Assembly (NCBI GenBank): GCA_902543535.1
Contig: CACBYG010000004.1
Coordinates: 1-64,000, forward strand
Reading direction: 5' to 3'
DNA from: an uncultured Pelagibacteraceae bacterium
GTDB taxonomy: Bacteria; Pseudomonadota; Alphaproteobacteria; Pelagibacterales; Pelagibacteraceae
DNA: 64,000 nucleotides
The position numbers and the translations under genes are program-made. The notes under the pieces were generated by a model. It was not told where the DNA came from. It did not search any database and saw only the letters and a program-made list of their open reading frames with translations. Shown here piece by piece: positions 1 through 64,000 of this stretch (within the stretch, counting starts at the first letter, position 1; every line of letters begins with the position of its first letter).

Positions 1-850
1 CAAATTTACCATTGTATTTAATAAAAGGTGAATCTAGCCTCTGATTTAATAAACCGTCACAGGCGTATCTTGTTTTGTCTGAAATCCACTCTTCATTTAT
101 ATCCTCATTAATTATTGGCAAAACTCTTTTCACTTCCCAATCATATGTATCTACTCTTACATTTGATCCAACAGCATCCATCACATCGACAGTCTCTGTT
201 TTTTTAAGTTCCCAAGGTCTTGCTTCAAAGACATAAGGTTTTGATGTTAGAGCACCCACTGGACAAAGATCTATTACATTTGCTGACAATTCTGATTGCA
301 TTGACTGCTCTAAATACGTTGTAATTTGCATATCCTCTCCTCTACCAATTGCTCCTAACTCAGATACTCCAGCAACTTCAGTAGCAAATCTTACACATCG
401 AGTACAATGTATACATCTTGTCATTTGTGTCTTAATTAATGGTCCCATATATTTTTCTGGTACAGCTCTTTTGTTCTCTTTAAATCTTGATTTATCTACT
501 CCATAAAACATAGACTGGTCTTGAAGGTCACACTCACCACCTTGGTCACATACTGGGCAATCTAAAGGATGGTTAGCTAATAAAAATTCCATAACTCCTT
601 TTCTAGCTTTTTCAACAAAAGGAGTGTTAGTTTTAATATTCATTCCCTCAGTAGCAGGCATTGCACAAGAAGCTATTGGTTTAGGAGATTTTTCCATTTC
701 AACTAAACACATTCGACAGTTACCTGCTATTGATAATTTTTCGTGATAACAAAACCTGGGAATTTCTGCTCCAGCTTTTTCACATGCTTGTAGAACTGTT
801 AAACCTTCTTCTACCTCAATTTCAATGTCATTTACTTTTAATTTAGGCAT
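1..850 (-). CDS. nuoG: NADH-quinone oxidoreductase subunit G, N-terminal part (window edge)
   Basis: Partial gene: the start codon is at 848-850 and the 3' part lies beyond the window start; about 283 residues are visible. It is the large iron-sulfur subunit of the complex I peripheral arm. The translation begins [16 protein letters not shown] and shows the N-terminal [2Fe-2S] ligands Cys34, Cys45, Cys48 and Cys62, followed by the cysteine-rich segments [12 protein letters not shown] and [11 protein letters not shown] that bind the [4Fe-4S] clusters. It overlaps the end of nuoF by 8 bp, which suggests translational coupling. The identification is firm; the C-terminal molybdopterin-like domain cannot be assessed. 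Confidence 0.95.
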
Positions 851-2174
851 TTTTTTTATCTAATAAATGTTGGTCAACCAAATAAGGAATATTATTTTTT
901 TTCTGAACAATAGGATCTAAATTATTTCTTTCCTCAATTTCTTTTTTAAAATGTCTTAACAATCCCTGTACAGGCCATGATGATCCTTCACCAAATGCAC
1001 AAATTGTATGGCCGGCAATTTGGTTTGTTACATCACCAAGCATATCTACTTCATCTTTAGTAGCTTCTCCTTTTGCCATTCGTTCTAGCATTCTCCACAT
1101 CCATCCTGAGCCCTCTCTACATGGTGTACATTGGCCACAACTTTCATGTTTGTAAAATCTAGCTATCCTTGCCATACATTTAATGATGTCCTGGTCCTTG
1201 TTAATAACAACAATTCCAGCAGTTCCTAATCCACTTTTTTCAGCCATTAATGAATCAAAGTCCATAGTTAATGTCTCACATTTTTCTTTTGGTATTAGTG
1301 GCATTGATGAACCACCTGGAATTACAGCTTGTAAATTTTCCCATCCACCAATAACTCCTCCAGCATGGACCTCAATTAATTCTTTTAGAGGAATATTCAT
1401 TTCTTCCTCAACATTACATGGATTATTCACATTGCCTGAAATACAAAAAATTTTTGTACCTGTATTTTTTTCTCTACCTAGCGAGGAAAACCATTTTCCA
1501 CCTCTTCTAAGAATTGTTGGAACAACAGCTATCGTTTCAACGTTGTTAATAATTGTTGGGCATCCATAAAGTCCAATCAATGCTGGAAAAGGAGGTTTTA
1601 ATCTTGGTTGACCTTTTTTACCCTCTATACTTTCAAGTAAAGCTGTCTCTTCTCCGCAAATATAAGCACCTGCTCCATAGTGAATGTAGATATCCAAATC
1701 CCATCCAGTTCCAGCAGCATTTTCACCAATCAAATTTTTTTCATAAGCTTCATCGATAGCTGATTGTAATTTTTGACCCTCTATAAAATATTCACCTCTA
1801 ATATAAATATAACAAGCATGAGCTTGAACTGCATAAGAAGCTATTAGGCATCCTTCAATTAATTTGTGTGGCTCAAATCTAAGAATATCTCTATCTTTGC
1901 AAGTACCTGGTTCCGACTCGTCTGCATTAATAACTAAATAATGAGGTCTAGATCCGACCTCTTTTGGAGCAAAAGACCATTTTAAACCTGTAGGAAATCC
2001 TGCACCACCTCTGCCTCTAAGCTGTGAATCTTTTACTTCATTAATAATCCAATCTCTCCCTTTTGCTATTAATTCTGAAGTATTTACCCAATCACCTCTT
2101 GACTGAGCAGATTTAACATCTGTACCCATATCATTATATAAATTTTTAAAAATTCTGTCTTGATCTTTAAGCAT
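843..2174 (-). CDS. nuoF: NADH-quinone oxidoreductase subunit F
   Basis: 443 aa, normal for the 51-kDa flavoprotein subunit, which takes electrons from NADH to FMN and then to cluster N3. The NADH/FMN segment [14 protein letters not shown] is near residues 53-66. The [4Fe-4S] motif [12 protein letters not shown] sits near residue 345, with the fourth cysteine in HTICAFGEG. The start overlaps the end of nuoE by 8 bp and the end overlaps nuoG by 8 bp, so it belongs to one nuoABCDEFG transcript. Nothing unusual is seen. Confidence 0.97.
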
Positions 2175-2775
2175 TTTTTACATCCATAAGTGTTTTTCTA
2201 TTATTTTCAGGTTCAGTATTTAATCGTCCTCGATATGATCCTGGTTTTGGTTCTTCACCTTTTAAAATTTTATCAAATATTTCTATTGTTTTTTCTTTAT
2301 CTAAATCTTCATAATAATTATCATTGATTTGCATCATAGGAGCATTAACACATGCTCCTAAACATTCTACTTCCATCCAAGAACAACTTTTATCATTTGA
2401 TAATTCATTTTCTTTATGTGAAATTTTTTCCTTACAAGCTTCAACTAATTTATTCGCTCCTCTGATCATGCAAGGAGTAGTAGTACAAACCTGAACAAAG
2501 TACTTTCCTACTGGTGATAAATTGTACATGGTGTAAAAAGTTGCTACCTCATAAACTTTTATGTAAGGCATATCTAAAAACTTTGCGATATATTTCATGG
2601 CAGCCAACGGTATCCAATTATCATTCTGTTTTTGAGCAATATATAGTAAAGCCATCACAGCGCTTTGCTGTTTGCCTTCAGGATATTTTAAAACTATTTT
2701 GTTTGCCTCTTCCATCGAGGAAGAACTGAACTCAAAAGTTTCAGGTTGATTTTTTGAGGGTCTTCTTAAACTCAT
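2167..2775 (-). CDS. nuoE: NADH-quinone oxidoreductase subunit E
   Basis: 202 aa, the 24-kDa thioredoxin-like subunit carrying the off-path [2Fe-2S] cluster N1a. The four ligands are seen as CTTTPC (Cys-x4-Cys) and, further on, CLGAC (Cys-x3-Cys). Its start codon overlaps the nuoD stop by 4 bp (ATGA type). The C-terminal tail after the cluster domain (residues about 165-202) is polar and of low complexity. It is part of the complex I operon and pairs with NuoF and NuoG in the NADH-input module. Confidence 0.97.
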
Positions 2776-3947
2776 CTGTCCACCTCACCAAAAACTATAT
2801 CTAATGAACCTAATACTGCAGGCACATCAGCTAGCATATGTCCTTTAATTAAATAGTCCATTGATTGTAGATGTGAAAATCCAGGAGCTCTAATTTTACA
2901 TTTATATGGTTTATTTGATCCATCTGAAATCAGATAAACACCAAATTCTCCTTTTGGAGCTTCTACTGCTGTATAGATTTCATCTTTAGGAACTCTATAA
3001 CCCTCTGTAAAAAGTTTGAAATGATGAATAAGTGCTTCCATTGATTGTTTAATCTCTTTTTTTGAAGGTGGGCTTATCTTGCCATCTAAAGATTTTATTG
3101 GACCTTTTTCCATTTTAGAAAGACACTGCTTAATAATAGATACGCTTTCTTTCATTTCTTCTATTCTGCACAAATATCGGTCATAGCAATCTCCATTTTT
3201 TCCTACTGGAATTTTAAAATCTAATTGTTCATAACAATCATAAGGTTGAGATTTTCTTAAATCCCATGGAACGCCTGATCCTCTAATCATCACGCCTGAA
3301 AAAGAATAATCTAAAGCATCCTGTTTGGTAACAATTCCTATATCTACATTTCGTTGTTTAAAAATTCTATTTTCAGTTAATAAACTTTCTAAATCATTAA
3401 TTATTTTTGGAAATGTTTCACAAAATTCAGCTATATCCTCTTCCAAGCCTTGGGGTAAATCTTGATGAACTCCACCTGCTCTAAAATAATTTGCATGAAG
3501 TCGTGAACCAGAGACTCTCTCATAAAAACCCATTAGCTTTTCTCTTTCCTCAAATCCCCACAATGTAGGAGTTAAGGCACCAACATCCATAGCTTGAGTT
3601 GTGACGTTTAATATGTGACTTAAAATTCTTCCAATCTCACAAAATATAACTCTTATATATTGAGCTCTAATTGGAACATCTATTTCTAATATTTTTTCAG
3701 TTGCTAAAGCAAAGGCGTGTTCCTGATTCATTGGAGCAACATAATCTAGTCTATCAAAGTAAGGGACTGCTTGCATATAAGTTTTGTTTTCAATTAGTTT
3801 CTCGGTACCTCTGTGTAATAATCCAATATGAGGATCAGCTTTCTCAACTACTTCACCATCTAATTCTAAAATTAATCTTAACACACCATGGGCAGCTGGG
3901 TGTTGAGGACCAAAGTTTAAATTTAGGTTTTTAATTTTTTTTGTCAG
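2772..3947 (-). CDS. nuoD: NADH-quinone oxidoreductase subunit D (probable CTG start)
   Basis: 49-kDa subunit, which forms part of the quinone-binding pocket with NuoB. The family's N-terminal landmark [13 protein letters not shown] is present close to the start. The first in-frame ATG lies at 4025, inside nuoC, and would add 26 residues with no family resemblance. I prefer the CTG at 3945-3947, giving 391 aa beginning (M)[16 protein letters not shown], which matches the short leader usual in alphaproteobacteria; an AAGAAG stretch lies about 10 nt upstream. An ATT at 3933-3935 is an alternative. It overlaps nuoC by about 17 bp and nuoE by 4 bp. Function is firm; the start is inferred. Confidence 0.93.
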
Positions 3948-4536
3948 TATTATCCAATTCTTCTTTAATGTATCTAGTCCCTTCCCATGGACTTTCGTAA
4001 TCAAAATTTCTGTAGTTTTGTTCAAGTTTAACTGGCTCGCTTATTACTTTTTTTTGATCTTCACTGTATCTAACCTCTGTGTGTCCTGTTAAAGGAAAAT
4101 CTTTTCTGAGCGGATGTCCTTCAAAGCCATAATCAGTCAGTATTCTTCTTAAATCTGGATGATCTTTAAAAGAAACACCGTACATATCAAATACTTCTCT
4201 TTCCATCCAGTTAGCTCCTGGAAAGATACTAGTTATAGATGGTATGACTTCATTTTCTGCAATTGTATATTTAAGAATTATTCTTTGATTAAATTCATGA
4301 CTTAAAAATAAATATACTACTTCAAATCTTTGATTTTTTTCTGGATAATCAGTAACTGTTATATCGATAAGTTGTCTGAATTTAGTGTCATTGTTTGTTT
4401 TTAAAAACAAAACTACATCAATAAGGTCATCTTTGTCTGTTTCAAGATAAATCTGATTATGTCTTATCTCAGTTCTATTAATTTTAGTTGTTAATTCAGA
4501 ATTAATTTTTTTTTCTAGATCAATTAAATTTTGCAT
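3931..4536 (-). CDS. nuoC: NADH-quinone oxidoreductase subunit C
   Basis: 201 aa, the 30-kDa subunit of the complex I peripheral arm. The family signature [42 protein letters not shown] is recognisable around residues 109-150 (positions 4090-4210). It is a separate gene from nuoD, as in alphaproteobacteria and mitochondria, not the fused nuoCD of enterobacteria. It follows nuoB by 2 bp. No cofactor is expected in this subunit; it helps link the hydrophilic arm to the Q module. Confidence 0.96.
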
Positions 4537-4538
4537 AA

Positions 4539-5054
4539 CTATCTTGTTATAGAGCCCTTGTTTCTAATTTTTTTTTGAAGTTGCAATATTCCATAAAGCA
4601 ATGCCTCTGCGGATGGAGGACATCCTGGTACGTACACATCAACAGGAACTATTCTATCGCAACCCCTCACTACAGAATATGAATAATGATAATACCCACC
4701 ACCATTTGCACAACTCCCCATTGAGATAACGTATCTTGGTTCTGGCATTTGGTCGTAAACTTTTCTTAAAGCAGGTGCCATTTTATTAGTCAAAGTGCCT
4801 GCTACAATCATTACATCTGATTGTCTTGGGGAAGCTCTTGGTGCAGCACCAAATCTTTCAAGATCATATCTTGGCATTGATGTTTGCATCATTTCGACAG
4901 CACAACAGGCTAATCCAAATGTCATCCAATGAAGTGATCCTGCCCTTGACCAATTTATTAAATTGTCTAGTGAAGTTGTAATAAATCCATTCTTGCTAAA
5001 ATCTTCTGCAAGTTGTTTAAATTCTTCAGGAACCTGATCTATTTTGTTTTGCAT
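4539..5054 (-). CDS. nuoB: NADH-quinone oxidoreductase subunit B
   Basis: 171 aa, the PSST subunit holding cluster N2, the last iron-sulfur centre before quinone. The tandem cysteines are seen in LACCAVEMM near residue 50, followed by [14 protein letters not shown] and the last ligand in [14 protein letters not shown]. Length and motif order are normal. It lies between nuoA (12 bp spacer) and nuoC (2 bp spacer) in the minus-strand operon. Confidence 0.97.
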
Positions 5055-5066
5055 TGTAATTAAATT

Positions 5067-5435
5067 TTATTCCCAGTCTAAAGCACCTTTTTTCCACTCA
5101 TAAATAAAACCAATTGTAAGAATGAAGAGAAAAATCATCATTGATGAAAAACCTAATAAACCGATATTTCCAAGAGAAATTGCCCAAGGAAAAAGAAAAG
5201 CAATTTCTAAATCAAAAATAATAAATAATATTGCTACCAAATAAAATCTAACATCAAACTCCATCCTGGAGTCTTCAAAAGGTTCAAATCCACACTCATA
5301 AGCGGAAAGCTTTTCAGGATCTGGTCTTTTTGGTGAAAGAATAAAATTTATCATCACAAAAGCACAACTCAATCCTAATGCTAGAACTAGAAAAATTATT
5401 ATGGGTAAGTAATTTTGTAAAAAATCAGATAACAT
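5067..5435 (-). CDS. nuoA: NADH-quinone oxidoreductase subunit A
   Basis: 122 aa membrane subunit with three predicted hydrophobic helices (roughly residues 8-30, 64-84 and 90-112) and the conserved segment YECGFEPF between the first two, whose cysteine sits in a loop near the quinone site. It is the first gene of the nuo operon; the upstream 160 bp up to tRNA-Asp should contain the promoter. Length and motif are normal for the family. Confidence 0.96.
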
Positions 5436-5526
5436 TGAAGTCTATATAGCACTTTTTTTTTGTTGTAGAAGAGCTCTTACGTCACATTTTATTGAAAAAA
5501 AAAATTAACAATTTCAATAACTTATA

Positions 5527-5540
5527 TACGGTATACCATA
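5527..5540. promoter_or_regulatory. Inverted repeat upstream of nuoA (possible operator)
   Basis: TACGGTATACCATA is a 14-bp near-palindrome (one mismatched pair) about 95 bp before the nuoA start, in the only long spacer in front of the complex I operon. It could bind a dimeric regulator, but an AT-rich spacer produces palindromes by chance, and I recognise no known operator. Low confidence. Confidence 0.22.
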
Positions 5541-5594
5541 AAAACTAACAATATCAGTATGTTAGGTAATTATGTCTATTTTTATGAAAAAAAG

Positions 5595-5671
5595 TGGCGG
5601 GAGTGAAGGGACTCGAACCCTCGACCTATCGCGTGACAGGCGATCGCTCTAACCAACTGAGCTACACCCCC
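5595..5671 (-). tRNA. tRNA-Asp (GTC)
   Basis: A complete 77-nt cloverleaf reads on the minus strand. Acceptor GGGGGTG pairs with CACTCCC, the D arm contains AGCTCAGTTGGTTAGAGC, the anticodon loop is CTGTCAC (anticodon GTC), the T arm contains GGTTCGAGTCC, and the 3' CCA is encoded. It lies 12 bp downstream of tRNA-Val and upstream of nuoA, so the two tRNAs are probably co-transcribed. Confidence 0.97.
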
Positions 5672-5683
5672 ACTTTTGATTCT

Positions 5684-5759
5684 TGGTGGGCAGTATAGGA
5701 CTCGAACCTATGACCCCCTCGGTGTAAACGAGATGCTCTACCAACTGAGCTAACCGCCC
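5684..5759 (-). tRNA. tRNA-Val (TAC)
   Basis: A 76-nt minus-strand cloverleaf: acceptor GGGCGGT, D arm TTAGCTCAGTTGGTAGAGC, anticodon loop TTTACAC (anticodon TAC), T arm GGTTCGAGTCC, and an encoded CCA end. It is the upstream member of a Val-Asp tRNA pair located between lon and nuoA. Confidence 0.97.
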
Positions 5760-5841
5760 ATAACCAAAAAGTAACGTGATTTATATCTTCTAGATCAATA
5801 ACGTCAAGATCTATTAATTAGTATAAAATAGGGGGAAATAA

Positions 5842-5961
5842 TTAAAATCCACCTCTCCAATTAGTCTTATTTTCAAAACTATCTTTCTCTTGTTTGGAAG
5901 TGGGTCTAAATAAATAAATTAATAAAAATACAATTACGAATAAAGTTATTAATAGTTCCAT
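5842..5961 (-). CDS. 39-aa single-pass membrane microprotein
   Basis: Begins MELLITLFVIVFLLIYLF and ends with a polar tail RPTSKQEKDSFENKTNWRGGF. One strongly hydrophobic helix (residues about 2-18) is followed by a charged segment, the usual shape of a small membrane-anchored protein. The start is 16 bp downstream of the lon stop on the same strand, so it could be read through from lon. Function unknown. The clean hydrophobic/polar division supports a real gene, but at this length conservation is needed to be sure. Confidence 0.5.
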   Translation of the reverse strand: MELLITLFVIVFLLIYLFRPTSKQEKDSFENKTNWRGGF

Positions 5962-5977
5962 TTTAGTGATTTATTTA

Positions 5978-8356
5978 TTACTGAATACTAGCTTGAGATT
6001 TGTCATCTTTTTTAGATATGTCAACTTCAACCCATTCTGTAGGTTTTAATTCTTTTGTTAACGCTATTTTAATTACTTGATCAGCGTGTTCTACAGGAGT
6101 AATTTTTATATCTTCTTTTATTTTTTTTGGCATATCTACGAGATCTTTTTCATTTTCTTTTGGTATTAACACCTCTTTAATACCTGCTCTATGCGCTGCT
6201 AATAATTTTTCCTTTAATCCACCAATCTGTAAAACCTGACCTGTTAAAGTAACTTCTCCCGTCATTGCTAAGTCTTTTCTCACTGGGATATTTGCAATTG
6301 AAGATACAATAGATGTAACCATTCCAACTCCAGCAGATGGGCCATCTTTAGGTGTAGCACCTTCAGGAACATGAATATGAAAATCTTTTTTTTCAAAAAT
6401 AGGTGGAATAATCCCGTATTCTAAACATTTAGATCTAACAAAAGATTTTGCAGCTTTCACCGACTCTTGCATTACATCACCAAGTTTACCTGTAATTTGC
6501 ATTCTTCCTTTACCAGGCATAGTGACTGTTTCGATTTTAAGGATCTCTCCTCCATATTCTGTCCAAGCAAGTCCAACAACAATACCAACTTTATTATCAT
6601 TCTCTAGTTCACCGAAATTAAATTTTGCAACTCCAAGAAAGTCAGATAAATTATTGTTATTAACATTTACCTCCTTTTCTTCGCCAGCAACAATTTTTTT
6701 TACAACTTTTCGTGCTATTTTTGAAATCTCTCTTTCTAAATTTCGTACACCAGATTCTTTTGTGTAGCCCCTTATTACTTCTTTAATAATATCGTCACTT
6801 AAATTCATTTCTTTCTCTTTAACACCATTGTCTTTTATCTGTTTAGGTAACAAGTATTTATTAGCAATATTAATTTTTTCATCTTCTGTATAACCGGCAA
6901 GTCTAATTACTTCCATTCTATCTAGTAGTGGTGGAAGTATATTTAGTGTATTTGCAGTCGTTACAAACATTACATCTGATAGATCATAATCCACCTCTAG
7001 ATAATGGTCATTAAATGAAGTGTTTTGTTCTGGATCTAAAGCCTCCAATAAAGCAGAGGAAGGATCTCCCCTATAATCATTGCCTATTTTATCAATCTCA
7101 TCTAATAAAATTAAAGGATTTTTGGTTCCAGCTTTTTTCATCATCTGAATGATTTTGCCAGGAAGTGAGCCTATGTAAGTTCTTCTGTGACCTCTAATTT
7201 CAGCCTCATCTCTCATACCTCCAACTGACATTCTTACAAATTCTCTATTTGTAGCTTTAGCAATTGACTTTCCTAATGAAGTTTTACCAACACCTGGCGG
7301 TCCAACTAAACATAAAATTGGACCTTTAATTTTTTCCATTCTTTTTTGAACTGCAAGAAATTCTACTATTCTCTCTTTAATTTTTTCTAAACCAAAGTGA
7401 TCCTTATCTAGTGTATTTTGCGCTTTAGCTAAATCAATGTCAACTTCACTTTTTTTATTCCATGGAAGTTCTGTCATCCAATCCAAATAATTTCTAACTA
7501 CTGTGGCCTCAGCTGACATAGGACTCATATTTTTTAATTTTTTTAACTCCTGAAAACATTTTTTTTCTATATCTTTTGGCATCTTAGCTTTAGTAATAGC
7601 TTTATTAATACTAGATGTTTCATCTTTACCATCTTCAATTTCACCAAGTTCTTTTTGAATAGCTTTTAGTTGTTCGTTTAAGTAATATTCTCGTTGAGTT
7701 TTTTCCATTTGAGTTTTAACTCTTCCTCTAATTCTCTTCTCGACACCAATTATACTAGTTTCATTTTCCATAATTTTAATTATAGCATTCAATCTTTTCT
7801 TGACATCGTTAGTTTCAAAAATTTGTTGTTTTTCAGATATGGATGCTGATATGTGAGATGCTATATTGTCAGCAATTTGAGATGGGTCTTTTAATTGCTT
7901 AATGGTATTTATCGTTTCATTAGATATTTTTTTATTAATAGAAGTCAGCTTTTCTAACCTTCTTAAGGCTGTAGCTGCTAATGGAAATAAATCTTCATCT
8001 TTAGATAGAACATCATTAAAGTATGTATAATCACATGTAATAAATTTTTCATTATCTTTAAATTCTAAAATTTTAACTCTTTTAATACCTTCCACCAAAA
8101 CTTTAACAGTACCGTCAGGCAATTTTAGTAACTGTAAAATGTTACCTTCACATCCATGCATAAAGACATCTGTTTTACTTGGATCATCAATTTCAGAGTT
8201 TTTTTGAGTGACCAGGATAATTTTTTTATCCTTTTTCATAACTTCATTTAATGCAGAAATAGATTTATCTCTTCCAACAAATAATGGAATAACCATGCTC
8301 GGAAAGACCACAATGTCTCGTAAGGGAAGTAACGGTAGTGAGATTTTAACATCCAT
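5978..8356 (-). CDS. lon: ATP-dependent protease La (Lon)
   Basis: 792 aa. An N-terminal substrate-binding LON domain covers about residues 5-200, then a coiled linker, an AAA+ module with Walker A GPPGVGKTS at 352-360 and Walker B LLDEIDK, and the C-terminal protease with the catalytic dyad Ser674 (KDGPSAG) and Lys715 (GGLKEK). Lon degrades misfolded and selected regulatory proteins in the cytoplasm. It is the last large gene of the tig-clpP-clpX-lon run, 60 bp after clpX. In many proteobacteria hupB follows lon; here a microprotein and two tRNAs follow, and the HU gene is at 55.4 kb. Confidence 0.98.
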   Translation of the reverse strand: MDVKISLPLLPLRDIVVFPSMVIPLFVGRDKSISALNEVMKKDKKIILVTQKNSEIDDPSKTDVFMHGCEGNILQLLKLPDGTVKVLVEGIKRVKILEFKDNEKFITCDYTYFNDVLSKDEDLFPLAATALRRLEKLTSINKKISNETINTIKQLKDPSQIADNIASHISASISEKQQIFETNDVKKRLNAIIKIMENETSIIGVEKRIRGRVKTQMEKTQREYYLNEQLKAIQKELGEIEDGKDETSSINKAITKAKMPKDIEKKCFQELKKLKNMSPMSAEATVVRNYLDWMTELPWNKKSEVDIDLAKAQNTLDKDHFGLEKIKERIVEFLAVQKRMEKIKGPILCLVGPPGVGKTSLGKSIAKATNREFVRMSVGGMRDEAEIRGHRRTYIGSLPGKIIQMMKKAGTKNPLILLDEIDKIGNDYRGDPSSALLEALDPEQNTSFNDHYLEVDYDLSDVMFVTTANTLNILPPLLDRMEVIRLAGYTEDEKINIANKYLLPKQIKDNGVKEKEMNLSDDIIKEVIRGYTKESGVRNLEREISKIARKVVKKIVAGEEKEVNVNNNNLSDFLGVAKFNFGELENDNKVGIVVGLAWTEYGGEILKIETVTMPGKGRMQITGKLGDVMQESVKAAKSFVRSKCLEYGIIPPIFEKKDFHIHVPEGATPKDGPSAGVGMVTSIVSSIANIPVRKDLAMTGEVTLTGQVLQIGGLKEKLLAAHRAGIKEVLIPKENEKDLVDMPKKIKEDIKITPVEHADQVIKIALTKELKPTEWVEVDISKKDDKSQASIQ

Positions 8357-8416
8357 GTCTATAATATGGATATTATATTTTATTTTGCAATAGGTTTTTA
8401 CAATTTATTAAGGATA

Positions 8417-9685
8417 TTAAGCCGCTGTAGTCTTATTTGACTTAGATTTATTATCATCTTTTGAATGAACCAAAATAGGTTGGGACTGACCTTTCGCAGC
8501 ACTTGCATCAACAATTACTTCATCAATATTTTCTTGACTTGGTAAATCATACATTGTTTTTAACAAAATGTTTTCTAAGATTGATCTTAATCCTCTAGCA
8601 CCTGTTTTTTTTTTAATCGCCTTTTGTGCTATTTCCTTAAGAGCGTTTTCTTTAAAAATTAATTTAGCACCATCTAATTTAAATAATTCTTGATATTGTT
8701 TTGTTAAAGAATTTTTTGGCTCCTGTAATATTTTTATTAAAGACTTTTCGTCTAAATCTTCAAGAGTAGCAATCATTGGTAGTCTACCTATAAACTCTGG
8801 AATTAATCCAAATTTTAATAGATCCTCAGGCTCAAGTCCTTTCATCCATTCTCCAGTTTTCTTATCTTGAGTATTTTTCACATCAGCACCAAATCCGATA
8901 GAAGTGCCTTTATCCCTTTGAGAAATAATTTTATCTAGTCCAGCAAAAGCACCTCCACAAATAAATAATATGTTTGTTGTATCAACTTGTAAAAATTCTT
9001 GTTGTGGGTGTTTTCTTCCACCTTGAGGAGGTACACTAGCAACAGTTCCTTCCATAATTTTTAATAAAGCTTGTTGTACACCCTCACCTGATACATCTCT
9101 TGTAATTGATGGATTCTCAGATTTTCGACTTATTTTGTCAACTTCATCAATGTAAACAATACCTCTTTGAGCTTTTTCAACATTATAATCAGAAGCTTGT
9201 AACAATTTTAAAATAATATTTTCAACATCTTCACCAACATAGCCAGCTTCTGTTAATGTAGTTGCATCTGCCATTGTAAACGGAACGTCTAAAATTCTAG
9301 CAAGAGTTTGTGCTAATAAAGTCTTACCACATCCTGTGGGGCCAACAAGTAGTATGTTAGATTTAGAAAGCTCAACATTTTTACTTGTCTTACTTTCATA
9401 ATTTAGTCTCTTATAATGATTATGAACTGCTACGGATAAAACCTTTTTAGCATGAGCTTGTCCAATTACATAATCATCTAATACTGTGCAAATTTCTTTA
9501 GGTGAAGGAAGACCATCTTGATGTTTAACAAAAGTATCTTTGCTCTCTTCTTTAATAATGTCCATGCATAGTTCAACACATTCATCACAAATAAACACAG
9601 TTGGTCCAGCTATTAATTTTCTTACCTCGTGCTGACTCTTTCCACAGAAAGAACAGTAAAGAATATTTTTATTATTTGTTGTCAT
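8417..9685 (-). CDS. clpX: ClpXP protease ATPase subunit ClpX
   Basis: 422 aa AAA+ unfoldase that feeds substrates to ClpP. The N-terminal zinc-binding domain has Cys11, Cys14, Cys33 and Cys36. Walker A GPTGCGKT is at 115-122, the pore RKH loop reads GGRKHPQQ, and the ClpP-docking IGF loop is present as IGFGADV. Length is normal. It follows clpP by 90 bp and precedes lon on the same strand. The C-terminus has a short polar tail rich in Ser, Lys and Asp. Confidence 0.98.
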
Positions 9686-9775
9686 AATTTTTTAAACGAA
9701 TCAATCTAGATACTTTATTATAGAAGACTCCCACTAATCAAGTTTGGAATAATATAAATCAATATCTAGTGTATA

Positions 9776-10387
9776 TTAAGATCTTTTTTCTACAACTTCG
9801 TCAATAAGACCAAACGACCTTGCAACATCAGCAGTCATAAAATTATCTCTTTCAAGAGCAGATTTCACCTCATCAACACTCTTACCTGTATGTTTTGAAT
9901 AGATTTCATTTAATCTTTTTTTCAAGGATAAAACCTCATTCGCGTGAATCTCTATATCAGTTGCTTGACCTTGAAAACCTGCTGAGGGTTGGTGAACCAT
10001 TATTCTTGAATTTGGTAATGAAAATCTTTTTCCTTTAGTTCCAGCTGCTAATAAAAAAGATCCCATCGATGCAGCCTGTCCTATACATAGTGTTGAGATA
10101 TCAGGTTTTACATATTGCATTGTATCATAAATTCCAAGACCAGCTGTTACAAGACCTCCAGGACTATTGATATATAAATAAATTTCCTTTTTAGGATCTT
10201 CTGCTTCTAAAAATAATAGTTGAGCTGTTACTAGTGAGGCTACATTATCATTAATTTGACCCGTTAGAAAAATTATTCTTTCTTTTAAAAGTCTTGAATA
10301 AATATCGTATGCTCTCTCACCCTTGCTAGATTGTTCAACAACCATTGGAACCAGGTTACTCATTTGTTCAAATAATTTTGTTGTCAT
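9776..10387 (-). CDS. clpP: ATP-dependent Clp protease proteolytic subunit
   Basis: 203 aa serine peptidase that forms the tetradecameric chamber used with ClpX. The triad is visible as Ser107 (GQAASMGS), His132 (MVHQPSAG) and Asp181 (ERDNFMTA). Length is normal. It lies 32 bp downstream of tig, matching the conserved tig-clpP-clpX order. Confidence 0.98.
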
Positions 10388-10419
10388 AATTGATTCGACC
10401 TCACTTATACAACTTGAGA

Positions 10420-11850
10420 TTACTTTTTGCTAACTTTTTTTGTTTTTTTGACGGCAGGCTTTGATTTTACTGTTTTTGTTGAAGGTTTTTTTTCTTTAGC
10501 AGTTTTTACCCCAGATTTTTTCTTGCTATTTTTTTTTTCAAGATCGTGATCATGATTATGGTCGTGTGCTTCTTTTAAAATTTTTTCAGCGTCAGACTTT
10601 GATATTTCCTTTTTATTTGCTTGTCCTTTTTCCTTGATTAAATTTAAAATTTTTTCCTCGTATACTGTCCCTCTCAGGCTAGCAACAGCAGAAGGGTTTT
10701 TTTGATAAAAATCCATTACCATTTTTTCTTGTCCTGGCATCATTCTAAGTTGTTTTTGAACTTCATTCTGAATTTCAACTTCACTTACTTTAATTTGATT
10801 TTTTTCTCCAAATTCATTTAAGATTAGTCCAGTCTTAATTCGAGTCTTAGCTTTTTCTTCAAAAGTTTTCTTATTCTTTTTTGCTTCATCTTCAGGCATT
10901 CCTTGTGAAAGTAATTTAACTTCTTCCTCTATTAAATTTTCAGGAACTTCTTCAACTTTAATTTTTTCAATTTCTTTTAAAATTTGATTTTTTGCTAATT
11001 GATCGAGTGAGTTTTTATACTCATCATTAATTTGTTTTGAAATTAAATTTTTTAGATCTTTTAAGTCTTTTGCACCTAAATTTTTTGCAAAATTGTCATC
11101 AATTTTAACTTCCTCTGGTTGTTTTACATTTAAAATTTTACAATTAAATTTAGCTTTTTTATTTATCAAATCTTTTTCAGGAAAATTCTCAGGTAATATA
11201 GCTTCGACTATTTTTTCATCATCTTTCTTTACTCCAATTAACTGTTTATCAAACCCTTTTAGAAACAAATCTTTACCTAAAGTTAATTGAGTATTTTTTC
11301 CTTCATTTCCTTTAAATTCTTTACCATCTACTGTTGCTTTATAATCTAAAGCAACTAAATCACCTTCTTTAGCTTTCGTCTCGGGTTTTGCATCTTTAAA
11401 ATTTGGTTGATTTTTTGCTATTTCTTTTATTCTTTTATCAGTTTCACTTTCATCAATTTTAACTGTGTATTGATCAAATTTAATTTTTTCTAATGATTTA
11501 ATATCAACTTTAGGTAATTCTGTAACTGATAATACATATTCAAGCTCCTTATCTTCACCATAAGTTTTTAAGTCCAACTTAGGCTGACCAGCTGGTTTTA
11601 TTTTATTTTCCTCTAAAGCTTTTGTTGAGGTATCTTTTAAAACTTTGTCTAAAACCTCTCCAAATACAGCTTTACCAAATTGTCTTTTTAGAACTTCTTT
11701 TGGAACTTTTCCTGGTCTAAAACCTTTCAAATTTACAGTCCCTTTTATCTCTTCATACTTTTCATCCATATGAGACTTCATAGTCTCTTTATCGATTAAA
11801 ATTTTGAGATCTTTGTTTAAACCCTTTTTATTTTCTATAGTGACTTTCAT
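10420..11850 (-). CDS. tig: Trigger factor with Lys/His-rich C-terminal extension
   Basis: 476 aa ribosome-associated chaperone and FKBP-type prolyl isomerase. The ribosome-binding loop [17 protein letters not shown] is near residues 44-60, the PPIase domain follows around 150-240, and the helical C-terminal domain runs to about 425. The last 50 residues are unusual: a histidine/aspartate patch (HDHNHDHD) and then a lysine-rich tail with [11 protein letters not shown] at the end, making the protein longer than the typical 430-450 aa. The tail may be a simple basic extension. It is the first gene of the tig-clpP-clpX-lon group and lies 10 bp from tRNA-Leu. Confidence 0.95.
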
Positions 11851-11860
11851 AATATTTAAG

Positions 11861-11945
11861 TGGTAGGGCGAAAAGGACTCGAACCTTCACATGTTGCCAT
11901 ATTGGTTCCTAAGACCAACGCGTCTACCAATTCCGCCATCGCCCC
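11861..11945 (-). tRNA. tRNA-Leu (TAG)
   Basis: An 85-nt class II tRNA on the minus strand. The acceptor stem pairs GGGGCGA with TCGCCCT; the D arm contains GGCGGAATTGGTAGAC; the anticodon stem-loop TTGGT-CTTAGGA-ACCAA gives anticodon TAG; a long variable arm precedes the T arm GGTTCGAGTCC; CCA is encoded. It sits immediately upstream of tig. Confidence 0.96.
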
Positions 11946-12045
11946 ACAAATTACGAGGTTTTATATATTATTGAAACTATTTGTCCAATGACAAATATTA
12001 AAAAATTAACTATTTATATAACTAATTTTATATTACTTTTAAAAA

Positions 12046-12297
12046 ATGATTATTTCACCTTGTATAAGTATTTGTAAAACAGATCCATCTACAGGTTATT
12101 GCTATGGATGCGGAAGAAGCAATGAAGAAAAGCAAATATGGAAAAAAGAGGATACATCTGATGGTTGGAAAAAAAACAATCTTGAGTCATTAAAAAAAAG
12201 ATTATCTGGCTGGCAGCTTGAAAGTTTCAATGAGTCTTATGAATACAAGGTAAATAATGGAATGTCCTTATTCAAAAAAAATCAATTTAAAGAATAA
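12046..12297 (+). CDS. DUF1289 family cysteine-rich small protein
   Basis: 83 aa. It has the DUF1289 pattern CISICKTD...YCYGCGRS near the N-terminus, with Cys6, Cys10, Cys19 and Cys22, followed by conserved Trp residues. The four cysteines suggest a metal or Fe-S site, but no activity is established as far as I know. It starts a short plus-strand unit with the 57-aa membrane protein 8 bp downstream. Family assignment is good; function unknown. Confidence 0.82.
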   Translation: MIISPCISICKTDPSTGYCYGCGRSNEEKQIWKKEDTSDGWKKNNLESLKKRLSGWQLESFNESYEYKVNNGMSLFKKNQFKE

Positions 12298-12305
12298 AGA
12301 TTTAG

Positions 12306-12479
12306 ATGAGTAAAGTAAAATTAATCAGTATTATTTACGCTATAGGAATAATAATTGGTGCTTTATTTTTTGACGTTTGGGGCGTGAATACAAGTTCTTT
12401 AAAAACTATGTCTGTTTTTGGCTGGACAGTAATTTTTATTGTTACTTTATTTTTTGTGGATAAAAACGAAAGAAAATAG
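12306..12479 (+). CDS. 57-aa two-helix membrane protein
   Basis: Begins MSKVKLISIIYAIGIIIGALFF and ends VDKNERK. Two hydrophobic helices (about residues 5-22 and 36-51) are joined by a short polar loop with DVWGVNTSS. It starts 8 bp after the DUF1289 gene on the same strand, which supports co-expression. I do not recognise a family. The amphipathic layout with a charged C-terminus and the tight spacing argue for a real gene. Confidence 0.6.
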   Translation: MSKVKLISIIYAIGIIIGALFFDVWGVNTSSLKTMSVFGWTVIFIVTLFFVDKNERK

Positions 12480-12497
12480 AATAACTTGATCAAAAAG

Positions 12498-12635
12498 TTA
12501 ATTTTTATTTTTTTTTTCTTCTTTATTTTTTGTCAAAAATTTTTTCTTAAGTTCAAATCTACTGTTTGTAATATTTGAACGATGCCTTGCATATGCTTGC
12601 TTTTGTGCTTGTCTCATAGCTCTTTTAGATGACAT
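12498..12635 (-). CDS. 45-aa basic microprotein
   Basis: Begins MSSKRAMRQAQKQAYARHRS and ends with a lysine/asparagine-rich tail (KKKFLTKNKEEKKNKN). Strongly basic with no hydrophobic segment, so it could bind RNA or DNA, but no family is recognised. It is convergent with the 57-aa gene and ends 18 bp from it. It lies downstream of the histidine phosphatase gene on the same strand (11 bp gap), possibly in the same transcript. Confidence 0.45.
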   Translation of the reverse strand: MSSKRAMRQAQKQAYARHRSNITNSRFELKKKFLTKNKEEKKNKN

Positions 12636-12646
12636 AATTATTTATT

Positions 12647-13204
12647 TTAATATTCAATTTCTAAAGTATCAATAACTTTTAATTTTTTATCTGAAATAAC
12701 AATCTCTCCAGATGAAGGTGCGTAATTTAAAATTTCTGAAATTACCACATAATGTGTTACAAAAACTAAATTGGTTTCTTTATCCCAGGTGCCTATAAAT
12801 TCATTAAAATAAATTACTTGCTTTTTTCTATTTTTAGTAAATTTTGCACTAAAAAAAGAGTTTAGAAAATTTTTAGTTTCATATTTTTTAAAAGCAATAG
12901 ATGCTGTTTCTTTACATCGACACCATTCACTAGAATAAACTTTACCAATGGAAATTTTATTTTCCTCAAAAAAATTACCAATTTTTTGTGATTGAATTCT
13001 ACCACTATCACTTAAATTTCTTTGAGTTGTACAATCATTAATATTAAAATTATCTGGGTCACCCCCACCAGGGGCATAAGCATGTCTTATAAAAATTAAT
13101 TTTCCACCTTTTTGTAATTCATCAATTAAATTTTGTTTTGAATCTGCTTTAACTGAGGGATTAATGCATATAAATACTATAATTAAATAATTTAAAATTT
13201 TCAT
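12647..13204 (-). CDS. Secreted histidine phosphatase family protein
   Basis: 185 aa. A signal peptide covers about residues 1-20 (hydrophobic segment ending VKADS), so the protein is probably periplasmic. The phosphohistidine motif is FIRHAYAPGGGDPD with Arg40-His41 and, instead of the usual RHG, RHA; the second catalytic-site histidine is His151 in VFVTHYVV. These features place it in the phosphoglycerate-mutase-like superfamily; the substrate is unknown. Its ATG is only 2 bp from the divergent ATG of the uracil-DNA glycosylase gene, so each gene must carry control elements within the other. Confidence 0.82.
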   Translation of the reverse strand: MKILNYLIIVFICINPSVKADSKQNLIDELQKGGKLIFIRHAYAPGGGDPDNFNINDCTTQRNLSDSGRIQSQKIGNFFEENKISIGKVYSSEWCRCKETASIAFKKYETKNFLNSFFSAKFTKNRKKQVIYFNEFIGTWDKETNLVFVTHYVVISEILNYAPSSGEIVISDKKLKVIDTLEIEY

Positions 13205-13206
13205 TT

Positions 13207-13887
13207 ATGGCTATTAAAATAAATAAATTAAATAAAACAATTCTTAAATGTAAAAAATGTCCAAGACTTGTTAATTTTATAAAAAAAATTTCAACACAAA
13301 AAAGAAAACAAAATATAAATGAAACCTATTGGGGAAAACCAGTTACGGGTTTTGGTACAATTGATGCAAAAATTCTAATAATTGGATTGGCGCCCGCAGC
13401 CCATGGTGGAACACGAACAGGTAGAGCTTTCACAGGTGATAAATCAGGAGATTTTTTGTTTAAGTGTCTTTTTAAAGCTAAAATCTCAAACCAGCCTTAT
13501 TCAGAAAACCTAAATGATGGTCTTAAATTAAAATCAGCATACGTTACAAACATTTTAAAATGTGTTCCTCCAGGAGATAAACCTAAAATAGAAGAACTAA
13601 AAAATTGCTCAAAATACTTTGATAGTGAGATTTATAATTTAAAAAAATTAAAAACTATTATTGCATTAGGAAAAGTGGCATTTGATAATTGTGTTAAATT
13701 TTATAAAAAAAAATTCAGTTTTAATGAAAAGATAAAATTTATTCATGGAAAATCCTATTTACTTCCAAATAATATAAATTTGATTGCCTGTTACCACCCT
13801 AGCCCAAGAAATGTAAATACAAAGCTTGTAACTGAAAGAATGATTGTAGATTTATTTAAAAAAGCTAGAAAAAAATCTATGAACTAG
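13207..13887 (+). CDS. Uracil-DNA glycosylase, family 5 (UDGb)-like
   Basis: 226 aa. Motif A reads GLAPAAHGGTRTGRAF from residue 60, the version typical of family 5 UDGs, and motif B reads HPSPRN at 197-202. Four cysteines in the positions expected for the [4Fe-4S] cluster of family 4/5 enzymes are Cys15, Cys18, Cys119 and Cys134. The enzyme removes uracil, and in family 5 also other deaminated bases, from DNA in the first step of base excision repair. The end overlaps the convergent ybgC gene by 11 bp. Family-level call is strong; substrate range is inferred. Confidence 0.87.
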   Translation: MAIKINKLNKTILKCKKCPRLVNFIKKISTQKRKQNINETYWGKPVTGFGTIDAKILIIGLAPAAHGGTRTGRAFTGDKSGDFLFKCLFKAKISNQPYSENLNDGLKLKSAYVTNILKCVPPGDKPKIEELKNCSKYFDSEIYNLKKLKTIIALGKVAFDNCVKFYKKKFSFNEKIKFIHGKSYLLPNNINLIACYHPSPRNVNTKLVTERMIVDLFKKARKKSMN

Positions 13888-14290
13888 AAGTATAGGGTTT
13901 AAATTCTGATAAGATTTTTTCTGGAATTTTAACTGGCTTGAACATTTCATTTATAAATACTAGATGAATTTTAGCTACTACTATCAATTCCTCATCTTTA
14001 AATATTGATTGATTCATTAAAAAAGAAGTTTTTGATGTAGATGCAACAAAAGATTTGATTTGTAAATAATCTTCTAAATGTGCAGATTTTTTGTATTCAA
14101 TATTGCAGGATTTTACAATTATAAGAGCACCAAAATCATTTTTTATTTTTGTATTACTTAATCCAATGTTTGATAGCGCTTCAGTTCTGGCTCTTTCTAA
14201 ATATTTTAAATAATTTGCATAATACACAACTCCACCAGCATCTGTGTCTTCATAATATACCTTAAGATTATGAGTAAAGTTTTTATGCAT
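13877..14290 (-). CDS. ybgC: YbgC-type acyl-CoA thioesterase
   Basis: 137 aa hotdog-fold protein. The family signature YEDTDAGGVVYYANYLKYLERART is around residues 13-36, with Asp17 as the catalytic residue of the 4-hydroxybenzoyl-CoA thioesterase/YbgC group. Members hydrolyse short-chain or ACP-bound acyl thioesters and are often found with the tol-pal genes; no tol gene is next to it here. It is convergent with the UDG gene (11-bp overlap). Confidence 0.85.
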   Translation of the reverse strand: MHKNFTHNLKVYYEDTDAGGVVYYANYLKYLERARTEALSNIGLSNTKIKNDFGALIIVKSCNIEYKKSAHLEDYLQIKSFVASTSKTSFLMNQSIFKDEELIVVAKIHLVFINEMFKPVKIPEKILSEFKPYTSSS

Positions 14291-14347
14291 AGGTAAATAA
14301 TATCAAATAAATAAAAATTTAATAGAAACTACGATATAATATCTGAA

Positions 14348-14488
14348 ATGAAAATTTATATAATTTGGTTAATTGGTGTAATTTTATGGAACTTTGGATT
14401 TCCAAATGCAATTCCAATCGCAGACGTTGTTGCAGCTATATTATTATCATTTTTAAGCATTGGATTAAAAAAGTATTTAAAGTGGTAA
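14348..14488 (+). CDS. 46-aa hydrophobic microprotein
   Basis: Begins MKIYIIWLIGVILWNFGFPN and ends SIGLKKYLKW. Two hydrophobic stretches flank FGFPNAIPIAD, and the C-terminus is basic, so it is probably an inner-membrane protein. It ends directly against the stop of the convergent DUF3047 gene at 14489. No known family is recognised. The proline-containing turn between the helices and the snug fit between neighbours support a real gene. Confidence 0.6.
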   Translation: MKIYIIWLIGVILWNFGFPNAIPIADVVAAILLSFLSIGLKKYLKW

Positions 14489-15139
14489 TTAATTTGATGA
14501 AAAATAAATATTCTGAAAATAAGAAATTGATTTCATTTTTGAATTATCCGTATCAGCCATTATAGCTAAACCATCTAGTTCATTCACATCTAGATCATGA
14601 AATTTTTTAAAATCTTTCTTAACATTGGCTTTTACTGTTACCCATTCATTCAGATTTTCTTTTGTAGTTGATAATATATTATCTATTGATTTTTTTGTAT
14701 AAGGACTTGCCCAGCTCTGGCCAACTGTACTATTGCTTGAAAAAACATAATTAATTGCTCTATTTGAAAGTGGTGTTGCTCCAGTTTTTTTTACTGCAAA
14801 AACTCTAGCTGCAAAATCATGACCCTTTTTTGAATTCTCATTAATGCCCTGTAAATCTTTTTCTATTTTCCATGTTATGTTGATAAATGGGGTTTTGTTT
14901 AGGTCAATTTTAACCTCTTTTCCAAGGCCGGAAGCAGCGTTATCAGCTACCGCTTTTAAAAAATTACCATTTTCATTTGATCCAACAGAATAAACTGTTT
15001 TGTTATCTGCTCCTCTCACCTTACGAACATCGAGTTCTGAAAGCTCTTGCTCTGTGAATTTAAAAATATTTACGTTTTCAGCAAATGCAGAATTAAGAAA
15101 AATTATTGATGTAATAAAAAGATAAAAAAATTTAAACAT
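14489..15139 (-). CDS. DUF3047 secreted protein
   Basis: 216 aa. A signal peptide covers residues 1-20 (hydrophobic, ending NSAFAEN). The body matches my knowledge of DUF3047: an ITWKIEKDL strand, a DFAARVFAV strand, INYVFSS and a final LAIMADTDNS segment, a beta-sandwich-like layout resembling carbohydrate-binding folds. It is probably periplasmic; no enzymatic activity is known to me. It stands alone on the minus strand between two plus-strand microproteins. Confidence 0.72.
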   Translation of the reverse strand: MFKFFYLFITSIIFLNSAFAENVNIFKFTEQELSELDVRKVRGADNKTVYSVGSNENGNFLKAVADNAASGLGKEVKIDLNKTPFINITWKIEKDLQGINENSKKGHDFAARVFAVKKTGATPLSNRAINYVFSSNSTVGQSWASPYTKKSIDNILSTTKENLNEWVTVKANVKKDFKKFHDLDVNELDGLAIMADTDNSKMKSISYFQNIYFSSN

Positions 15140-15228
15140 GATCTTCTTATAGATAAATTATTTATAAATTCAATATTCAGTCACAATTTAAACATTCTAA
15201 ATTCAAGATTGATTGCTAAATGGATAAT

Positions 15229-15369
15229 ATGAAAATTATATTTATTTTTTTACTTTTGATTTATTGGTCGTTTATGATATCTGCTCCTGTTGTATCTAAA
15301 GAGCTTAAAACAGGGGGCTCAAGGATTATTAGCTCAAAAATAGTATTAATTTCTAAGGTAAAAGGATAA
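15229..15369 (+). CDS. 46-aa microprotein with signal-like N-terminus
   Basis: Begins MKIIFIFLLLIYWSFMISAP and continues with a polar stretch VVSKELKTGGSRIISSK. An in-frame ATG 9 bp upstream (15220) is an alternative start. The hydrophobic N-terminus could be a signal peptide or a membrane anchor. The 3' end overlaps the stop region of the convergent alcohol dehydrogenase gene by 17 bp. No family recognised; moderate doubt that it is expressed. Confidence 0.4.
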   Translation: MKIIFIFLLLIYWSFMISAPVVSKELKTGGSRIISSKIVLISKVKG

Positions 15370-16357
15370 TTTTAGGGGCAACACATGTGCCATCGTGTAT
15401 TTGTTTAAAGGCATCTCCCCCATTTTTTAAATCTCTAAATTCAATCCAATCTAATGATCCAATATCTTTGTTTGCTAAAATCTTTAAAGTTTGTTCAAAA
15501 TCTTTGTTTGTATAACAATAAGTGCCTATAACTGTCACTTCTTGTAAAGTCATTTTTCTAAAATTAAAGATACCTGCAGGCTGAGTTAAACCTATATGAA
15601 TAATGGTTCCACCAGGTTTTACTACTTCAATTGCTTGTTGTCTTGAGATTTCTAGACCAACAGAATCAAAAACAATATCAAAACTATTACTGACTATTTC
15701 TTTATCGTTTGGGGCTACATATTTGGCATCCAAATATTTAGAGCATTCTTTTAGCCTTAGATTATTTGGATCAGAAAGAATAATATTTTTATTACCTTTA
15801 ATTTTCGATAATATTAGACCACATAACAAACCAATAGCACCACCACCTTGAATTAAAGTTTTACACTCAGATAAAGGTTTGCTTAATGCCTGTTCTCCCA
15901 TCAATACTGCATGCAAAGAAACAGCAGTTGGTTCTGCAACTGGTGCTGCATTTTTATCTAGACCATCTGGAATTTCATAAATGTTTTGATCAGGAGTTGA
16001 AACAAATTCTGCAAAAACTCCTTGTCTTTCAATTGGTTTATTCATACCTAAAATAATTCTTTTTGGACAAAGATGTTCTCTTCCACTTGTGCAATATTCA
16101 CATTTACCACAAGTGATCAAAGGATTTAAGACAACATCTTTACCTTTAAATTTTCCATTTTGCACTTCTCCACTGACTTCATGTCCTAATATTAATGGAG
16201 GTACTCTTCTTTCATCATGTCCATGATAAGCATGCATATCAGAGCCACAAATACCTGATGCATGAATTTTTAGAATACTTTCACCTGTTTTTTCTACGGG
16301 GTTTGGTTCATCTCTAAAAACCATTTCCTGAGTACCAGTATACACTAAAGCCTTCAT
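15353..16357 (-). CDS. Zinc-dependent medium-chain alcohol dehydrogenase
   Basis: 334 aa MDR-family enzyme. Catalytic-zinc region CGSDMHAYHG is near residues 37-46, with LGHEVSG after it; the structural-zinc lobe reads CGKCEYCTSGREHLC (four cysteines); the nucleotide-binding segment is GGGAIGLLCG. It oxidises a secondary alcohol or polyol with NAD(P); by sequence it resembles the threonine/sorbitol dehydrogenase group, but the substrate cannot be read from the sequence. Its start overlaps the NCS1 permease stop by 4 bp, suggesting that transporter and enzyme act on one compound. Confidence 0.87.
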   Translation of the reverse strand: MKALVYTGTQEMVFRDEPNPVEKTGESILKIHASGICGSDMHAYHGHDERRVPPLILGHEVSGEVQNGKFKGKDVVLNPLITCGKCEYCTSGREHLCPKRIILGMNKPIERQGVFAEFVSTPDQNIYEIPDGLDKNAAPVAEPTAVSLHAVLMGEQALSKPLSECKTLIQGGGAIGLLCGLILSKIKGNKNIILSDPNNLRLKECSKYLDAKYVAPNDKEIVSNSFDIVFDSVGLEISRQQAIEVVKPGGTIIHIGLTQPAGIFNFRKMTLQEVTVIGTYCYTNKDFEQTLKILANKDIGSLDWIEFRDLKNGGDAFKQIHDGTCVAPKIILLP

Positions 16358-17817
16358 ATTATTTTTTTGCTAGCAAATAATAAATTATACATGAAAAAAT
16401 TGCACCAATTATCCAACCATATGGCTGTAAAAAACATTAAATTTACATTCCAAATAGTTGATGATGAAAAAATAAAACCCAAAAATAAAGAATAAATTCC
16501 TTTTAAATGCCATCCTCCTGAATAAAAATACATTCCCTCGCCATCTAAAGAATAAATATCTTTATTACTCAATTCTTTATTTTTAATTAAATAGTAATCT
16601 GCAATCATAACACCAAACAAAGGACCAAAAAAAGAAGCGAAGGTGTCAACAAATGCTAAAATACCAATCTGGCTTAGCACTGAAAACCAAAATATTGATA
16701 CAATAAATCCTAAAAGACCAATAATTAAACTAGATAATTTTAAATTTAATTTACTAGGAACAAAGTTGATTAGAGAATATTGTGATGGAATAAAATTCGA
16801 AACTAAATTAGTAGAAATAGATGCTACAATTATAAAAATTAAAGCTGTTATTGTAATGGCCAAATTATCAAACTTACCAATAATATCATTTGGACTAGTT
16901 AAAATTGATTTTAAATCTAAAAATTTTAAATTAAGAAAAACATCGGATCCAATTACTATAAAAACTGAAAAAAAAGAGAAAATAATTAAATTAAATATTA
17001 AACTTAAATTTCCTTTTTTTAGCTCTTTTTCGCTCTTAACGTATCTTGAAAAATCCCCAAAGTTTACTAATAGAATTGAGAAATAAGCAAACATGGTTCC
17101 AGCAATTGAAATTAGAGGCCAAATATTATTTTTATCAATTAAGTTATTATAATTAAAAACTTCAAAAAATGCTTGGGATGTAGTTTTTACATCATTGAGT
17201 AGTATGATGAAAAAAAATAATAATATACCAGAATAAACTATTATTGCTGAATAATTAATAATTTTTTTATTAAAATTTATTCCTACACTAAACAAGAAAC
17301 TTTGAAAAGAAACAGCAATAATTATTGATGTCCAGTCAATTACATTTAAACCTAATATAAAAGTTAAAAATATATTATTCTCAAGTATTGAACTGTCTAT
17401 ACTAAATAAAAAAATTCTTATTAAATAGGTAAAAGCTTTCGATAAAAAATATGTTTGAACTCCAAACATAAAGATACCAACTAAACATCTTAAAAAACCA
17501 AAATACTTCGCTCCTCTAAAACCTAAAGATGATCTAAGAAAAACAGTGAATGGCAAACCATATTTTTGAGAGGGTTTTCCAATTAAATTTGAAAGAAAAT
17601 ATACCAACAAAGAACCAATAAGAGTCCCAAAAAAAACAACAAAAGTATTTAAATCATAGACAATATACAAAGAAGCTATCAACGAAAATGCTATTACACT
17701 TTGAATGTTTACTGCCCAATAACTAAATAAATCTTTCCAATTCCAAACTTTGTAATTAGGATTTACACTAACAAGATCCCAGTTAGAATGTGTGTATTTA
17801 ACTTTTTTACGACTCAT
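16354..17817 (-). CDS. NCS1-type cation/nucleobase symporter
   Basis: 487 aa with about 12 hydrophobic helices. The N-terminal SNWDLVSVNPNYKVWNWKDLFSYWAVN and the following segments resemble the nucleobase:cation symporter-1 family (cytosine, allantoin, hydantoin or thiamine-precursor carriers). The SSLGFRGAKYF segment near residue 92 and FFGPLFGVMIADYYLIKNKE near 390-410 are typical. The substrate is unknown. It overlaps the downstream alcohol dehydrogenase by 4 bp. The gene is strongly AT-rich, like its neighbours. Confidence 0.85.
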   Translation of the reverse strand: MSRKKVKYTHSNWDLVSVNPNYKVWNWKDLFSYWAVNIQSVIAFSLIASLYIVYDLNTFVVFFGTLIGSLLVYFLSNLIGKPSQKYGLPFTVFLRSSLGFRGAKYFGFLRCLVGIFMFGVQTYFLSKAFTYLIRIFLFSIDSSILENNIFLTFILGLNVIDWTSIIIAVSFQSFLFSVGINFNKKIINYSAIIVYSGILLFFFIILLNDVKTTSQAFFEVFNYNNLIDKNNIWPLISIAGTMFAYFSILLVNFGDFSRYVKSEKELKKGNLSLIFNLIIFSFFSVFIVIGSDVFLNLKFLDLKSILTSPNDIIGKFDNLAITITALIFIIVASISTNLVSNFIPSQYSLINFVPSKLNLKLSSLIIGLLGFIVSIFWFSVLSQIGILAFVDTFASFFGPLFGVMIADYYLIKNKELSNKDIYSLDGEGMYFYSGGWHLKGIYSLFLGFIFSSSTIWNVNLMFFTAIWLDNWCNFFMYNLLFASKKII

Positions 17818-17881
17818 AATTAAATAATAAACTAATTAATTGTGATACTATATCTTTTTTTAGATATTTAAATTTTTACTT

Positions 17882-18778
17882 ATGAAAAATTTTATTAGAA
17901 ATAACATTGGTTATTTTGCAATGTTAATGGCGGTAATTGGTTTTGGGTCAGGCCCACCATTTGTAACTTTAGCCTTAAAAGAATTTTTTATAATAGATCT
18001 ATTGGCTGTACGATTTTTAATCGCATTTGTACTTATGCTTTTATTTTGTATTTTGATGAGGGTTGATATTTCTATAAAACAAGTTGGTTTAAAACCTTTT
18101 TTAATGGGATTACTTAACCCATTTCTTGTAACATTATCTTTTCACGTAGGGTTATTATTGACAAGTCCAATTAATGGGGTGGCTATAATAAGCACACTTC
18201 CACTTATACAGCCATTTGTAGCAAAAATATTTTTAAAAGAAAAAATAGAGATTAAAGTAATTATAGGAGTATTGATAACTCTTGTAGGAACTTATTTATT
18301 ACTTACAAATCAATTCAATTCAGGTGCAGGAAATTATCTTGGTGATTTAATTATTTTTTTAGGAATGCTATGCGCTTCAATAAATGAAGTTATTGGAAGA
18401 AAGTTTATGCAAACAAAAGTTAATCAGCTATCTGTAAATACTTTTCAATATTTTACAGGATTTGTGCTTTCTTTTTTAATTCTTTTTATTATTTGGCCAA
18501 ATTCTAGTTTTCAGTACACTTTTCATTTAGACTTTACGCCTTCAGTAATGGCTGCTTTAACTTTATCTTTTATTACTTTTGCCTCATATTTATTTTACAA
18601 CTACGCTCTAAGAAGGCTTCCTTTAGGTCGTATTAGTTTAATGTATCCCTTAACAGGTCCAATCGGGGCAACTTCAGCATGGATAGTAGTTGATGCTGAA
18701 ATTAATTTTAAAATATTTTTATCTCTTATAATAATTTTAATTGGTACAATAATACCATATATCAATAAAAAATCTTAA
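17882..18778 (+). CDS. EamA-family drug/metabolite transporter
   Basis: 298 aa with ten hydrophobic helices in two EamA repeats (about residues 10-142 and 152-296). The second repeat carries LRRLPLGRISLMYPLTGPIGATSAW, a typical EamA segment. Such proteins export amino acids or metabolites, or less often import; the substrate is unknown. It is divergent from the NCS1 gene and its stop codon abuts the stop of dctM with no spacer. Confidence 0.85.
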   Translation: MKNFIRNNIGYFAMLMAVIGFGSGPPFVTLALKEFFIIDLLAVRFLIAFVLMLLFCILMRVDISIKQVGLKPFLMGLLNPFLVTLSFHVGLLLTSPINGVAIISTLPLIQPFVAKIFLKEKIEIKVIIGVLITLVGTYLLLTNQFNSGAGNYLGDLIIFLGMLCASINEVIGRKFMQTKVNQLSVNTFQYFTGFVLSFLILFIIWPNSSFQYTFHLDFTPSVMAALTLSFITFASYLFYNYALRRLPLGRISLMYPLTGPIGATSAWIVVDAEINFKIFLSLIIILIGTIIPYINKKS

Positions 18779-20119
18779 CTAAGGAGAGGGATACATTACT
18801 TCAGGTAACCAAAGTGCAATTTGAGGAAATATTATTATTAATACTAATCCGATTACTTGTATCACCATAAATTGCATCATTCCTAGATATATATCTTTTA
18901 AGTCCCAATCAGGAACAACCCCTTTTAAAAAATATGCTGATAAAGCAACAGGCGGAGAGAGCCATGCAGTTTGTAAATTAACTGCAACTAGAATTGCAAA
19001 CCAAGTTAAATTAAATCCTAGTTCTTGAACTAAAGGTAATAGTATAGGCAATACAATTAACACAATAGGGACCCACTCTAATGGCCATCCTAATAAAAAG
19101 ATTGCTGCCATCATTATTGCCAAAATCCAATATTTATTAACCTCCAAGTTTAGTAAATAATCAGTCAAAAGTGATGGTGTTCCTAACTTTGAAAAAACAG
19201 CACCAAAGAAATTTGATGCCGCAACTAAGAACATAATTAAAGCGGTAATTTCTAGTGTTTTAATTAAAGCTTCTTTTAAACCTCTGTAAGTGAATTTTTT
19301 ATATGCTAATGCCAAAACAATAGATCCAAAAGCACCCATTCCTGCTCCTTCTGTTGGAGTTGCTAGACCAAATAAAATACTTCCTAAAGCAAAAAATACT
19401 AATGCTGCTGGTGGAACTAAGCCCATAAAAAATTCAATCCATACTTTACCTATATTAGTAGGTCTTTCACTAGCTGGCAGCACTGGTCCTAATTTTGGAT
19501 TTAGAAAACATCTTAGTGTAGTATACCCAGCGTATAAACATGCTAACATAATTCCAGGAATAATAGCTGCAGCAAATAAATCTGTTACTGGAATTTCTAA
19601 AACTGGACCCATGACTACTAACATGATGCTTGGAGGAATTAGAATACCGAGTGTTCCACCTGCACAAATCAGCCCAGCTGATAATCTTGTATCATAACCA
19701 GATCTAATCATGGTTTTACCTGCCATAATTCCTAAAATTGTAACTGAAGCTCCAACTATCCCAGTTGCTGCAGCAAAGATTGTAGATACAAACATCACAG
19801 CATAAAATAATGCTCCTCTAGTTTTAGATAGCATTAACTGGACAGCATTAAATAATCTTTCCATTAAACCAGCTTGTTCCATCAAGATTCCCATAAAAAT
19901 AAAGAGTGGAACTGCTGCGAGGGTATTTTCGGTCATTATCATATTGAATTGTAAAGTCATTAGATAGAAGACCAATTTTCCAAAACCCCAATAACCAAAT
20001 ACAAGACCTAAAAATATTAGAGTGAACGATATTGGAAAACCGATGAAGATTGCAAATAGCATGCAACCAATCATTATTGCACCAATAATTTCAGGTGTAA
20101 AAAATTCCATTATGGCCAT
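18779..20119 (-). CDS. dctM: TRAP transporter large permease (DctM)
   Basis: 446 aa membrane protein of the ion-transporter superfamily, the sodium-coupled channel of a TRAP uptake system. About 12 helices are seen. Signature segments include IGFPISFTLIFLGLVFGYWGFG near the N-terminus and GGTLGILIPPSIMLVV near residue 155. Length fits the DctM family. Its start overlaps dctQ by 10 bp. Together with DctP and DctQ it imports a carboxylate-type solute. Confidence 0.95.
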   Translation of the reverse strand: MAIMEFFTPEIIGAIMIGCMLFAIFIGFPISFTLIFLGLVFGYWGFGKLVFYLMTLQFNMIMTENTLAAVPLFIFMGILMEQAGLMERLFNAVQLMLSKTRGALFYAVMFVSTIFAAATGIVGASVTILGIMAGKTMIRSGYDTRLSAGLICAGGTLGILIPPSIMLVVMGPVLEIPVTDLFAAAIIPGIMLACLYAGYTTLRCFLNPKLGPVLPASERPTNIGKVWIEFFMGLVPPAALVFFALGSILFGLATPTEGAGMGAFGSIVLALAYKKFTYRGLKEALIKTLEITALIMFLVAASNFFGAVFSKLGTPSLLTDYLLNLEVNKYWILAIMMAAIFLLGWPLEWVPIVLIVLPILLPLVQELGFNLTWFAILVAVNLQTAWLSPPVALSAYFLKGVVPDWDLKDIYLGMMQFMVIQVIGLVLIIIFPQIALWLPEVMYPSP

Positions 20120-20766
20120 CTTCCCTTAACAAAGGCATAGTAGCTTTTAAGAACTTCAGAAATTCCTTGTATTAAAAGTAAAAAGGCACCTATGGGCATG
20201 CAGCTTTTAAGTGGCCACATTATAGGCATCCATGTTGTATCCATCGCCCTTTGAATTCTTACCTTGCCACCTAAACATTCCATCAAATCAGATCTCCCAC
20301 AAATTGATGTATAGGCGTAATCAAAGCTTACCCAGAAAAATACTAAGAAACCTGGGAAGAAAAATAATAAATATAAAAATAAGTCAACTTTTGCTTGATT
20401 TCTCACTTTCCAATTTCGATATAAAAAATCTGCTCTTATGTGTATTCCTTTCGATAAAGTGTATGCAGCACCTAACATAAATAAAGCGCCAGCTAACATC
20501 CTGCTAATATCAAAAGACCATAGGGTTGGACGATTAAAGAAATGTCTTCCAATAACCTCATATACCATAGCAAATATTAAAGGAATTGTGATCCAGCAAA
20601 CAATTTTGCCAGTAAGGAGCATATTTCTGTCAATAAATTCTATTGTTTTTGCCATCCAAGGATCCATGTCCTTTGGCATTTTTGTGCTTGTTCGACGTTC
20701 AGCTATAAGCTCATCAGTTATGTCCAAATTTTCGCTTACATTTTCTTGAGACTTTTTATCAACCAT
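20110..20766 (-). CDS. dctQ: TRAP transporter small permease (DctQ)
   Basis: 218 aa with four hydrophobic helices after a polar N-terminal extension of about 45 residues (MVDKKSQENVSENLDITDEL). The family segment EVIGRHFFNRPTLWSFDISRMLAGALFMLGAAY is around residues 70-102 and GIHIRADFLYRN follows. The length and extension are like the DctQ proteins of the mannitol/chloroaromatic-type TRAP systems. It overlaps dctM by 10 bp and follows dctP after a spacer with a strong hairpin. Confidence 0.92.
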   Translation of the reverse strand: MVDKKSQENVSENLDITDELIAERRTSTKMPKDMDPWMAKTIEFIDRNMLLTGKIVCWITIPLIFAMVYEVIGRHFFNRPTLWSFDISRMLAGALFMLGAAYTLSKGIHIRADFLYRNWKVRNQAKVDLFLYLLFFFPGFLVFFWVSFDYAYTSICGRSDLMECLGGKVRIQRAMDTTWMPIMWPLKSCMPIGAFLLLIQGISEVLKSYYAFVKGRWP

Positions 20767-20794
20767 TGAGCAATTTAATAAATTTGATTATTAA

Positions 20795-20829
20795 AAAAAC
20801 GGGAATAAATAATATTTATCCCCGTTTTT
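20795..20829 (-). terminator. Hairpin between dctP and dctQ (attenuator or mRNA stabiliser)
   Basis: On the minus strand a stem AAAAACGGGGATAAAT pairs with ATTTATTCCCGTTTTT around a 3-nt loop and is followed by more T residues. One position pairs only as G-U in the minus-strand RNA and would be an A/C mismatch in the plus-strand RNA, so the structure is fitted to the dctP transcript. It lies just after the dctP stop. A partial terminator here would give more binding protein than permease. Confidence 0.72.
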
Positions 20830-20839
20830 AAATTAAGTT

Positions 20840-21928
20840 TTACTGTTGTTTTGCAAAAGCAGTTCCAATTGATGCATCAGATGTTTCCATTTGTGCAATA
20901 AAAGGTACTACAATTTTCGCATGTGCAGTCATGTGCTCATAAACTTCTTTAAAGAAAGCATTTTCTGCAGCGTTCTTTTTAAGAGTTGCTTGAGCAGCAT
21001 TCATGTACTCAGTGAAATAATCAGCTGGTGTATCCCATAGTTTAACACCGTGATTTTCAGTAAGATCAATTAATGCTTTTCCATTTTCTACAGCTCTATT
21101 AGTAATGTTTCTAGTAATCATCGCTTCAGATGCAACTTCCATTGCATATTTTTGATGATCAGTTAGAGAATTATAAACATCACCATTGATGTAAATATCA
21201 CCATTAACTACGTTTTGGTGTAAACCTTGTAGGTAATAGTTTTTAAGAACTTTTTGAAAACCAAAAACTGAGTCTGGTTTTGGACAACACCATTCAGCGG
21301 CATCAATTGTTCCTTTTTCAAGTGCTGGTAAAATATCACCACCTGATAAAGATACTGATGCAATCCCGATATCTTTGTATGTTTGTCCTGGAATTCCTGG
21401 AGGAGTTCTAAATCTATATTTTCTGAAGTCATCCATATTTTTAATTGGTTCTTTAAACCAACCTAATGCCTCGGGTCCTGATGATGCCATCACGAAACCT
21501 TTAACATTCATTCCCATTTCATTCCAAAGTCTGTCGTATAACTCTTTTCCACCATTATCAAAATACCATGCTAACCATGATTTAGTTGATAATCCTATTC
21601 CACCACCTGCAACAGGTGATCCGAATAACATAGCAGCTGGGTGATAGTTAGACCAGTAGTGTGTCCATGCAGCACCACCATCAACTAAACCTTTGTCAAC
21701 AGCTTCTAAAGTTTCTTTCATACCAACAACTTCGCCTTTTGATAAAAGTTCAAATTTTAACTCTCCTCTAGTTAATTGTGTAACTCTATCAGTCCACATC
21801 TTTACGATTTGACCATCATAAGAAGTTTTAGGAAAAGTAAGTTGGATTTTTAAAGTTTTAGCTGAAGCAGTACCTATTAAAGAAACCGCAAAAACTAAAG
21901 CTAAAATCATTGAAGTGATTTTTTTCAT
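20840..21928 (-). CDS. dctP: TRAP transporter solute-binding protein (DctP)
   Basis: 362 aa periplasmic binding protein. The signal peptide ends about residue 23 (ASA-KT). The ligand-binding arginine region KYRFRTPPGIPGQTYKDIG is near 170-188 (Arg174 likely contacts a carboxylate), followed by SLSGGDILPALEKGTIDAAEW (193-213). This version resembles the TakP / mannitol-chloroaromatic group, whose characterised members bind 2-oxo acids; that substrate is inference. A strong ribosome-binding site (AGAGAGGGA) precedes the ATG. It is the first gene of dctP-dctQ-dctM. Confidence 0.93.
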   Translation of the reverse strand: MKKITSMILALVFAVSLIGTASAKTLKIQLTFPKTSYDGQIVKMWTDRVTQLTRGELKFELLSKGEVVGMKETLEAVDKGLVDGGAAWTHYWSNYHPAAMLFGSPVAGGGIGLSTKSWLAWYFDNGGKELYDRLWNEMGMNVKGFVMASSGPEALGWFKEPIKNMDDFRKYRFRTPPGIPGQTYKDIGIASVSLSGGDILPALEKGTIDAAEWCCPKPDSVFGFQKVLKNYYLQGLHQNVVNGDIYINGDVYNSLTDHQKYAMEVASEAMITRNITNRAVENGKALIDLTENHGVKLWDTPADYFTEYMNAAQATLKKNAAENAFFKEVYEHMTAHAKIVVPFIAQMETSDASIGTAFAKQQ

Positions 21929-22058
21929 TTATTTCCCTCTCTTTTTTTTGTTTATTAAGACTTAATAAGCCTTAAGTAAACCTCATTGAAATTAAAAAGT
22001 AAAGAGTTTATAATATTGTAATATTTTCTGTATCTTACGTTCAAATACTAATTATAAT

Positions 22059-22985
22059 TTAGTCTTTGCCTTTTGGGTCAAAAGGATAATCCCAAGTATC
22101 ACCACCAATTTTTTTGGATATACCTGAATAATCAGTATCTGCATCACCTTCCTCACAAAAGTCTGAAAATATTTTTAAAGCAGCTTTTCCTAAAGGTGTG
22201 TTTGCGTTGACTGCATTAGCAGCATCATTTGCTAATTTTAGATCTTTTTTCATCATTGCTGCTGTAAATCCTGGCCTATATTTATTATTTGAAGGAACTC
22301 CATCTGTTAAATCAGGTATGGGAGTATAATTCGTTAATGCCCAGTTGTTGCCAGATGCTTCTTTTACAATTTCATGAACTTTTTTTATATCCATTTTTAG
22401 TCTCTTAGCTAACATTAAGGTTTCAGATGCTGCTATCATTGATATTCCAAGTGACATGTTATTGCATATTTTTACTCCCACTCCACTTCCTTGCTTACCT
22501 GCATGAAGTATTTTTTGTCCCATAATCTCTAAGAGCGGTGTGGCTAATTTTACAGCTTCCTGGCTACCACCAACTAAAAAATTTAACTTACCAACTCTAG
22601 CTCCCATCACTCCACCGGTAACAGGAGCATCAATCATCTTAATACCTAAAGATTTTGCTTGATCTCCTACCTTTAATGAAGTTTCAATATCAATAGTTGA
22701 ACATTCAATAATTAAACTATCTTGAGAAATTTTTTTTAAAATTCCATTTTCACCAAGATAAAGTTCTTGAACATGTTTTCCTTCAGGCAGCATTGATATT
22801 ACTGCTGATGAATTTGATAAAAGTTCATCCAAAGAATTTACTACATTCAATCCATTTTCTTTTGCAATTTTAATTGCTTGTTCTGAAACATCAAAAACTT
22901 TAACTTGCTTTCCTGCATTTACTAATTGTTGAGCCATAGGATTACCCATGTTTCCAACTCCAATGAATGCTATATGCTTACTCAT
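22059..22985 (-). CDS. NAD-dependent beta-hydroxyacid dehydrogenase (3-hydroxyisobutyrate type)
   Basis: 308 aa. N-terminal Rossmann motif GVGNMGNPMAQQLV from residue 9, the family substrate segment DAPVTGGVMGA at 119-129, and the catalytic Lys172 in GVKICNN. It belongs with 3-hydroxyisobutyrate dehydrogenase and tartronate semialdehyde reductase; which substrate is used cannot be told. It overlaps the aldehyde dehydrogenase gene by 8 bp, a pairing that fits valine-type degradation (3-hydroxyisobutyrate to methylmalonate semialdehyde) or a similar two-step oxidation. It lies just upstream of the TRAP genes. Confidence 0.88.
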   Translation of the reverse strand: MSKHIAFIGVGNMGNPMAQQLVNAGKQVKVFDVSEQAIKIAKENGLNVVNSLDELLSNSSAVISMLPEGKHVQELYLGENGILKKISQDSLIIECSTIDIETSLKVGDQAKSLGIKMIDAPVTGGVMGARVGKLNFLVGGSQEAVKLATPLLEIMGQKILHAGKQGSGVGVKICNNMSLGISMIAASETLMLAKRLKMDIKKVHEIVKEASGNNWALTNYTPIPDLTDGVPSNNKYRPGFTAAMMKKDLKLANDAANAVNANTPLGKAALKIFSDFCEEGDADTDYSGISKKIGGDTWDYPFDPKGKD

Positions 22986-24495
22986 CTATATTTGAATTAC
23001 CTCTATTAATTAATACAGTTTTGCTTTGAGTGAAATGATTTATCATACTATCAAATGCATATTCTTTACCTAGACCACTCATTTTTAATCCACCATAAGA
23101 TACATTTGCTCTTGGAGCTACACATTGATTTACTTGAACAAAACCTGCTTCAATTTCTTCAATAAATTGAAGAGCTCTTGATAAATTTTGTGTCCATAAA
23201 ACTGCTGACAATCCAAAGGGAGTATTGTTTGCACTTTTTAATACCTCATCAAATGACTTAAATGGAATAGCGCAAGCAACCGGACCAAATATTTCTTCTT
23301 GGCATACAGGTGATTCTACTGGAACACCAGACAGCAAGGTTGGTTCGTAAAAGAAACCTTCTTTATGGTCACCACCCTTTTTTTGATTGCCTCCATGTAA
23401 AACTTTTGTTGATGAATTCTCCTTAGCAATTTTCATATAATGTAAAGTTCGATTTAATTGTTCCTCTGAAATAATTGCTCCTATATCTGATTTTTCGTCT
23501 AAAGCATTTCCCATTTTAAGGTTTTTTAACTTATTGACTACACCCTCTAAAACTTTGTCATAAATTTTTTCCTGTATGTAAACCCTAGATCCGGCAGTAC
23601 ATGCTTGTCCTTGTCTTGTGTATCTCATACCATCAATCACACCAGGTATAGCAATTTCAAGATCTGCATCACTCATAATTATATTAGGATTTTTTCCCCC
23701 AAGTTCTAAAGTTACAGGACAAAGTTTAGGAGCAGCTTTTTGAGCTATAATTTTTCCAACACTAAATGAACCAGTGAAAGTAATTTTTCTTACATCAGGA
23801 TGAGTTAATAATGGCTCTCCACACTCTTCTCCATATCCAGAAATGACATTTAAAACTCCTGGAGGAAGCTCCTGCTGAAAAATTTCAGCTAATAACAAAG
23901 CACAGAAAGGTGCTTGTTCAGCAGTTTTCAAAACGACAGTGTTACCTGCTACAATTGCTGGAGCTATCTTTGCAACTGTTAAAAATAAAGGAGCATTCCA
24001 CGGTACAATAGCACATACTACACCTATTGGGTCTCTTGTTGTAAAATGCAAAGTATTTGAGATATTTGGAGGATAATTCTCACCTTTTATCTCTCCTGAT
24101 AAACCTGCAAACATTCTCGTTAGTTCTATTGATGCAGCTGTTTCAGGTTTGGCTTGTGTTGTTAAAGCATTCCCGGTGTCCAAGGCAAGTAAAGTTTCAA
24201 TCTCATCTCTTCTTTCCTCAAGTTTTCTAGCACCTTGCTCTACCAATCTTCCTCTTTCTCGTGCAGGAATTTTTTTCCATTCTTTAAAAGCATTCAGAGA
24301 AGATTTTACTGCATGATCAACATCAACTTTATTACATTTAGGAGCATCACCAATACCTTCTCCTGTACTGGGGTTTATCACCTTAATTTTGCTACCCGTT
24401 GATGGAGAAATTAATTTACCATCAATTAAAATCTTATTTGATAATCTTTTTGCATTTTTATTTGCTTTTTCAAAATTACTCAAAAAATCACTCAC
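22978..24495 (-). CDS. NAD(P)-dependent aldehyde dehydrogenase
   Basis: 505 aa. The catalytic set is complete: Asn167 (PWNAPL), Lys190 (VVLK), Glu264 (LELGGKNPN) and Cys299 (GQACTAGSR). It oxidises an aldehyde to the acid, with NAD(P) as acceptor. Substrate not determinable; the sequence is close in style to betaine-aldehyde or generic ALDH members and lacks obvious CoA-acylating features. It lies between an SDR gene (2 bp upstream) and the 3-hydroxyisobutyrate-type dehydrogenase (8-bp overlap), so the three form a degradative operon. Confidence 0.92.
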   Translation of the reverse strand: MSDFLSNFEKANKNAKRLSNKILIDGKLISPSTGSKIKVINPSTGEGIGDAPKCNKVDVDHAVKSSLNAFKEWKKIPARERGRLVEQGARKLEERRDEIETLLALDTGNALTTQAKPETAASIELTRMFAGLSGEIKGENYPPNISNTLHFTTRDPIGVVCAIVPWNAPLFLTVAKIAPAIVAGNTVVLKTAEQAPFCALLLAEIFQQELPPGVLNVISGYGEECGEPLLTHPDVRKITFTGSFSVGKIIAQKAAPKLCPVTLELGGKNPNIIMSDADLEIAIPGVIDGMRYTRQGQACTAGSRVYIQEKIYDKVLEGVVNKLKNLKMGNALDEKSDIGAIISEEQLNRTLHYMKIAKENSSTKVLHGGNQKKGGDHKEGFFYEPTLLSGVPVESPVCQEEIFGPVACAIPFKSFDEVLKSANNTPFGLSAVLWTQNLSRALQFIEEIEAGFVQVNQCVAPRANVSYGGLKMSGLGKEYAFDSMINHFTQSKTVLINRGNSNIDE

Positions 24496-24497
24496 AA

Positions 24498-25268
24498 TTA
24501 TACTTCGCCTTCTCTAGTTTTAGCTGCTAACCAACCGCCATCAATTTTAATCTCTGATCCATTAATAAAATCAGACTCACTTGAAGATAAAAAAACTGCT
24601 GCACCAACTATGTCAGATGGTCGTCCCCATCTTCCGACTATTGTTTCTTTTCCCCATTTTTCACCATGTGTTGGATCTTCAGCATATTTTTTATTGAACG
24701 GGGTAGATATAAGGCCTGGGCAAATTGTATTAACGTTTATATTGGTTCCCTTCAAATCAATTGCTAAAGCTCTGGTCAATCCTAATATTCCACTTTTCGC
24801 AGCAACATAACCTACACGATCAGGTCTTCCCATAAAGCTAGCAATAGAACCAAAGTTTATAATTTTACCTTTACCGATTTTTTTCATTTGAGGAATTACT
24901 GCTTGGCAACAAATATATGGTCCAGTTAGATTTACAGAAATCATATCATTCCAATCGTTTAAACTATGATCCTCAAGTTTCTTAACATGTCTTATGCCAG
25001 CATTATTAATTAATATATCTATTTGCTTAAATTGTTTAATAGTTTCTGATATTAAATTTTTTACACTCTGTTCATTTGAAACATTTGTTTCTACATAAAT
25101 TGCATCTCCACCGTTTTGAATTATAGTTTTAATAACATTTGAGGAATTTTCTTTATCTAAATCTGCAATAACAATTTTAGCTCCTTCTTTTACAAGTCCT
25201 AAACAAATTTCTTGTCCTATTCCCTTTCCTCCACCAGTAACAATTGCAACTTTATTTTTTAATTTCAT
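24498..25268 (-). CDS. Short-chain dehydrogenase/reductase (SDR)
   Basis: 256 aa classical SDR: cofactor loop TGGGKGIGQ near residues 11-19, NNAGIRH near 88, and the catalytic Tyr/Lys in RVGYVAAKSG near 152-161. The Asp after the second strand (IVIADLDKEN) suggests NAD preference. It is the first gene of the SDR-ALDH-hydroxyacid dehydrogenase run, 2 bp before the ALDH, so it probably makes the aldehyde or ketone handled next. Substrate unknown. Confidence 0.9.
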   Translation of the reverse strand: MKLKNKVAIVTGGGKGIGQEICLGLVKEGAKIVIADLDKENSSNVIKTIIQNGGDAIYVETNVSNEQSVKNLISETIKQFKQIDILINNAGIRHVKKLEDHSLNDWNDMISVNLTGPYICCQAVIPQMKKIGKGKIINFGSIASFMGRPDRVGYVAAKSGILGLTRALAIDLKGTNINVNTICPGLISTPFNKKYAEDPTHGEKWGKETIVGRWGRPSDIVGAAVFLSSSESDFINGSEIKIDGGWLAAKTREGEV

Positions 25269-25324
25269 AAGTAATAATAAATATTATTTCTAGAACAAAT
25301 ACAAAAAAAAATTATAAATAAATG

Positions 25325-26068
25325 CTAATTATATTTTTCAAGAGGCTTATTGCTGTTTACCCAAGATTGTATTCCACCATCAAGTACATATACATTTGTA
25401 AAACCTAAATCTTCTGCAAAAGCATTCCCTAAAATTTCAGCTGTTTTTCCATCATGACTTATAAAAATTAGCTCAATTCCTTGAGACTCTTCCCCTGCTA
25501 AAGCTCTAATTTTATCCAATAAATAAACATTAAACTTTCCATCAATATCAAATGCTGTTTCTTGAAATGATCCTTTAATAACTCCAGTCTTTTTCCATTG
25601 ATTATCCAATCTAATATCTAAAGCTACTGCGTTTTCTTTTATTAATTTTTCTAATTTTTTACTATCAATTTTTTCATAGTTTGGATTTAAAACATCTAAA
25701 ATAACAAATTCAAAAATCAAATTTGAATTTGGTGGTATTAATTCCCCTGCTCCCTTTTCTCCATAAGCTAATGTTGGAGGTATTTTAATTTTTCTTTTAG
25801 ATCCTTTATTTTCACCTAATATTCCTTGTTCAAATCCTGGAATAACTTCCTTCATTCCTATTTGAAATACTAAAGGTTTATCTTTACCAACATTTGTGTC
25901 GAAAATTTTTCCATCTTCAAAAAAACCAGTGTATTCAATTTTAACCCAAGAATGATTTATCACCTTTAAACCATCTCCTTTAGTATCACTGATGATTTCA
26001 ATATTATCTGCAAACAAAACATTGCTGTTAAACAGAATTAAAAAAGTTAGAAAAAGTATTTTTTTCAT
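25325..26068 (-). CDS. Secreted FKBP prolyl isomerase fused to a degenerate rhodanese domain
   Basis: 247 aa. Signal peptide 1-20 (VLFADN). An FKBP domain at about 35-128 has WVKIEYTGFFEDGKIFDTN, VIPGFEQGI and KIPPTLAYGEKGAGELIPPNS, with the usual active-site aromatic and tyrosine residues. A rhodanese-like domain follows at about 133-247 (VALDIRL, VYVLDGGIQSW). Its active loop reads ISHDGKTA at 203-210, with Ser204 where the sulfur-carrying cysteine should be; the whole protein has no cysteine. So the second domain cannot act as a sulfurtransferase and is probably a binding module. Its start overlaps the flavin monooxygenase stop by 4 bp. Confidence 0.87.
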   Translation of the reverse strand: MKKILFLTFLILFNSNVLFADNIEIISDTKGDGLKVINHSWVKIEYTGFFEDGKIFDTNVGKDKPLVFQIGMKEVIPGFEQGILGENKGSKRKIKIPPTLAYGEKGAGELIPPNSNLIFEFVILDVLNPNYEKIDSKKLEKLIKENAVALDIRLDNQWKKTGVIKGSFQETAFDIDGKFNVYLLDKIRALAGEESQGIELIFISHDGKTAEILGNAFAEDLGFTNVYVLDGGIQSWVNSNKPLEKYN

Positions 26069-27663
26069 TCTAGTGAGATATTAAATCCCTTATACATTTT
26101 TTTTTGAACTTTATTACAGATTTCTCTATACTGAGGCAATCCTGCTGGATATGGTATAAATTTTTTTGGCTTACCTGGAATATTATCACCCTTATACCAA
26201 GAATTTTTTGCTTTCATGAATAAAGATTTATTAGCAAGAATATTTATTTCATTTACCCAGTTTTGAGTTTCTTTTATACCAGGTTCTACTTTGCTACATC
26301 CTACTGTTTCTAAATGTTTAATAAACTTTGATATCCATTCTACATGTTGCTCAATCTGGGCAGGCACGTTAGTTAATACAGAAGGACTCCCTGGTCCAGA
26401 GATAACAAAAAAATTTGGGAAATTGGGTATCATAATTCCTAAAAAAGTTTTTGGACCATTTTTCCAATATTTTTTTAATTTAATGTTTTTTCTTCCAGTC
26501 AAATTTAAAGACAATATAGGGCCTGTTAACGCATCATACCCTGTTGCAAAAATTATTTTATCAAACTTCAATTCTTCATTTTTTGTCTTTATTCCTTTTT
26601 TTGTAATCTTAATTATTGGATTTGTTTTTAAATCAACTAATTGAACATTTTTTCTATTAAATATTTCAAAATAATCTGTATTTAAAGTTGGTCTCTTAGT
26701 AGTAAATGGATGCCCGAAATCTGTGAGTATTTTAGCTATATGTTTATCCTTAACTATTCTTTTAATTTTATCCCTTATATAATTTGATACTATTTTATTA
26801 GCACTTATTTTTTTAGTAATATCACTAAAACATGCCCTAAATGATAAACCACCATTTAACCATGCCTTCTCTAAAATTTTTAATCTTTTACTTTCAGTAA
26901 ATTCAAAAATAGATTTTTTTGAAAAGTGAAACGCATGTCCTCCAGGTGTTTTTTTAAGTAAATTTTTAATATAATTATATTTGCCTATAGTATTTTTTAT
27001 AAAAGTTTTTGTAAGCTTTTTGTTTCTTGCAGGAACACTGTAGTTAGGTGTTCTTTGAAAAACTGTCAGTGATTTTACCGATTTTGCTAATACTGGAGCA
27101 ATTTGTATGCCACTTGAACCTGTTCCAATTTGTGCAACTTTTTGATTCTTGAAACTTATTTTTTTGTTTGGCCATCTCCCAGTATGATACCATCCTCCTT
27201 TAAAGTTTTTAAGACCTCTAATATTAGGTACATTTGTTGCAGATAGTGATCCAACAGCACTTATTAAATATTTACAATAAAATGTTTTATTCTTATTTGT
27301 TTTAACTCTCCATAAATTTTTTTTATCTAAGTAAACAGCTGAATTAACTCTGTTATTAAAAATTATATCCCTTTTTAGGCTAAGTTTTTTTTCTACATAT
27401 TTTAGATAGCTTAAAATTTCCTTTTGCTTGGGATATCTTTCTTTCCATTTCCAATTTTTATAAATTTCCTTTGAAAAAGTATAACAATAGATGTGGCTTT
27501 CAGTATCACACCTTGAACCTGGGTATTTATTCCAATACCAGGTACCTCCAACTTCTTTACCCTCCTCAATAATAAGAGTTTTGAGGCCTATCTGATCTCT
27601 GCATTGATATAATTGGTATAAACCAGAAAATCCAGCTCCTATAATTATTGCGTCTAAATACAA
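26065..27663 (-). CDS. Flavin-containing monooxygenase, Baeyer-Villiger type
   Basis: 532 aa. FAD-binding motif GAGFSGLY at 8-15 and a second nucleotide motif GTGSSGIQ for NADPH. Between them is FKGGWYHTGRWP, matching the Baeyer-Villiger monooxygenase signature F-x-G-x3-H-x3-W-P. Such enzymes insert oxygen next to a ketone or oxidise heteroatoms (S, N) in a soluble NADPH-dependent reaction. The substrate is unknown. It lies 8 bp downstream of a PhyH dioxygenase gene and is coupled to the FKBP fusion, so this oxidative trio is probably one operon. Confidence 0.9.
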   Translation of the reverse strand: MYLDAIIIGAGFSGLYQLYQCRDQIGLKTLIIEEGKEVGGTWYWNKYPGSRCDTESHIYCYTFSKEIYKNWKWKERYPKQKEILSYLKYVEKKLSLKRDIIFNNRVNSAVYLDKKNLWRVKTNKNKTFYCKYLISAVGSLSATNVPNIRGLKNFKGGWYHTGRWPNKKISFKNQKVAQIGTGSSGIQIAPVLAKSVKSLTVFQRTPNYSVPARNKKLTKTFIKNTIGKYNYIKNLLKKTPGGHAFHFSKKSIFEFTESKRLKILEKAWLNGGLSFRACFSDITKKISANKIVSNYIRDKIKRIVKDKHIAKILTDFGHPFTTKRPTLNTDYFEIFNRKNVQLVDLKTNPIIKITKKGIKTKNEELKFDKIIFATGYDALTGPILSLNLTGRKNIKLKKYWKNGPKTFLGIMIPNFPNFFVISGPGSPSVLTNVPAQIEQHVEWISKFIKHLETVGCSKVEPGIKETQNWVNEINILANKSLFMKAKNSWYKGDNIPGKPKKFIPYPAGLPQYREICNKVQKKMYKGFNISLE

Positions 27664-27671
27664 TTTTCTAA

Positions 27672-28433
27672 TTAGGTAGTATGATTTTTAAAAATTTTAT
27701 TTCCACCTTTGTTTTTACCACTAATTAAGTGTAGCTGTCTTTGAAGTGAATATCCAATTTTGTCTTCAATGCTTTTTGCTCCTACGTGGTCAAAAAAAGA
27801 TGTAGCAGGCATGTACCTATAAGTAAGTCCGGCCCTTCTCTTTCCTGAATTATTTGCTCTTGACCCATGAAATAAATAAACATCATGCAATGAAAACATT
27901 CCTGGATTTAAATGAACTGATTTTGCTTTGTGTTTAATTTCATCAATATTTTTTAAAGTTTGATTTAAAGTTACATTTGTGGACTCTAGCGTATTATGTT
28001 CAGCCAAATTTCTGTCCAAATGAGATCCTGGTATGTATTGTAATGGACCATTTTCTTCTGTAACTTCATCAATTGACAACCATACAGTTACCGACTCTAA
28101 TGGTTTGATAGGCCAGTATTCGCCATCTTGGTGCCAAGGAGTTTCTTTTCCGTTTTTTTCTTTTTTGCAGAATAATGAAGAGCCCCAAAGAATTATATCT
28201 TCTCCTAGTAATTGTTTAACTTCCTCTATAATTTCTGGAAAAAGCGCAAATTCTAAAAATTTACTATCTCTTTCATATAATCCACTAACAAATTCATTAT
28301 TCTCATCTTTGTGATCTTCAAGATATTTATCTAAAGCTGAATTTAAATCGTTTATTTTATCTTTGGATAATTGAGATGAACTTTTTACTAATCCATCAAT
28401 ATTGTAAGTTTTTATTTGACTATCTGATAGCAT
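27672..28433 (-). CDS. Phytanoyl-CoA dioxygenase (PhyH) family protein
   Basis: 253 aa Fe(II)/2-oxoglutarate dioxygenase. The iron ligands are visible as HQDGEYWP (His-x-Asp) near residue 100 and a second histidine in LFHGSRANNSGKRRAGLTYRY near 173, which also carries the arginine expected to bind 2-oxoglutarate. PhyH members hydroxylate lipids, phosphonates, ectoine and other small molecules; the substrate here is unknown. It is the first gene of a unit with the flavin monooxygenase, divergent from the GMC oxidoreductase. Confidence 0.88.
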   Translation of the reverse strand: MLSDSQIKTYNIDGLVKSSSQLSKDKINDLNSALDKYLEDHKDENNEFVSGLYERDSKFLEFALFPEIIEEVKQLLGEDIILWGSSLFCKKEKNGKETPWHQDGEYWPIKPLESVTVWLSIDEVTEENGPLQYIPGSHLDRNLAEHNTLESTNVTLNQTLKNIDEIKHKAKSVHLNPGMFSLHDVYLFHGSRANNSGKRRAGLTYRYMPATSFFDHVGAKSIEDKIGYSLQRQLHLISGKNKGGNKIFKNHTT

Positions 28434-28520
28434 AACTAAACGTATTAAATATTTATTTTAATGTCAAATTCTACACTAGTTATCTAGATTATTTAAATTT
28501 TTTAATTTATAAAACATTTA

Positions 28521-30131
28521 ATGGAAACTTTTGATTATATAATACTTGGTGCTGGATCAGCTGGATGTGTATTAGCTAATAGACTTACTGCAAATCCTAA
28601 AAATAAAGTTTTGCTTCTTGAAGCTGGTGGTAAAGATACCTATCCATGGATTCATATACCAGTTGGTTATTTTAAAACTATGCATAATCCAAAAGTTGAT
28701 TGGTGTTTTAAAACTGAACCTGATGAAACAATGAATAATAGATCAATAAGATACCCTAGAGGAAAAACTCTTGGAGGAAGTTCTTCTATTAATGGTCTTT
28801 TGTGGGTAAGAGGACAAAGTGAAGATTATAATATTTGGCGCCAATTAGGAAATACAGGTTGGGGCTGGAATGATGTGCTGCCTTATTTTTTAAAATCAGA
28901 AAACAACGAATTAGGCAAAAGTGAGTTTCATAATGATAGTGGACCAATCACGGTTGCAAATAAAAAAATTAATTTAAAGCTACTTGATGAATTTCAAAAT
29001 GCTGCTGAAGAATATGGAATTCCCAAAACAAACGATTTTAATACTGGAGACAATACTGGTGTAGGTTTTTTTCAATTTACAACAAGTTTTAATAAACCTG
29101 GTTTGAAATTAAGATGTAGTGCTGCAAAAGGATATTTAAACCCAGCAAAAAAAAGGCCTAATCTAAAGATTGTAGTCAATGCCCACGTTCAAAAAATAAA
29201 TTTTGATGGAAAAAAAGCTATTGGTGCTAGTTATTATAATAATGATAAGCTTATTGAGGTTAAGGCTAATAAAGAAGTAATATTATCTTCAGGAGCAATT
29301 GGTTCCCCCCACATACTTCAAGTATCAGGCATAGGAAATAATGAGAAACTTAAAAAATATGGTATTGATATAGTTCATGAATCTAACGGAGTAGGTTTAA
29401 ATTTACAAGATCATTTAATGTTTAGACCTGTTTACAAAGTAAAAAATTTGAAATCTTTAAATAACAAAGTTGAGAGTATATTTGGAAGGTTTATGATGGG
29501 ACTTGAATATATTTTAAACCAAAGTGGACCTGTTACAATGGGTGCTAGCCAGGTTTGTGGTTTTGTTAAAAGTGATCCTTCTAGAGCAACTCCAAATTTA
29601 CAGTTTCATGTCTCCCCAGTTAGTACGGATATTTTAGGAGTAACTCCTATGCATGATTTTGAAGGTATTACTCCTACTGTTGCGAATGTTAGACCTACAA
29701 GTAGGGGTGAAATTAATATTGTAAGTGCTGACAGTAGAGTTTATCCGAAAATTAAAATGAACTACCTATCAACTAACGAAGACAGAAAAGTTGCTGCAGA
29801 AGGTTTAAAAATAATTCGTAAAATAATGCTAGAGACAGAAACTTTTAAAAAATATGAGCCCGAAGAATATAGACCAGGTATTCACATAACTGACGATGAA
29901 GAATTAGTAAAAGAAGGATCAAATTTTACTCAAACAATTTTTCATCCTGTTGGAACTTGTAGAATGGGTCAAGATGAAATGTCAGTGGTTGACGAAAAAC
30001 TACGAGTTAGAGGTGTGAATAATCTTAGAGTAATCGATGCTTCTATAATGCCAAATATAACTTCAGGAAATACAAATGCACCAACAATAATGATTGCAGA
30101 AAAAGGTGCTGACATGATACTAAATCATTAA
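28521..30131 (+). CDS. GMC-family FAD-dependent oxidoreductase (choline-dehydrogenase-like)
   Basis: 536 aa. N-terminal FAD motif ILGAGSAGCVLANRL at about 8-22, GMC signature 1 in GKTLGGSSSINGLLWVRG near 79-96, and the C-terminal catalytic histidine region TIFHPVGTCRMG near 473-484, then TNAPTIMIAEKGAD. Members oxidise alcohols such as choline, glucose or polyethylene glycol; the exact substrate is unknown. It is translationally coupled to the TerC gene (TAATG, one shared base) and opens a plus-strand run ending at fcl. Confidence 0.92.
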   Translation: METFDYIILGAGSAGCVLANRLTANPKNKVLLLEAGGKDTYPWIHIPVGYFKTMHNPKVDWCFKTEPDETMNNRSIRYPRGKTLGGSSSINGLLWVRGQSEDYNIWRQLGNTGWGWNDVLPYFLKSENNELGKSEFHNDSGPITVANKKINLKLLDEFQNAAEEYGIPKTNDFNTGDNTGVGFFQFTTSFNKPGLKLRCSAAKGYLNPAKKRPNLKIVVNAHVQKINFDGKKAIGASYYNNDKLIEVKANKEVILSSGAIGSPHILQVSGIGNNEKLKKYGIDIVHESNGVGLNLQDHLMFRPVYKVKNLKSLNNKVESIFGRFMMGLEYILNQSGPVTMGASQVCGFVKSDPSRATPNLQFHVSPVSTDILGVTPMHDFEGITPTVANVRPTSRGEINIVSADSRVYPKIKMNYLSTNEDRKVAAEGLKIIRKIMLETETFKKYEPEEYRPGIHITDDEELVKEGSNFTQTIFHPVGTCRMGQDEMSVVDEKLRVRGVNNLRVIDASIMPNITSGNTNAPTIMIAEKGADMILNH

Positions 30132-30724
30132 TGTTTGCTGAATTTTTTGCACCAGAACAAATAGCAATTTTAACTCAAATTATTTTCATTGATTTAGTAT
30201 TGGCAGGAGACAATGCGATTATTATTGGTATGGTTGCATCTAAATTTCCCCCTGAGCAAAGAAAAAAAGTTATTTTTTGGGGAATTGGGGGTGCTGTAAT
30301 ATTAAGAATAGTATTAACACTTCTTACTGCATACTTACTACAGATTACTGGATTAAGGCTTATTGGGGGAGTACTATTACTTTATATCGTTTATAAACTC
30401 TACGTAGATGTTATTAAAGGATCAGAGAAAGAAGAAGATATTAATGTAGATAACTCAAGTTTTTTAAAAGCAATTTGGACAGTTCTTTTAGCTGATTTTA
30501 CAATGAGTTTAGATAATGTATTAGGTGTGGCTGGTGCAGCCGGAGACCATTATGGCCTTCTTGTATTTGGTTTAGTTTTGTCAATTATATTGATGGCAAC
30601 TGCAGCAACTCTAATTTCTGGGTGGATAAAAAAATACAGATGGATAGCTTGGATAGGGTTATTAGCTATATTAGTAGTTGCAGTTGAGTTGATTTACACA
30701 GATATTAAAATATTATTCTTATAA
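30131..30724 (+). CDS. TerC-family integral membrane protein
   Basis: 197 aa with about seven hydrophobic helices. Two TerC motifs with intramembrane acidic residues are seen: DLVLAGDNAIIIGMVA near 21-36 and LADFTMSLDNVLGVAG near 119-134. The family is linked to metal-ion (manganese or calcium) efflux and tellurite resistance in other bacteria. It is joined to the genes before and after by one-base TAATG overlaps. Function in metal handling is inference. Confidence 0.87.
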   Translation: MFAEFFAPEQIAILTQIIFIDLVLAGDNAIIIGMVASKFPPEQRKKVIFWGIGGAVILRIVLTLLTAYLLQITGLRLIGGVLLLYIVYKLYVDVIKGSEKEEDINVDNSSFLKAIWTVLLADFTMSLDNVLGVAGAAGDHYGLLVFGLVLSIILMATAATLISGWIKKYRWIAWIGLLAILVVAVELIYTDIKILFL

Positions 30725-31482
30725 TGTATCTACAAAAAATAAATCTTAAAAAAAAGTATGCTTTAGTGACTGGAGCAGGAAAAGGACTTGGAAGAGCTTG
30801 TTCTATTGCATTGGCAGAGGCAGGAGCAACTGTAATTGGATTAAGTAGGACTAAATCTGATTTAGATAAATTGGAAAAAGATATTAAAAAAGTTAGAGGA
30901 AAAATCATAAAAATTCAATGTGATGTAATGAATTATCAAGATCTAAAAGAAAAATTAAATAAAATTAAAATTATTGACATTTTGGTAAATAACGCTGGGA
31001 CAAATATTCCTGAACCTTTTGAAAAAATAAAGCAATCAAGTATGAACTATTTGGTAGATTTAAATCTCAAAGCCGCGTTCAATGTTGCTCAATTAACTGT
31101 AAAAAAAATGACAAAAAATAAAAAAAGACCTGGTTCGATTATTAACATGTCATCTCAGCTTGGTCATGTAGGCATGATTGGGAGAAATGTTTATAATATG
31201 ACTAAATTTGGAATAGAGGGTTTAACTAAAGGAATGGGAGTTGAATTGGCCAAAAAAAATATTAGAGTTAACTCAGTAGCACCAACATTTGTTGAGACCC
31301 CAATGGTAAAAAGATTTTTTCAAAATAATAAGTTTAAAAAACTGGTTTTAGGAAAGATTCCAATAGGAAAAGTTGCAACCGAGAGTGATATTGCCACAAC
31401 AGTTTGCTTTTTAGCTTCTTCAGCTTCCTCTATGATTACAGGAACATCAATTATAATAGATGGTGGATGGACAGCTCAATAA
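30724..31482 (+). CDS. Short-chain dehydrogenase/reductase (SDR)
   Basis: 252 aa classical SDR. Cofactor loop TGAGKGLGRA near residues 16-25, NNAGTNIPEP near 89, catalytic NMSSQLGHVG and Tyr/Lys in RNVYNMTKFG near 155-164. GLSRTKSD after the second strand, with an arginine, is compatible with NADP. It follows terC with a one-base overlap and its 3' end overlaps the M23 peptidase start by 16 bp. Substrate unknown; it may reduce or oxidise a product of the nearby GMC enzyme. Confidence 0.9.
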   Translation: MYLQKINLKKKYALVTGAGKGLGRACSIALAEAGATVIGLSRTKSDLDKLEKDIKKVRGKIIKIQCDVMNYQDLKEKLNKIKIIDILVNNAGTNIPEPFEKIKQSSMNYLVDLNLKAAFNVAQLTVKKMTKNKKRPGSIINMSSQLGHVGMIGRNVYNMTKFGIEGLTKGMGVELAKKNIRVNSVAPTFVETPMVKRFFQNNKFKKLVLGKIPIGKVATESDIATTVCFLASSASSMITGTSIIIDGGWTAQ

Positions 31483-32267
31483 TTTATAGAATATTTCTAA
31501 TTTTATTATTGTTAGTATCTCCGACATATGCAATTGAGTTTCAGGGAAAATTTTTACAAGGTCATTTCATACTAGGTCTCACTGACCCAAATGCTAAGAT
31601 TTTAGTTGGGAAAAAAGAGGTAAAAGTCTCAAAGAATGGAGAATTTGTTTTTGGAATTGATAGAGATCAAAAATATGATCTTTCTTTTACAAAAATTCTT
31701 AATGGAAAAAAAAAAATAATTACAAAAAAAGTTCTCAAGAGAAAATATAATATTCAAAGAATTGATGGTCTTGAAGAGAGTAAGGTCACTCCTCCTGAGT
31801 CAGTATATAAAAGAATTAAAAAGGAAAATAATGCTATAGGAGAAGCAAGAGCAATAAATTCAAATCTTCAATTTTTCAAAGAAAAATTCATTATGCCAGT
31901 TGAAGGAATTATAAGTGGTGTTTATGGAAGTCAAAGAATTTTAAATGGTAAACCGCGGTGGCCCCATTATGGAATTGATATTGCTGCTAAACAAGGAACG
32001 ATGATTAAATCTTCTGCATCTGGGACGGTTACCATGGCAGAAAATGATTTATATTATACTGGTGGAACTGTTATTATGGATCATGGACATGGTATTTCTA
32101 CAATATATTCTCATTTAGAAAATATTCTGGTCTCAGTTGGTGATCAAATAAATCAAGGGGATATTATTGGAACTGTGGGCTCAACTGGAAGATCAACAGG
32201 ACCACATCTAGATTTTAGAATTAATTGGTTTCAAACAAGGCTTGATCCGATGTCAGTATTAAAATAA
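31467..32267 (+). CDS. Secreted M23-type (LytM) metallopeptidase, HLD variant
   Basis: 266 aa from the ATG at 31467, chosen because it begins with a signal-like segment MDSSIIYRIFLILLLLVSP. The C-terminal domain has GGVYGSQRI-type entry, HYGIDIAA (first zinc His and Asp), IYSHLENI and GPHLDFRINW. In most LytM proteins the last motif is GPHLH; here the second histidine, a zinc ligand, is an aspartate (codon GAT). From memory the HLD form recurs in related alphaproteobacterial proteins. It could still bind zinc or act as a regulator of cell-wall hydrolases. It overlaps the SDR gene by 16 bp. Confidence 0.87.
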   Translation: MDSSIIYRIFLILLLLVSPTYAIEFQGKFLQGHFILGLTDPNAKILVGKKEVKVSKNGEFVFGIDRDQKYDLSFTKILNGKKKIITKKVLKRKYNIQRIDGLEESKVTPPESVYKRIKKENNAIGEARAINSNLQFFKEKFIMPVEGIISGVYGSQRILNGKPRWPHYGIDIAAKQGTMIKSSASGTVTMAENDLYYTGGTVIMDHGHGISTIYSHLENILVSVGDQINQGDIIGTVGSTGRSTGPHLDFRINWFQTRLDPMSVLK

Positions 32268-32298
32268 AAACAAATTTAATTAGTACTATAATTTTTAA

Positions 32299-33321
32299 AT
32301 GAAAAAAAAAACTGCTTTAATTTATGGAATAACAGGTCAAGATGGTGCTTACTTAACAAAATTTTTACTAACTAAAAATTACATTGTCCATGGAATAATT
32401 AGAAGAAGTTCCTCATTTAATACTCATCGTTTAGATGGTATTTATATTGATCCACATTACAAAACAAATCTATATTTGCATTATGGGGACATTACTGACT
32501 CTACATCTGTTACCAAAAATATTTTGCAAATAAAACCTGATGAAATATATAATTTAGCTGCACAATCTCAAGTTAGAGTATCATTTGATATACCAGAATA
32601 TACATCTAATGTTGTGGCATTAGGAGCTTTAAGAATTCTTGATACGATTAAAACACTTAAATTAAATAAGAAAATAAAATTTTATCAGGCTGGTAGTTCA
32701 GAAATGTTTGGATCAGCAAAACCGCCCCAAAATGAAAAAACTCTATTTTATCCAAGAAGTCCTTATGCTGTAGCAAAAGTATTTTCTAATTGGATAACTA
32801 TTAACTACCGAGAAGCATATAATATATTTGCATGCAACGGCATACTATTTAATCATGAAAGTCCTTTGAGAGGAGAAACTTTTGTTACAAAAAAGATTGT
32901 AAGTGCAATTTGTAAAATTAAGGAAAATAAACAAAAAAAACTTTATCTTGGCAATCTTTATGCAAAAAGAGATTGGGGTCATGCTAAAGATTATGTCAGA
33001 GCAATGTGGATGATGATGCAACAAACAAAACCAAGAGATTTTGTTATATCTACCGGAAAACAACATACTGTTAAAGAGTTTATTAATTTAACTGCAAGAG
33101 AGTTAAAAATGAAAATTACATGGAAGGGCAAAGGTCAAAGAGAGAAAGGTATTTGGAATAAAAAAGAAATTATAGCGATAGATAAAAAATATTTTAGACC
33201 AACAGAGGTAGAATCATTAAGAGGTGATTCAAGACTTGCAAGAAAAGTTTTAAAATGGAAACCTAGTTACAACATAAAGTCAATGATTCAAGAAATGATA
33301 AATGAAGAGTATAAAAGTTAG
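32299..33321 (+). CDS. gmd: GDP-mannose 4,6-dehydratase
   Basis: 340 aa extended SDR. The nucleotide motif GITGQDGAYL is near residues 10-19, RRSSSFNTHRLD follows, and the active-site stretch YQAGSSEMFG and SPYAVAKVFSNW supply the Ser/Glu and Tyr-x3-Lys residues. It converts GDP-D-mannose to GDP-4-keto-6-deoxymannose, the first step to GDP-L-fucose or GDP-colitose-type sugars for surface polysaccharide. It is followed 2 bp later by the fucose synthase gene. Confidence 0.93.
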   Translation: MKKKTALIYGITGQDGAYLTKFLLTKNYIVHGIIRRSSSFNTHRLDGIYIDPHYKTNLYLHYGDITDSTSVTKNILQIKPDEIYNLAAQSQVRVSFDIPEYTSNVVALGALRILDTIKTLKLNKKIKFYQAGSSEMFGSAKPPQNEKTLFYPRSPYAVAKVFSNWITINYREAYNIFACNGILFNHESPLRGETFVTKKIVSAICKIKENKQKKLYLGNLYAKRDWGHAKDYVRAMWMMMQQTKPRDFVISTGKQHTVKEFINLTARELKMKITWKGKGQREKGIWNKKEIIAIDKKYFRPTEVESLRGDSRLARKVLKWKPSYNIKSMIQEMINEEYKS

Positions 33322-33323
33322 TA

Positions 33324-34274
33324 ATGACAATTTCGAAGAATTCCAGAATATTTTTAGCTGGTCATAACGGTTTAGTTGGGTCTTCAATTTTAAGAAAATT
33401 AAAAAAAAAAAAATATAAATTTATAATAACTAGATCAAAAAAAAAATTAGATTTAAAGAATTTAAATAAAGTAAATCATTTCTTTAAAAAAGAAAAAATT
33501 GACTGTGTAATTTTAGCAGCTGCAAAAGTTGGAGGTATACTTGCAAATATGAAGTTTGGAGCTGAATTTATAACAGAAAATATTCAAATTCAAACAAATG
33601 TTATTTCATGTGCAAGAAAATACAATGTTAAAAATTTAATTTTTCTTGGTTCGAGTTGCATTTATCCTAAATTAGCAAAACAACCTATTAAAGAAAAATA
33701 TTTATTAACAGGTAAACTAGAAAAAACAAATGAAGCTTATGCTGTAGCAAAAATAGCTGGTATTAAAATGTGCGAAAATTTTAATACACAATATAAAACC
33801 AATTTCATATGCCTTATGCCATCAAATTTGTTTGGTCCTAATGATAATTATAATTCAGAAACTTCGCATTTTTTACCAGCTATAATTAGTAAGCTATATT
33901 CTGCAAAAATTAATAATAAAAAAGAAATTACATTCTGGGGAACAGGTAAACCTAAAAGAGAAATGACTTATGTAGATGAAATTGCTGATGCTTGTTTATT
34001 TTTTTTGAATAAAAAAACAAAACATACTTTAATTAACATTGGTAGTGGATATGAAAAATCAATTAAGCAATATGTTGATATTGTTGCAAGAGAATTAAAA
34101 TTAAAAATAAAAATTAGATTTAACAATAAAAAGTTATTAGATGGTACTATGAGAAAAATTGTAAATTGTGAATTAGCTAGATCATACGGTTGGAGGCCTA
34201 AGTATGATTTTAAAAAATATTTAGGTATTTGTGTGAAAGATTACATATCAAAATACAAAAAGTATAATAACTAA
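33324..34274 (+). CDS. fcl: GDP-L-fucose synthase (GDP-4-keto-6-deoxymannose epimerase/reductase)
   Basis: 316 aa extended SDR. Cofactor motif GHNGLVGSSILR near residues 13-24, AAAKVGGI near 67, the catalytic LGSSCIYPK near 106-114 and YAVAKIAGIKMC near 138-149. With Gmd it makes GDP-L-fucose by epimerisation and NADPH reduction. It directly follows gmd. No glycosyltransferase lies next to the pair inside the window, so the sugar must be used by enzymes encoded elsewhere. Very lysine- and AT-rich. Confidence 0.93.
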   Translation: MTISKNSRIFLAGHNGLVGSSILRKLKKKKYKFIITRSKKKLDLKNLNKVNHFFKKEKIDCVILAAAKVGGILANMKFGAEFITENIQIQTNVISCARKYNVKNLIFLGSSCIYPKLAKQPIKEKYLLTGKLEKTNEAYAVAKIAGIKMCENFNTQYKTNFICLMPSNLFGPNDNYNSETSHFLPAIISKLYSAKINNKKEITFWGTGKPKREMTYVDEIADACLFFLNKKTKHTLINIGSGYEKSIKQYVDIVARELKLKIKIRFNNKKLLDGTMRKIVNCELARSYGWRPKYDFKKYLGICVKDYISKYKKYNN

Positions 34275-34297
34275 AAATAAATTTCTTCGATTTTGTG

Positions 34298-36082
34298 CTA
34301 TGTAGCCAAAGATTTTTGAGGCTTCATATCTTTTTTATTAATACCTGCAACCTTTACAGGTTTTTTCATTGCATCCCTTCTAAAAGGTTCTCCAAGTTCT
34401 TGGTTTAAAATTACCTCAATAAATGTTGTAATGCCTTTTTTCTGGTCGTCACAAGATTGCTTAATAGCATTTGTAGTTTCTTCCATGCTTTTAACTGTTA
34501 CCCCTTTTAGACCACAAGCATCAGCAACTTTTGCATAACTAAGTTCTGGATCAAGTTCGGTACCAACAAAATTATCATCAAACCATAAAATAGAATTTCT
34601 TTTTTCTGCTCCCCACTGATAGTTTCTAAATATAACCATTGTTATCGAAGGCCATTCTTCTCTAGCACAAGAGCTCATTTCATTCATGCTAATACCAAAT
34701 GCTCCATCACCTGCAAAACCAATCACTGGCGTATCTGGACAGCCAATTTTTGCACCTAATATTGATGGAAAACCATATCCACAAGGACCAAATAATCCTG
34801 GAGCTAAATACTTTCTACCTTTTTCAAATGTTGGATAAGCGTTTCCAATTGCACAATTATTTCCAATATCACTTGAGATAATTACATCTTCAGGCATACC
34901 AGATTGAATTGCTCTCCAAGCTTGTCTTGGAGACATTCTGTCAGAGTCTCTTTCTCTTGCCTCTTTATTCCAAACTGTTCCTTCATCATCATCTTCATGA
35001 TCAAGACTAGATAATTTTTGTAACCATGCAGATTTAGTTTGATGAATTATATCCTTTCTTTTTTGTCTATCTTTGTCACCCGCTGTTGGAGAAAGTTGAG
35101 CAAGCAATTGTTGAGCAACTAGTTTAGCATCACCACAAATTCCAACTGAGACTTTTTTAGTTAAGCCTATACGATCGGAATTCATATCTACTTGAATGAT
35201 ACTTGCATCTTTTGGCCAATAATCCATTCCATAACCTGGTAAAGTTGAAAATGGATTTAGTCTAGTTCCTAATGCTAAAACTACATCTGCTTGTTTAATT
35301 AATTCCATCCCAGCTTTTGAACCATTGTAACCTAAAGGTCCTGCTGCTAAAGGATGACTTCCTGGAAAACTATCATTATGTTGGTAGCCCGAGCAAACTG
35401 GAGCATCTAATTTTTCTGCAAGTTTTTTACAATCTTCAATAGCCCCCCCTATAACAACTCCTGCTCCAGATAAAATTACCGGAAATTTTGCATTAGATAA
35501 TAAGTCAGCTGCTTTTTTTATTGCATCTACACCACCAGCTTGTCTTTCTAATCTAACAATTGGAGGAAGGTCTATATCAATAACTTGTGTCCAATAATCT
35601 CTTGGTACATTGATTTGTGCTGGAGCTGATCCTCTAATTGCTTTTTCAATAACTCTATTTAATACTTCTGCCATTCTAGATGGGTCTCTAACTTCCTCTT
35701 GATAACAGACCATGTCTTTAAATAAATTCATTTGTTCAACTTCTTGAAACCCGCCTTGGCCCATAGTTTTGTTAGCAGCTTGAGGTGTAACTAATAAAAG
35801 AGGAGTATGGTTCCAATAAGCAGTTTTAATTGGTGTAACCAATCCTGTAATTCCAGGACCATTCTGAGCAATAACCATTGACATTTTTCCTGTAGCTCTT
35901 GTATAGCCGTCTGCAATTAATCCACCATTAGTTTCATGAGCAACATCCCAGAATGTAATACCAGCATCTGGAAAAATATCTGAAATTGGCATAAAAGCTG
36001 AACCGATAATTCCAAAAGCGTGTTCGATTCCGTGCATTTGTAAAACTTTTACAAAAGCTTCTTCCGTTGTCATTTTTGTCAT
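34298..36082 (-). CDS. xsc: Sulfoacetaldehyde acetyltransferase
   Basis: 594 aa ThDP enzyme that converts sulfoacetaldehyde and phosphate into acetyl phosphate and sulfite, the desulfonation step of taurine, isethionate and similar compounds. Seen: activating Glu50 in HETNGGLIADGY, QNGPGITGLVTP, and the ThDP-binding GDGAFG at 458-463 followed by asparagine (SMNEMSS). The overall sequence (QVGGFQEVEQMNLFKDM-like segment, RDYWTQVIDID) matches Xsc rather than acetolactate synthase. A GAGAGG ribosome site precedes the start. It is divergent from suyAB. The gene for phosphate acetyltransferase, its usual partner, is not in the window. Confidence 0.94.
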   Translation of the reverse strand: MTKMTTEEAFVKVLQMHGIEHAFGIIGSAFMPISDIFPDAGITFWDVAHETNGGLIADGYTRATGKMSMVIAQNGPGITGLVTPIKTAYWNHTPLLLVTPQAANKTMGQGGFQEVEQMNLFKDMVCYQEEVRDPSRMAEVLNRVIEKAIRGSAPAQINVPRDYWTQVIDIDLPPIVRLERQAGGVDAIKKAADLLSNAKFPVILSGAGVVIGGAIEDCKKLAEKLDAPVCSGYQHNDSFPGSHPLAAGPLGYNGSKAGMELIKQADVVLALGTRLNPFSTLPGYGMDYWPKDASIIQVDMNSDRIGLTKKVSVGICGDAKLVAQQLLAQLSPTAGDKDRQKRKDIIHQTKSAWLQKLSSLDHEDDDEGTVWNKEARERDSDRMSPRQAWRAIQSGMPEDVIISSDIGNNCAIGNAYPTFEKGRKYLAPGLFGPCGYGFPSILGAKIGCPDTPVIGFAGDGAFGISMNEMSSCAREEWPSITMVIFRNYQWGAEKRNSILWFDDNFVGTELDPELSYAKVADACGLKGVTVKSMEETTNAIKQSCDDQKKGITTFIEVILNQELGEPFRRDAMKKPVKVAGINKKDMKPQKSLAT

Positions 36083-36194
36083 AAAACTAGAACCTCTCTA
36101 ATGTGTAAATTTAAAACTATTAAAATTCATTGTTAATTTTAGCGATTAATATATAAGTTTTTGAAAAATTCAAACAAACAAATCGACACTATAT

Positions 36195-36479
36195 ATGGCT
36201 ACAGACATTATAATTCACGACAAAAAAGATAATGTAGGGGTGGTAGTAATAGAAAAAATCACTCCCAAGCAAGATTGTTCTTGCTGGATAATGGAAGATG
36301 ATAGCACAGTAAATATACAATCATTAGATGAAATACCTTTGGGTCATAAAATTGCTATGACTGATCTTAATGAGGGTGATACAATTTTAAAATATGGTCA
36401 TGATATTGGTAAAGTTGTCAAATCAACAAAAAAAGGTGAGCATGTACATGTTCACAATGTAAAAACTAAAAAGTGGTAA
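36195..36479 (+). CDS. suyA: (2R)-sulfolactate sulfo-lyase subunit alpha (SAF domain)
   Basis: 94 aa SAF-domain protein of the UxaA N-terminal type, the small partner of SuyB. Residues LNEGDTILKYGHDIGKVVKSTKKGEHVHVHNVK are the typical end of this domain. By fold alone it could belong to altronate or galactarate dehydratase; I favour sulfolactate sulfo-lyase because it is 3 bp from suyB and divergent from xsc, with sulfite exporters following. Function is inferred partly from context. Confidence 0.82.
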   Translation: MATDIIIHDKKDNVGVVVIEKITPKQDCSCWIMEDDSTVNIQSLDEIPLGHKIAMTDLNEGDTILKYGHDIGKVVKSTKKGEHVHVHNVKTKKW

Positions 36480-36482
36480 TTT

Positions 36483-37649
36483 ATGGAAATTCCAAAAAGT
36501 TTTTTAGGTTATAAAAGAGAAAATGGTAGAGCAGGAACAAGGAATCATGTAATTATTCTTCCTGTTGATGATATATCAAATGCATGTGCTGAAGCCGTAG
36601 CAAACAATATTAAAGGGACAATTGCACTCCCACATTCTTATGGAAGACTTCAATTTGGAGCTGATTTAGAACTTCATTTTAGAACAATGATTGGTACTGG
36701 TTGTAACCCGAATGTTGCAGCGGTGATTGTTATTGGAATTGAACCTAAATGGACTAAAAAAATTGTAGATGGAATTGCAAAAACTGGAAAACCAGTTGAA
36801 GGATTTCATATAGAGAGAACCGGTGACATTGGTACAACGATGAAAGCCTCAAAAAAAGCACAAGAATTTGTGATGTGGGCCTCTGAAAAACAACGAGAAG
36901 AATGTCCTTTAAGTGATTTATGGATATCAGTTAAATGTGGAGAGTCTGACACTACATCAGGTTTAGCAGCAAATCCAACTGTTGGTAATTTAATGGATAA
37001 ATTAGAGCCATTAGGTGTTCATTTGTGTTTTGGTGAAACATCAGAGCTTACAGGAGCCGAAAAAGTTTGTGCTACAAGAGGTGCAACTAAAGAAGCTTCA
37101 GAGAAATTCATGAATACTTGGAATAATTATAATGATTTTATTTTAAAGGAAGCAACAGATGATCTTTCTGAAAGTCAACCTACTGCAGGAAATATAGCTG
37201 GCGGACTAACAACGATTGAGGAAAAAGCTTTTGGAAATTTTCAAAAGATTGGAAACTGTAAATTTATTGATGTTCTTGAACCTGCGGAAGAACCAAGTAA
37301 AGGAAAAGGTTTATATTTTATGGATACTTCTTCAGCTGCAGCTGAATGTGTAACACTTCAAGCAGCAGCAGGTTTTAATATCCATTTATTCCCTACAGGC
37401 CAAGGTAATATTGTTGGAAATCCAATTGAACCAGTTGTTAAATTAACTGCAAATCCTTTGACAGTAAAAGGAATGGGTGAACATATTGATTGTGATGTTT
37501 CAAAAATTCTAACACGTGAGATGAACATGTCTCAAGCAGGAGATGAATTAATCAAAACAACTTTAAGGGTAGCTAACGGAAGATTAACTTGTGCAGAGGC
37601 TTTAGGTCACAAAGAATTTGTGATGACTAAGCTCTACAGAAGTGCATAA
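36483..37649 (+). CDS. suyB: (2R)-sulfolactate sulfo-lyase subunit beta
   Basis: 388 aa, of the large subunit family of altronate dehydratase-type lyases. SuyAB splits (R)-sulfolactate into pyruvate and sulfite. Recognisable segments are [19 protein letters not shown] at the start, [17 protein letters not shown] near residue 156 (an Fe-S cysteine region), and [17 protein letters not shown] near 305. The family also includes sugar-acid dehydratases, so the call relies on the length, the separate small subunit and the sulfonate context. It overlaps the next gene by 8 bp. Confidence 0.83.
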
Positions 37650-38742
37650 AGTATTTGTGCCTGTTAATTATCAATATTTGAAGTCAATTATACCAGGAGT
37701 TGGTTTAGCGTTAGTATTTTGTTTATTTTCTCAAGGTATTAACAACGTTTTAGCCATAGAAATTTTTGGAACAACTAAAAGCCCAATTTCAACAGTTCTT
37801 ATAGCAATATTGCTTGGAATTATAATGGGTAATGCATTTACTCCCAGACCTGGCATGATGATAGGTTTAGATTTTACCCAGCAATATATTTTGAAATTAG
37901 GAATAATTTTTTTAGGAATAAGATTAAGTTTTTCTGATTTGATTAAATTTGGATCAATAGCAATACCATTAGTAATATTTTGTATATTAGGAGTTTTAGT
38001 TTTAATAAAACTGCTTATAAAAAAAGTTCCCATATCTTCAAAAATGTCTTATCTCATAGCAATTGGTACGAGTGTTTGTGGAGCAACAGCAATAGTTGCT
38101 ACTGCTCCTGTGATAAACGCCAAAAAAACCGAGGTTGCTTATGCAATTGCAAATATTACATTATTTGGAGTAATTGCGATGCTGATTTATCCATATTTTG
38201 CAGAATGGTATTTTAATGACAATGCCCTAGAGGCTGGTTTATTTCTTGGTACTTCAATACATGAAACTTCACAAGTAGCTGCTGCTGGATTAATTTATGA
38301 TCAGCAGTTTAACAATCCAGAAACATTAGATGTTGCGACAGTAACTAAGCTTATTAGGAATACCTTTTTAGTATTACTTATTCCTTTATTTGCCTTTTTA
38401 TACAACAGAGGTGAAGTAAAAAATAAAAAATACTCTATATTCAGTATTTTTCCTTATTTTGTGATTGGATTTATTGGTATGATAATTGTTAGAAACTTAG
38501 GTGATCAATTTTTTTCAACTGAAAATAGTAATTTTTATATTTGGTTAAAATTCATAGAATATTTAAAAATTCTAACAACAGTATTTTTAACGATGGCAAT
38601 GGCAGCTGTAGGAATTTCAATAAATTTGGGTGAACTTAGGTCAATGGGTTATAAGCCATTTGTTGTAGGTTTAATTGCTGCTGTAACTGTTGGAATTATA
38701 AGTTTAATATATATTGAAACTGTTAAACAATTTTTATTTTAA
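37642..38742 (+). CDS. YeiH-family membrane protein, putative sulfate/sulfite exporter
   Basis: 366 aa with about ten hydrophobic helices. The family (UPF0324/YeiH) motif is seen as [19 protein letters not shown] near residues 132-150, then [14 protein letters not shown] near 204. It starts with GTG inside the end of suyB (8-bp overlap). In sulfonate-degrading bacteria members of this family sit next to desulfonation genes and are annotated as putative sulfate exporters; that role is not proven. Its coupling to suyB supports removal of the sulfur product. Confidence 0.82.
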
Positions 38743-39818
38743 GATTTAATAAAAATTTTACTTTTTAGATTTGAAATAAATCGTCTTAAAAAAGCTGCAG
38801 CTGCTCCTAAAATGATAGCAAACATAATTGAAAATAAACCGTAAAAGAAAGGCATTTCTTTTGAAAAGTCTATAATAAATCTAGAGAAAAAATTTAAATC
38901 TGATTTAACTGATATTTTAGCTCCATTTATGACTTCTTCTGCAAAAAAAGTATCGTATGCAATTGCTATACCTACAATTAAAAGTAAAACCGCAAGTAAA
39001 GCTCTAAGTCCAGAGCTATCAATTCTTTCCCCAAGTTTTTGTCCAAGCTGTACACCCACTATTGAACCAATAACCAACATTAGAACTAATAACAAATCTA
39101 TTGAACCATAATTGAAAGAATGTAGGAAAGTTACTATTACACTTACGAAAATAGTCACAAATAAAGAAGTTCCAGGAACTAACTTTGTTGGCATCTTTAT
39201 TATATAAATCATTGCTGGAACTAAAATAAAGGCTCCACCAATACCCATAATTGCGGCGATAAACCCAACAAAAAGCCCAATTATAATTGGAGTAAAAATA
39301 CTTTCATACAACTTAGATTTTGGAAATCTCATTCTTAAAGGAAGACCATGTATCCAGTAATGAACGTGAGCTTTTTTTTTTGCTAAAACATTTCTTTTTG
39401 CTTGATCAATTTCTTTCAAACTTTCAACCAGCATCAAGGTTCCAATTATTGCAAGTATATACATGTAAGCTAATGAAATTACTGTATCAATTTTTCCAAT
39501 ACCTTTAAAATATGTGAATGTATAAATTCCTAATGTGGTGCCTATGGCTCCACCAATAACTATCATAAAACCCATTTTATAATCTAAAATATTTTTTAAA
39601 TAGTATGTAGTTGATCCAGATACTGATGTGGCTAAAATATTATTTGCTTCATTTGCAACTGCATAAGCGGGTGGAATTCCTAAAAAAATTAAAAAAGGTG
39701 TCATCAAAAATCCACCTCCAACTCCAAATAATCCTGATAAAACTCCAACAATTGCGCTTAATAAAAGTATTTCTATAGGATTAACAAATACTTGTGCGAT
39801 TGGTAAAAAGACTTCCAT
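38739..39818 (-). CDS. TauE/SafE-family sulfite exporter
   Basis: 359 aa membrane protein with about nine helices and a cytoplasmic loop near residues 130-170 (KEIDQAKRNVLAKKKAHVHYW). The two TauE/SafE repeats are LLSAIVGVLSGLFGVGGGFLMTPFL near 18-42 and FVGFIAAIMGIGGAFILVPAMIY near 190-212. Members are implicated in export of sulfite or organosulfonates. It converges with the YeiH-like gene (4-bp overlap at the 3' ends), so two unrelated exporters lie side by side. It is probably the last large gene downstream of the aprM-aprB-aprA unit on the same strand. Confidence 0.88.
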   Translation of the reverse strand: MEVFLPIAQVFVNPIEILLLSAIVGVLSGLFGVGGGFLMTPFLIFLGIPPAYAVANEANNILATSVSGSTTYYLKNILDYKMGFMIVIGGAIGTTLGIYTFTYFKGIGKIDTVISLAYMYILAIIGTLMLVESLKEIDQAKRNVLAKKKAHVHYWIHGLPLRMRFPKSKLYESIFTPIIIGLFVGFIAAIMGIGGAFILVPAMIYIIKMPTKLVPGTSLFVTIFVSVIVTFLHSFNYGSIDLLLVLMLVIGSIVGVQLGQKLGERIDSSGLRALLAVLLLIVGIAIAYDTFFAEEVINGAKISVKSDLNFFSRFIIDFSKEMPFFYGLFSIMFAIILGAAAAFLRRFISNLKSKIFIKS

Positions 39819-39849
39819 ATAAACTTAAAAAATGCGGCTTAAAAATAAC

Positions 39850-39984
39850 CTAATTAAAAGTAATAAAAGTTCCAACTAAAATTACACTCCAGTATGCAAG
39901 TAAACTCATTAAAATGCCTACTTTAATATATGATGATTTTAATCTAGGGAGTTTATTAAAAATTTTTATTTCTGAAAGGTGCAT
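39850..39984 (-). CDS. 44-aa membrane microprotein in the sulfite cluster
   Basis: Begins MHLSEIKIFNKLPRLKSSYI and continues VGILMSLLAYWSVILVGTFITFN. A basic N-terminal half and one C-terminal hydrophobic helix indicate a tail-anchored inner-membrane protein. It lies between the 116-aa apr-linked gene and the TauE/SafE gene, all on the minus strand, and ends 32 bp before the exporter start. It may partner the exporter or the Apr complex; this is speculation from position. No family recognised. Confidence 0.6.
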   Translation of the reverse strand: MHLSEIKIFNKLPRLKSSYIKVGILMSLLAYWSVILVGTFITFN

Positions 39985-40048
39985 TTATCACGTCATTACA
40001 CCCACTGAAAAATTTGTCAAATAATTATTTAATTTATACCAATTTTTT

Positions 40049-40399
40049 TTAATAAATTGTTGCACCATAAACTTTGATAAGATTATCTTCTACACCTAGA
40101 ACTAATCTGCCCAAGAACTCTCCAGAGATTTCCTTATTCGTTTGTTTTATCAAAACAGTTACATGCTCCCCTCGTCTTAAGCATCCAAAGGGTTCAAAAG
40201 TTTCCTTTAAATTTACAATTAATTTATTATTTGCCCACTGTTTACCTAATTCAACTTCATTTGCGCCAAAGAGCATCTGAGTAGAGAAATCTCTTGTAAA
40301 TCCTCCATAATCTTTAAGATTAGATGATTTTACTAAATTATCCCAAATTGGTTTGGCTAATTCATATATTTCATCATCAGTTTTAGATAAAATATCCAT
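40049..40399 (-). CDS. 116-aa conserved-looking protein downstream of aprA, function unknown
   Basis: Soluble, without signal peptide or membrane helix. The N-terminal half is helical and charged (MDILSKTDDEIYELAKPIWD); the C-terminal half has FGCLRRGEHVTVLIKQTN and a string of short beta-strand-like segments ending IKVYGATIY. One cysteine only, so it is not an obvious Fe-S protein. It begins 20 bp after aprA on the same strand and is probably in the aprMBA transcript. I do not recognise a family. Its position suggests a role in sulfite oxidation or Apr assembly. Confidence 0.8.
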   Translation of the reverse strand: MDILSKTDDEIYELAKPIWDNLVKSSNLKDYGGFTRDFSTQMLFGANEVELGKQWANNKLIVNLKETFEPFGCLRRGEHVTVLIKQTNKEISGEFLGRLVLGVEDNLIKVYGATIY

Positions 40400-40419
40400 A
40401 TTTATTTGTAATTTAAATT

Positions 40420-42279
40420 TTAAGAGGCTTTTTTCTTTTCGTTCTCATCCACGATATGGTAAACAGGAACTTTCTCAAGACTAAATTTACCTGTATTAGG
40501 ATCTCTTCTAGAAACTGTTAAACAGTGCCAATTTTCATCATCAAGTTTCATATGATCTCCTCTATAATAGTAGCCTGGCCATCTAGTTTCTTCCCTAAAC
40601 ATAGTGTGCTCTGTTACACACTGAGATGTAAGAGCCCTATGTTTAAGCTCCCAAGCTCTCATTAGTTGATGATAATCTTCAGCTCCAACATTTTCTAAGT
40701 CTTCCTCTAACCAAGTCAAAAGTTCCAAGCCTCTTTTTAACATATTAGCATTAGTCATATAATTAGTTGCTATACCACCAACATATTCATCCATAATCCT
40801 CTGTAAACGTTGAAGTCCTTGAATTGGAGAAATATAACTCGGAGAAACGGTTCCACCAGTTATTTCATTTTGAGCAACTTTATAAGTTTCAAGGGGTTTA
40901 TAGACTTTAGCTTTAAAATCATCACATTGTTTATCTGATACCTTTAAACCTTCAGCTTTTTTATCTTCAATGTATTTAACGGCAGCTTTTGCAGCTAATC
41001 GACCTTCTGTAAATGATCCGGAAGAAAATTTATGTGCACTTCCACCTACGGTATCTCCTGCACCAAATAGACCGTCAATTGTAAGCATTCTATTGTATCC
41101 CCAGAAATATTCTGGAGGAGACAAATCCTCAGGCCCGCTAACCCAAGCTCCAGAACATGTAGCATGTGAACCCATTACATATGGTTCTGAAGTAGTTAAT
41201 TCTGGATTTGTATACTTTGGATCAATGTTTTGGGATGCCCAAACTACAGCTTGACCAACTGTCATTCCTAAAAAATTTTCCCACCCTACAGTTTCTAAAT
41301 GTGGATCTTGAAAAGCTTCTGTTGTAACCATTTGAATTGGCCCACCACCTGCCATAGTTTCTTGAATAAAAGCATGATTTCTTAAACAGGTTGGAGTTGG
41401 ATGGTGATCAATATATTCTCCAACTAATTCTTTAGTTTGATCATACCATTTTTTTTCATAATTCTCTCCATTGGCATTTTGAGTATAAGTTTTTAAATGA
41501 AGAAAATACGCTCCAACAGGTCCATAACCATCTTTAAATCTACATAAAACTATTCTATTTTCCATTTGTGTCATTTTAGCTCCAGCAGCAATTGGTAATG
41601 CATAAGCTGAACCATTACTCCACGGAGCATACCATGTTCTACCCATACCTTCACCGACTGCTCTAGGTTTGAATATATGAGATGCACCGCCTGCTGAGAC
41701 AATTACAGCTTTCGCTCTAAAGACATGAAAATCTCCAGTTCTCATATTAAATCCAACAGCACCACCTACTCTATTTTCTTGAGCTTCATCCATTAGAAGA
41801 TGAGTAATCATAATTCTGTTATAAATTTTGTCTGCAGATTTCTTTGCTGCCTCTGCAACAATTGGCTTATAACTTTCACCATGTATCATAATCTGCCACT
41901 TACCTTCTCTAAGATATCTTCCAGTTTCTTCGTTCTTCATCATAGGAAGTCCCCATTCATCAAACATATGAACTGTAGAGTCCACATGACGTGCCATATC
42001 GTAACCTAAATCTTCTCTTACCATCCCCATTAAATCATTTCTTGCATAACGAACATGGTCTTCAGGTTGATTTTCACCCCACTGCATTCCCATATAACAA
42101 TTAATTGCATATAGTCCTTGAGCAACAGCTCCACTTCTATCTATGTTAGCTTTTTCAACACAAACAATTTTCATGTCTCTGCCCCAGTGTCTTGCTTCAA
42201 AAGTAGCACCTGTACCGGCCATACCCCCGCCAACAACTAAAATATCACAATCCTCGTAATGTGTTTTATGTTTTGCCAT
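40420..42279 (-). CDS. aprA: Adenylylsulfate (APS) reductase subunit alpha
   Basis: 619 aa FAD flavoprotein. The dinucleotide motif ILVVGGGMAGTGATFEAR is at about 13-30, and FGAGDTVGGSAHKFSSGSFTEGRLAAKAA near 395-425 is the conserved FAD segment of AprA. The enzyme interconverts APS with sulfite and AMP. In an aerobic heterotroph with sulfite-producing genes alongside, the sulfite-oxidising direction is expected. Its start overlaps the aprB stop by one base. Length and motifs are normal. Confidence 0.95.
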   Translation of the reverse strand: MAKHKTHYEDCDILVVGGGMAGTGATFEARHWGRDMKIVCVEKANIDRSGAVAQGLYAINCYMGMQWGENQPEDHVRYARNDLMGMVREDLGYDMARHVDSTVHMFDEWGLPMMKNEETGRYLREGKWQIMIHGESYKPIVAEAAKKSADKIYNRIMITHLLMDEAQENRVGGAVGFNMRTGDFHVFRAKAVIVSAGGASHIFKPRAVGEGMGRTWYAPWSNGSAYALPIAAGAKMTQMENRIVLCRFKDGYGPVGAYFLHLKTYTQNANGENYEKKWYDQTKELVGEYIDHHPTPTCLRNHAFIQETMAGGGPIQMVTTEAFQDPHLETVGWENFLGMTVGQAVVWASQNIDPKYTNPELTTSEPYVMGSHATCSGAWVSGPEDLSPPEYFWGYNRMLTIDGLFGAGDTVGGSAHKFSSGSFTEGRLAAKAAVKYIEDKKAEGLKVSDKQCDDFKAKVYKPLETYKVAQNEITGGTVSPSYISPIQGLQRLQRIMDEYVGGIATNYMTNANMLKRGLELLTWLEEDLENVGAEDYHQLMRAWELKHRALTSQCVTEHTMFREETRWPGYYYRGDHMKLDDENWHCLTVSRRDPNTGKFSLEKVPVYHIVDENEKKKAS

Positions 42280-42749
42280 TAATAATAAACACCTTTTTTA
42301 AAAGAATCTTTTGGAACACTTGGTAGTTCACCATCAATGTTGAGACCCTCTGGCTCAGTATATAATCTTTGAGAATTAATCTCTCCTTGATTAGGCTTGT
42401 CACCCTCAGCCAACTTCGGGATAAATTCTCCCCAAGGTTTTGTTGTTATTGGTGAGACAAAGTCTTTAGTAGTTCCATTTCTAAATTTAATCTTCCAAGA
42501 AATAGTACCTTTTTCTTCTTCTCTTCTAACTCTCACACTGTGTCCCATTGGAGCAAAGTCAGCATAACCTCTGACATCAATTGCGTGATTAGGACAAGCT
42601 TTTACACATGAGTAACACTCCCAACAAAAATTAGGTTCTATATTTTTTGCACGTCTTATATTTTCATCAATGTGCATTATATCTGAAGGGCAAATATCTA
42701 CACAGTGACCACATCCGTCACATCTGGTCATATATACAAAAGTTGACAT
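42279..42749 (-). CDS. aprB: Adenylylsulfate reductase subunit beta (ferredoxin-like)
   Basis: 156 aa. Two [4Fe-4S] clusters are bound by Cys10, Cys13, Cys16, Cys20 (CDGCGHCVDICP) and Cys42, Cys45, Cys48, Cys52 (CWECYSCVKACP). The C-terminal part is the tail that wraps AprA. It carries electrons between AprA and a membrane acceptor. It lies between aprM (31 bp upstream) and aprA (one-base overlap). Confidence 0.95.
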   Translation of the reverse strand: MSTFVYMTRCDGCGHCVDICPSDIMHIDENIRRAKNIEPNFCWECYSCVKACPNHAIDVRGYADFAPMGHSVRVRREEEKGTISWKIKFRNGTTKDFVSPITTKPWGEFIPKLAEGDKPNQGEINSQRLYTEPEGLNIDGELPSVPKDSFKKGVYY

Positions 42750-42780
42750 AATTTAATTATTTCCTTTTCTTGTTATCATA

Positions 42781-43575
42781 TTAATAATGTTTTGGCTCTT
42801 CTCTTTTTATACCTAAGCCAAATTGCTCAGGTGCATCTGCAGGTGGTGGTAGATTATCTCTTGAACCATCCGCTTCTGCTAAATTTTTCTGTATTGCTGC
42901 TCCAGGTTTATAAAACATATGAGCAAACTTAGACCAATATATTCCTCCAAATAAAATTAAATTTGAAACTACATATAAAATTAAAAATAAATATGATAAT
43001 CCAGTTTGTCCATTAAACTGAGTATATGACCATAACAATCCAAACGTTGCACAAGCTAATAGAGCTAAAACAAATAAGTCTGCTTTAATAATTCTGTACC
43101 ATGGATGTGCTTCGGCTGAAACATCTACTCTTAAAAAAAACCAGAACCAATATCCACCAACACATGTTAGTATTGCTCCTATATGCCATATCATAGACCA
43201 AATAGTTGAAGATGATTTTTCTAAACCTGTATAGCCAAAAACTAAAACTGCAGATGCAACCCAAAATAAAATTGTACCATACATTCCAAGCACATGCGCC
43301 AATCTTCTTTTACCAAACCCAAGCTCAGAGGTAGTACCAATATCGTAAACAGTTGTCTTTGCAACGATAGATACTTTTTCCCCTACACCAAGTTCTTTTG
43401 TTGCATTAAGTTTTGCTTTTTTAGCATTATTAAAAAAATACGTTAGATTCCTGTGAGAAATCATTTGAATAATTGTTCCAGCTGCAATTAATAATACCAT
43501 TGCAATAATAAAACTTTGCATAGCGAGTGGAGAAACTGTCTCTGCTAAAGCAGAAAATGGATTTGTATTTAACAT
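42781..43575 (-). CDS. aprM: AprM-like membrane anchor of APS reductase
   Basis: 264 aa with about six hydrophobic helices (for example residues 13-33, 96-116, 130-150, 165-185 and 195-215). It begins MLNTNPFSALAETVSPLAMQ and ends with a polar tail. Position directly ahead of aprB-aprA fits AprM, the membrane protein that replaces the Qmo complex in SAR11 and some sulfur oxidisers and is thought to pass electrons to the quinone pool. The name relies on context as well as topology. Confidence 0.83.
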   Translation of the reverse strand: MLNTNPFSALAETVSPLAMQSFIIAMVLLIAAGTIIQMISHRNLTYFFNNAKKAKLNATKELGVGEKVSIVAKTTVYDIGTTSELGFGKRRLAHVLGMYGTILFWVASAVLVFGYTGLEKSSSTIWSMIWHIGAILTCVGGYWFWFFLRVDVSAEAHPWYRIIKADLFVLALLACATFGLLWSYTQFNGQTGLSYLFLILYVVSNLILFGGIYWSKFAHMFYKPGAAIQKNLAEADGSRDNLPPPADAPEQFGLGIKREEPKHY

Positions 43576-43687
43576 TTTACCCTTAAATTAAATTATTTTG
43601 ATCTAATTTAAAAGTTTTTCTAATCTAGTTAAATCTTCATATCAACATAAACTATTGGTTATTTTGTCCTTAATAACAACTTAGAAT

Positions 43688-44092
43688 TTATATTTTTCGT
43701 TTGTAGTGTTGATTTTTAGGAATTACAGACCTTACTCCCCCTTGGGGATTCTCTACATCTCCGTCTCTTCTAGGTATAAGATGGATATGACAATGCATAA
43801 TAGACTGTCCTGAAATTTTTCCTGCATTTGTCCCAATATTAAATGCTTTAACAGTTTTATCTTTTGCAGTTATTTCACTCTTTATTTTTTTTATCAGATC
43901 ATTGCATGCTATTAGCTCATCGTCAGTTAAATCAAAGTAATCACTTAGATGCCTTTTGGGGATAATTAAGCAATGAAGATTGGATACAGGATATGTGTCG
44001 TAACTTGCATATGCTAGTTCATTTTCATGAGCGACACTGCTTGTTTTAGAATTACAAAAAAGGCAAGGATTATTGGGATCTTTAACCATCAA
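43688..44092 (-). CDS. HIT-family nucleotide hydrolase/transferase
   Basis: 134 aa. The histidine triad is HCHIHLIPRR near residues 102-111, after GQSIM. An N-terminal NPCLFCNSKT with two cysteines may bind zinc. HIT proteins hydrolyse AMP-linked or dinucleoside polyphosphate compounds. It ends one base before the start of pabC's stop region (adjacent, same strand) and is downstream of the pab genes. Substrate unknown. Confidence 0.88.
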   Translation of the reverse strand: MMVKDPNNPCLFCNSKTSSVAHENELAYASYDTYPVSNLHCLIIPKRHLSDYFDLTDDELIACNDLIKKIKSEITAKDKTVKAFNIGTNAGKISGQSIMHCHIHLIPRRDGDVENPQGGVRSVIPKNQHYKRKI

Positions 44093-44860
44093 TTAATACC
44101 TTGGATATTTTTTTGCAGCAACTGAATAATGATTATCTAATAAATTAAAAATTTTTAAACTTTTTCTTTTCCATCCAATTTTATCTACAGTTTTAACGGA
44201 GGCAACACCTTTACCCGAACCTATCAAAATAATTTCATCATATTTTGACATTGTATCTATCATTATTTCCTTTTTAATTATTTTTTTTATTTTAGATTCA
44301 AAAAATTTATAAGTAATTCCTTTATAGCAATTTTTTGCAGGAGAATATAATTTATTATTTCTAACAAAAATAATATTTGAAGTGCCGGTTTCAAATATTT
44401 TTTTATCTGAACATAATCCAATATCTGATCTAGAGTTATCCATTTTTGATAAGTATTTTAAAATTTCCTTATATTTAAGATTTTTATACTCAGGTTTTTT
44501 TCTTTTTAATTTTACAAGTTTTAAATTGAAATCAAGTTTTGGTTTAATTCTTTTCCTTAAAGATATAGATATTATTTTTTTATTTACTGCAACTCTCAAC
44601 AAATGGTTATAATTTTTTTTAGAATCTAAATTATTTTTAATCAATTTATTAATATCTTTTTTTATAGAAGATTTAAAAATTTTATATTTTTTTATTGATT
44701 TTAATAAATTTTGAATATGCTCATTAAAGAAAAGGATTTTTGGAGATGAACCATAAATCCACATAGTCGTGAACACACCATGATCACCCCAGAGATCTTG
44801 AAATTTTGTCTCTTTGAGATCTTTAAGCTGATAAGATTTTTTTAATAAGTAAGTTACCAT
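44093..44860 (-). CDS. pabC: Class IV PLP enzyme, probable 4-amino-4-deoxychorismate lyase
   Basis: 255 aa fold-type IV PLP protein. DHGVFTTMWIYG near residues 25-36 is the family entry segment, KMDNSRSDIGLC near 119-130 should supply the PLP lysine, and FETGTSNIIFVRNNKLYSPAKNCYKGITYK near 137-166 is the cofactor-phosphate region. Context with pabA and pabB supports conversion of aminodeoxychorismate to p-aminobenzoate and pyruvate for folate. The annotated start lies 38 bp inside pabA; a later start is possible. Very lysine-rich; a branched-chain or D-amino acid transaminase is the alternative. Confidence 0.78.
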   Translation of the reverse strand: MVTYLLKKSYQLKDLKETKFQDLWGDHGVFTTMWIYGSSPKILFFNEHIQNLLKSIKKYKIFKSSIKKDINKLIKNNLDSKKNYNHLLRVAVNKKIISISLRKRIKPKLDFNLKLVKLKRKKPEYKNLKYKEILKYLSKMDNSRSDIGLCSDKKIFETGTSNIIFVRNNKLYSPAKNCYKGITYKFFESKIKKIIKKEIMIDTMSKYDEIILIGSGKGVASVKTVDKIGWKRKSLKIFNLLDNHYSVAAKKYPRY

Positions 44861-45380
44861 TTATAGTTAAAAATGACTCAGGGTGAAATTGAAATCCGTA
44901 AATTTTATCAAAGTTATTTTCTAATGCCATTGCTGATCCTGAAATAACACATCTCATAGTTATGTCAAAATTTTTGGAATAAAAAGGTTCTTCTAGCTTT
45001 AAGGAATGATAACGACCCACCTTATAAATATTTTTATTTTTAAATACAGAATTTTTACTTACAACTTTTACTTTAGATTGGAACCCATGATAAATTTGTT
45101 TTTGTTGTACTATATTTGCACCCTCACAAAATAATATTTGTTGAAATCCTAAACAAATTCCAAATATTTTTTTTTTTCCTTTAAATTTTTTATAAATACT
45201 ACTAGTTATTGGATAATCTTTTGGTGATCCAGGGCCAGGGGATAAGACAATTGTAGATGCTCTTTTTAAATATCGATTATCAATTTCATCATAATTTGTA
45301 CATCTAACTTCATCAAACAAAGATAATTGATGGACTACATTATGGGTAAAGGAGTCTTTATGATCAATCACATATATCAT
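44823..45380 (-). CDS. pabA: Aminodeoxychorismate/anthranilate synthase glutamine amidotransferase
   Basis: 185 aa class I glutamine amidotransferase. SPGPGSP near residues 47-53, the nucleophile Cys76 in GICLGFQQ (phenylalanine replaces the usual histidine after LG), and His166/Glu168 in FQFHPESF complete the triad. It supplies ammonia to the PabB/TrpE-type partner. It overlaps pabB by 4 bp and pabC by 38 bp. Like other PabA/TrpG proteins it might serve both pathways. Confidence 0.9.
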   Translation of the reverse strand: MIYVIDHKDSFTHNVVHQLSLFDEVRCTNYDEIDNRYLKRASTIVLSPGPGSPKDYPITSSIYKKFKGKKKIFGICLGFQQILFCEGANIVQQKQIYHGFQSKVKVVSKNSVFKNKNIYKVGRYHSLKLEEPFYSKNFDITMRCVISGSAMALENNFDKIYGFQFHPESFLTINGNLLIKKILSA

Positions 45381-46540
45381 TTAAATAAATCTATTAGTGC
45401 TTTAGCTTTTATAAAGTTTTCATTAAACTCATTATTAGCATTGCTATCTATTACAACACCAGAAGCGACTGAAATTTCTGAAATATTTTTAAAATTAAGT
45501 ATTGAGCGAATAATAATATTAAACTTCATATCTCCATTAAATTTAATATATCCAAAACTTCCAGTGTAAATATTTCTGTTTTCCTTTTCTTGGTTGTTTA
45601 GAAGGTTTAGTGTGCTTACTTTAGGACAACCTATTACAGAGCCACCAGGCATCATTGATTTAACTATATCAATGGTTTTTACCTTTTTGTTCAACTTACC
45701 TTTTATCAAACTTACATAGTGAAAAAGATCTTTATATTCCTCAATAGTTTTTTCTTTTTTTATTTTAACTGACCCTGGGATACAAATTCGCGATAAATCA
45801 CTTCGTTCCATGTCAACAATCATATTATGTTCCTTTGTCTCTTTAATGTTTTTCCTAAAATATTGAAGTGCTTTACTTTTATTTAAACTTGTATTTTTCT
45901 TAAGGGTACCTGCAATTGGTTTAGTAATTATTGATCTTCCTTTTTTCTCAATTAAGGTCTCAGGTGAACAGCTGATAACTGAATAATTTTTATCTTTAAT
46001 CAAAAATGCTTCTGGAGCAAGATTTGATTTAGATAGGCGACAAAAAAAATCCAGGGGATCTATTTTTGATTTATTTTTATACTTAGTGCAAATTTTAATT
46101 TGATAAGTTTCGCCTTGTTTAATTTTTCTTTTAAACTTATTAAATATTCTTGTATAATTTTTCCTATCGATATTTATTTTAAATTGTTTATTTTTTTTTT
46201 CTGATGGAGGGGCTTTAAATGACAGATTTTCGCTTAAACTTATTAAAGTTTCAGGTTTATAAAAAATTCCCTTAGGAAAAAAGTTGGTTTTTTGCTTAGG
46301 AAATTTAATGCCTATTAAGTAGTTTAAAAGTTCATAGCCAAAAAAACCAATATAAAGATCAGTTTTTTTGATTTTTTTTTTATTTGAAGAAATTGTCTCC
46401 AAAAAGTTCGTGACGTTATTATTTGATAAAATAATTTTTTTTGAAAAATCTGTAAATAAATCAAACCCATTTGATGTTTTGTAAATAACGTATGGTTTGG
46501 CAGATAAATTAATATCGTTTAAAATTTTATTTGTGCTCAA
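45377..46540 (-). CDS. pabB: Chorismate-binding synthase component I (PabB-like, PIAGT variant)
   Basis: 387 aa, shorter than typical TrpE. The chorismate-binding domain has GETYQIKICTKY near 143-154, PIAGT at 208-212, and MMPGGSVIGCPK at 296-307. Order pabB-pabA-pabC points to p-aminobenzoate synthesis. However, canonical PabB has a lysine in the PIKGT motif that forms a covalent intermediate, whereas here it is Ala210, as in anthranilate synthase. The short N-terminal domain without an obvious tryptophan-inhibition motif favours PabB. Either a lysine-less PabB or an anthranilate-type enzyme. Confidence 0.82.
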   Translation of the reverse strand: MSTNKILNDINLSAKPYVIYKTSNGFDLFTDFSKKIILSNNNVTNFLETISSNKKKIKKTDLYIGFFGYELLNYLIGIKFPKQKTNFFPKGIFYKPETLISLSENLSFKAPPSEKKNKQFKINIDRKNYTRIFNKFKRKIKQGETYQIKICTKYKNKSKIDPLDFFCRLSKSNLAPEAFLIKDKNYSVISCSPETLIEKKGRSIITKPIAGTLKKNTSLNKSKALQYFRKNIKETKEHNMIVDMERSDLSRICIPGSVKIKKEKTIEEYKDLFHYVSLIKGKLNKKVKTIDIVKSMMPGGSVIGCPKVSTLNLLNNQEKENRNIYTGSFGYIKFNGDMKFNIIIRSILNFKNISEISVASGVVIDSNANNEFNENFIKAKALIDLFK

Positions 46541-46541
46541 T

Positions 46542-47762
46542 TTAGTTTGTTTTTAATCTTAATACTGCTTCTTCTTTTATAGGTAAGTGGATTATTGCAG
46601 CGAAAATTGATAATGCAATTGCTAAATACCACGCATAGTCATAAGATCCATAAAGATCATGAAATAAACCACCAAGATAAGCTCCAAAAAATGATCCTAT
46701 TTGATGACTTAAAAAAACAATTCCATATAATAAACCTAAATATTTTGTTCCAAACATGTGAGCAACTATTCCACTTGTGGCTGGTACAGTTGATAACCAT
46801 AAGAAACCAAAACTGGCACCAAAAATAAAAGCATTAATATTACTAGCTGGTAAAAATATAAATAAAATAATAGATAAACCTCTTAAAGAATAAATAAAAC
46901 TTAAGATAATTTTTTTACTAATCTTAGTGGATAAATAACCACTCAAAAGTGAGCCAAATATATTAAACAATCCTATTAAAGATAATATTGCTGCTGCGGT
47001 CCAGCTTTCTAACCCTCTATCAATTACATAGGTAGGTACATGAGTTCCTACTAGTGTAATGTGAAAACCACAAACAAAAAAACCAGATACTAAAAGAATA
47101 TAACTTTTTGAGGCAAATGCTTCTTTAATTGCCTCTAAGGTGCTTTGAGAATTTGGTGTTTCAATACTTTGTTCTAATGATGGAGATCTTACAAAATATG
47201 AAACTATTAAACCTATAAAAAGAGCAAAAAGAAAGGCAATTAATGTAATTTTCCATCCATTTTCGTTTAGTGAGTATGTTGTTAGCAGTGGTGACAAAAA
47301 ATATCCAAAAGAGCCTATAGCTGTAACTAAGCTCATTGCAATTGTTCTATTAGATAATGGGAAATGTTTTCCTACTATAGCCATAGGAATGCTTATAGCT
47401 GTTCCACCTAAACCAATTCCCACTAAAATACCCATATCTATTTGAAAAAATATTCCTGTGTTTGGACCTGCGTAAAGAAAATAAATTCCTGCTATAAAAA
47501 AAATAAATGCTAAAGATATAGCTTTATGTCCACCATATTTATCTGCTATTGCTCCAAATATAGGTCCGGTAAGTCCCCACATTAGCATTTGTATCCCTAT
47601 AGAAAGTCCAGCTTCTGTTAATGAAATTCCTAAATCATTTTTAAAGTCCATAAAGAATAGACCAAAAGTTTGTCTAACACCTAATGATATTAGAACTACT
47701 AAACATGCAGCTATTAAAGTTATTAGAGCAGTTTTATTCCTGATAAATTTTTCAGTACTCAT
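46542..47762 (-). CDS. Major facilitator superfamily transporter
   Basis: 406 aa with 12 hydrophobic helices. The MFS loop motif is seen as GAIADKYGGHKAIS near residues 70-83 and a second-half counterpart GYLSTKISKK near 275-284. The layout resembles the monocarboxylate/oxalate-formate group, with RQTFGLFFMDF in helix 1. Substrate unknown. It is one base pair from pabB and 6 bp after metC on the same strand, so it may be co-transcribed with both. Confidence 0.87.
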   Translation of the reverse strand: MSTEKFIRNKTALITLIAACLVVLISLGVRQTFGLFFMDFKNDLGISLTEAGLSIGIQMLMWGLTGPIFGAIADKYGGHKAISLAFIFFIAGIYFLYAGPNTGIFFQIDMGILVGIGLGGTAISIPMAIVGKHFPLSNRTIAMSLVTAIGSFGYFLSPLLTTYSLNENGWKITLIAFLFALFIGLIVSYFVRSPSLEQSIETPNSQSTLEAIKEAFASKSYILLVSGFFVCGFHITLVGTHVPTYVIDRGLESWTAAAILSLIGLFNIFGSLLSGYLSTKISKKIILSFIYSLRGLSIILFIFLPASNINAFIFGASFGFLWLSTVPATSGIVAHMFGTKYLGLLYGIVFLSHQIGSFFGAYLGGLFHDLYGSYDYAWYLAIALSIFAAIIHLPIKEEAVLRLKTN

Positions 47763-47768
47763 AGGAAT

Positions 47769-48944
47769 TTACTTTAAGTATTTTAAAGCTTGCTTTATAT
47801 CAGTGATAAGGTCGCTAGGGTCCTCTAATCCAATATGTAATCTCACTAAATGTTCATCTTTTGCTAATTTTAAAAACTTTCTGGTACCTGTCTCCCTATA
47901 CTCTTGATGTAAAGCTAAACTTTCAAATCCACCCCAACTGTAACCATAGCCAAATAGTTTTAAAGAGTTAACAAATTTCCTGACAGAATTTATATTTTTA
48001 CTTTTAATTTTTAAACCCATTAAACCAGAAGCTCCTGAATAGTACTTTTTCCACATCTTATAATTATAAGAACCTTTTTTATAAGGATAAAGGAGTTTGA
48101 TATTTTTAAATCTAGATAAAAATTTTGCAACTTTGTCTGCATTTTCTCTGTGTCTATCTAGTCTTACATCTAAAGTTCTTAATCCTCTTGTAATCAAATA
48201 GGCGTCATCAGGACCAAGTCTTAAACCAGTAATTCTCTCTGCAGCTTTCACTTTGGAAAATACTTTTTTATTTACTGCTAAAGATCCTCCCATAACATCT
48301 GAATGACCTGAATAGTATTTTGTTGCAGATACAATTGACATATCAAATCCAAGTTTTATTGGTTTTAAAAAATATGGTGTTCCCCATGTATTATCCATAG
48401 CAGTTAAAATTTTATTTTTTTTGGCAATGGAAATTATTTTTCCTAGATCTTGAAAATCAAAAGAATTACTTCCTGGATTCTCTACAAAAATTAACCTTGT
48501 TTTTTTTGTAATATTTTTTTCTAAAGTTTTAAGATCATGAGGATTATAAAAAGTTGTTTTAATATTAAAATCTTTTAAAAAATTTTCGGTTAATATTCTT
48601 GTTGGACTATAAACTGGATCTGCTGCAATAATTTCATCTCCAGGTCTGGTAACACTAAATATAGCTAAAAAAACAGCCCCAAAACCTGTTGGAGTTGTAA
48701 AAACATGATAACTTTCCTCAAGCTTGGTTAAAATTTTTTGTAAAATATAAGTAGTTGATGTGCCCTGTCTTGCATAATCATAATGACCTCCAATAGGATT
48801 TTTTTGAGCTTTTGCTTGAGTTTTTCTTATATCTTTCATTGATTTAAAAATTATGGTGGACGCTCTAACTACTGGTGGATTAACTGATTGATTGTGAAAA
48901 TCTTTTGCTGTGTGCTTAAGAAAAGTCTTGAAAGAACTACTCAT
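47769..48944 (-). CDS. metC: Cystathionine beta-lyase-like PLP enzyme
   Basis: 391 aa of the Cys/Met metabolism PLP family. TPTGFGAVFLAIFS near residues 95-108 binds the cofactor phosphate, ENPGSNSFDFQD near 156-167 precedes the PLP aspartate, and the lysine is in SIVSATKYYSGHSDVMGG near 203-220. Length and the GLRTLDVRLDRH segment fit cystathionine beta-lyase (cystathionine to homocysteine) better than gamma-synthase, but a gamma-lyase role is possible. It has its own upstream spacer and leads into the MFS gene. Confidence 0.87.
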   Translation of the reverse strand: MSSSFKTFLKHTAKDFHNQSVNPPVVRASTIIFKSMKDIRKTQAKAQKNPIGGHYDYARQGTSTTYILQKILTKLEESYHVFTTPTGFGAVFLAIFSVTRPGDEIIAADPVYSPTRILTENFLKDFNIKTTFYNPHDLKTLEKNITKKTRLIFVENPGSNSFDFQDLGKIISIAKKNKILTAMDNTWGTPYFLKPIKLGFDMSIVSATKYYSGHSDVMGGSLAVNKKVFSKVKAAERITGLRLGPDDAYLITRGLRTLDVRLDRHRENADKVAKFLSRFKNIKLLYPYKKGSYNYKMWKKYYSGASGLMGLKIKSKNINSVRKFVNSLKLFGYGYSWGGFESLALHQEYRETGTRKFLKLAKDEHLVRLHIGLEDPSDLITDIKQALKYLK

Positions 48945-49017
48945 AATAAAATTTGATATGTTTAAAAGACAATGCTATATCCCATGAAAAACGTCAATAT
49001 AATTAAAATAGGATTGA

Positions 49018-49101
49018 ATGAGTTACCCCAAAAAACATAGAGGTCGAAGAAAACAAGGCTCAAAAAAAAGAAGAGCTAAAAGAAAAAATAAAAAGAAGTA
49101 A
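49018..49101 (+). CDS. 27-aa highly basic microprotein
   Basis: Reads MSYPKKHRGRRKQGSKKRRA followed by KRKNKKK and stop. More than half of the residues are Lys or Arg, as in tiny ribosome-associated or nucleic-acid-binding peptides. It lies in the spacer between mnmA (convergent, 8 bp away) and metC. I do not recognise a family. An A-rich stretch readily encodes lysine, so a chance ORF is possible, but arginine and histidine codons in order argue against pure poly-A. Confidence 0.42.
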   Translation: MSYPKKHRGRRKQGSKKRRAKRKNKKK

Positions 49102-49109
49102 ACAAACTT

Positions 49110-50228
49110 CTATTCTTTAATCCACCCACCACCAAGAACTTTATACCCAAATTGGTCTTTGTTATAAAAAACACAAGCTTGTCCTGGTGAAATGCCATCC
49201 TCTGGTACGCTAAGATTAACAATCCCTGTTTTATTATCATTTAAATGCACATTCGCTTCTAATAAATCGCCAGTTGATCGCACTTTCACAAAAATTTTTT
49301 TTTCTAATTCTATATTTGGTGCTAATAAATTTATGTCTTTTAAAGATATTGTTTTTTTTCCTAATTTCTCTTTTGGTCCAACAATTATTTCATTCCTATC
49401 AGAATTAATCTTAAGCACATAAAGAGGCTCTATATCTGAAACCTTTATTCCTTTTCGTTGACCTATTGTAAAATTAATAATTCCATCATGCACTCCTATA
49501 ACCTCTCCATTTAAATTCTTGATATTTCCTTTTTGAAAAGAGTCAGGTCTAAATTTTTGTATAACTGATGCATAATCTCCATTTGGAACAAAGCAAATAT
49601 CTTGGCTATCAGGCTTATCAGCAACATTCAAATCTAAATTTTTTGCAATTTCTCGAGTTTTATCTTTTAACATTCCACCCAAAGGAAATCTTAAATAATC
49701 TAATTGCTCTCTAGTTGTATTAAATAGAAAATAACTTTGATCTCTGTTCTCATCAATGGCTCTGTACATATTTGTAGTATTTTTTTCTGTAATACTTTTT
49801 ACATAATGACCAGTAACCAATGCATCTGCATTAAGATCTTTTGCTACCTTAAATAAGTCTTTAAATTTTACTGTTTGATTACATTGCACACAAGGAATTG
49901 GTGTTTCACCTTTTAAATAACTCTCAACGAAATTATCTATTACTCCTTGTTTAAATTTATCCTGATAATATAAAATTTTATGTTCAATATCTAATTTATG
50001 AGCCACACGTTTTGCATCCATAATATCTTGACCGGAACAACATTGTTTAGAAGCTGCTACTTCCTTGCCATCATCGTATAGTTTTAATGTAATACCTATA
50101 ACTTTATAACCCTCTTTTTTCATAATGCCTGCAACAGTGGATGAATCTACGCCACCAGACATAGCTACTACTACAGTAGTTTCTGATGGTTTTTTGTTAA
50201 AACCTAAAGAGTTTAATTCTTTGCTCAT
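49110..50228 (-). CDS. mnmA: tRNA-uridine 2-sulfurtransferase
   Basis: 372 aa PP-loop enzyme that adds sulfur to U34 of tRNA-Lys, Glu and Gln. ATP-binding [15 protein letters not shown] near residues 20-34; the first catalytic cysteine in [14 protein letters not shown] near 117; the second in DSQDICFVP near 210; C-terminal GQACVFY typical of MnmA. Length is normal. It is divergent from the DUF3553 gene. The sulfur donor system is not in the window. Confidence 0.96.
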
Positions 50229-50269
50229 AAGGTGGTATTTATACTGATTTACAATATAAGTTAAATTAA

Positions 50270-50440
50270 ATGATTTTAGATTATGAACCAGGTGACAAAG
50301 TCACTAATCCAAACAACAAAGAATGGGGAATAGGACAGGTGCAATCTATAATAAACGACAAAGTAACTGTAAATTTTGAAAATGCTGGAAAAAAAGTAAT
50401 TAATGCAAAAAATATCGAATTAAGAAAATTAGGTAAATAA
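50270..50440 (+). CDS. DUF3553 small protein
   Basis: 56 aa reading [20 protein letters not shown], then [25 protein letters not shown] in the middle. This matches the alphaproteobacterial DUF3553 pattern (EPG-x-V...WG-x-GQVQS...VNF-x-xAGK), an SH3-like, CarD/UvrD-tail-like fold. It probably binds nucleic acid or RNA polymerase, but the role is not established. It lies 4 bp before cysQ on the same strand and is divergent from mnmA. Confidence 0.82.
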
Positions 50441-50444
50441 TAAA

Positions 50445-51209
50445 ATGGATTTAAGAAAGATAGTTGAGGATTTGATTAAATGTTTTTTAAATGCTGGAGA
50501 TTTAGCTATCGAATTACGAGAAAAAGGCTTAATAAAAAAAATTAAATCTGACAACACCCCTGTCAGCAACGGTGACTTAGAAGTAAATAATCTTATATCA
50601 AAAGTAATTTCTAAAATAACTCCTGAAATTCCGATCATTTCTGAGGAAAGTTTAGAGAATAAAGATAAATCAAATTTAAAAAATTTTTGGCTTATAGATC
50701 CAATAGATGGAACATATGATTACATAAATAATTTAGAAGAATTTACAATTAATGCTGGATTAATAATAGACAATAAACCAGTGGCAGGTTTAATTAATGC
50801 ACCTGCTAAGAAGAGAATGTTTTACTCTTATGGAGAGGGTAATGCTTATGAACTTTTTAATGGAAAAACATCTAATCTTAGTAACTCAATAACAAAAAAT
50901 ACTGGACCAATCAAGTTTATATCTTATTCGAATAAAATTAAACCCGAAATACAAAAAATATACGATGAATTAGGAGTAAAACAAAATATTAGAATGAAAA
51001 GTTCTCTTAAATTTTGTGTGGTTGCAACAGGTGAATACGATGGTTATGTGGCAGAACCAAGAGCCTATGAATGGGATGTAGCAGCTGGACATGCAATTTT
51101 AAATCATTCAGGTGGGCTGGTTACTGATTTTGATGGAAATGAAATTTTATATGGTAAACCTGATTTAAAAAATACAAGTCTTATATTAAAAAGCAAAACT
51201 ATAATATAA
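50445..51209 (+). CDS. cysQ: 3'(2'),5'-bisphosphate nucleotidase (CysQ)
   Basis: 254 aa of the inositol-monophosphatase fold. Metal-binding residues are visible: ISEES near 66-70, DPIDGTYDYIN near 85-95, and EWDVAAGHAIL near 205-215. It hydrolyses 3'-phosphoadenosine 5'-phosphate (PAP) to AMP and phosphate. PAP also arises from acyl-carrier-protein activation, so the gene makes sense even without assimilatory sulfate reduction. It shares one base (TAATG) with the next small gene. Confidence 0.9.
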   Translation: MDLRKIVEDLIKCFLNAGDLAIELREKGLIKKIKSDNTPVSNGDLEVNNLISKVISKITPEIPIISEESLENKDKSNLKNFWLIDPIDGTYDYINNLEEFTINAGLIIDNKPVAGLINAPAKKRMFYSYGEGNAYELFNGKTSNLSNSITKNTGPIKFISYSNKIKPEIQKIYDELGVKQNIRMKSSLKFCVVATGEYDGYVAEPRAYEWDVAAGHAILNHSGGLVTDFDGNEILYGKPDLKNTSLILKSKTII

Positions 51210-51352
51210 TGGATGAACAACTAAGAATTATATTAATAATAATAGTATCAGTTTCTATTTTCGGTTTATTAGTTTTTGTATTTGTGAAAAATTATATTAG
51301 AAATAAAATTAACAGTCTCTTAGAAGATGAAGAAAAAAAAAAATTAAAGTAA
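51209..51352 (+). CDS. 47-aa single-pass membrane microprotein
   Basis: Begins MDEQLRIILIIIVSVSIFGL and continues LVFVFVKNYIRNKINSLLEDEEKKKLK. One N-terminal helix (about residues 6-28) and a charged amphipathic cytoplasmic tail. Its ATG overlaps the cysQ stop (TAATG), so it is translationally coupled. The 3' end overlaps the convergent recX gene by 9 bp. No family recognised. The coupling and clean topology make it a likely real gene. Confidence 0.62.
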   Translation: MDEQLRIILIIIVSVSIFGLLVFVFVKNYIRNKINSLLEDEEKKKLK

Positions 51353-51907
51353 ATTAATTATTTTTAAAAATTCATCCTTCTCTATATCCATAACTTTTTT
51401 TGATGTTTCGAAATCAAAACCATTTCTTGCCAATAATGAAATATCCTTTTTATAAAATAAAGTTCTATTATCTTCAGCTCTTGCTGGTCCAATTCTTTTT
51501 TTTTTACAAATTTTTATTGCTGAAAAAAAATCTTGATCACTATTATTTTCTTTAATTTTTTCTACAGTATCTTTAATAAACTCACTACCTATTCCTTTTC
51601 CCATTAGATAATTACGAATTTTATTTAGTGAATGTCCTCTTTGAACCATGCTTTTTGCTTTGCTTTCAGAATAGAATTGATCATTAATAAATTTATTTTT
51701 TTCAAGGTCAGACAAAACAATATCAATTAATTTATTAACATCTTTTTTTCTTGAGTCTGTTGCAGAAAGTTTCATATATTTTTTTAACAAATATGTTTTA
51801 AGTTGTTGCTTAGAAGGAGCATATTTATCAACATATGCAAATGCAAAACTTCTCATCTCATCTACTGTGACTTGAAGGGTTTTTTTTTTATTTCTTATAG
51901 GAATCAT
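51344..51907 (-). CDS. recX: Regulatory protein RecX
   Basis: 187 aa, helical and basic. Segments VDKYAPSKQQLKTYLLKKY near 28-46, RGHSLNKIRNYLMGKGI near 94-110, and the C-terminal FLARNGFDFETSKKVM-type repeat are characteristic of the three-helix RecX repeats. RecX modulates RecA filament formation. recA is not adjacent. It is divergent from the ABA4-like gene with a 25-bp gap. Assignment by family pattern is fairly good. Confidence 0.8.
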   Translation of the reverse strand: MIPIRNKKKTLQVTVDEMRSFAFAYVDKYAPSKQQLKTYLLKKYMKLSATDSRKKDVNKLIDIVLSDLEKNKFINDQFYSESKAKSMVQRGHSLNKIRNYLMGKGIGSEFIKDTVEKIKENNSDQDFFSAIKICKKKRIGPARAEDNRTLFYKKDISLLARNGFDFETSKKVMDIEKDEFLKIINLL

Positions 51908-51932
51908 CGTAAGATTGAATATAATATATTAA

Positions 51933-52406
51933 ATGATCGAACAAATTTTTACTTATTTTACTATTGAGACACTTTATATGTGGATTAATTTAGGAATTCT
52001 ACCCTTCTGGTTTATATTAATTTTTTTTCCTCAATCATACCTAAGTAGATTTTTTGTGACTTCAATTTTTCCTTTTATATTACTGAGCGGTGTTTATATT
52101 TTTATTCTCTATAAATCATTCTTAATTGGTTATGACTTTGATGGGAATTTCAATTTATATTTAGGACTGAATGAATTATCAAGATTGTTTGAGGACTCTC
52201 TATACTTGTTGATCTTCTGGACACATTTTATTGCTATCAATTTGTTTGTTGGTGGATGGATAGTAAAAGACTCTCAAAAATTTTCTATTAATAAAATTTT
52301 ATTGGCAATTCCATTAATAATTACCTATTTAATAGGCCCTCTTGGAATTTTTATTTATTGGATAATCAGAATTTTTTACGCAAAAAGAATTAATCTATAT
52401 GAGTAA
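51933..52406 (+). CDS. ABA4-like (DUF4281) membrane protein
   Basis: 157 aa with four hydrophobic helices. The sequence WINLGILPFWFILIFFPQS at the N-terminus, EDSLYLLIFWTHFIAINLFVGGWIVKDS in the middle and LIGPLGIFIYWIIRIFY at the end match the ABA-deficient 4-like family (DUF4281), which in plants is needed for neoxanthin formation. The bacterial role is unknown; a carotenoid or retinal link would fit a proteorhodopsin-bearing marine bacterium but is speculation. It overlaps the next gene by 8 bp. Confidence 0.78.
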   Translation: MIEQIFTYFTIETLYMWINLGILPFWFILIFFPQSYLSRFFVTSIFPFILLSGVYIFILYKSFLIGYDFDGNFNLYLGLNELSRLFEDSLYLLIFWTHFIAINLFVGGWIVKDSQKFSINKILLAIPLIITYLIGPLGIFIYWIIRIFYAKRINLYE

Positions 52407-52977
52407 TCATATAGATTTTTATTTTGATATTATAAGCCCTTATGCCTTCATAGCTTATAAAAATATTGCTAAAGTTGAGAGCATTAAATTTAATTATAAA
52501 CCTATTTTATTAGGTGGATTGCATAATTTAGTTGAGATTACCGCTCCAGCTTTCAATAAATTTAAATTAAAAAATATGAAAAATGATTGTGAATTAGTTT
52601 CAAAAAAAAATAAAATAAATTTTAATTGGAATTCAAAATTTCCAGTGAACTCACTTAATATTATGAGGGGCTACTTATTTGTAGAGGAAAATAAAAAAAA
52701 AGAATATTTAAAAACTTTTTTTAATGCTTATTGGCAAGATGATATAGATTTAACTAGCTTAGAAAATATCGCTAAATTATTAGATAATTTAAGTATAGAT
52801 CACAAACAATTTTTTGAAGGTATTAACAAACAAGAAATTAAAGATGAATTAAAAAAAATTACAAATGAAGCCTTCAAAAAAGATATTTTTGGAGCACCGA
52901 CATTTGTTGTGAATAATAAAATCTTTTGGGGACAAGACAGATTAGAATATGCTCTAGAAGAATTAAATAATAATTAA
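52399..52977 (+). CDS. DsbA-family 2-hydroxychromene-2-carboxylate isomerase-like protein
   Basis: 192 aa. FYFDIISPYAFIAYKNI near residues 7-23 carries the family's SPY motif (serine of the glutathione site), FGAPTFVVNNKIFWGQDRLEYA near 165-186 is the conserved end. It belongs to the kappa-class glutathione-transferase/HCCA-isomerase group, where glutathione-dependent isomerisation of aromatic breakdown products is known; a role in naphthalene degradation is not implied here. It is coupled to the ABA4-like gene and converges with the rhodanese gene by 4 bp. Confidence 0.84.
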   Translation: MSNHIDFYFDIISPYAFIAYKNIAKVESIKFNYKPILLGGLHNLVEITAPAFNKFKLKNMKNDCELVSKKNKINFNWNSKFPVNSLNIMRGYLFVEENKKKEYLKTFFNAYWQDDIDLTSLENIAKLLDNLSIDHKQFFEGINKQEIKDELKKITNEAFKKDIFGAPTFVVNNKIFWGQDRLEYALEELNNN

Positions 52978-53357
52978 ACTATTTTAAATTTACTATTTCT
53001 TAAAGCTCCAAATCCACCATCTATGTGTGAAACTTTTTCAAAACCCATATCTTTTAATGTTTTTGCAGCGAGAGCTGACCGTAACCCTCCAGCACAAAAC
53101 AATACCATTTCTTTTGATTGATCAAGCTTACCTTGTTGAAAGTAAGGACTGTTTGGATCCAACCAAAATTCCATCATTCCTCTTGGTATGTGATGAGAGT
53201 TCTCTATACGACCTTCTTTTTCTAATTCACGAACGTCCCTAATATCAATTAGATTACAACTATTTTCTTCAACCATTTTAAATGCCTGATCAGTATCAAT
53301 TGTTTTTATTTCTTTAAGTGCTTCCGCAACCAAAGACTGTGCTGATTTTATTTTCAT
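52974..53357 (-). CDS. Single-domain rhodanese-like sulfurtransferase
   Basis: 127 aa. Rhodanese domain with LIDIRDVRELEKEGRIENSHHIPRG near residues 36-60 and the active-site loop VLFCAGGLRSALAA with catalytic Cys88. No signal peptide, so cytoplasmic. It transfers sulfane sulfur or handles thiosulfate-type compounds; the physiological acceptor is unknown. It lies back to back with bcp (divergent, 45-bp gap). Confidence 0.9.
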   Translation of the reverse strand: MKIKSAQSLVAEALKEIKTIDTDQAFKMVEENSCNLIDIRDVRELEKEGRIENSHHIPRGMMEFWLDPNSPYFQQGKLDQSKEMVLFCAGGLRSALAAKTLKDMGFEKVSHIDGGFGALRNSKFKIV

Positions 53358-53402
53358 AATTTTATTTAAATTATCTTAAAATCATTATAATTCTAGAAAA
53401 AT

Positions 53403-53870
53403 ATGTTAAAAATAAATTCTAAAGCTCCAGCTTTCAGTTCTCAATCAACATCTAAAAAAAATTATTCTTTAAAAGATTCTATTGGAAAATACGTTGTTTT
53501 GTATTTCTATCCCAAAGACGATACACCTGGGTGTACAACTGAAACTAACGATTTTAATAAATTTCTATCAAAATTTAAAAAATTAAATTGTGAAGTTTAT
53601 GGAATTTCAAAGGATAATTTGGCAAGTCATGATAAATTTAAAGATAAATATAAGATAAAATTTGATTTATTAGCAGACGAAGAATTAAAACTTCTCAAAA
53701 AATACAAAGTTTGGGGTAAAAAGAAATTCATGGGTCGAGAATTTATGGGAACAATTCGGTCAACTTACTTAATTGATAAAAAAGGTAAAGTGTTAAAAAC
53801 TTGGACAAACGTCAAAGTTAAAGACCATGCTAAAGAGGTTCTAGAAACTCTTAAAAGTATTTCAAAATAA
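53403..53870 (+). CDS. bcp: Thioredoxin-dependent peroxiredoxin (Bcp/PrxQ)
   Basis: 155 aa. The peroxidatic Cys44 is in YPKDDTPGCTTETNDF; the second cysteine found five residues later in two-Cys Bcp proteins is missing, so it may be a 1-Cys type or use Cys in KLNCEVYG. It reduces hydroperoxides in the cytoplasm. Later conserved segments LLADEELKLLKKYKVWGKK and RSTYLIDKKGKV are as in the family. Divergent from the rhodanese gene. Length is normal. Confidence 0.93.
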   Translation: MLKINSKAPAFSSQSTSKKNYSLKDSIGKYVVLYFYPKDDTPGCTTETNDFNKFLSKFKKLNCEVYGISKDNLASHDKFKDKYKIKFDLLADEELKLLKKYKVWGKKKFMGREFMGTIRSTYLIDKKGKVLKTWTNVKVKDHAKEVLETLKSISK

Positions 53871-53872
53871 AA

Positions 53873-53890
53873 AGGCCCCTTTCGGGGCCT
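53873..53890 (-). terminator. Rho-independent terminator of amt
   Basis: AGGCCCC pairs with GGGGCCT around a GAAA tetraloop (minus strand), followed on the minus strand by TTTTTATTTT. The T-run is on the minus-strand side, so it ends the amt transcript about 100 nt after the stop codon. On the plus strand it directly follows bcp but has no T-run, so bcp would be only weakly terminated. Confidence 0.85.
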
Positions 53891-53935
53891 CAGATTAACT
53901 AACAAGAGAGAGAGATATTTGTTAATTTTTTGTTA

Positions 53936-53978
53936 GGAGCTCTTCAATGAGATAACGACATGGAGATCGAAGAGCCCC
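53936..53978 (-). other. Stem-loop in the amt 3' region (candidate 3'-UTR RNA)
   Basis: On the minus strand GGGGCTCTTC (53978-53969) pairs over ten positions (one G-U) with GAAGAGCTCC (53945-53936), enclosing a 23-nt loop. It lies between the amt stop and the terminator. Together with the terminator it gives about 120 nt of structured, non-coding RNA that could be an mRNA-stabilising element or be processed into a small RNA. Confidence 0.5.
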
Positions 53979-53992
53979 TATATTGCATGCAA

Positions 53993-55294
53993 TTAGTCTC
54001 GTATTGCGTATGCTATTACACCTGTTTCGGTTACGTCAGTACCTTTAGCTTCAGCTTCTTTACTTAGTCTAATTCCAAAAGTAGCTTTCATAACTGAGAA
54101 CACGATATATGACACGACAAATACAAAAATGTTAATCGACAGCACACCAATTATTTGTGCACTAAAGTTTGCATCAGTATTTGTTAGTGGCACTGCAAGT
54201 GTTCCCCATATTCCAGCAAACATGTGAGCTGGAATTGCACCTACAACATCGTCAAGTTTGAAACTGAACAATAACTTAGTTCCAAATACAACGATTAAAC
54301 CACCTACAGCTCCAATGAAAATTGCAGCTAGTGGTGTTGGCGCTAATGGTTCAGCAGTTACTGCTACTAATCCACCGATTGCTCCGTTTAACATTTGTAC
54401 AACATCTGTTTTACCATACATTAATCTTGTTATTGTTGCTGCAGCCATTACACCACCACAAGCAGCAAGATTAGTATTGATAAAAATGCTTGACACAGCT
54501 ACTGCATCATCAAATGTTCCAATAGCTAATTGAGATCCACCATTGAATCCAAACCAACCTAGCCATAGGATAAATACACCTACCGTTACTAATGGAATTG
54601 AAGAAGCAGCAAAAGGTTTAATTGCTTTCGCCTCACCTTTGCTATCAAATCGTCCATATCGTGAACCTAGTAGCATTATACCAGCTAGTGCAGCAGCACC
54701 ACCTGTTGAGTGTACTAAAGTTGAACCAGCGAAATCTGAGAAGCCAAGTTCTGCTAACCAGCCTCCACCCCACTGCCAACCCATTACGATAGGATAAATA
54801 ATTCCAGCTAAGATTGCTGCGAAAAGAAAGAAAGGCCAAAGTTTTACTCTTTCAGCCATTGCTCCTGAACAAATTGAAACTGTTGTTGCACAGAAAACCA
54901 TTTGGAAATACCAGTCAGAACCATCTGCATATCCAGTTTCAACTGAACTTGCATCTGACCATGGGGTAAATGTTCCAATGTATCCTCCTTCTGGGATTCC
55001 ATACGCTAAGTTATATCCAAATAACCAAAACATTATTCCAGCAATTGAGTAAAGACCAATGTTCTTTGCACAAATTACTGAAACACTTTTTGAAGTTACC
55101 ATACCAGACTCTAGCATCGCAAAACCTGCAGCCATAAACATGACAAGGAAACCACAAATTAGAAATAGTAGTGAATTGAATATAGCTTGTACTTCAGCAG
55201 AAACAGTTGTCTCTGCCATTCCTGCACTACTCATATTTAATAGAATTATTAAACTAAGAAGTGGTGCAGATATTCTTTTTATTAATTTAGTCAT
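53993..55294 (-). CDS. amt: Ammonium transporter (Amt)
   Basis: 433 aa. An N-terminal signal-like helix is followed by about 11 transmembrane helices. Family segments are WGGGWLAELGFSDFAGSTLVHSTGGAAALAG near residues 175-205 (with the pore histidine) and GAIPAHMFAGIWGTLAVP near 360 with the second pore histidine. It moves ammonium inward and is important for nitrogen supply. A perfect GGAGG ribosome-binding site sits 5 nt before the ATG. No glnB/glnK gene is next to it inside the window. It ends in the structured region and terminator described separately. Confidence 0.96.
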   Translation of the reverse strand: MTKLIKRISAPLLSLIILLNMSSAGMAETTVSAEVQAIFNSLLFLICGFLVMFMAAGFAMLESGMVTSKSVSVICAKNIGLYSIAGIMFWLFGYNLAYGIPEGGYIGTFTPWSDASSVETGYADGSDWYFQMVFCATTVSICSGAMAERVKLWPFFLFAAILAGIIYPIVMGWQWGGGWLAELGFSDFAGSTLVHSTGGAAALAGIMLLGSRYGRFDSKGEAKAIKPFAASSIPLVTVGVFILWLGWFGFNGGSQLAIGTFDDAVAVSSIFINTNLAACGGVMAAATITRLMYGKTDVVQMLNGAIGGLVAVTAEPLAPTPLAAIFIGAVGGLIVVFGTKLLFSFKLDDVVGAIPAHMFAGIWGTLAVPLTNTDANFSAQIIGVLSINIFVFVVSYIVFSVMKATFGIRLSKEAEAKGTDVTETGVIAYAIRD

Positions 55295-55389
55295 AAGACC
55301 TCCACTGTTAAAGCAGAGTTTATATTTTTTAATAAAACTAATAACTAACGCTGATTAGGAAAATTGGCTATGCGGTATTTGCATATAGA

Positions 55390-55426
55390 AACAGCCCTAA
55401 CGTGTATAAAACATATTAGGGCTGTT
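55390..55426 (-). terminator. Terminator-like hairpin after the HU gene
   Basis: AACAGCCCTAA and TTAGGGCTGTT form an 11-bp stem with a 15-nt loop, starting 11 nt after the HU stop on the minus strand. The following bases (TTTCTAT) are only partly T-rich, so termination may be inefficient. It could also stabilise the HU mRNA 3' end. Confidence 0.6.
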
Positions 55427-55436
55427 AAAAAAATTA

Positions 55437-55712
55437 CTATTTATTAAATACTTCTTTTAAAGCTTTAGCTGGTAAAAATTTTACCTTTTGAGATGCAGCA
55501 ATTTGAATTTGTTCACCTGTTCTAGGGTTTCTTCCAACTCTAGCTTTTCTTTTAGCTACTTTATAAGTACCAAATCCAGCAATTTTCACTGAATCGTCAC
55601 CTTTTAAAGCATCTAAAATAGTGTTGGTAATTATATCAAATGTTCGTTCCGCATCAGCTTTACTCAAATTTAATGAGCCTGAAAGCTTTGCAATTAGTTG
55701 TTTTTTGTTCAT
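55437..55712 (-). CDS. hup: HU-family DNA-binding protein
   Basis: 91 aa histone-like protein. MNKKQLIAKLSGSLNLSKAD at the start, GFGTYKVAKRKARVGRNPRTGE near residues 46-67 containing the DNA-embracing beta arm with the conserved proline, and QKVKFLPAKALKEVFNK at the end. HU bends and compacts DNA as a dimer. A GGAG ribosome site precedes the ATG. In many relatives hupB follows lon; here it is about 47 kb away from lon. Confidence 0.95.
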   Translation of the reverse strand: MNKKQLIAKLSGSLNLSKADAERTFDIITNTILDALKGDDSVKIAGFGTYKVAKRKARVGRNPRTGEQIQIAASQKVKFLPAKALKEVFNK

Positions 55713-55869
55713 TTTAGCTCCGGTTTTGTTGGTTGATATTTATACTTGTCATAAACGTTGATAAATCAAGCTTTTTTTTAGTGTTAAAAAATTCATATAA
55801 CACAACATATTGTAATAATAGTAAAAAGTATTGATTTTACTTACTTTTTTAAACTTAAAAGAAACTTTA

Positions 55870-56982
55870 TTAACTAAATAATCCTAAATCTTTAAGGTCA
55901 TTAAAGGTTGTGAAAAACATTAATGATAGCAACAAAAACAAACCGATTCGAAAAAAACCTTCTTGTGTTTTTTGAGATAAAGGACGGCCTAAAACCTTTT
56001 CAAATGCATAAAACATTAAATGACCTCCATCAAGCATTGGTATTGGAAACAAATTAATTAGACCTAAACTAATCGATATATAAGCCATCATACTAATAAA
56101 AGCTAACACTCCAAAAGTTGCCACTTGACCAGAAATTTTAGCAATTCTAATTGGACCTCCAAGTTGGGAGGTATCCGCTTTTCCCATGATCATACCACCT
56201 ATATATTTTAAAGATGAAGTACTGACATAATATACTTCATGAGATGCATGATATAATGCCTGTGCAGGACCTAATTTAACGTGATTTACCTCATTATTAT
56301 AGGCTCCAAGTTTTATTCCAACCATTCTTTTATTGATTTTATTTCCTAATCCATCCTCACCTTGAACAATGTTAGGTTTAATTTTTAAAATCAATTCATC
56401 ATAAGAACGTTTAACTTTAAAATCTATAACATCCCCTGTTGACATAGTAATAAATTTAGAAACTTCCATGATACTTTTAACTTTATTTCCATCAATTTCT
56501 AAAATTATATCTTGATTTTTAAGGCCTCCAGTCATTGCTGGGCTATCTTTTTGGACCTCATTTATAACCGCTGGAGTAAAGTCTTTACCAACAAAAGTAT
56601 AAATTGAAAAAAATATAACTAAAGCCAATAAGAAATTGGCCAAAGGTCCACCAAAAACAATTAACACCCTTTGATACAAAGGTTTTAAAATAAATAACTT
56701 TTCTCTTTCTTCTTGGTTATATTTTTCAAGTATTTCTTGATGGTCTGATTGGGAGTATACATTTCGATCACCAAAAAATTTTACATAACCCCCTAGTGGT
56801 ATTGCACATATTTTCCAACGAGTTCCATGTTTGTCATTCCAGCCAAATAATTCTTTGCCAAATCCAATTGAAAAATCAGTAACCCCTACTCCATATTTCC
56901 TAGCAAAATAGTAGTGACCATATTCGTGAATGAATACCACAACTAAAATTAGAACTAAAAATGGAACAATATAACTAAGCAT
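55870..56982 (-). CDS. rseP: RseP-type site-2 zinc metalloprotease
   Basis: 370 aa inner-membrane protease. Zinc motif HExxH at residues 19-23 (FIHEYGHYYF), a PDZ domain around 130-220 with ILEIDGNKVKSIMEVSKF, and the second active-site motif NLFPIPMLDGGHL near 312-324 with the catalytic Asp. It cleaves anti-sigma factors and leftover signal peptides within the membrane. A single PDZ domain is apparent, as in shorter alphaproteobacterial forms. Its usual neighbours dxr and bamA are not present. Confidence 0.94.
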   Translation of the reverse strand: MLSYIVPFLVLILVVVFIHEYGHYYFARKYGVGVTDFSIGFGKELFGWNDKHGTRWKICAIPLGGYVKFFGDRNVYSQSDHQEILEKYNQEEREKLFILKPLYQRVLIVFGGPLANFLLALVIFFSIYTFVGKDFTPAVINEVQKDSPAMTGGLKNQDIILEIDGNKVKSIMEVSKFITMSTGDVIDFKVKRSYDELILKIKPNIVQGEDGLGNKINKRMVGIKLGAYNNEVNHVKLGPAQALYHASHEVYYVSTSSLKYIGGMIMGKADTSQLGGPIRIAKISGQVATFGVLAFISMMAYISISLGLINLFPIPMLDGGHLMFYAFEKVLGRPLSQKTQEGFFRIGLFLLLSLMFFTTFNDLKDLGLFS

Positions 56983-57191
56983 AATTAATATTTTAAATGA
57001 ATAATAAATTATTCACAACCCCCATTAATTAACAATACTGATACTTTTTGTCTTCAACAATAACAGGATCTATGCTGAAATTACAATAAACCCAAAATGA
57101 AAGAAATAAGTGTTAAAAAAATTACAGGTAAATGTCTAGTGGGTCAAAATTAAAGATGAATAAATATCTTTAATAATTATAATTAAATTTA

Positions 57192-57395
57192 ATGAAAAAG
57201 GATATTGTTAAATCTCACTTAAAGAAAAAATCACTATCAAAGCTTGCTTTATCAATTAGCTTATTTATTGTGCTTTTAACTTCAACTGGATACATCTTTA
57301 ATTCTAAGGGAATCATTTTTCTATTCTATATTTCTTGTTTTGTATTTTTCTACAATTTGGTAATCCACTTCTTATTAGAAAAGTTTGACATTTAA
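57192..57395 (+). CDS. 67-aa two-helix membrane protein
   Basis: A basic N-terminus (MKKDIVKSHLKKKSLSKLAL) is followed by two hydrophobic helices (about residues 20-37 and 42-62) and a short charged end LLEKFDI. Typical positive-inside topology for an inner-membrane protein. No family recognised. It is followed 2 bp later by the frameshift-suspect microprotein on the same strand, so the two may form a small operon between rseP and yajQ. Confidence 0.6.
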   Translation: MKKDIVKSHLKKKSLSKLALSISLFIVLLTSTGYIFNSKGIIFLFYISCFVFFYNLVIHFLLEKFDI

Positions 57396-57397
57396 TT

Positions 57398-57542
57398 ATG
57401 ATTAAAACTCTCATTAAATTAAAAATATTAAAATTTATACTAATTGGTGGTGTATCAACAGTTTATGCATTTAAAAAAATATTATAATCAAAAAGTTGAG
57501 ATAAAAGAAAAAAATAAAAAACCTTTGCCTCTTACTCGATAA
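57398..57542 (+). pseudogene. Microprotein with a probable frameshift at an A7 run
   Basis: Frame 1 encodes 29 aa, MIKTLIKLKILKFILIGGVS then TVYAFKKIL and stop. Skipping one A in the run of seven A at 57473-57479 extends the product to 47 aa with a charged tail (AFKKYYNQKVEIKEKNKKPL...), ending at 57542. The extended form has the helix-plus-polar-tail shape of the other microproteins here. It could be a sequencing or assembly indel, a recent inactivation, or transcriptional slippage. The FILIGGVSTVY stretch resembles the start of GtrA-family proteins, but it is too short to claim. Confidence 0.4.
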
Positions 57543-57618
57543 GAATTTTTGTGTACGTTGTTATTCACATTTTGTTTTAAATATATAAACTCAATTATAA
57601 TTGTTATATAAATAAACC

Positions 57619-58104
57619 ATGCCGTCTTTTGATGTTATAAGTAAAATTAATTACCAAGAATTTGATAACGCTTTAGCTAATTGTTTAAGAGAAATTGGTA
57701 ATCGATATGATTTTAAAGGACTTCATATTTCAATTGAGCGAAAGGATAAAACAATTACAACTGCTGCACCTGATGAATTAAAATTAAAACAGGTAAATGA
57801 ATTGCTGCAAACCCATTTAGTTAGAAGAAAAGTAGATCCAAGAGTATTAGAAATTAAAAGTTCCGAAGGTGCTTCAGGTGGATCTATTAGACAAGTAAGT
57901 GAATTAAAAGAGGGAATTAGCCAGGAAAATGCTAAAAAAGTTATTGCTGATATAAAGAAGCTTAAGCTAAAAATACAAATTAAAATTCAAGGTGAGGAAT
58001 TAAGAGTGGATGGAAAAAAGAAAGATGACCTTCAAGATGCAATGAATGCCATAAAATCCATTGATATAGGTCTTCCAATAGAATTTGTAAACTTTAGAGA
58101 TTAA
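57619..58104 (+). CDS. yajQ: YajQ-family nucleotide-binding protein
   Basis: 161 aa. N-terminal MPSFDVISKINYQEFDNALAN and the segments NRYDFKG and EGISQENAKKVIADIKKLKLKIQIKIQGEELRV near 98-131 are characteristic. The family binds nucleotides or RNA, and in some bacteria cyclic di-GMP. Start at 57619 fits the family's conserved N-terminus. It is followed on the same strand by the RNA helicase gene after 86 bp. Confidence 0.94.
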   Translation: MPSFDVISKINYQEFDNALANCLREIGNRYDFKGLHISIERKDKTITTAAPDELKLKQVNELLQTHLVRRKVDPRVLEIKSSEGASGGSIRQVSELKEGISQENAKKVIADIKKLKLKIQIKIQGEELRVDGKKKDDLQDAMNAIKSIDIGLPIEFVNFRD

Positions 58105-58190
58105 TCCTTGATCAAACTATTCATTGTATTTGATTTAAAAAGATATATGCATCCTTCGTAAACACTTAATATATACCTTTCCCTATACTA

Positions 58191-59657
58191 ATGAATTTCT
58201 CAGATCTACAAATTGAAAATAAGCTTAAAAAGTCAATTGAGCTTGCTGATTTTAAAACTCCTACTCCTATTCAAAGTCAATCAATTCCAATAAGTCTTGA
58301 GGGTAGAGATATTTTAGGGACCGCACAAACTGGAACAGGTAAAACTTTGGCCTTTACCATCCCAATGATTAATAAATTAATTAAAGATAAACAGGCAATG
58401 GCATTAATTGTTTGTCCCACAAGAGAACTTGCAACACAAGTAATGGCAACTGTTTTAAAATTAAATGCTAGAGAAATAGGAATTGGTAATGCTCTTTTAA
58501 TTGGTGGTGAGAGCATGCAAAAACAACTTAGAAAGTTAGGAAAACGTGCTAGGATAATCGTTGGAACGCCTGGCAGAATTAATGATCACTTAAATAGAAA
58601 AAGTTTAGATTTATCTAAAGTTAATTATTTAGTTTTAGATGAGACTGATCGGATGCTTGATATGGGATTTACTCCTCAAATAGAACAGATTTTAAATTTT
58701 GTCCCAAAAGAACATCAAACATTATTATTTTCAGCAACGCTTCCAAACAATATATTAAAAATATCTCAAAGGTATTTAAATAATCCTGAAAGAATATCTG
58801 TTGGATCTTTATCGACCCCAATTGATAAAATTAAGCAGGAAACATTTGAGGTTTCGCAGGATAAAAAATATCACGAATTAATCAATCAACTTGTGGAGAG
58901 AAGTGGGTCTATTTTAGTATTTGTTAAAACTAAACATGGTGCGGATAAAATAGTTAAAAGACTTAAATATGATGGTCATAAAGCTGATGCTATTCATGGA
59001 AACTTAAGACAAAGTAAACGAGACAGAGTTATCAATGGATTTAGAAATGGACATAGTCGTATCCTAATTGCAACCGATGTTGCAGCACGGGGATTAGATA
59101 TCCCAGTGATCAAACATGTTATTAATTATGATCTACCACAAGTTCCAGAGGATTATGTCCATCGAATAGGACGAACAGGTAGAGCTGGTAAAGAAGGTTC
59201 CGCTTTGACCTTTTTAACTCCAAGTGATCGATCCATGTGGAATTCTATAGGTAAATTAATAGATCCAAATTACAAACCACCTCAAAGAGATAGAAGTCAA
59301 AAGAAAAATTTGAGAGGTGATAAAACAGGTAAGGCTTCATTTAACAAAAGAAGAAAATTTAATGATAACAAAAAAGGTAACTTCAGAGATAAAAAGAAGT
59401 TCTTTAAAAGAGATGATGATAAAAAATCTAATTTTAAAGGCAAAAAGAAATTTTTTAAAAAAGATAAAAATAAAAAATCTAAATTTATTGATAAGAAAAA
59501 ATCTTTTGGATTTACCAATAATCCAAAATATTTTGGAAAAAAATCTGATGAATTAGTTGAAAAAGACCATAAAAGAACATCTTTTAAAAGAAGAAAAAAA
59601 TTTAAAAAAAGACAAAGACCTAAAAAATTTTCATTTAAAAAGCATAAAAAGAAGTAA
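58191..59657 (+). CDS. rhlE: RhlE-type DEAD-box RNA helicase with triplicated basic tail
   Basis: 488 aa. Motifs in order: Q-motif region, Walker A AQTGTGKT at 45-52, PTRELA near 77-82, DETD at 150-153 (threonine instead of the usual alanine of DEAD), SAT, ATDVAARGLDIP and HRIGRTGRAG. It unwinds structured RNA, probably in ribosome assembly or mRNA turnover. From about residue 365 the protein has a long Lys/Arg-rich tail with three 17-residue repeats, likely for RNA binding. It lies 86 bp after yajQ; the convergent SRAP gene ends 3 bp away. Confidence 0.93.
   Translation: MNFSDLQIENKLKKSIELADFKTPTPIQSQSIPISLEGRDILGTAQTGTGKTLAFTIPMINKLIKDKQAMALIVCPTRELATQVMATVLKLNAREIGIGNALLIGGESMQKQLRKLGKRARIIVGTPGRINDHLNRKSLDLSKVNYLVLDETDRMLDMGFTPQIEQILNFVPKEHQTLLFSATLPNNILKISQRYLNNPERISVGSLSTPIDKIKQETFEVSQDKKYHELINQLVERSGSILVFVKTKHGADKIVKRLKYDGHKADAIHGNLRQSKRDRVINGFRNGHSRILIATDVAARGLDIPVIKHVINYDLPQVPEDYVHRIGRTGRAGKEGSALTFLTPSDRSMWNSIGKLIDPNYKPPQRDRSQKKNLRGDKTGKASFNKRRKFNDNKKGNFRDKKKFFKRDDDKKSNFKGKKKFFKKDKNKKSKFIDKKKSFGFTNNPKYFGKKSDELVEKDHKRTSFKRRKKFKKRQRPKKFSFKKHKKK
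59370..59522 (+). repeat. Three tandem 51-bp repeats in the helicase tail
   Basis: Units at 59370-59420, 59421-59471 and 59472-59522 encode KKGNFRDKKKFFKRDDD, KKSNFKGKKKFFKKDKN and KKSKFIDKKKSFGFTNN. The pattern K-K-x-x-F-x-x-K-K-K-x-F recurs in each 17-residue unit, with the third most diverged. They form the basic low-complexity tail of the helicase. Confidence 0.85.
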
Positions 59658-59660
59658 GAT

Positions 59661-60287
59661 TTAATTAGAAATTTTTTGTATCAATGATGTTGTATTGTTT
59701 GTTGGTTTATTAACATCCTTTGAAACCTCATGAAAAACAAGATCGGGAACTTTACGTTCATTCAAAAATGCTGAGCCCTGTAGCTCTAAATTTAAATAAC
59801 GATTAACATCTGCTTGATTAAGAATTACTGGCTGACGGTGATGAATTTCTTTAATATTTTCTTTTGCTTCTTCTGTAATTAAACAAAATTGGTCCTCTTC
59901 AAAAATACCAGCAAAATAAATTACATTACTATCTTTTCTAACAAAATAATGAGGAGTTTTTTCATTCTCTTCCCTCTTCCATTCATAAAAACCATCTGCA
60001 ACAGCAACACATCGATGATTTTTAATCAGTTTTTTAAAAGAAACCTTTTCATCAATCGTTTCTAATCTTGCATTAATCAATGCTTTAAATTCTTTGTCTT
60101 TAGCCCAACCAGGGACTAATCCCCACTTTAAAGCCTCTAAAGTGTTACCGTTTTTATATTTTTTTATAACTGGAAGTTTTTGATAAGGATGAGCGTTATA
60201 ATTTTCTGTATCTTCAACTTGAATAGCAGATTTTACTAAAGAAGAAGTTTTAGTAACTGGATTTTTAACAACATACCTTCCACACAT
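59661..60287 (-). CDS. SRAP-domain protein (abasic-site processing, YedK/HMCES type)
   Basis: 208 aa. Starts MCGRYVV, so Cys2 becomes the N-terminal nucleophile after methionine removal and forms a covalent link with abasic sites in single-stranded DNA. Other conserved elements are KWGLVPGWA, NARLETI, RCVAVADGFYEW with the active-site Glu, and HHRQPVILN with the histidine. It protects DNA at stalled forks. It overlaps the TPR gene by one base and converges with the helicase gene. Length is normal. Confidence 0.92.
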   Translation of the reverse strand: MCGRYVVKNPVTKTSSLVKSAIQVEDTENYNAHPYQKLPVIKKYKNGNTLEALKWGLVPGWAKDKEFKALINARLETIDEKVSFKKLIKNHRCVAVADGFYEWKREENEKTPHYFVRKDSNVIYFAGIFEEDQFCLITEEAKENIKEIHHRQPVILNQADVNRYLNLELQGSAFLNERKVPDLVFHEVSKDVNKPTNNTTSLIQKISN

Positions 60288-60835
60288 TATATTGATTGTT
60301 GTTTAATTAATTCTTGTATTTGTCTTATCATGATCTCTGGAGATTGCATTGATGGGTGTATCTCTTTTGCTTTTTCATAACTAAGAATTGCTTTTTCATA
60401 ATTTTTTAATTGTATATTTACTAAACCTTGTCCTGCCAAAGCACCAAAATGTCTTCCTTCTATTGCTAAAACTTTATCAATATCATCTTGAGATTTTTTG
60501 AATTCTCCTATCAGATAAAAAACTGTTGCTCTTTTATTCCATGCCTCGGCCCAATTTTGATCAAAATTTATAACTTCTGTAAAGATTTCTATAGCTTTAA
60601 AAAATTGTTGGTCTCTTACAAACTGAGAACCTTCCTCTAACTTTGTGGTAAGTTTTGCATCGGTTGGATGAGTGCTCCAAATTTTCCATATTTCCTGTTC
60701 AACAATAGATGATACTTTTGACTTATTGGCCTTTAACTCATTGAATAATTGGTTAAGTCTTACATCTCTTTCATTTGAAAAGGTGCTTATCTGCGAAAAT
60801 AAATAAAATACCAATATTAAAAATAGCCTCTTCAT
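60287..60835 (-). CDS. Secreted TPR-repeat protein
   Basis: 182 aa. Signal peptide in residues 1-20 (LILVFYLFSQISTFSN). At least two tetratricopeptide repeats are seen: FFKAIEIFTEVINFDQNWAEAWNKRATVFYLIGEF near 78-112 and FGALAGQGLVNIQLKNYEKAILSYEKA near 129-155. It is a probable periplasmic protein-protein adaptor; partner unknown. It is coupled to the SRAP gene by a one-base overlap, although their functions seem unrelated. Confidence 0.85.
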   Translation of the reverse strand: MKRLFLILVFYLFSQISTFSNERDVRLNQLFNELKANKSKVSSIVEQEIWKIWSTHPTDAKLTTKLEEGSQFVRDQQFFKAIEIFTEVINFDQNWAEAWNKRATVFYLIGEFKKSQDDIDKVLAIEGRHFGALAGQGLVNIQLKNYEKAILSYEKAKEIHPSMQSPEIMIRQIQELIKQQSI

Positions 60836-60875
60836 ATCTTTATATTATCAAATAAAAGATTTGGAGTCTTTGGTC

Positions 60876-61328
60876 TTAAGTGTCTTGGTTGTTTTTTTTA
60901 CAACTATAAAATGAAATATCTTTCTCTTTTTCATCAGAGTTTATTTTTCTAGTAATTTCATGGATCAATTCTCCAGTACTTCTAGTGTAGACTGCAGATT
61001 CAGAATAATTTCTCTCTTGATCAAAAGCCTGTATCAAAATTATATCTTTATTTGATATTTTAACTTCCAAATTAATCTTATTAACAAATTTTGATAAATT
61101 TTTTATTACTAAAATATTAGGGTTTTTTGCTATTATTTTCAAACTTTTAAGATTTTCTCTTTCAACTTGATCATTTGTAAAAGAAACGAAGTTATGTTCG
61201 GTGTTTTTAATAATAACTTTTTCAAACTTACAATTAAGATCTAAGTCTGTTTTTACTGAAATATTAATATTTTTTGCTTGAACATTGTTAGTAAATAAAA
61301 AAATTATTATCAAAATAAAATATTTCAT
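60876..61328 (-). CDS. 150-aa secreted protein of unknown function
   Basis: Signal peptide at residues 1-18 (YFILIIIFLFTNNVQA). The mature part is beta-rich with alternating hydrophobic residues (NINISVKTDLDLNCKFEKVIIK) and a conserved-looking ESAVYTRSTGELIHEITRKIN near 110-130. Two cysteines (Cys33 in DLNCKF, and one in FYSCKK near the end) could form a disulfide in the periplasm. No family recognised. It lies 6 bp after the metallo-hydrolase gene on the same strand. Confidence 0.75.
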   Translation of the reverse strand: MKYFILIIIFLFTNNVQAKNINISVKTDLDLNCKFEKVIIKNTEHNFVSFTNDQVERENLKSLKIIAKNPNILVIKNLSKFVNKINLEVKISNKDIILIQAFDQERNYSESAVYTRSTGELIHEITRKINSDEKEKDISFYSCKKNNQDT

Positions 61329-61334
61329 AAAATA

Positions 61335-62333
61335 TTATTTTAAAATTTCATTTAGTGGTGTTATTTGGCCAATTTTGAAAATAATTGCATCATCTTTTTT
61401 AAAGCCATATTTTTCTGCATTATCTCTAAATCTGTCTCTTGGTTCCATAATTGGTTCCAACGATAATACAAAAGTGCCCCAGTGCATACCAATTACTTTT
61501 TTACTTTTTAAATCTCTAGAGATCTCAAGAGCTTCTTCAGGATTAGTGTGATAAGCTGATTTATCTTTATATGGCGTTAATGGATAAAAATTATACGCTC
61601 CTATATTTATAATATTAATATCTATTGGACCGTATTTTTCACCAATCTCTTTATAAATATTTCCAACTCCAGTATCACAAGCAAACAAAATTTTTTTTCC
61701 ATCATATTCAATTAAAAAATTTCCCCATAAAGATTTATTAGTATCCGTTAAACTTCTTTTAGACCAATGGACTGCTGGAAGAAATGTTATTTTCATTTTT
61801 TCATTAATTATGATTTCTTCATACCAATCCATCTCATTAACATCGCTATATCCATTTTTTTCAAAATACTTACCTAGCTTTAAAGGAGCCATTACTTTGG
61901 TATTTTTGAAAGGGAATCTTCTGATTGTCATCATATCTTGATGATCATAATGATTATGAGTTAGTAAAAAAATATCTACAGGAGGTATTTCTTTTAAATT
62001 TAAAGCTGGTTCAGTAAATCTTTTTGGTCCAAATATTAACGGACCTGCATTTTTAGAAAAAACAGGGTCAGTTATAATTGTTGTATTCCCTAATTTTATC
62101 AAAAAAGTTGCGTGCCCTATCCATCCAATATAATCCCCATCTTTATATTTTTTGATATCAGCTAATACTTGTTTCTTGTCTACAACATGATCCTTTGGAA
62201 CAGTCATATTGAGTTTCTTTTTTTCTTTATTAAATACTTTAAAAGACCATTTAAAATTTCGATCAACTTTAGGGGAACCTAGAGGGTTTCTAAAAGTGCC
62301 GTCTGGTAAATGATGATAGGGTACTTTATCCAT
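61335..62333 (-). CDS. Metallo-beta-lactamase-fold hydrolase (NAPE-PLD/UlaG-like)
   Basis: 332 aa. The zinc motif HxHxDH is THNHYDHQD with His126, His128, Asp130 and His131; further ligands are AVHWSKRS near 200 and ACDTGVG near 225, and IGMHWGTF near 290. The start MDKVPYHHLPDGTFRNP resembles members of the N-acyl-phosphatidylethanolamine phospholipase D-like group. It may act on a phospholipid or other phosphodiester; not proven. Downstream of it on the same strand is the secreted 150-aa protein. Confidence 0.86.
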   Translation of the reverse strand: MDKVPYHHLPDGTFRNPLGSPKVDRNFKWSFKVFNKEKKKLNMTVPKDHVVDKKQVLADIKKYKDGDYIGWIGHATFLIKLGNTTIITDPVFSKNAGPLIFGPKRFTEPALNLKEIPPVDIFLLTHNHYDHQDMMTIRRFPFKNTKVMAPLKLGKYFEKNGYSDVNEMDWYEEIIINEKMKITFLPAVHWSKRSLTDTNKSLWGNFLIEYDGKKILFACDTGVGNIYKEIGEKYGPIDINIINIGAYNFYPLTPYKDKSAYHTNPEEALEISRDLKSKKVIGMHWGTFVLSLEPIMEPRDRFRDNAEKYGFKKDDAIIFKIGQITPLNEILK

Positions 62334-62387
62334 ATAAATATAAATTAATAGTAAATGATAAATTTATAAAATTATAAATTTAAATTT

Positions 62388-63002
62388 TTATTTATCTAAA
62401 ATAGCAATAATACTTTTTTGAATATTTTCACTTATTTTTATTGTTCCTTGTTGGTTAGGATGTATTCCGTCTTGTTGATTTAAACTTGGGTTAAGTGCCA
62501 CACCCTCTAAAAGAAAAGGTATAAATTGTAAATTATGCTTCTTGGATAATTTTGGATAAATAGCATCAAAGTCTTTCTTATATTTTATTCCATGTGTTGT
62601 TGGAGCAATCATGCCAGCTAAAATTATTTCTATTTCTTTCTTTTTTGCAATTTCTATAATTTGTTCTAAATTTTTTTTTGTTTCATCTGGTTGAATTCCT
62701 CTAAGCATATCATTTGCACCCATTCCTAAAATGATAAGATCTATCCCTGGATCTGATAAACTCCACTCTGCCCTATTTAATCCACCCGAAGATGTACTGC
62801 CTGAAACACTTCCATTTATAACTTGAATATTAAATCCATCTTTTTTTAAATTTTTCTCTAAAACTAAGGATAAATGATGTTCTTTAGGTAAACCATAACC
62901 AGCCATCAGACTATCTCCAAATAATATTACCTTTTCTATTGCACTTGCTTTTATGTGCACTAGAAAGATTATCAGAATTTTTGTAAACAAACTTTTATTC
63001 AT
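62388..63002 (-). CDS. tesA: Periplasmic SGNH/GDSL esterase (TesA-like)
   Basis: 204 aa from the ATG at 63000-63002. This start gives a signal peptide ([20 protein letters not shown]); an upstream ATG at 63038 would add 12 polar residues ahead of it. Catalytic serine in LFGDSLMAGYG, the GxN block in LGMGANDML, and the C-terminal Asp/His in DGIHPNQQG. The enzyme hydrolyses acyl esters or lysophospholipids. It is divergent from an ABC transporter, the same gene pair as tesA-ybbA in enterobacteria; the two ATG codons overlap within CATG at 63000-63003. Confidence 0.87.
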   Translation of the reverse strand: MNKSLFTKILIIFLVHIKASAIEKVILFGDSLMAGYGLPKEHHLSLVLEKNLKKDGFNIQVINGSVSGSTSSGGLNRAEWSLSDPGIDLIILGMGANDMLRGIQPDETKKNLEQIIEIAKKKEIEIILAGMIAPTTHGIKYKKDFDAIYPKLSKKHNLQFIPFLLEGVALNPSLNQQDGIHPNQQGTIKISENIQKSIIAILDK

Positions 63003-63666
63003 GTCTTCTCTTCTTAAATTAAAAAAAATAAATCTCAAATACCAAACTGGTAAAGATAATATCAGTGTTTTAAAGAATGTAGATTTAAATATTAAGAAAA
63101 AAGAAACAGTTTCCGTTGTAGGAGAGAGTGGTTCAGGAAAAACCAGTTTAATAATGCTTGTTGGTGGATTAGAGAAGCCAACCTCTGGAAAGATTATTTT
63201 TCAAAATCAAGAAATTACAAGCCTTAATGAGGATGAAGTGTCAGAAATTAGAAAAAAAAATATTGGAATTGTATTTCAATCTTTTTATTTGATACCAAAT
63301 TATACTGCAGTTGAAAATGTTGCATTAACACTTGAACTAAATAATTTTAAAAATCCTGAAAAAGAGGCGAAGACTCTATTGGATCGTTTTGGTTTAAAAC
63401 ATCGTTTTAATAATCTTCCAAGTCAACTATCTGGTGGGGAACAGCAAAGAGTAGCCATAGCAAGAGCAATCGCTATGAAACCTGAATTGATTTTAGCTGA
63501 TGAACCAACTGGTAATTTAGATACTGAAAACTCTACATTGATTTCAAATATATTATTTAAATATGTGAAAGAAGAGGGTTCTTCTTTAATTATGGTAACT
63601 CATGACCCAAAACTTGCTGATAAAGCAAAAAGAAAAATAAAAATTAAAGATGGAAAAATCAAATAA
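63001..63666 (+). CDS. ybbA: ABC transporter ATP-binding protein (YbbA/LolD-like)
   Basis: 221 aa from the ATG at 63001, chosen because [18 protein letters not shown] matches the normal start of the family; an earlier in-frame start would lie in the esterase gene. Walker [10 protein letters not shown] near residues 40-48, Q-loop QSFYL, signature [14 protein letters not shown] near 142-155, Walker [13 protein letters not shown] near 164-175. It powers the adjacent FtsX-type permease in outer-membrane lipid or peptide-related export (MacB/LolD superfamily). It overlaps the permease start by 17 bp. Confidence 0.9.
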
Positions 63667-64000
63667 CTCTTCAGAATTTAATCTAATACTTAAATATGCT
63701 CTAAAAGATTTAAGTAGAAACTATCATAAAATCTCAAGCATAATTATAACTCTGTTTATTAGCCTTTTTATTTTAAGTGCTATTTTCACAATCGAAGATA
63801 GTTTGAAAAAAGAGCTAAATGATAATGCCAAAGCATTATTAGGTGGGGATTTAGAGATTGATTACAATCGTAATCAAGGAAACTTGGATTTAGTAAATCA
63901 AGTTAAAGAATTTGCAACAGTATCGCAAATGATTGAATTTAGTACGATGCTTTCAACAAGTGGAAGAGAGAAAAATAAATCTTTATTTACAAGAATTAAA
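63650..64000 (+). CDS. ybbP: ABC transporter permease, FtsX/YbbP-like, N-terminal part (window edge)
   Basis: Partial: 117 residues to the window end, no stop. Begins [20 protein letters not shown], then a transmembrane helix SIIITLFISLFILSAIFTI and a periplasmic portion LGGDLEIDYNR, as in YbbP-type MacB/FtsX permeases, where ALKDLSRN-like and LLGGDLEI motifs occur. The 17-bp overlap with the ATPase gene indicates co-translation. The remaining large periplasmic domain lies outside the window. Confidence 0.85.
   Translation, partial: MEKSNNSSEFNLILKYALKDLSRNYHKISSIIITLFISLFILSAIFTIEDSLKKELNDNAKALLGGDLEIDYNRNQGNLDLVNQVKEFATVSQMIEFSTMLSTSGREKNKSLFTRIK

Follow-up and report, generated by a model that had tools for sequence, protein, structure and literature searches.

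SAR11 bacteria, which count among the ocean's most abundant cells, compete for ammonium. Small RNAs derived from the 3' UTRs of mRNAs exist, such as GlnZ from glnA in Escherichia coli. The alphaproteobacterial cuckoo RNAs alpha-r14/NfeR1 are described, in the portions of PMC10746234 available to us, as three hairpins that carry the anti-SD motif CCUCCUCCC in their unpaired parts, with stems far more variable than the motif; they are reported to be Hfq-independent and tied to nitrogen control. For Candidatus Pelagibacter ubique, structured RNAs in intergenic regions were reported by Meyer et al. 2009 (PMC2704228), who list, among other gaps, those upstream of amtB and amt, and the portions of that paper examined describe no motif 3' of amt. 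Likewise, no structured RNA 3' of amt in SAR11 is named in the titles and abstracts found, a search outside whose scope most subscription papers lay. According to the part of a Red Sea transcript study that was available, ammonium transport is one of the functions served by active promoters that map to a SAR11 genome, and amt is therefore taken to be expressed in nature.

Here we analysed a stretch of 64,000 nucleotides from an uncultured Pelagibacteraceae bacterium (the window), in which amt and a peroxiredoxin gene are convergent and the gap between both genes is a structured region (Table 1). On the minus strand this region is the amt 3' UTR. Like alpha-r14, as covered in the available portions of its description, the tail of amt has several hairpins, anti-SD-like loops and variable stems. 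Unlike it, the amt tail uses CUCUCU, CUCCC or AUCUCC as its motif, CCUCCUCCC being absent from the window element; it is the 3' UTR of amt, known here from sequence, and its best-matching target is often its own gene or a paralogue. Like the small RNAs derived from 3' UTRs, of which GlnZ is one, the element would share its mRNA and terminator with a nitrogen gene; unlike them, it is predicted from DNA, and no Hfq was found in the 21 Pelagibacterales genomes searched, of which 11 are near-complete. On our reading, the tail could be an alpha-r14-like anti-ribosome-site RNA directed at amt. No Rfam family reached its curated score at the element, and the whole window gave three tRNAs only. Between positions 53840 and 54020, 18 Rfam matches were obtained at E-values up to 5, all below the curated score and none of them alpha-r14. 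A known RNA family was rejected; the best sub-threshold matches, Histone3 and Atu_C8, are based mostly on the stem of the terminator.

The amt product scored 574 bits against TIGR03644 (probable ammonium transporter, marine subtype), above the cut-off, and also matched PF00909. Four hairpins, hp0 to hp3, follow the gene, the first base of hp0 being the last base of the amt stop codon. The original prediction had placed a 10-bp stem with a 23-nt loop after this stop codon; the stem-loop is present as hp1, with a stem of 11 bp (AGGGGCTCTTC, 53979-53969, with GAAGAGCTCCT, 53945-53935; loop 53968-53946), which RNAfold lengthens to 15 bp (53980-53966 with 53948-53934) together with a 3-bp inner helix. 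The GAAA-loop terminator with a T-run on the minus strand was likewise recovered, as hp3, whose T-rich tail runs into the end of bcp on the opposite strand. What had been described as a T-rich spacer corresponds, in the transcribed orientation, to a further hairpin, hp2 (53927-53897); the structure is real and larger than first proposed, comprising hp0 and hp2 in addition. The loop of hp2 carries the sole TCTCTCTCT run in the 64 kb, where 0.2-0.4 such runs are expected by chance. As RNA, the loops of the window read GAUCUCC...UAUCUCAUU (hp1), CUCUCUCUCU (hp2) and GAAA (hp3). Of the four hairpins, hp3 alone has the features of an intrinsic terminator, namely a GC-rich stem with a T-run behind it in the transcribed orientation; hp0, hp1 and hp2 are extra. 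With RNAfold, the minus strand forms three consecutive hairpins with a fold energy of -42.3 kcal/mol (z = -4.97), a stability equalled by none of 200 shuffles; the plus-strand fold is weaker (z = -2.95, with 1 of 200 shuffles equally stable).

Table 1. Coordinates of the amt locus, of the hairpins in its 3' UTR and of other candidate targets in the window
Feature	Position	Strand	Basis
hp0, mini-hairpin ATTG-CATG-CAAT, 4 pairs, 12 nt	53982-53993	minus	covariation
hp1, stem-loop with 23-nt loop	53934-53980	minus	RNAfold, covariation, covariance model
hp1 loop, GATCTCCATGTCGTTATCTCATT	53946-53968	minus	pairing scores, conservation
hp2, AT-rich stem, CU-rich loop (CTCTCTCTCT at 53914-53905; loop also given as CUCUCUCU)	53897-53927	minus	
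hp3, intrinsic terminator of the amt transcript, GGCCCC-GAAA-GGGGCC	53867-53891	minus	stem 53891-53872, T-rich tail
amt, ammonium transporter (marine subtype), 433 aa	53993-55294	minus	TIGR03644, PF00909
AhpC/TSA-family peroxiredoxin, labelled 'bcp'	53403-53870	plus	
amt ribosome-binding site GTGGAGGTC, proposed loop target	55297-55305	minus	
amt leader hairpin CTCTGCT-TTAAC-AGTGGAG, over the ribosome-binding site	55300-55318	minus	predicted fold
TRAP substrate-binding protein, start site AGAGAGGG	20840-21928		hp2 match
xsc, sulfoacetaldehyde acetyltransferase, start site AGAGAGG	34298-36082		hp2 match

DNA 3' of amt was gathered from 90 loci. By our own reading, 42 of them have an hp1 of the window type, and a similar hairpin of other sequence occurs in L076, L089 and L098. 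Candidatus Pelagibacter ubique SCGC AAA795-J21 (L209) is a named carrier of the element. In a scripted search, 76 of the 90 loci had a CU-rich run inside a hairpin loop and the other 14 had none, some of these runs belonging to an hp1 or terminator loop or to a doubtful short stem; locus L108 has a terminator alone behind amt. Thirty-seven of the 42 hp1-bearing loci, 33 of them distinct, were aligned (alignment A1) after omission of the near-duplicates L036, L038, L065, L073 and L090. Over hp0 and hp1 together, 98.9% of the cells are paired and 13 of 17 pairs have changes on both sides, with a covariation score of 0.434, versus 40-56% paired cells and scores of 0.077-0.153 in controls with slid partners. 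Within hp0, 99.2% of the cells are paired and two of the four pairs change on both sides; in five sequences, the change of the stop codon from TAA to TAG is matched by a T to C change opposite. Eleven of the 13 pairs counted in hp1 change on both sides, and the stem tolerates G-U changes.

The covariance model R1 had matches in 116 of 300 genomes of the genus. The position of 42 matches was checked, and every one of these (30 of 30 and 12 of 12, weak ones included) starts at the amt stop or within 20 nt of it, in sense orientation. Each genome with a match has R1 at a single place, if weak matches to the opposite strand of the same hairpin in four genomes are set aside, and a repeat or mobile element was rejected on this ground. 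Compensatory changes beyond the controls at a conserved position, as expected of a conserved structured RNA, were thus found. A lack of such changes among relatives had been named as part of what would refute the original prediction; the opposite was observed, and good support was thereby obtained for a functional structured RNA at the 3' end of amt.

The loop is even more constrained than the stem. Among 16 genomes of the window clade, the 23 nt of the hp1 loop are identical in 14 and differ by one base in two; the mean pairwise difference is 0.010 in the loop, 0.061 in the stem and 0.297 at the fourfold sites of amt, and only 1 of 1276 coding windows of loop length is as conserved as the loop. 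In a second hp1 clade, the length and the middle of the loop vary widely, and the internal-loop strands CUCUCUG and ACUCAU are both conserved. We regard it as near certain that a strongly selected, amt-linked structured RNA lies behind amt.

At locus L169 (genome G015), a divergent amt (63% identical) has an hp0-hp1 of the second-clade type 3' of the ORF, suggesting that the locus retains the element even where the type of gene is different. Locus L226 has two successive hairpins of such style after amt (AGAGGAACTCTTC... and AAGGGGTCTTTTG...).

Each loop was scored against gene starts (-25 to +9) by the best contiguous helix, G-U pairs being allowed, with a script of our own and stacking values entered by hand; the ranks in three background genomes were repeated with ViennaRNA. 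Gene starts were taken from a simple script, the loops were picked after the sequences had been viewed, and the background consisted of 473 starts from the window and two Pelagibacter genomes. For the hp1 loop of the window, amt ranked first of 67 starts by helix score as well as by ViennaRNA duplex energy; in a first scoring, based on longer loops and less refined gene starts, it had come seventh of 66. The 5' part of this loop (53968-53960) fits the amt site over 9 bp (GAUCUCCAU with GUGGAGGUC), and, in the relatives that bear amt2, the site and start codon of amt2 are matched by the 3' part (about 53959-53949). For the hp2 loop of the window, its own amt ranked 9 or 20 of 67, depending on the score. 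In the second hp1 clade, the loop CUCUCUGU has an 8-bp fit with the site ACAGGGAG (ACAGGGAGG), loop and site both being unlike those of the window clade.

Own hp1 pairing fell within the best 2.2% of the 473 starts in 25 of 35 genomes, and notable own hp1 pairing was absent in the other 10, two of which (G106 and G119) have uncertain starts. Eight genomes in which the stem finder had missed hp1 (G113, G115, G040, G049, G034, G170, G062 and G061) were excluded by hand from this count; all eight are covered by the comparison of CU-run pairing, and G170, G062 and G061 also by that of the distant family described below. Lineages with hp2 and without hp1 have just 4-7 bp to their own amt. In G377, the hp1 loop places amt at rank 6 or 28 of 199 starts, depending on the score, and the terminator loop places it second of 199; rank 1 of 199 for hp1 is held there by the isocitrate lyase gene (G377:C1:486587-487861, in L298; site ACAGGGAGUAAUAAUGAGU). 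AUGAGU in that site also complements the conserved ACUCAU strand. The SAR11 clades are separated by few independent changes in site and loop. The proposed link to nitrogen control is based on the linkage to amt and on the pairing of the loops with amt ribosome-binding sites, which is present in many lineages, not in all.

Some relatives carry amt1 and amt2 in tandem. In four such genomes (G006, G122, G024 and G155), the hp1 loop pairs through its 5' part with amt1, over 9 bp in three and over 7 in G024, and through its 3' part with the amt2 site and start codon over 10-11 bp, a fit equalled by 0-0.6% of the 473 starts. In the same genomes hp2 pairs with amt2 over 8-11 bp (0-1.1% of the background), and the loop behind amt2 with amt2's own site over 8-9 bp (0.6-2.8%). 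Among the 211 starts of G122, helix scores gave amt2 rank 2 and amt1 rank 3 for hp1, and amt2 rank 1 for hp2 (11 bp); by duplex energy, those three ranks are 6, 2 and 1. Nine of the 16 window-clade genomes show one amt only, many being incomplete (G022 and G147 are 90-92% complete). The half of the loop that matches amt2 is nevertheless retained in them and must therefore have another reason or be a relic.

As a class, gene starts hardly beat gene interiors as hp1 partners (-8.31/-7.97, -8.44/-8.39 and -8.35/-8.21), which argues against a broad anti-SD activity in SAR11, and a generic anti-SD RNA was rejected on this mean pairing. As a target, glnA was rejected, with 5-7 bp only (judged by eye). 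The CU motif is not exclusive to amt 3' ends, as a few other genes have CTCTCT, CTCCCT or TCCCCT within 250 nt downstream.

In the second family of the order (f2), a single hairpin, its loop containing UCCC or UCCCC, follows amt. Where amt is in tandem, the hairpin behind one copy fits the site of the other copy, over 11 bp in G100, 10 in G074, 10 in G063 and 8 in G164, and, from the second to the first copy, over 12 bp in G099 and 8 bp in G096, all at 0-0.6% of a background that is made up of the 473 starts from the other family (the window and two Pelagibacter genomes). The tandem of G168 reaches 6 bp only (2.3% of background). Against the non-matching copy, the score is ordinary in the five cases tested, 8-65% of the background being as good. 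In G063, loop and site have both changed: their own pairing is 10 bp (-16.2), whereas the site reaches 6 bp (-10.9) with the other three f2 loops and the loop -12.3, -14.3 and -12.3 with the other three f2 sites. Single-copy genomes of this family have 6-8 bp (3-11% of background). In G100, G074, G063 and G164, this hairpin has no T-run and stands directly 5' of the gene that it matches, which would allow a pseudoknot to form in cis.

PII (PF00543) was found in none of 13 genomes of the window's genus (G000-G012), three of them at least 90% complete, and in seven of eight genomes of the distant family (G061-G068). Loop-site pairing is therefore independent of the absence of PII. The combination of hp0 and hp1 was observed here only in the genus without PII, which may serve as a lead. 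ProQ was not found in the same 21 Pelagibacterales genomes as Hfq, a weak test in that its positive control gave a signal only in E. coli; a classical Hfq or ProQ small RNA was rejected, neither chaperone having been found in these genomes.

In other Alphaproteobacteria, a hairpin with an anti-SD-like loop occurs within 130 nt of the amt stop in 11 of 39 loci, versus 43 of 780 shuffles (5.5%). Among the 11 are L258, L260, L265 and L272 (labelled Sphingomonadaceae), L273 (Sphingorhabdus) and L270 (Croceicoccus), in which several such hairpins precede the terminator, with loops of the CUCUCCUCCC and CUCCUG types. No Rfam match was found in 20 non-SAR11 alphaproteobacterial amt loci. For the Sphingomonadaceae loci and two others from Alphaproteobacteria, self-pairing came to 4-7 contiguous bp at the likely starts and is unsupported.

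Upstream of amt, folds similar to the leader hairpin of the window are predicted in many, but not all, relatives. Their left arms are pyrimidine-rich and differ from one another, often still pairing with the constant ribosome-binding site. Further upstream, a dyad TATGC-N7-GCATA is found at 55369-55385, and TATGCA...TGCATA dyads are present upstream of amt in many relatives (judged by eye); we take the dyad to resemble NtrC/NtrX-type half-sites.

We propose, with a probability of roughly 0.4, that the loops of the hp0-hp1-hp2-terminator tail are antisense to the ribosome-binding sites of amt and amt2 and provide an RNA feedback that caps transporter translation. The amt mRNA would end in this module with its unpaired loops exposed, and an abundant tail, acting as a released small RNA or still within the mRNA, could occupy the sites of amt and, where present, of amt2 by contacts of 7-12 bp. 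Occupied sites would lower new transporter synthesis, and translation would thereby be capped. Given the leader hairpin predicted over it in the window and in many relatives, the amt site may be contested by the leader arm, the ribosome and the 3' loop. In favour of this mechanism, amt genes rank first or close to first among all gene starts in several lineages, and loop and site differ jointly between lineages; against it, the 23 invariant bases exceed the need of a lone 9-bp contact. The tail is probably an anti-start-site regulator of the amt genes, and a small RNA originating from it is plausible. From the sequences we infer that pairing would take place in the cell, that it would repress, and that a separate small RNA may be formed.

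Part of the same evidence could also be explained by a small RNA of general reach that is made from the amt 3' UTR, acts in trans and silences several mRNAs via its CU-rich loops in the manner of alpha-r14 RNAs, amt being one target among them or a chance one. There are several such loops per RNA, and the best two of 67 starts for the hp2 loop of the window are those of the TRAP substrate-binding protein and xsc, whose counterparts in G122 (orthologous by start-site sequence only) take hp2 ranks 2 and 5 of 211. The first rank of isocitrate lyase for the G377 hp1, the retention of hp2 in lineages where it fits amt poorly and the excess of anti-SD loop hairpins after amt in other Alphaproteobacteria point the same way. 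However, the mean pairing of the loops with starts is hardly above that with interiors, the xsc and TRAP sites vary between relatives (judged by eye), and neither Hfq nor ProQ was found in the 21 genomes, although NfeR1 is Hfq-independent according to the available part of PMC10746234. We therefore consider a general silencer of this kind unlikely, and xsc and the TRAP protein may be regarded as candidates only for extra targets.

The excess of invariant bases over a 9-bp contact, which extends to all 23 loop positions in the window clade, would be accounted for if hp1 were an element recognised by a protein or a small molecule through its outer stem, pyrimidine-rich internal loop and inner helix, the match to the site being a by-product of CU-richness. 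The conservation of the CUCUCUG and ACUCAU strands in the second clade agrees with such recognition, but the wide variation of the loop in that clade in length and middle, and the paralogue-specific matches in tandem amt genes, do not, and we hold it to be improbable. Quite improbable, in our view, is a mere mRNA 3' end, whose hairpins would serve to stop transcription and to protect the amt mRNA from exonucleases: a terminator with hairpins ahead of it is indeed present, yet a pure protector offers no explanation for a loop far more conserved than its stem, and relatives manage with a short hairpin and a terminator or, in L108, with the terminator alone. That the element acts as DNA, as a dyad for a DNA-binding protein, is scarcely credible. 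Although hp0 is often a perfect palindrome (TTGCATGCAA, TTGTTAACAA), some hp0 loops are non-palindromic (TTGCTTGCAA, TTGCATACAATGCAA), G-U changes are tolerated in the stem, and all 42 checked R1 matches are sense-oriented after amt.

An extension of the proposed antisense feedback, which we find doubtful as a whole, is that in a SAR11 genus without detected PII the amt tail, with its dual antisense loop, would let the message level cap translation and balance the paralogues as a protein-free feedback, that distant tandem operons would use a cis pseudoknot, and that the hairpins of other Alphaproteobacteria would be related. For the tuning of ammonium uptake in a genus in which PII was not detected, the covarying amt-linked RNA is a concrete and testable candidate. 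If the proposed function is true, anti-SD hairpin RNAs would extend to streamlined genomes without detected Hfq, and to a self-targeting 3' UTR.
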